In this document: one piece after another, positions 1-10,374 of the stretch | Layout of the letters: the number at the start of each line of letters is the position of its first letter | How positions within the stretch are numbered: position 1 is the stretch's first letter | DNA from: Candidatus Poribacteria bacterium | GTDB lineage: Bacteria; Poribacteria; WGA-4E; WGA-3G | DNA: 10,374 nucleotides | Assembly (NCBI GenBank): GCA_009835515.1 | Contig: VXXH01000639.1 | Location: 1-10,374 of the forward strand | Direction of reading: 5' to 3' | Notes under the pieces: generated by a model | Told to the model about the DNA's origin: nothing | Databases searched by the model: none | The model's input: only the letters and a program-made list of their open reading frames with translations | Position numbers and translations under genes: made by a program

Positions 1-10
1 GATTAAACTG

Positions 11-142
11 ATGCTAAAACGTATCATTTTGATTCTCCTCTGTTTATCGGTTGTTAATTTTTTGAAGACTCAGGATATTCCAACGATAGATTGTAGCTCA
101 GATTTCTGGAAAACTGAACAAAATTGTGCTGATTTCGTTTGA
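11..142 (+). CDS. possible small secreted peptide or gene tail (43 aa)
   Basis: This 43-codon frame starts at ATG and ends at TGA. The first residues are basic (K3, R4), followed by a hydrophobic stretch of about 12 residues (I5 to V15) like a signal peptide or membrane anchor. A polar tail follows with cysteines at 28 and 39. No ribosome site can be judged because only 10 bases precede the ATG, and the frame stays open to the window edge, so it could be the 3' end of a longer gene. I do not recognise it. Chance is a real possibility in AT-rich DNA. Confidence 0.2.
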   Translation: MLKRIILILLCLSVVNFLKTQDIPTIDCSSDFWKTEQNCADFV

Positions 143-230
143 TTTGTTGTGTATATTGTGGAATATAACCGCATTGGGATGCGAATTAAAAAACAGGAAG
201 CATTTGCCGAAGATTTTTCTAAATTCTGTG

Positions 231-278
231 AAAAAATTGAAAAAAATGGTTGACAAACTTCTAAGAACATGTTATAAT
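231..278 (+). promoter_or_regulatory. strong sigma70-type promoter with upstream A-tracts
   Basis: TTGACA at 250-255 and TATAAT at 273-278 are both perfect consensus hexamers separated by exactly 17 bp. TG at 270-271 makes an extended -10. A6 (231-236) and A7 (240-246) tracts lie about one helical turn apart just upstream of the -35 box, as in UP elements. The expected transcript start is near 284-286, giving a leader of about 207 nt before the Rieske start. The palindrome AACATGTT (266-273) sits in the spacer and could be an operator half; that is speculative. Confidence 0.75.
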
Positions 279-282
279 ATTT

Positions 283-307
283 AACGCTCGCGATGCAAAA
301 TAGCGTT
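283..307 (+). promoter_or_regulatory. 5'-end hairpin of the predicted transcript
   Basis: AACGCT (283-288) pairs perfectly with AGCGTT (302-307) across a 13-nt loop. It lies at or within a base or two of the predicted transcript start, so the mRNA would begin with a stem. Such 5' stems often slow mRNA decay. The stem is only 6 bp and its function is inferred. Confidence 0.35.
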
Positions 308-423
308 GGGTGAATTTTGTGTCTTGGATAATCGAGCCAATCTGGTATTATTGAGTATGTTTTGCCCACGCACGGATGACTTTCAAATCAAAAATTTTGG
401 TGATAGTTTGTTTAAAATCGGGC

Positions 424-429
424 TATAAT
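424..429 (+). promoter_or_regulatory. possible second -10 box
   Basis: A perfect TATAAT lies about 62 bp upstream of the Rieske start. At the ideal 17-bp distance the -35 position (401-406, TGATAG) does not match consensus, so this would be a weak or activator-dependent promoter, if it is one. In AT-rich DNA this hexamer can occur by chance. Confidence 0.25.
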
Positions 430-460
430 GTAGGCAGTTTGCCTTTAGTTTCGTAGAACT

Positions 461-474
461 GACGCGTGAGCGTC
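461..474 (+). promoter_or_regulatory. GNRA-type hairpin in the leader
   Basis: GACGC (461-465) and GCGTC (470-474) form a perfect 5-bp stem closed by GUGA, a GNRA tetraloop. It ends 17 nt before the proposed Rieske start codon, close enough to influence ribosome loading. A regulatory role is inferred. Confidence 0.3.
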
Positions 475-491
475 TATCTACTAAATCGGGG

Positions 492-986
492 GTGGAAGTG
501 GTATCTCGACGTAAATTTTTCAAATTCCTCGGTTGGGGAAATTTCACTGCAGCACTGGGGCTCACCTTGGGACCAGGGCTGGTTCGGTATCTCTATCCGC
601 GTGTGCTGTTTGAACCGTCCTCCATTTTTAAAGCAGGATTTCCAGCAGAGTATCCGCCGGGCAGTGTTAGCGAAAAGTTCAAAAAGGAACCTTATGGTGT
701 TTGGATTGTCCGAAAACAGGATGGCGAATTCTACGCACTCTTAACTATATGTACACACCTTGGATGCACGCCGCGCTGGCTCGGTTCTGAAAATAAATTC
801 AAGTGCCCCTGCCACGGTAGCGGTTTTGACCGTGAGGGTGTCAACTACGAAGGTCCCGCACCACGACCGCTTGAACGCGTTAAAATTACATTAGCAGAAG
901 ATGGTCAAATCGAAATTGATAAGTCTGTGAAGTTTTTAGGTGAGAAGGGGCAGTGGACCGACCCAAGCTCCTTTTTGAAGGTCTGA
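492..986 (+). CDS. petC: Rieske [2Fe-2S] protein of a quinol oxidase complex
   Basis: This is the iron-sulfur subunit of a Rieske/cytochrome b complex; it takes one electron from quinol at the outer face of the membrane and passes it to c-type haem. The N-terminus carries a Tat signal (S5-R6-R7-K8-F9-F10-K11) and a hydrophobic stretch (about 18-35) that should remain as the membrane anchor. The cluster motifs are CTHLGC (87-92) and CPCHGS (105-110): C87, H89, C105 and H108 are the expected ligands, with C92 and C107 the expected disulfide. At 164 residues the length is normal. The residue after SG is F112 where many bc1 Rieske proteins have the tyrosine that raises redox potential. The start is GTG at 492; GTG at 498 is equally possible, and neither has a well-spaced AGGAG site. 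The gene leads the operon and cytochrome b follows. The symbol is by homology. Confidence 0.93.
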   Translation: MEVVSRRKFFKFLGWGNFTAALGLTLGPGLVRYLYPRVLFEPSSIFKAGFPAEYPPGSVSEKFKKEPYGVWIVRKQDGEFYALLTICTHLGCTPRWLGSENKFKCPCHGSGFDREGVNYEGPAPRPLERVKITLAEDGQIEIDKSVKFLGEKGQWTDPSSFLKV

Positions 987-1002
987 AGAAAGGAGAGCAT
1001 TT

Positions 1003-1098
1003 GTGCCTGACTTCGGTCAGGTAGAAAAGGCGTTTCGGCGTTATAGGGCGTATCTCGAATATTCCTTGTCGCAACGTACGCGTCGAAACTTGCTATAA
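1003..1098 (+). CDS. possible 31-aa leader peptide before cytochrome b
   Basis: A GTG-initiated frame of 31 codons fills the gap between the Rieske and cytochrome b genes. AAAGGAG ends at 995, 7 nt before the GTG, a better ribosome site than that of either neighbour. The stop (TAA 1096-1098) is 5 nt before the cytochrome b ATG, which has no clear ribosome site of its own, so translational coupling is plausible. The peptide is basic (Arg at 12, 13, 15, 24, 26 and 27) with aromatic residues and no membrane span. A stable hairpin covers the start codon. It is not a family I recognise. It could be a leader peptide, a small subunit, or chance. Confidence 0.4.
   Translation: MPDFGQVEKAFRRYRAYLEYSLSQRTRRNLL
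1004..1023 (+). promoter_or_regulatory. UUCG-capped hairpin over a start codon
   Basis: CCTGAC (1006-1011) and GTCAGG (1016-1021) pair perfectly around the loop TTCG, closed by C-G: the extra-stable cUUCGg tetraloop. A G-U pair (1005/1022) and a U-A pair (1004/1023) extend the stem to 8 bp and take in most of the GTG at 1003-1005. No U-run follows, so it is not a typical intrinsic terminator. It may gate translation of the small frame, or act as a barrier to exonucleases between Rieske and cytochrome b. Confidence 0.55.
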
Positions 1099-1103
1099 AA
1101 AGT

Positions 1104-1874
1104 ATGAACGAAGAACGTAAAGGGCTCAAAGAAAAGATTACGAATTCTGACATTTGGCGCTCTATATTCCGCCACGGATATGAAGACACAGGGCGCAGGT
1201 ACACCTTACAAATTCTCCAAAACGTCTGGTTGCATCTCCATCCTCCTCGGGTTTCTCGCCATGCGCTCAACTTCCGTTTTACATGGTGCATGGGCGGTAT
1301 TACCTTCCTCATGTTCCTCGTGACGGCTGTCACGGGCGTGCTCCTGATGTTCTATTATCGACCAACTGCCGAATACGCCTTCCACGATGTACAATACCTC
1401 GAATTTGATATTCCGTTCGGGATGCTCCTACGGAACATGCACCGCTGGGCAGCACACGGGATGGTTATTTCGGTGATGTTGCACATGTTCAGAGTCTTTT
1501 TGACCGGTTCCTATAAGAAGCCACGCGAATTCAACTGGGCAGTCGGTGTCATTTTACTACTTGTGACATTTTTCCTCAGTTTCACTGGCTACCTGTTACC
1601 CTGGGATCAATTGGCTTTTTGGGCTGTAACTGTCGGAACGAACATGGCACGCGCAACACCCGTGTTGGGACACGAAGGGCCATTCGCACCGCAAGACATC
1701 ACACAATCCAACGATGTCCGATTCGCGTTACTCGCAGGTACGATTGTAGGCCCCTCAACCCTCTTGAGGTTCTATATTCTACACTGTGTCGCTGTGCCAC
1801 TTTTGGCAAGCGTGTTGATGGCGTTGCATTTCTGGCGTGTCCGTAAAGATGGAGGCATCTCTGGACCGCTATAG
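1104..1874 (+). CDS. petB: cytochrome b6-like subunit (cytochrome b N-terminal half)
   Basis: This integral membrane subunit carries the two b haems of the Rieske/b complex. Four helices are visible (about 61-84, 112-134, 146-166 and 218-242). The haem ligands are H113 and H127 on the second helix and H227 and H242 on the last one, a 14- and 15-residue spacing as in cytochrome b6 rather than mitochondrial cytochrome b (14 and 14). Other family marks are RNMHRW (110-115), LTGSYKKPRE (133-142), TGYLLPWDQ (161-169) and a C-terminal GISGPL that matches chloroplast b6. C62, in WCMGGIT, falls where b6 has Cys35, the residue bound to haem c_i. Relative to b6 there is an N-terminal extension of about 27 residues and a longer loop at 184-206. 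The ATG at 1104 lacks an AGGAG site; coupling to the 31-codon frame upstream is possible. Confidence 0.95.
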   Translation: MNEERKGLKEKITNSDIWRSIFRHGYEDTGRRYTLQILQNVWLHLHPPRVSRHALNFRFTWCMGGITFLMFLVTAVTGVLLMFYYRPTAEYAFHDVQYLEFDIPFGMLLRNMHRWAAHGMVISVMLHMFRVFLTGSYKKPREFNWAVGVILLLVTFFLSFTGYLLPWDQLAFWAVTVGTNMARATPVLGHEGPFAPQDITQSNDVRFALLAGTIVGPSTLLRFYILHCVAVPLLASVLMALHFWRVRKDGGISGPL

Positions 1875-1949
1875 ACGGCATGGTTGGAACAAATCTTTGG
1901 TGGCAGCGGAACGCAGTTTCTCTTAGCATGGGCAAGCAATCCTACCTTC

Positions 1950-1956
1950 AAAGGAG
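1950..1956 (+). promoter_or_regulatory. ribosome binding site deciding the subunit IV start
   Basis: AAAGGAG lies 11 nt before the ATG at 1968. The longer alternative, starting at TTG 1884 in the same frame, has no such site. The sequence after the ATG begins in the way I recall for this family (MEHFIALVTKPDN), so the shorter start is preferred. Confidence 0.6.
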
Positions 1957-1967
1957 CAGAAAATCGT

Positions 1968-2834
1968 ATGGAGCATTTTATAGCACTGGTGACGAAGCCG
2001 GATAATGTCCCTATTGTTGCTATTCTCTTTTTGATACCCTATTTCATCTGGCTCTCTTATCGGCAGGCACGCCTGACTGACAAAGCAGGGGTGCCTTCGG
2101 ATGCTGCACTCAACGATAAAGTCTATGTGTGGCCCTACCTCTGCCGAAACGAATTTATCTGCGCAATTATTGTGATGCTGGTGCTGGGGGTCTGGTCTAT
2201 TATGATTGATGCCCCACTTGAAGAGCCGAGTGATCCGACGAAAACCCCCAATCCATCTAAAGCACCGTGGTATTTCCTCGCACTCCAGGAGATGTTGGTT
2301 TACTTCGATCCGTGGATCGCCGGTGTCGTACTGCCGGGTCTAATTATCGCAGGCTTGATTGCTATTCCTTACATTGACACGAACCCAAAAGGTAAAGGCT
2401 ATTATACCATCAAAGAGCGTCCGTTCGCGCTTGCCGTATTCTCTTTCGGATTTATCATTTTGTGGATCGTCTTGATGGTCGTTGGGACATTTCTGAGGGG
2501 ACCCGGATGGAACTTCTTCGCGCCGTGGGAAGCCTGGGATCCACATCTTGTGGTGCCGTTGACAAACGTGAATTTATCGTATCTTTTCGGTATTCGGAGT
2601 GAGGTTACCGCAAACTTTTTCGGCTTGGTCGTTGTCGCGGGTTATTTCTCGCTCGGGCCGATCGTTTATTTATGGAAGCGGAATAGTAACCGTTTCTTAC
2701 AGGAACTGGGTCTCGTTCGATATATCATTGTCTCGTTTCTGTTTTTAACTATGCTCGCACTGCCAATAAAAATGATTTTGCGAATATTTTTCAATGTGAA
2801 ATATATCTGGGTCTCCCCATGGTTCAACATTTAG
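1968..2834 (+). CDS. petD: cytochrome b C-terminal / subunit IV-like protein
   Basis: This is the second half of a split cytochrome b, helping to form the quinol oxidation site. The family block runs from EEPSDP (85-90) through APWYFL (99-104) and LQEML (106-110) to FDPW (113-116), followed by a long hydrophobic helix. In all about six membrane helices are visible (roughly 15-32, 64-81, 117-138, 157-180, 211-236 and 250-275), three more than plant subunit IV, resembling the C-terminal part of bc1 cytochrome b. The Qo motif PEWY is replaced by APWY, so the catalytic glutamate is absent; E108 is close by and could stand in. The protein has 288 residues from ATG 1968; TTG 1884 would add 28. It follows the b6-like gene by 93 nt in the same operon. 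The symbol is by homology. Confidence 0.9.
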   Translation: MEHFIALVTKPDNVPIVAILFLIPYFIWLSYRQARLTDKAGVPSDAALNDKVYVWPYLCRNEFICAIIVMLVLGVWSIMIDAPLEEPSDPTKTPNPSKAPWYFLALQEMLVYFDPWIAGVVLPGLIIAGLIAIPYIDTNPKGKGYYTIKERPFALAVFSFGFIILWIVLMVVGTFLRGPGWNFFAPWEAWDPHLVVPLTNVNLSYLFGIRSEVTANFFGLVVVAGYFSLGPIVYLWKRNSNRFLQELGLVRYIIVSFLFLTMLALPIKMILRIFFNVKYIWVSPWFNI

Positions 2835-2878
2835 TTTTTTAGCCAGTCGCAAGCATAAAAGGAGCAGGTTTAGTAAAC

Positions 2879-3043
2879 ATGAGTTTTGTCTTTAAAATCC
2901 GTAGAGACCCGATGTCGTCTGCTTGTATGGCTCCGAACCGATTTAATGTTCACGAACATCGTTTTGATGCACATAGAAAACCCGTTTTTGACAACGGAAA
3001 AAACGGAGCGGAAACCCAATCATTAAAAAAATGGAGGGAGTAA
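2879..3043 (+). CDS. possible 54-aa protein of unknown function
   Basis: A 54-codon frame occupies most of the gap between the subunit IV and octahaem genes. AAAAGGAG (2857-2864) lies 14 nt before the ATG, a rather long spacing. The product is polar and basic with several histidines (25, 27 and 32), one cysteine (16), and no signal or membrane span. Its TAA ends 5 nt before the proposed GTG of the octahaem gene, the same layout as the 31-codon frame before cytochrome b. I recognise no family. An open frame of this length by chance is uncommon but not rare. Confidence 0.35.
   Translation: MSFVFKIRRDPMSSACMAPNRFNVHEHRFDAHRKPVFDNGKNGAETQSLKKWRE
3033..3040 (+). promoter_or_regulatory. ribosome binding site deciding the octahaem start
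   Basis: GGAGGGAG lies 8 nt before the in-frame GTG at 3049. The ATG at 3031 overlaps this site and has only A-rich sequence before it. The GTG is therefore the more likely start and shortens the protein by six residues. Confidence 0.6.
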
Positions 3044-3048
3044 AGTTC

Positions 3049-6000
3049 GTGAGGAACAAAAAAGAAATTCCTGCTGAAAATAAATCGTATTCTGCTTTGT
3101 TCTTTATTCTGTCGGGTCTGTTAGGGCTTGTAACCTTATGGGGGTTCTGGAGTGAGATGATCACGCGCCGCCCCTGGAAGCAGATCCAGCAGCAATTTTA
3201 TCAGTATGAGTATGAGAAGACAGATGCAGAACTCGCAAACGCAAAGTTAGATTTGCCTGAACTTTCCACACCTCAAGCACCTGACGCGAAAGAGTTAGGT
3301 AGGTTAACAAAAACGGTTGAGACTGCTCAAGTTTCACTCGACGAAGCATTGCAGGAACGAAAATTCCGGCAGAGCGAATCGGATGCGATTAACTATAAGT
3401 ATCAACATAGCCTCCACGTAGCAAAAGGTAAACACAACGCGACTGTTGACAAATGGCAAGAGAAATTAGCTGAACTTGAATCTCAGATTGAAGATGAACT
3501 CACCGAAGCCGTCTTAGCAGCAGAGGCGACCTTCGCGAACGCCAACAAAGCGTTGGCACAGTTCTATCAAACCAGTAATGACCCACAGCGCGCACTCAGC
3601 ACCTACCTCATCGCACAGAAATATAATACCACAGACACAGAAATCGTTGATGGCATCGCCGCTGCACAAGCATCCCTACAAGCACTACAAGCCGACAAAG
3701 CCAAGTATGATGAAGTCGCACGTCTGCAAGAAAAATTAGGTTCGGTTGGCGGTATCAAACGAACTTTCCTCGGTAGCCTATTAGAAAACCCATTCCGTGA
3801 GACACGAACCATTACGCAATATTATCTTGAAGATTTCGATTACACCGCAGATAGGTGTGCTACGTGCCACTTTTCTGCCGATAGGAGCGGCTACGAACAA
3901 TCCGCACAAGAAACATTTGAGGTCGAAGGTGATGGCGAAAATCCCGTCGTACATCGCCTCAAGCATGCAAGCGTCAAGGTCGGTAGTGAAAGCGTCATCA
4001 TCGATGGGTTTGATGCGGAAGCAGATGAATATACACTGGAAGCAAACGGGACGCTTACCTTTAGTGATGTGGATGTCTTCGGTGAAGTCGAGATTTCTTA
4101 TGAAACCGGCTACCAACCTGTCCTTCAAACGCATCCGCACCGCGATGTCCTCCTCGCGATGCACCCAATTGATAGATTTGGATGTACACCGTGCCACGGT
4201 GGACAAGGACAAGCACTAACGGCGAAAGCCGCCCATGCATTGACACACGCTGAATACTGGCTCAGTCCTGTACTCGGATTAGATGAACACACCGGTAGAA
4301 CATCTGAAGAGACGAAAGGGTATATGGAATCTAACTGCCGCCGTTGTCATGATGGTGTCATGAAGTTGGATTACGGCGTAGATCCTGAAACAGATGAACC
4401 TGTGGATTATGCCCCGAGTCTCACAAAAGGGCTGGCTCTCTTTGAAGACCTCGGTTGCCACGGCTGCCACGCTGTGGAAGGGTATAGTGCGATCGAAAAC
4501 CTCAACAACGTCGGTCCTTCGCTCGCGAAAGTCGGCAGTAAGGTGCGAGACACAGCTTGGCTTGAGAGTTGGATTAAGAAACCTGAAGCCTATCTGCCAA
4601 ATACAACAATGCCGAACTTCTTCCCCGCCGACGGTATGAGTCAGGTCGTCTACCTCAAGAACGGCGGAACGCGTACCGGTGTTGTCACGAAAACCCCTAA
4701 CGGTATTGAGATTAAAACCGATGATGGCACTGTATATCCCTATCCGGACGATTATGTCCTCCGTATCGTTGATGAGGTAAAATCTATTGCAGCGTATCTC
4801 GCAACGATGAGTGATGCAAATCTTGACGAATCCTCCGTAAACTATTCCCAATCTGAGAGCGTTATTAAGGCAGGCGAGGAAACTGTTAAAACCGTCGGTT
4901 GCCTCACATGTCATACTGTTGACGGTTTAGGGAGCGATTTCGGCCCAGCACTTGATAGTGTCGGGACGAAGGTCACGCCGAATTATCTCCGTCAGTGGAT
5001 CAGCGACCCGAAGGCTTATGATCCCGATACTAGTATGCCGAGTTTACGGTTAAGTAACCGCGAAATTGACAACGTTGTCGCCTATCTGATGAGTTTACAG
5101 AAAGCAACTCCCAACGCAGCGGGTGAATCCATCGGTGAAGTGGACGTAGCAGAGGGCGAAACACTCGTCAGAACCTACGGATGTTTCGGTTGCCACGAAA
5201 TACCTGGCTTTGAAGATGAATCGAAGGTCGGTGCTGACCTCGGCGAATTTGGCGCGAAACTCGCTGATGAACTTGACTTTGGCGATACAGTAGGCATTGA
5301 ACACAGTTGGACCGGATGGACGATCGGCAAAGTTACCGACCCGCGACGTTATCAAACCCGACGGATAGCCTCGCGGATGCCTGTCTTTCATCAAATTAAG
5401 GACGACGAAGAAAATGCAAGGGCGCTCGCTGTGCTTTTGAAGAGTTTCCAACCCGAAAAATATCCGCTCAGTTATATCCATAACCGATCCGAAAAGTTGA
5501 ATCGTATTGATGCCGGCAGACGACTCATCAAAAAATATAACTGCACCGGATGCCACGAGATTGAGGGGGCAGGTGGTGATTATCGCGACGTTATCATCGC
5601 ACATGAAGGACTCAGTGATATGATTGCCACGCAGCTTGCACCGCCACCATTGAAGGCTGAGGGCGCGAGAGTCTATCCGGACTGGTTGTTCGCATTCCTT
5701 AAAGAGCCGTCTGATATCCGCTACGGACTCAAAGTACGGATGCCGACATTTCATCTCTCTGATGATGAAGCGACCACGCTTGCCGAATACTTCTCTGCGA
5801 TTGACGACGAACCGTTCCCTTATGAGACGCTTGAAGTGCCAACCCCAACGAGGGCTGAATTGCGGGTCGGTAAACAGATTTTTGACGAGCTCCAGTGTAT
5901 CTCTTGTCACCCTTCGCAGGGTGAAGTTATTCCTGAAGGAAGTGACAAGGCAGGACGTCCCGACCTTTCATTGGCAAAAGAACGTCTCAAACCGGATTGG

Positions 6001-6168
6001 CTCATTGACTGGATGAAAGACCCGCAGTCGTTCCAACCCGGAACGGCGATGCCGCAAGCCTGGCCACTTGTTGGTGGACAGCACATGGCACTTGATGGAT
6101 ATGCTGGAAATGACGCTGAAAAACAGATTCAACTCGTTCGAGATTACCTCATCTCGTTAGGGCGTTAA
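3049..6168 (+). CDS. membrane-anchored octahaem cytochrome c of the Rieske/b complex
   Basis: This is a very large c-type cytochrome (1,039 residues from GTG 3049) that probably takes electrons from the Rieske protein at the outer membrane face. One N-terminal helix (14-34) anchors it, and a long Glu/Ala/Lys/Gln-rich helical, probably coiled-coil, region follows (about 80-230). Eight CxxCH motifs start at 270, 379, 430, 470, 618, 712, 832 and 950. The last five each precede a Met-Pro at 521, 663, 777, 898 and 1001, the usual sixth ligand, so these look like five tandem class I cytochrome c domains. The first three lack that pattern. Two beta-rich inserts break the haem pattern: about 292-360, and about 531-577 inside the fourth haem domain. 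No cytochrome c1-like gene is present, so this protein may fill that role and act as an electron wire. I know no gene symbol for it. Confidence 0.9.
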   Translation: MRNKKEIPAENKSYSALFFILSGLLGLVTLWGFWSEMITRRPWKQIQQQFYQYEYEKTDAELANAKLDLPELSTPQAPDAKELGRLTKTVETAQVSLDEALQERKFRQSESDAINYKYQHSLHVAKGKHNATVDKWQEKLAELESQIEDELTEAVLAAEATFANANKALAQFYQTSNDPQRALSTYLIAQKYNTTDTEIVDGIAAAQASLQALQADKAKYDEVARLQEKLGSVGGIKRTFLGSLLENPFRETRTITQYYLEDFDYTADRCATCHFSADRSGYEQSAQETFEVEGDGENPVVHRLKHASVKVGSESVIIDGFDAEADEYTLEANGTLTFSDVDVFGEVEISYETGYQPVLQTHPHRDVLLAMHPIDRFGCTPCHGGQGQALTAKAAHALTHAEYWLSPVLGLDEHTGRTSEETKGYMESNCRRCHDGVMKLDYGVDPETDEPVDYAPSLTKGLALFEDLGCHGCHAVEGYSAIENLNNVGPSLAKVGSKVRDTAWLESWIKKPEAYLPNTTMPNFFPADGMSQVVYLKNGGTRTGVVTKTPNGIEIKTDDGTVYPYPDDYVLRIVDEVKSIAAYLATMSDANLDESSVNYSQSESVIKAGEETVKTVGCLTCHTVDGLGSDFGPALDSVGTKVTPNYLRQWISDPKAYDPDTSMPSLRLSNREIDNVVAYLMSLQKATPNAAGESIGEVDVAEGETLVRTYGCFGCHEIPGFEDESKVGADLGEFGAKLADELDFGDTVGIEHSWTGWTIGKVTDPRRYQTRRIASRMPVFHQIKDDEENARALAVLLKSFQPEKYPLSYIHNRSEKLNRIDAGRRLIKKYNCTGCHEIEGAGGDYRDVIIAHEGLSDMIATQLAPPPLKAEGARVYPDWLFAFLKEPSDIRYGLKVRMPTFHLSDDEATTLAEYFSAIDDEPFPYETLEVPTPTRAELRVGKQIFDELQCISCHPSQGEVIPEGSDKAGRPDLSLAKERLKPDWLIDWMKDPQSFQPGTAMPQAWPLVGGQHMALDGYAGNDAEKQIQLVRDYLISLGR

Positions 6169-6180
6169 AGTTATCAGTCA

Positions 6181-6304
6181 TCAGTTTGCCTCGTAGTGAG
6201 TGTTACAAGAGTGCCTCGCAGTGAGAGTGATAGTCCTAAAGTCTCTTTCTGACCACTGAAAGATTTTCGCAGAAAAGTCGTATTCTCACTGCGAAGCAAA
6301 CTGA
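6181..6304. repeat. 124-bp element with 20-bp inverted ends
   Basis: The left arm (6181-6200) and right arm (6285-6304) are inverted copies identical at 18 of 20 positions. A 13-bp part of the left arm (6188-6200) recurs directly at 6213-6225 with one difference, so the right arm could pair with either copy and form two exclusive hairpins. A 7-bp periodicity around AGTYATC units is visible at the left end (6169-6189). It could be a miniature mobile element, an mRNA-end structure, or a genome-wide interspersed repeat. No terminator U-run and no transposase are seen. Confidence 0.65.
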
Positions 6305-6328
6305 CAACTCTTAAAACTGAAAACCATT

Positions 6329-6685
6329 ATGAGACACCTTATAGTCGTCATCGTCATGATTATTGTGTGGCTCAACGGGTTAATCTGGTTGGGTAAGCAG
6401 GTCGATCCGAGTACGAAGTATCACTCGGAGGTCGAATACAAATACGCACGGTATTGCGCTGGATGTCACGGGAACAATGGAGAGGGGAATGGACGTATCG
6501 GTCGTTTCAAAAAGTTAGACCCGGCGGACCTAACCGACAACAGTCTCTGGGAGATGCACGACGACGAACAATTGTTGAATAGCATTAACGATGGAAAAGA
6601 TGATATGCCGGCGTTCTACTACTACCTCAGCGATGAAGAACAACGTGAGATTCTCACCTACATTAAGGAGACATTTCGTCCATAA
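6329..6685 (+). CDS. membrane-anchored monohaem cytochrome c (class I)
   Basis: This small 118-residue cytochrome has an N-terminal hydrophobic helix (4-22), best read as an uncleaved membrane anchor, and a haem domain outside the membrane. CAGCH (43-47) binds the haem, and M93 in DDMPAF is the expected sixth ligand. The GNNGEGNG loop just after the haem motif is typical of small class I cytochromes. It probably moves electrons between the octahaem cytochrome and a terminal acceptor. The ATG at 6329 has no visible AGGAG site and lies 25 bases after an inverted repeat, so initiation may be weak or depend on the repeat structure. Which neighbour it serves is inferred from position only. Confidence 0.88.
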   Translation: MRHLIVVIVMIIVWLNGLIWLGKQVDPSTKYHSEVEYKYARYCAGCHGNNGEGNGRIGRFKKLDPADLTDNSLWEMHDDEQLLNSINDGKDDMPAFYYYLSDEEQREILTYIKETFRP

Positions 6686-6730
6686 CGCGAAAGTCATCTT
6701 TAGAAAAATTAAGCCAAGATTTTGGGCAGA

Positions 6731-6819
6731 GTCATTCAGTTCTCCCGTAATTTCGATTTTGCGCTCAAGATTTCTTTGCTGTAGTCGCTATTCTCACTGA
6801 CTGCTGACTACTGAATGTC
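6731..6819. repeat. diverged inverted repeat in gene gap
   Basis: GTCATTCAGT (6731-6740) and ACTGAATGTC (6810-6819) are inverted copies with one mismatch. The right side contains 7-bp repeats around RCTGACT (6797-6815) and shares TATTCTCACTG with the 6181-6304 element. It looks like a shorter, decayed member of the same repeat type. It would separate transcription of the cytochrome and the copper protein only if it acts as a terminator, which is not shown. Confidence 0.35.
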
Positions 6820-6826
6820 TTTTCAT

Positions 6827-6887
6827 TTGCGTTCTTAATTTCTGTAGTGTTAATATATTACAGAACAAATTTAAACTATAAAAGGAG
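6827..6887 (+). promoter_or_regulatory. possible promoter and ribosome site of the cupredoxin gene
   Basis: TTGCGT (6827-6832) and TTAATA (6850-6855) are 17 bp apart and could form a weak sigma70 promoter. An inverted repeat TCTGTA/TACAGA (6841-6846, 6859-6864) overlaps this -10 and could be an operator or a leader stem. AAAGGAG (6881-6887) lies 9 nt before the ATG and is a convincing ribosome site; the promoter itself is weakly supported. Confidence 0.35.
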
Positions 6888-6896
6888 AATATAATC

Positions 6897-7649
6897 ATGA
6901 AAACCCTAATTGCCTTGCTTGTCTTTGGAATGCTCGCAAGTGTTGCATTGGCAGGCAATATCACTGGCACGGTAATGTATGATGGCGACGCACCGGCGCG
7001 TCCAGAACTAACGGCTACTAAAGACCAGCATTGCGTTGATGCTGTAAAAGGCACAAAATCAGAGGCACTCGTTGTTTCAAAAGGCAAAGGCATCAAGAAT
7101 GTTGTTATTTACGCCCGCGTCCGCGGCGGAAAAGTAACCTTGCCTGAGAAGAACCCTGTTATGGATCAGAAGGGGTGCGCTTACTACCCGCACGTGCTTG
7201 CTGTTCCTGTAGGTGCTACGGTCGATCTTACTTCCAAGGACCCAGTGGCGCACAACGTCCACTCCCACGCGCAGAAAAACAAAGCAATAAACATTCAGAT
7301 TCCAAAACCTGGGATCGTTTATCCACACAAAATCGAAAAGGCTGAAGAAATTAAGTTCACATGCGATATTCACGCGTGGATGACAGGCTACATCGTCGCT
7401 GTCCCCAGTAATTTTTATACTGTCACGGGCTACAAAGACGCTGAAGGTAAAGAATGGCTCAGTTCGGATGCCTTTGAAAAATCAGCGGACACTGGCTCCT
7501 ATACGCTCGAGAATGTGCCAGCCGGTAGAGCACGCGTCGTCGCATGGCATGAGGAACTCGGCTCAGCAAACAAAACGATTGAAGTGCCAGCAAGTGGCGA
7601 TATTGCCGTAAACTTCACGAGTGCTGATTTTAAGAAAAAAGCAAAATAA
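6897..7649 (+). CDS. secreted two-domain cupredoxin-like protein
   Basis: This 250-residue exported protein starts with a clear Sec signal, with likely cleavage after ALA at 19. The first domain is plastocyanin-like: H119 (in PVAHNVH), C156, H159 and M162 (CxxHxxM) fit a type 1 copper site. H122 and H124 lie beside the first ligand. C46 and C94 form an additional conserved-looking pair. The C-terminal part (about 170-245) is a small beta-sandwich of the carboxypeptidase-regulatory type, with SYTLENVPAGRARVVAWHEELG-like strands. I recall this domain pair near respiratory genes in Planctomycetes-type genomes, usually without an assigned role. Here it could shuttle electrons between the Rieske/b side and the CydA-like protein. 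Copper binding is inferred from motif only. It has a strong ribosome site, unlike the genes on either side. Confidence 0.85.
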   Translation: MKTLIALLVFGMLASVALAGNITGTVMYDGDAPARPELTATKDQHCVDAVKGTKSEALVVSKGKGIKNVVIYARVRGGKVTLPEKNPVMDQKGCAYYPHVLAVPVGATVDLTSKDPVAHNVHSHAQKNKAINIQIPKPGIVYPHKIEKAEEIKFTCDIHAWMTGYIVAVPSNFYTVTGYKDAEGKEWLSSDAFEKSADTGSYTLENVPAGRARVVAWHEELGSANKTIEVPASGDIAVNFTSADFKKKAK

Positions 7650-7654
7650 TAGCA

Positions 7655-7780
7655 GTCAGCCATCGGTGGTCAGCAAGAAACCTTCCTTGTTGACGGAAAC
7701 CGAAGTCGACGGCTGATCGTCTGTTTGATTTGATAGGTTTAGAAAACTGAAAGGGATCCCGCTGACAGCCGACGGCTGAC
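7655..7780. repeat. 126-bp element with 20-bp inverted ends
   Basis: The left arm (7655-7674) and right arm (7761-7780) are inverted copies matching at 17 of 20 positions. CGACGGCTGA occurs twice directly (7707-7716 and 7770-7779), so the left arm can pair with either copy, as in the 6181-6304 element. Length and layout also match that element while the base sequence differs, which suggests a shared type of repeat rather than a simple duplication. It fills nearly all of the gap between the copper protein and the CydA-like gene. Confidence 0.6.
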
Positions 7781-7791
7781 AGCCGAAAGCC
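7761..7791 (+). repeat. tandem heptamers next to a start codon
   Basis: Four 7-bp units follow one another (7761, 7768, 7775, 7782), alternating GCTGACA and GCCGACG or GCCGAAA, with a partial fifth unit ending at 7791. The ATG of the CydA-like gene starts at the next base, and no AGGAG site is visible, so the heptamers occupy the ribosome-binding position. Confidence 0.6.
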
Positions 7792-9693
7792 ATGAAAATA
7801 TCTAAGAAGAGGCTCTATCTCATACTGGGCTGTGTGCTTGTCTTTTATGCTGTGTTAGTTATCACACCAGCGTTCGCACAGGACGTGACCGAGGCTGAGT
7901 ATCGCGCCTTCCCGAAGATTGGCAGCCGAAACGCAGCATGGATCGCTGCGCAGCTCCACCTGTTATTCGGATCCTTTATTCTCGGTGTCCCGATGTTCGC
8001 CGTTATCATCGAATTCATCGGTTGGAAAACCAAGGATGAACGGTATGACCGGATGGCGCAGGAGTTCATTAAACTCTGTATGGGGGCGTTTTCGACAACA
8101 GCCTTACTCGGTGGTGTTCTCGTCTTCATTCTTATCTGGTGCTACCCGAAAGTAATGAGTAAACTCAGCGGGATATTCGGACCGACGATGATTTTTTACG
8201 TCGTCCTGTTCTTCGGTGAGACCTTTACGCTCTACCTCTATTCCTACGGATGGGACAAGATGCAGGGGCGACATAAAGGGTGGCATCTCTTCCTCGGTGT
8301 TTTATTAAACGTCTGGGGCACCGCGATTATGTTTGTCTCTAACTCTTGGTTGAGTTACCAAACGAGTCCGGCAACCCAATACGGCGTGCTATCTGAAGGA
8401 AGGCGGAAGTCTTGGATTGAAGAAAAATTGGCTGCGGATCCGGCTCTAACACCTGAAACCGCTATGGAGGGTGTTACAAGCCATACAATGGTGCCACTCC
8501 ATAACGAGACAACAGGCGAGTTCATGGGAACCATTTGGGATGCAGTCAACAACTTTACGTGGATGCCAGTTAATCTCCATCGACTCGTTGGGAACATTGC
8601 CTTCGGCGGTTCGATTGTGGCGGCTTATGCGGCGTTCCGATTCCTCGTAGCGAAGACGAAAGAGGACAAAGCACACTACGATTGGATGGGGTATACCGGA
8701 AACTTCATCGCACTCTGCGGACTTATACCACTGCCATTCCTCGGTTATTGGCTCGGTAGAGAGATCTACATGTTCAATAACACGATGGGCATCAACATGA
8801 TGGGAAGTCTTTTCTCTTGGTTGTTTATCATTCAGGCAGTGATGATTGGTGTCCTATTTATTGGCGCGAATTACTACCTCTGGTCAGGCATGGGGCGCAT
8901 TCAGGGGGCGGAGATCTACGCGCGTTACCGTCCATACATGATTACCATTATCGTTATCTGTGTCGCAGTCTGGATGACACCGCGAACGCTCTCTAAAATC
9001 TCAACCGCCAGTGAATTGAGCGCAATGGGCGGGGCAAATCATCCACACCTCGGATTGTTCGGCTTGATGACTGCCAAGAATACGGCTGTTAATATCATTA
9101 TCCTCGCCACCTTTTTGAGTTTTTTGTTCTATCGGCGTTCGGGGAAAACACCGACGGCAAGTTGGCGCAAGGTGGGGAACATAGCGATTTCCTCTATCTT
9201 CTTTCTCGCAACTGTCTCAATTGTGGTTATCGGCATCGTCGGATTTACCGTTCCTACGGATTTACGCGTCAATGTCCTAACCCCATATCAAGTGCTGGTC
9301 GCGCTTGTTGTCATGGCGGTTGTCACGATTGTTGATATTTTCATGTACCGCAAAGCCACAACATCTGGTGCTATCAATTGGGGCGAAATGACGGATCGAT
9401 CACAGTACGTCTTAATCCTTATCGCTATTACGTTTACCTCCCTGATGGGACTTATGGGTTATGCACGTTCAGGACTGAGGGAGGCATGGCATATCTTCGG
9501 GGTCATGCAGGATACATCTCCGGATGCATTTACACCGCTTCTCAGCGAGGCTGTGAACATGGTAGCGATTATCATGGTCGTCTTCTTCGCACTCGTCGGG
9601 TTTATCTTCTGGCTCGGTTTATGGGGTGAAAAGAAGAAGCAAGCCGCAGCTGCCCCTGTGGAGACGGAAGCTGCTATTCAAGGTGATGATTAA
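7792..9693 (+). CDS. CydA-like (cytochrome bd subunit I-related) membrane protein
   Basis: This 633-residue, roughly 12-13-helix protein is related to subunit I of cytochrome bd oxidase. It begins with a signal-like segment ending AFA at 27-29, so the mature end is probably outside. Compared by eye with E. coli CydA recalled from memory, H56 matches His19, E143 matches Glu107 and H263 matches His186. F135 falls at Glu99 and W320 at Glu445. GRQPW becomes GREIY (322-326). Only about 60 residues separate H263 from GR, against about 200 in E. coli, so the Q-loop, its flanking helices and the Met393 region appear to be missing. About four extra C-terminal helices follow, with a conserved-looking YARSGLREAWH (557-567). 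No cydB gene is in the window. It resembles the described quinol-site-lacking, bd-like (OR-N type) proteins. The electron donor may be the cytochrome c or copper protein next door. Confidence 0.82.
   Translation: MKISKKRLYLILGCVLVFYAVLVITPAFAQDVTEAEYRAFPKIGSRNAAWIAAQLHLLFGSFILGVPMFAVIIEFIGWKTKDERYDRMAQEFIKLCMGAFSTTALLGGVLVFILIWCYPKVMSKLSGIFGPTMIFYVVLFFGETFTLYLYSYGWDKMQGRHKGWHLFLGVLLNVWGTAIMFVSNSWLSYQTSPATQYGVLSEGRRKSWIEEKLAADPALTPETAMEGVTSHTMVPLHNETTGEFMGTIWDAVNNFTWMPVNLHRLVGNIAFGGSIVAAYAAFRFLVAKTKEDKAHYDWMGYTGNFIALCGLIPLPFLGYWLGREIYMFNNTMGINMMGSLFSWLFIIQAVMIGVLFIGANYYLWSGMGRIQGAEIYARYRPYMITIIVICVAVWMTPRTLSKISTASELSAMGGANHPHLGLFGLMTAKNTAVNIIILATFLSFLFYRRSGKTPTASWRKVGNIAISSIFFLATVSIVVIGIVGFTVPTDLRVNVLTPYQVLVALVVMAVVTIVDIFMYRKATTSGAINWGEMTDRSQYVLILIAITFTSLMGLMGYARSGLREAWHIFGVMQDTSPDAFTPLLSEAVNMVAIIMVVFFALVGFIFWLGLWGEKKKQAAAAPVETEAAIQGDD
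9680..9685 (+). promoter_or_regulatory. ribosome site inside the end of the CydA-like gene
   Basis: AAGGTG lies 8 nt before the ATG at 9694 and within the last codons of the preceding gene. It supports the start at 9694 and translation coupled to the CydA-like gene. Confidence 0.45.
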
Positions 9694-10200
9694 ATGAGAA
9701 GGATGTATATCGCTATTTTGGTGATAGGATTGGCTCTTGGTTTCCCTTTTATAGCGATTGCTGATTCGTCTCAAGCAGAGTTAGAGGTATTGCGCCGAAT
9801 TGCAAATGCCGCTAAGCATGATGCTAATACTGACGAGGATGGGTGTTTCTGGTTTTGTAGCGGTTTTTCTCTGGCACTTGGTGGCGGTTGTCTTTTGGGT
9901 TCGCTTAGTTTGGTAAGTTCTTATTCATATAGACCTTCTCCTCCCCTTACTCGACTGGTGGGGAAACCACCTGAATATATCAGTGTCTATATAGATACCT
10001 ATAAAGAGCAGAGGAGATCGGATGCAGCAAGCGCAGCAATAGTCGGTTGTGCTTTGGGCGCAGCCACGGCGGGATGTCTGGCACTTATTGGCGTTTCCCC
10101 ATGGTCGACTGCCCTTCAGGAATCAACCGACAAGTATGGACACGGTGTTAATGTCGTTCTTTCAGGGATCAGTCGCGTGGCGGTCATAAGAAACTGGTAA
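9694..10200 (+). CDS. exported membrane protein of unknown function (168 aa)
   Basis: This gene starts directly on the base after the stop of the CydA-like gene, so the two are probably co-translated. It encodes a Sec signal (about 5-23, ending AIA), then a charged helix (27-49), a glycine-rich hydrophobic segment (52-76) and a second small-residue hydrophobic segment (111-134). Between them lies a conserved-looking block with SPP (82-84), GKPPEY (90-95) and a YxDxYKEQRRS stretch (99-109). Cysteines at 51, 55, 66, 119 and 128 fall in or beside the hydrophobic segments. I recall similar unnamed proteins with paired glycine-rich segments around a (G)KxPEY motif, without a known function. Position suggests, but does not show, a link to the respiratory proteins. 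A small accessory subunit for the lone CydA-like protein is one option. Confidence 0.75.
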   Translation: MRRMYIAILVIGLALGFPFIAIADSSQAELEVLRRIANAAKHDANTDEDGCFWFCSGFSLALGGGCLLGSLSLVSSYSYRPSPPLTRLVGKPPEYISVYIDTYKEQRRSDAASAAIVGCALGAATAGCLALIGVSPWSTALQESTDKYGHGVNVVLSGISRVAVIRNW

Positions 10201-10249
10201 ACTGTAATGAAGCAAGATGTCAGTAACCCCGATGTAATTAAGCAGAAAC

Positions 10250-10374
10250 CCGCTCGTAATGAAATGGAGAGCGGATTTAAGAATGGCACGTTAAAGTTCA
10301 AACCCAGGTCATTTAACCGCAAGGAATAGTTAGAAAGCGGTAGCACAAAGTGCGTAGCTCGTAATGGAATGGAG
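10250..10374. repeat. repeated 18-mer with hairpins at the window end
   Basis: The 18-mer at 10252-10269 (GCTCGTAATGAAATGGAG) recurs at 10357-10374 with one difference, 105 bp apart, and the second copy runs to the window edge. The first copy sits in a hairpin, CCGCTC (10250-10255) with GAGCGG (10269-10274). Just before the second copy, GCAC and GTGC (10343-10353) form a short 4-bp stem. This looks like a non-coding interspersed or tandem repeat that continues downstream. No U-run follows the hairpins. Confidence 0.45.

Follow-up and report, generated by a model that had tools for sequence, protein, structure and literature searches.

CydA-like proteins without the quinol-binding Q-loop, referred to here as bd-like (OR-N) proteins, were already in print by 2013. 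The definition used here, from the available text of PMC3578206, combines a CydA-like N-terminal half, haem b ligands, membrane helices in place of the Q-loop and about 14 helices in total. In Nitrospina gracilis, Nitrospira and anammox bacteria, proteins of this kind are linked to NXR, and the available portions of three papers place them beside cytochromes c and an alternative NxrC, in some cases together with cupredoxin-like proteins (PMC3578206, PMC8026999, PMC6606698). Reverse electron transport with an NxrC-like entry has been proposed for nitrite oxidisers and anammox bacteria. The OR-N pair CydAA' (Murali et al., 2021, as cited in PMC10839748 and PMC12342949) likewise has no quinol site, with cytochrome c as the proposed donor, and the accessible passages of the two citing papers treat OR-N proteins as putative cytochrome c-oxidising O2 reductases. 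In Candidatus Manganitrophus, TO_1 to TO_4 join bd-like proteins to a periplasmic cytochrome b (TO_1) or to complex III-like parts (TO_3, TO_4), according to the available part of PMC9040806. The role of Q-loop-less bd-like proteins is usually discussed with either nitrite oxidation or O2 reduction.

Here we describe a bd-like locus in Candidatus Poribacteria. The window, by which we mean the whole stretch of DNA analysed, is an entire contig (C363, 10,374 bases) of a 4.85-Mb genome in 881 contigs that is 78.6% complete. An intact ORF at 7792..9693 on the forward strand encodes 633 aa, and its product is a real, well-conserved protein that adds a member to the bd-like (OR-N) group known from nitrite oxidisers and anammox bacteria, among others. 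It has the CydA-like N-terminal half, the haem b ligands, helices replacing the Q-loop and about 14 helices, all of which it shares with the NXR-linked proteins cited above. PF01654, the domain of canonical CydA, matches residues 46-326 (profile positions 3-238 of 418) and is the only Pfam family found at E 0.001 or better, with no COX1 domain (PF00115) in the protein; the CydA fold spans the entire chain. Fold similarity to ActF/ActC (NrfD-like, alternative complex III) was also seen, in a comparison run without a canonical CydA control. By eye, the N-terminal 25-30 residues look like a predicted signal peptide. The window gave no Rfam match at gathering threshold and no tRNA. What is added here is a corrected ligand map, of which Tyr136 is the most telling point, and a Poribacteria gene cluster that joins complex III, the bd-like protein and a haem-copper oxidase and stands without detectable NXR. 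A search of titles and abstract openings found no report of this module in Poribacteria, which does not prove that none exists. A preliminary description of the gene had pointed to published quinol-site-lacking bd-like families, and the available text of PMC3578206, PMC8026999 and PMC10839748 bears this out.

Residues were compared through two alignments, A1 with 51 bd-like relatives and A2 with 13 canonical CydA sequences (E. coli CydA, AppC and 11 from Poribacteria). Rows of the bd-like families outside 560-760 aa or under 300 bits were left out of the window family, and identical rows were merged before residues were counted, giving 196 proteins for that family and 20 and 98 for two sister families, S and N. 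The sister-family proteins come from the best 120 of 1677 listed, and the alignment that set their register took 13 of 100 N proteins. Profile alignment of A1 with A2 by hhalign covered residues 42-282 (Prob 98.7, E 3.5e-16) and paired E. coli His19, Glu99, Glu107 and His186 with H56, Y136, E143 and H263. In E. coli CydA, His19 is a haem ligand. The positions concerned are:

7957..7959, forward strand: His56, counterpart of E. coli CydA His19 (hhalign; 51/51 in A1, 195/196 in the family with one gap)
8194..8196, forward strand: Phe135, the Glu99 partner of the preliminary description (variable in the family; off by one)
8197..8199, forward strand: Tyr136, counterpart of Glu99 (hhalign; invariant in all three bd-like families compared)
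8218..8220, forward strand: Glu143, counterpart of Glu107 (hhalign; 196/196)
8578..8580, forward strand: His263, counterpart of His186, a haem b558 ligand (hhalign; 196/196)

The retention of His19, Glu107 and His186 as H56, E143 and H263, first proposed by eye, was reproduced by hhalign with the same pairs, all of them near-invariant in the family. Residues kept in all 196 members are E143, H263, H165, H295, H417, M337, M426, K429, Q500, W566 and H567, and six histidines (H56, H263, H165, H295, H417 and H567) are unchanged in all 51 rows of A1. Ligand roles of Glu99, Glu445, His186 and Met393 in E. coli are given in the available text of PMC6853902.

At the Glu99 position, the earlier reading was right that the glutamate has been replaced and wrong about both residue and place, naming Phe135 where the counterpart is Tyr136. 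The spacing between Glu99 and Glu107 is eight in E. coli CydA and AppC and seven in the other 11 canonical sequences, and an extra Leu101 in E. coli relative to G. thermodenitrificans is described in the available part of PMC6853902. Because E. coli has this one additional residue, the counterpart lies seven positions before E143, which is Tyr136. Phe135 is ruled out by hhalign, by the seven-residue spacing and by the variability of position 135 across the 196 family members (F 170, V 9, I 7, Y 4, L 3). Tyr136 is present in 196/196 proteins of the window family, 20/20 of S and 98/98 of N, or 314 of the 314 bd-like proteins compared, with S and N drawn from the best 120 of 1677 listed. Thus, in all the bd-like proteins compared, tyrosine takes the place of the haem-facing carboxylate of cytochrome bd.

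Beyond His263, the argument turns on the following features:

8755..8769, forward strand: GREIY (residues 322-326), end of TM6 and start of the lost Q-loop (sister-family profile)
8809..9348, forward strand: residues 340-519, with helices at 342-367, 380-394, 426-449, 459-483 and 489-519 (secondary structure)
8833..8835, forward strand: Gln348, candidate for the Met393 position if TM7 is 342-367 (51/51; pairing by eye)
9067..9069, forward strand: Met426, candidate for the Met393 position if TM7 is 426-449 (invariant; pairing by eye)
9469..9489, forward strand: SGLREAW (residues 560-566), counterpart of E445-YGRQPW, with Ser560 in place of Glu445 (hhalign, sister-family register)

The confident profile match to canonical CydA ends at the start of the lost Q-loop. 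The alignment of sister family S (about 520 aa) with canonical CydA reaches E. coli residue 250, and the family's profile sets window residues G318-E324 on E. coli G238-E244, where the Q-loop starts. GREIY is therefore not the GRQPW motif, as had been proposed; it sits at the lost Q-loop, and the counterpart of GRQPW is SGLREAW further downstream. The Q-loop with its quinol-binding residues is absent, a membrane helix (342-367) beginning 14 residues past the end of TM6, and the earlier statement that the quinol site has been removed holds. The accompanying view that only about 60 residues stand where E. coli has about 200 does not, as the chain is not shortened: extra helices take the place of the Q-loop and the C-terminal helices are kept. 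Secondary structure and the CydA fold over the whole chain likewise exclude a simple shortening of CydA. There are 15 helices of at least 15 residues, or 14 if 290-311 and 314-328 are one. One helix within 340-519 must be the counterpart of canonical TM7, the others lying at the place of the Q-loop or forming inserted hairpins; residues 484-520 are gapped in the sister families, where the preceding stretch is also missing.

The preliminary description had also taken Met393 as probably lost; which helix faces canonical TM7 bears on this position, and the candidates divide evenly. A model of residues 34-452 (pLDDT 77.3) was compared with the PDB to find the helix opposite canonical TM7; for five of ten PDB CydA chains the alignment stops at residue 370 or 379, which points to helix 342-367, and for the other five at 449-452, which points to helix 426-449. 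Low-confidence hhalign placed Met393 near residue 502 in the window family or in the helix equivalent to 426-449 in the S family. Met426 is present in 196/196, in 20/20 of S and in 98/98 of N (sister families among the best 120 of 1677 listed). An ungapped TM7 profile scan was set aside since its own controls failed, TM8 for example being absent from its expected place.

In the C-terminal part, hhalign set R563-W566 on R448-W451 of E. coli (Prob 36, E 3.8e-4), an alignment that is weak alone. Its register is settled by the sister families: the window family reads RSGLREAWH where they read RELVRKNWH and similar (best 120 of 1677 listed), and their Glu at column 560 restores the E-x-x-R-x-x-W of E. 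coli E445-Y-G-R-Q-P-W. That column is Ser in 194 of 196 window-family members and Glu in 15/20 of S and 86/98 of N, the five S and 12 N proteins without Glu having Ser or Ala (all among the best 120 of 1677 listed). From these alignments the Glu445 counterpart is most likely Ser560. The loss of Glu445 thus stands, and its replacement by Trp, as first described, is excluded by hhalign and the sister-family register. Two flanking residues are also strongly kept: Arg559 (9466-9468), beside the old Glu445 site, in 195/196 (one gap), 20/20 of S and 98/98 of N, and His567 (9490-9492), just past the GRQPW counterpart, in every member of all three bd-like families (S and N again from the best 120 of 1677).

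The corrected map marks definite sites where a difference in haem ligation and content is to be expected: Glu99 has become an invariant Tyr everywhere compared, in contrast to Glu445, which is Ser here and mostly still Glu in the sister families (best 120 of 1677 listed). With both glutamates replaced, it is unlikely that the canonical haem d/b595 pair assembles as usual, which agrees with the altered haems suggested at the outset; a new function is possible. Compared with canonical E. coli CydA, then, the window protein lacks the Q-loop, Glu99 and Glu445 and has extra helices, and its cluster has no CydB match.

We then turn to the genes around it. Upstream of the bd-like gene, the window encodes:

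492..986, forward strand: Rieske iron-sulphur protein (PF00355)
1104..1874, forward strand: cytochrome b6-like subunit (PF00033)
1884..2834, forward strand: subunit IV-like (cytochrome b C-terminal) protein (PF00032)
3031..6168, forward strand: 1045-aa c-type cytochrome with eight CxxCH motifs (domain and motif search)
6329..6685, forward strand: monohaem c-type cytochrome (domain and motif search)
6897..7649, forward strand: 250-aa cupredoxin-like protein (labelled by eye, as in the papers; Pfam gave a sub-threshold CarboxypepD_reg match only)

A 168-aa ORF with no Pfam or NCBIfam family match (9694-10200) begins at the base after the bd-like stop codon; it lies directly behind the bd-like gene in only 5 of 57 Poribacteria loci. 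These 57 loci were picked because the bd-like gene is present, so that the counts describe its company and not how frequent the cluster is without it, and each gene was scored only in loci with room for it (53/57 for the bd-like gene itself). An identical 15-gene order was found in 38 of the 57: Rieske, cytochrome b6, subunit IV, octahaem c, monohaem c, cupredoxin-like, bd-like, dihaem c, monohaem c, NxrC-like, cupredoxin-like, ABC ATPase, ABC permease, coxII and coxI. Twelve orders cover 53 of the 57 loci, and the others among them are mostly the same list trimmed at one or both ends. The 250-aa cupredoxin-like gene is kept beside the bd-like gene in 53/53 testable loci; where there is room, the NxrC-like gene is found in 50/50, the dihaem c in 51/51, the Rieske gene in 40/45, and cytochrome b6 and subunit IV each in 43/46. 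Downstream, in loci with at least 9.5 kb available, coxII is present in 45/45 and coxI in 41/45. The cluster oxidase carries COX1 and COX2 domains and is putatively of the aa3 type. Two c-haem motifs and an ethylbenzene-dehydrogenase domain (Pfam) were found in the NxrC-like protein. In the window's own genome the downstream genes are on other contigs, with dihaem c, monohaem c and NxrC-like on C774, and cupredoxin-like, ABC, coxII and coxI on C366. The OR-N neighbourhood of a dihaem c and an alternative NxrC is accordingly present in the Poribacteria loci, and in this genome on C774.

E. coli CydB matched no ORF in the Poribacteria bd-like loci by phmmer; the same search matched the gene beside a canonical cydA (L002, 62 bits). 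A full-length bd-like gene occurs once in each of 67 of the 84 genomes of the phylum (profile A1, with which a PF01654 search agrees). No genome among the 84 has two, second matches being canonical CydA, which the window's genome also encodes, and COX1 is found in 76 of the 84.

The curated cut-off of TIGR03479, an NXR-type alpha profile, misses known cases (Nitrospinia at 210 bits, one Scalindua genome at 247 bits), and a second Scalindua genome reached only 124 bits in one piece. We drew the line for NXR-like proteins at 100 bits, chosen after seeing the Nitrospinia and Scalindua control scores. Five of the 84 Poribacteria genomes exceed it (G007 281, G010 277, G011 276, G008 254 and G002 121 bits), and only G007 among them has the bd-like gene. 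Genomes of families f1 to f3 reach at most 74 bits, and the window's genome peaks at 64 bits, in a frame reading through a TGA. An NXR-like alpha above 100 bits is therefore absent from 66 of the 67 bd-like-bearing genomes, which are incomplete. The exception, G007, is a more distant relative in the same class; its NXR/Nar-like alpha frame lies about 7 kb from the bd-like gene on the same contig (L145, G007:C25:4000-23000), with iron-sulphur and chaperone-like genes, recognised by eye, between it and the bd-like module. Separately, a frame of about 900 aa for a molybdopterin oxidoreductase, containing a single in-frame TGA, recurs in many of the 84 genomes (on G000:C613, for example) and likely encodes a selenocysteine formate dehydrogenase.

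These results set the Poribacteria module apart from the described systems. In contrast to the NXR-linked clusters, it has no NXR alpha detected in the window's genome and one copy per genome, and is flanked in gene order by a bc-type complex on the upstream side and a haem-copper oxidase on the downstream side. Unlike CydAA', it comes without a second bd-like gene in the 67 genomes, and the window family has Ser at the Glu445 column. Compared with the Manganitrophus systems, it unites complex III parts, an NxrC-like cytochrome and a haem-copper oxidase in one cluster, with no MrpD-like gene among its 15. The host shows no sign of nitrite oxidation. Because the module here is single-copy, lacks a detectable NXR alpha and comes with haem-copper oxidase genes, the two standard explanations separate in Poribacteria.

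Outside Poribacteria we checked 22 loci, from Nitrospinota, Nitrospirota, Planctomycetota (Scalindua), Pseudomonadota, SAR324, Myxococcota and others, of which L069 and L073 stop at the bd-like gene. An NxrC-like gene lies at most 4.5 kb downstream in 19 of the 20 that run on, the exception being L082, which extends only 1.8 kb past the bd-like gene. Rieske, cytochrome b6 and subunit IV genes also stand upstream in L077 and L078, two of the four Scalindua loci. Alpha frames of 237-241 bits occur in the genomes of L067, L070 and L071, and on the bd-like contig in the first two. Module-bearing genomes of SAR324, Methyloligella, Rhodospirillaceae, Bacteroidetes, a Deltaproteobacteria (L058), Troglogloeales and Latescibacterota reach only 68-128 bits, and a Melainabacteria genome with the module gave no TIGR03479 match, so that the module often occurs without NXR.

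Taken together, we tentatively favor a haem-b electron-transfer membrane subunit of CydA stock that works between complexes III and IV, as a leading reading held with considerable reserve. The protein does not act as a quinol oxidase, and the main O2-reducing subunit is probably another one. It would form a complex with the octahaem, dihaem, monohaem c and NxrC-like cytochromes, hold no more than two b haems, in the old positions, with the His56 haem facing or ligated by Tyr136, and hand electrons from c haem to c haem between complexes III and IV. This reading gains support from the ligand mapping and the CydA fold over the whole chain, from the fixed 15-gene cluster with complex III parts and a haem-copper oxidase, from the presence of other oxidases (COX1 in most genomes, canonical CydA in the window's own), from the close NxrC-like gene in nearly all non-Poribacteria loci and the occurrence of the family in anammox Scalindua, and from the single bd-like copy per genome. 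Several points count against it. His56, Glu143 and Tyr136 would, as residues, equally fit an O2-binding haem paired with a redox-active tyrosine, and the literature cited above regards OR-N proteins as putative O2 reductases. Scalindua consumes O2, an activity ascribed to a cbb3 oxidase and flavodiiron proteins in the available part of PMC13253579. Genes kept in a shared order need not encode one complex, and the C-terminal alignment is weak alone, some S and N proteins also being without Glu560.

The first of these points leads to a working cytochrome c-dependent O2 reductase, in which electrons would run from c haems through the H263 haem to a single His56-bound high-spin haem, with Tyr136, in place of Glu99, as proton or electron donor. 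We regard this as a possible function, though a doubtful one. The invariance of H56 (one gap), H263, Glu143 and Tyr136 in the family and the c cytochromes encoded alongside fit it well, as does the OR-N proposal in the available text of PMC10839748, PMC12342949 and PMC12324825. However, Glu445 is replaced in the window subfamily, haem-copper oxidase genes belong to the cluster, the genome also encodes a canonical bd, and one OR-N-type copy per genome leaves no CydAA' pair. The family is also present in anammox bacteria.

The electron-transfer reading can also be put as a bridge, in which a CydA relative, with Glu445 gone and Tyr136 standing in for Glu99 as haem partner, abandoned both quinol oxidation and O2 reduction and became a haem-b core linking a bc-type complex III to a haem-copper complex IV. 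In this complete form it is rather unlikely; if true, the NXR link of nitrite oxidisers would be one use of a general c-cytochrome hub.

A route that carries electrons in reverse, from periplasmic donors to quinone, entering at the NxrC-like protein and using a quinone site that is new or in the neighboring cytochrome b, appears improbable here. The module is the same as in the NXR-linked clusters (available text of PMC3578206, PMC8026999 and PMC6606698), and alpha frames share the bd-like contig in G007, L067 and L070 (237 bits); against this stand the missing Q-loop and the lack of an NXR-like alpha in all but one of the bd-like-bearing Poribacteria genomes. A haem-poor structural or assembly subunit, serving only as a scaffold for c cytochromes, would accord with the loss of two canonical haem-site residues and the rival candidates at the Met393 position, but is the least probable, given six histidines invariant in all A1 rows.

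In a tree of bd-like proteins, the Poribacteria rows group with one Latescibacterota row, apart from Scalindua; branches are long, and the deep order was not used. Two bd-like, c cytochrome and NxrC-like modules stand in tandem at L059, L065, L074, L075 and L076, and where both copies are in the tree (L065, L074 and L076) they fall in two different subclades. A Troglogloeales genome of 1.6 Mb (G088, L080) has six bd-like matches, full or partial, one of them very divergent (L140).
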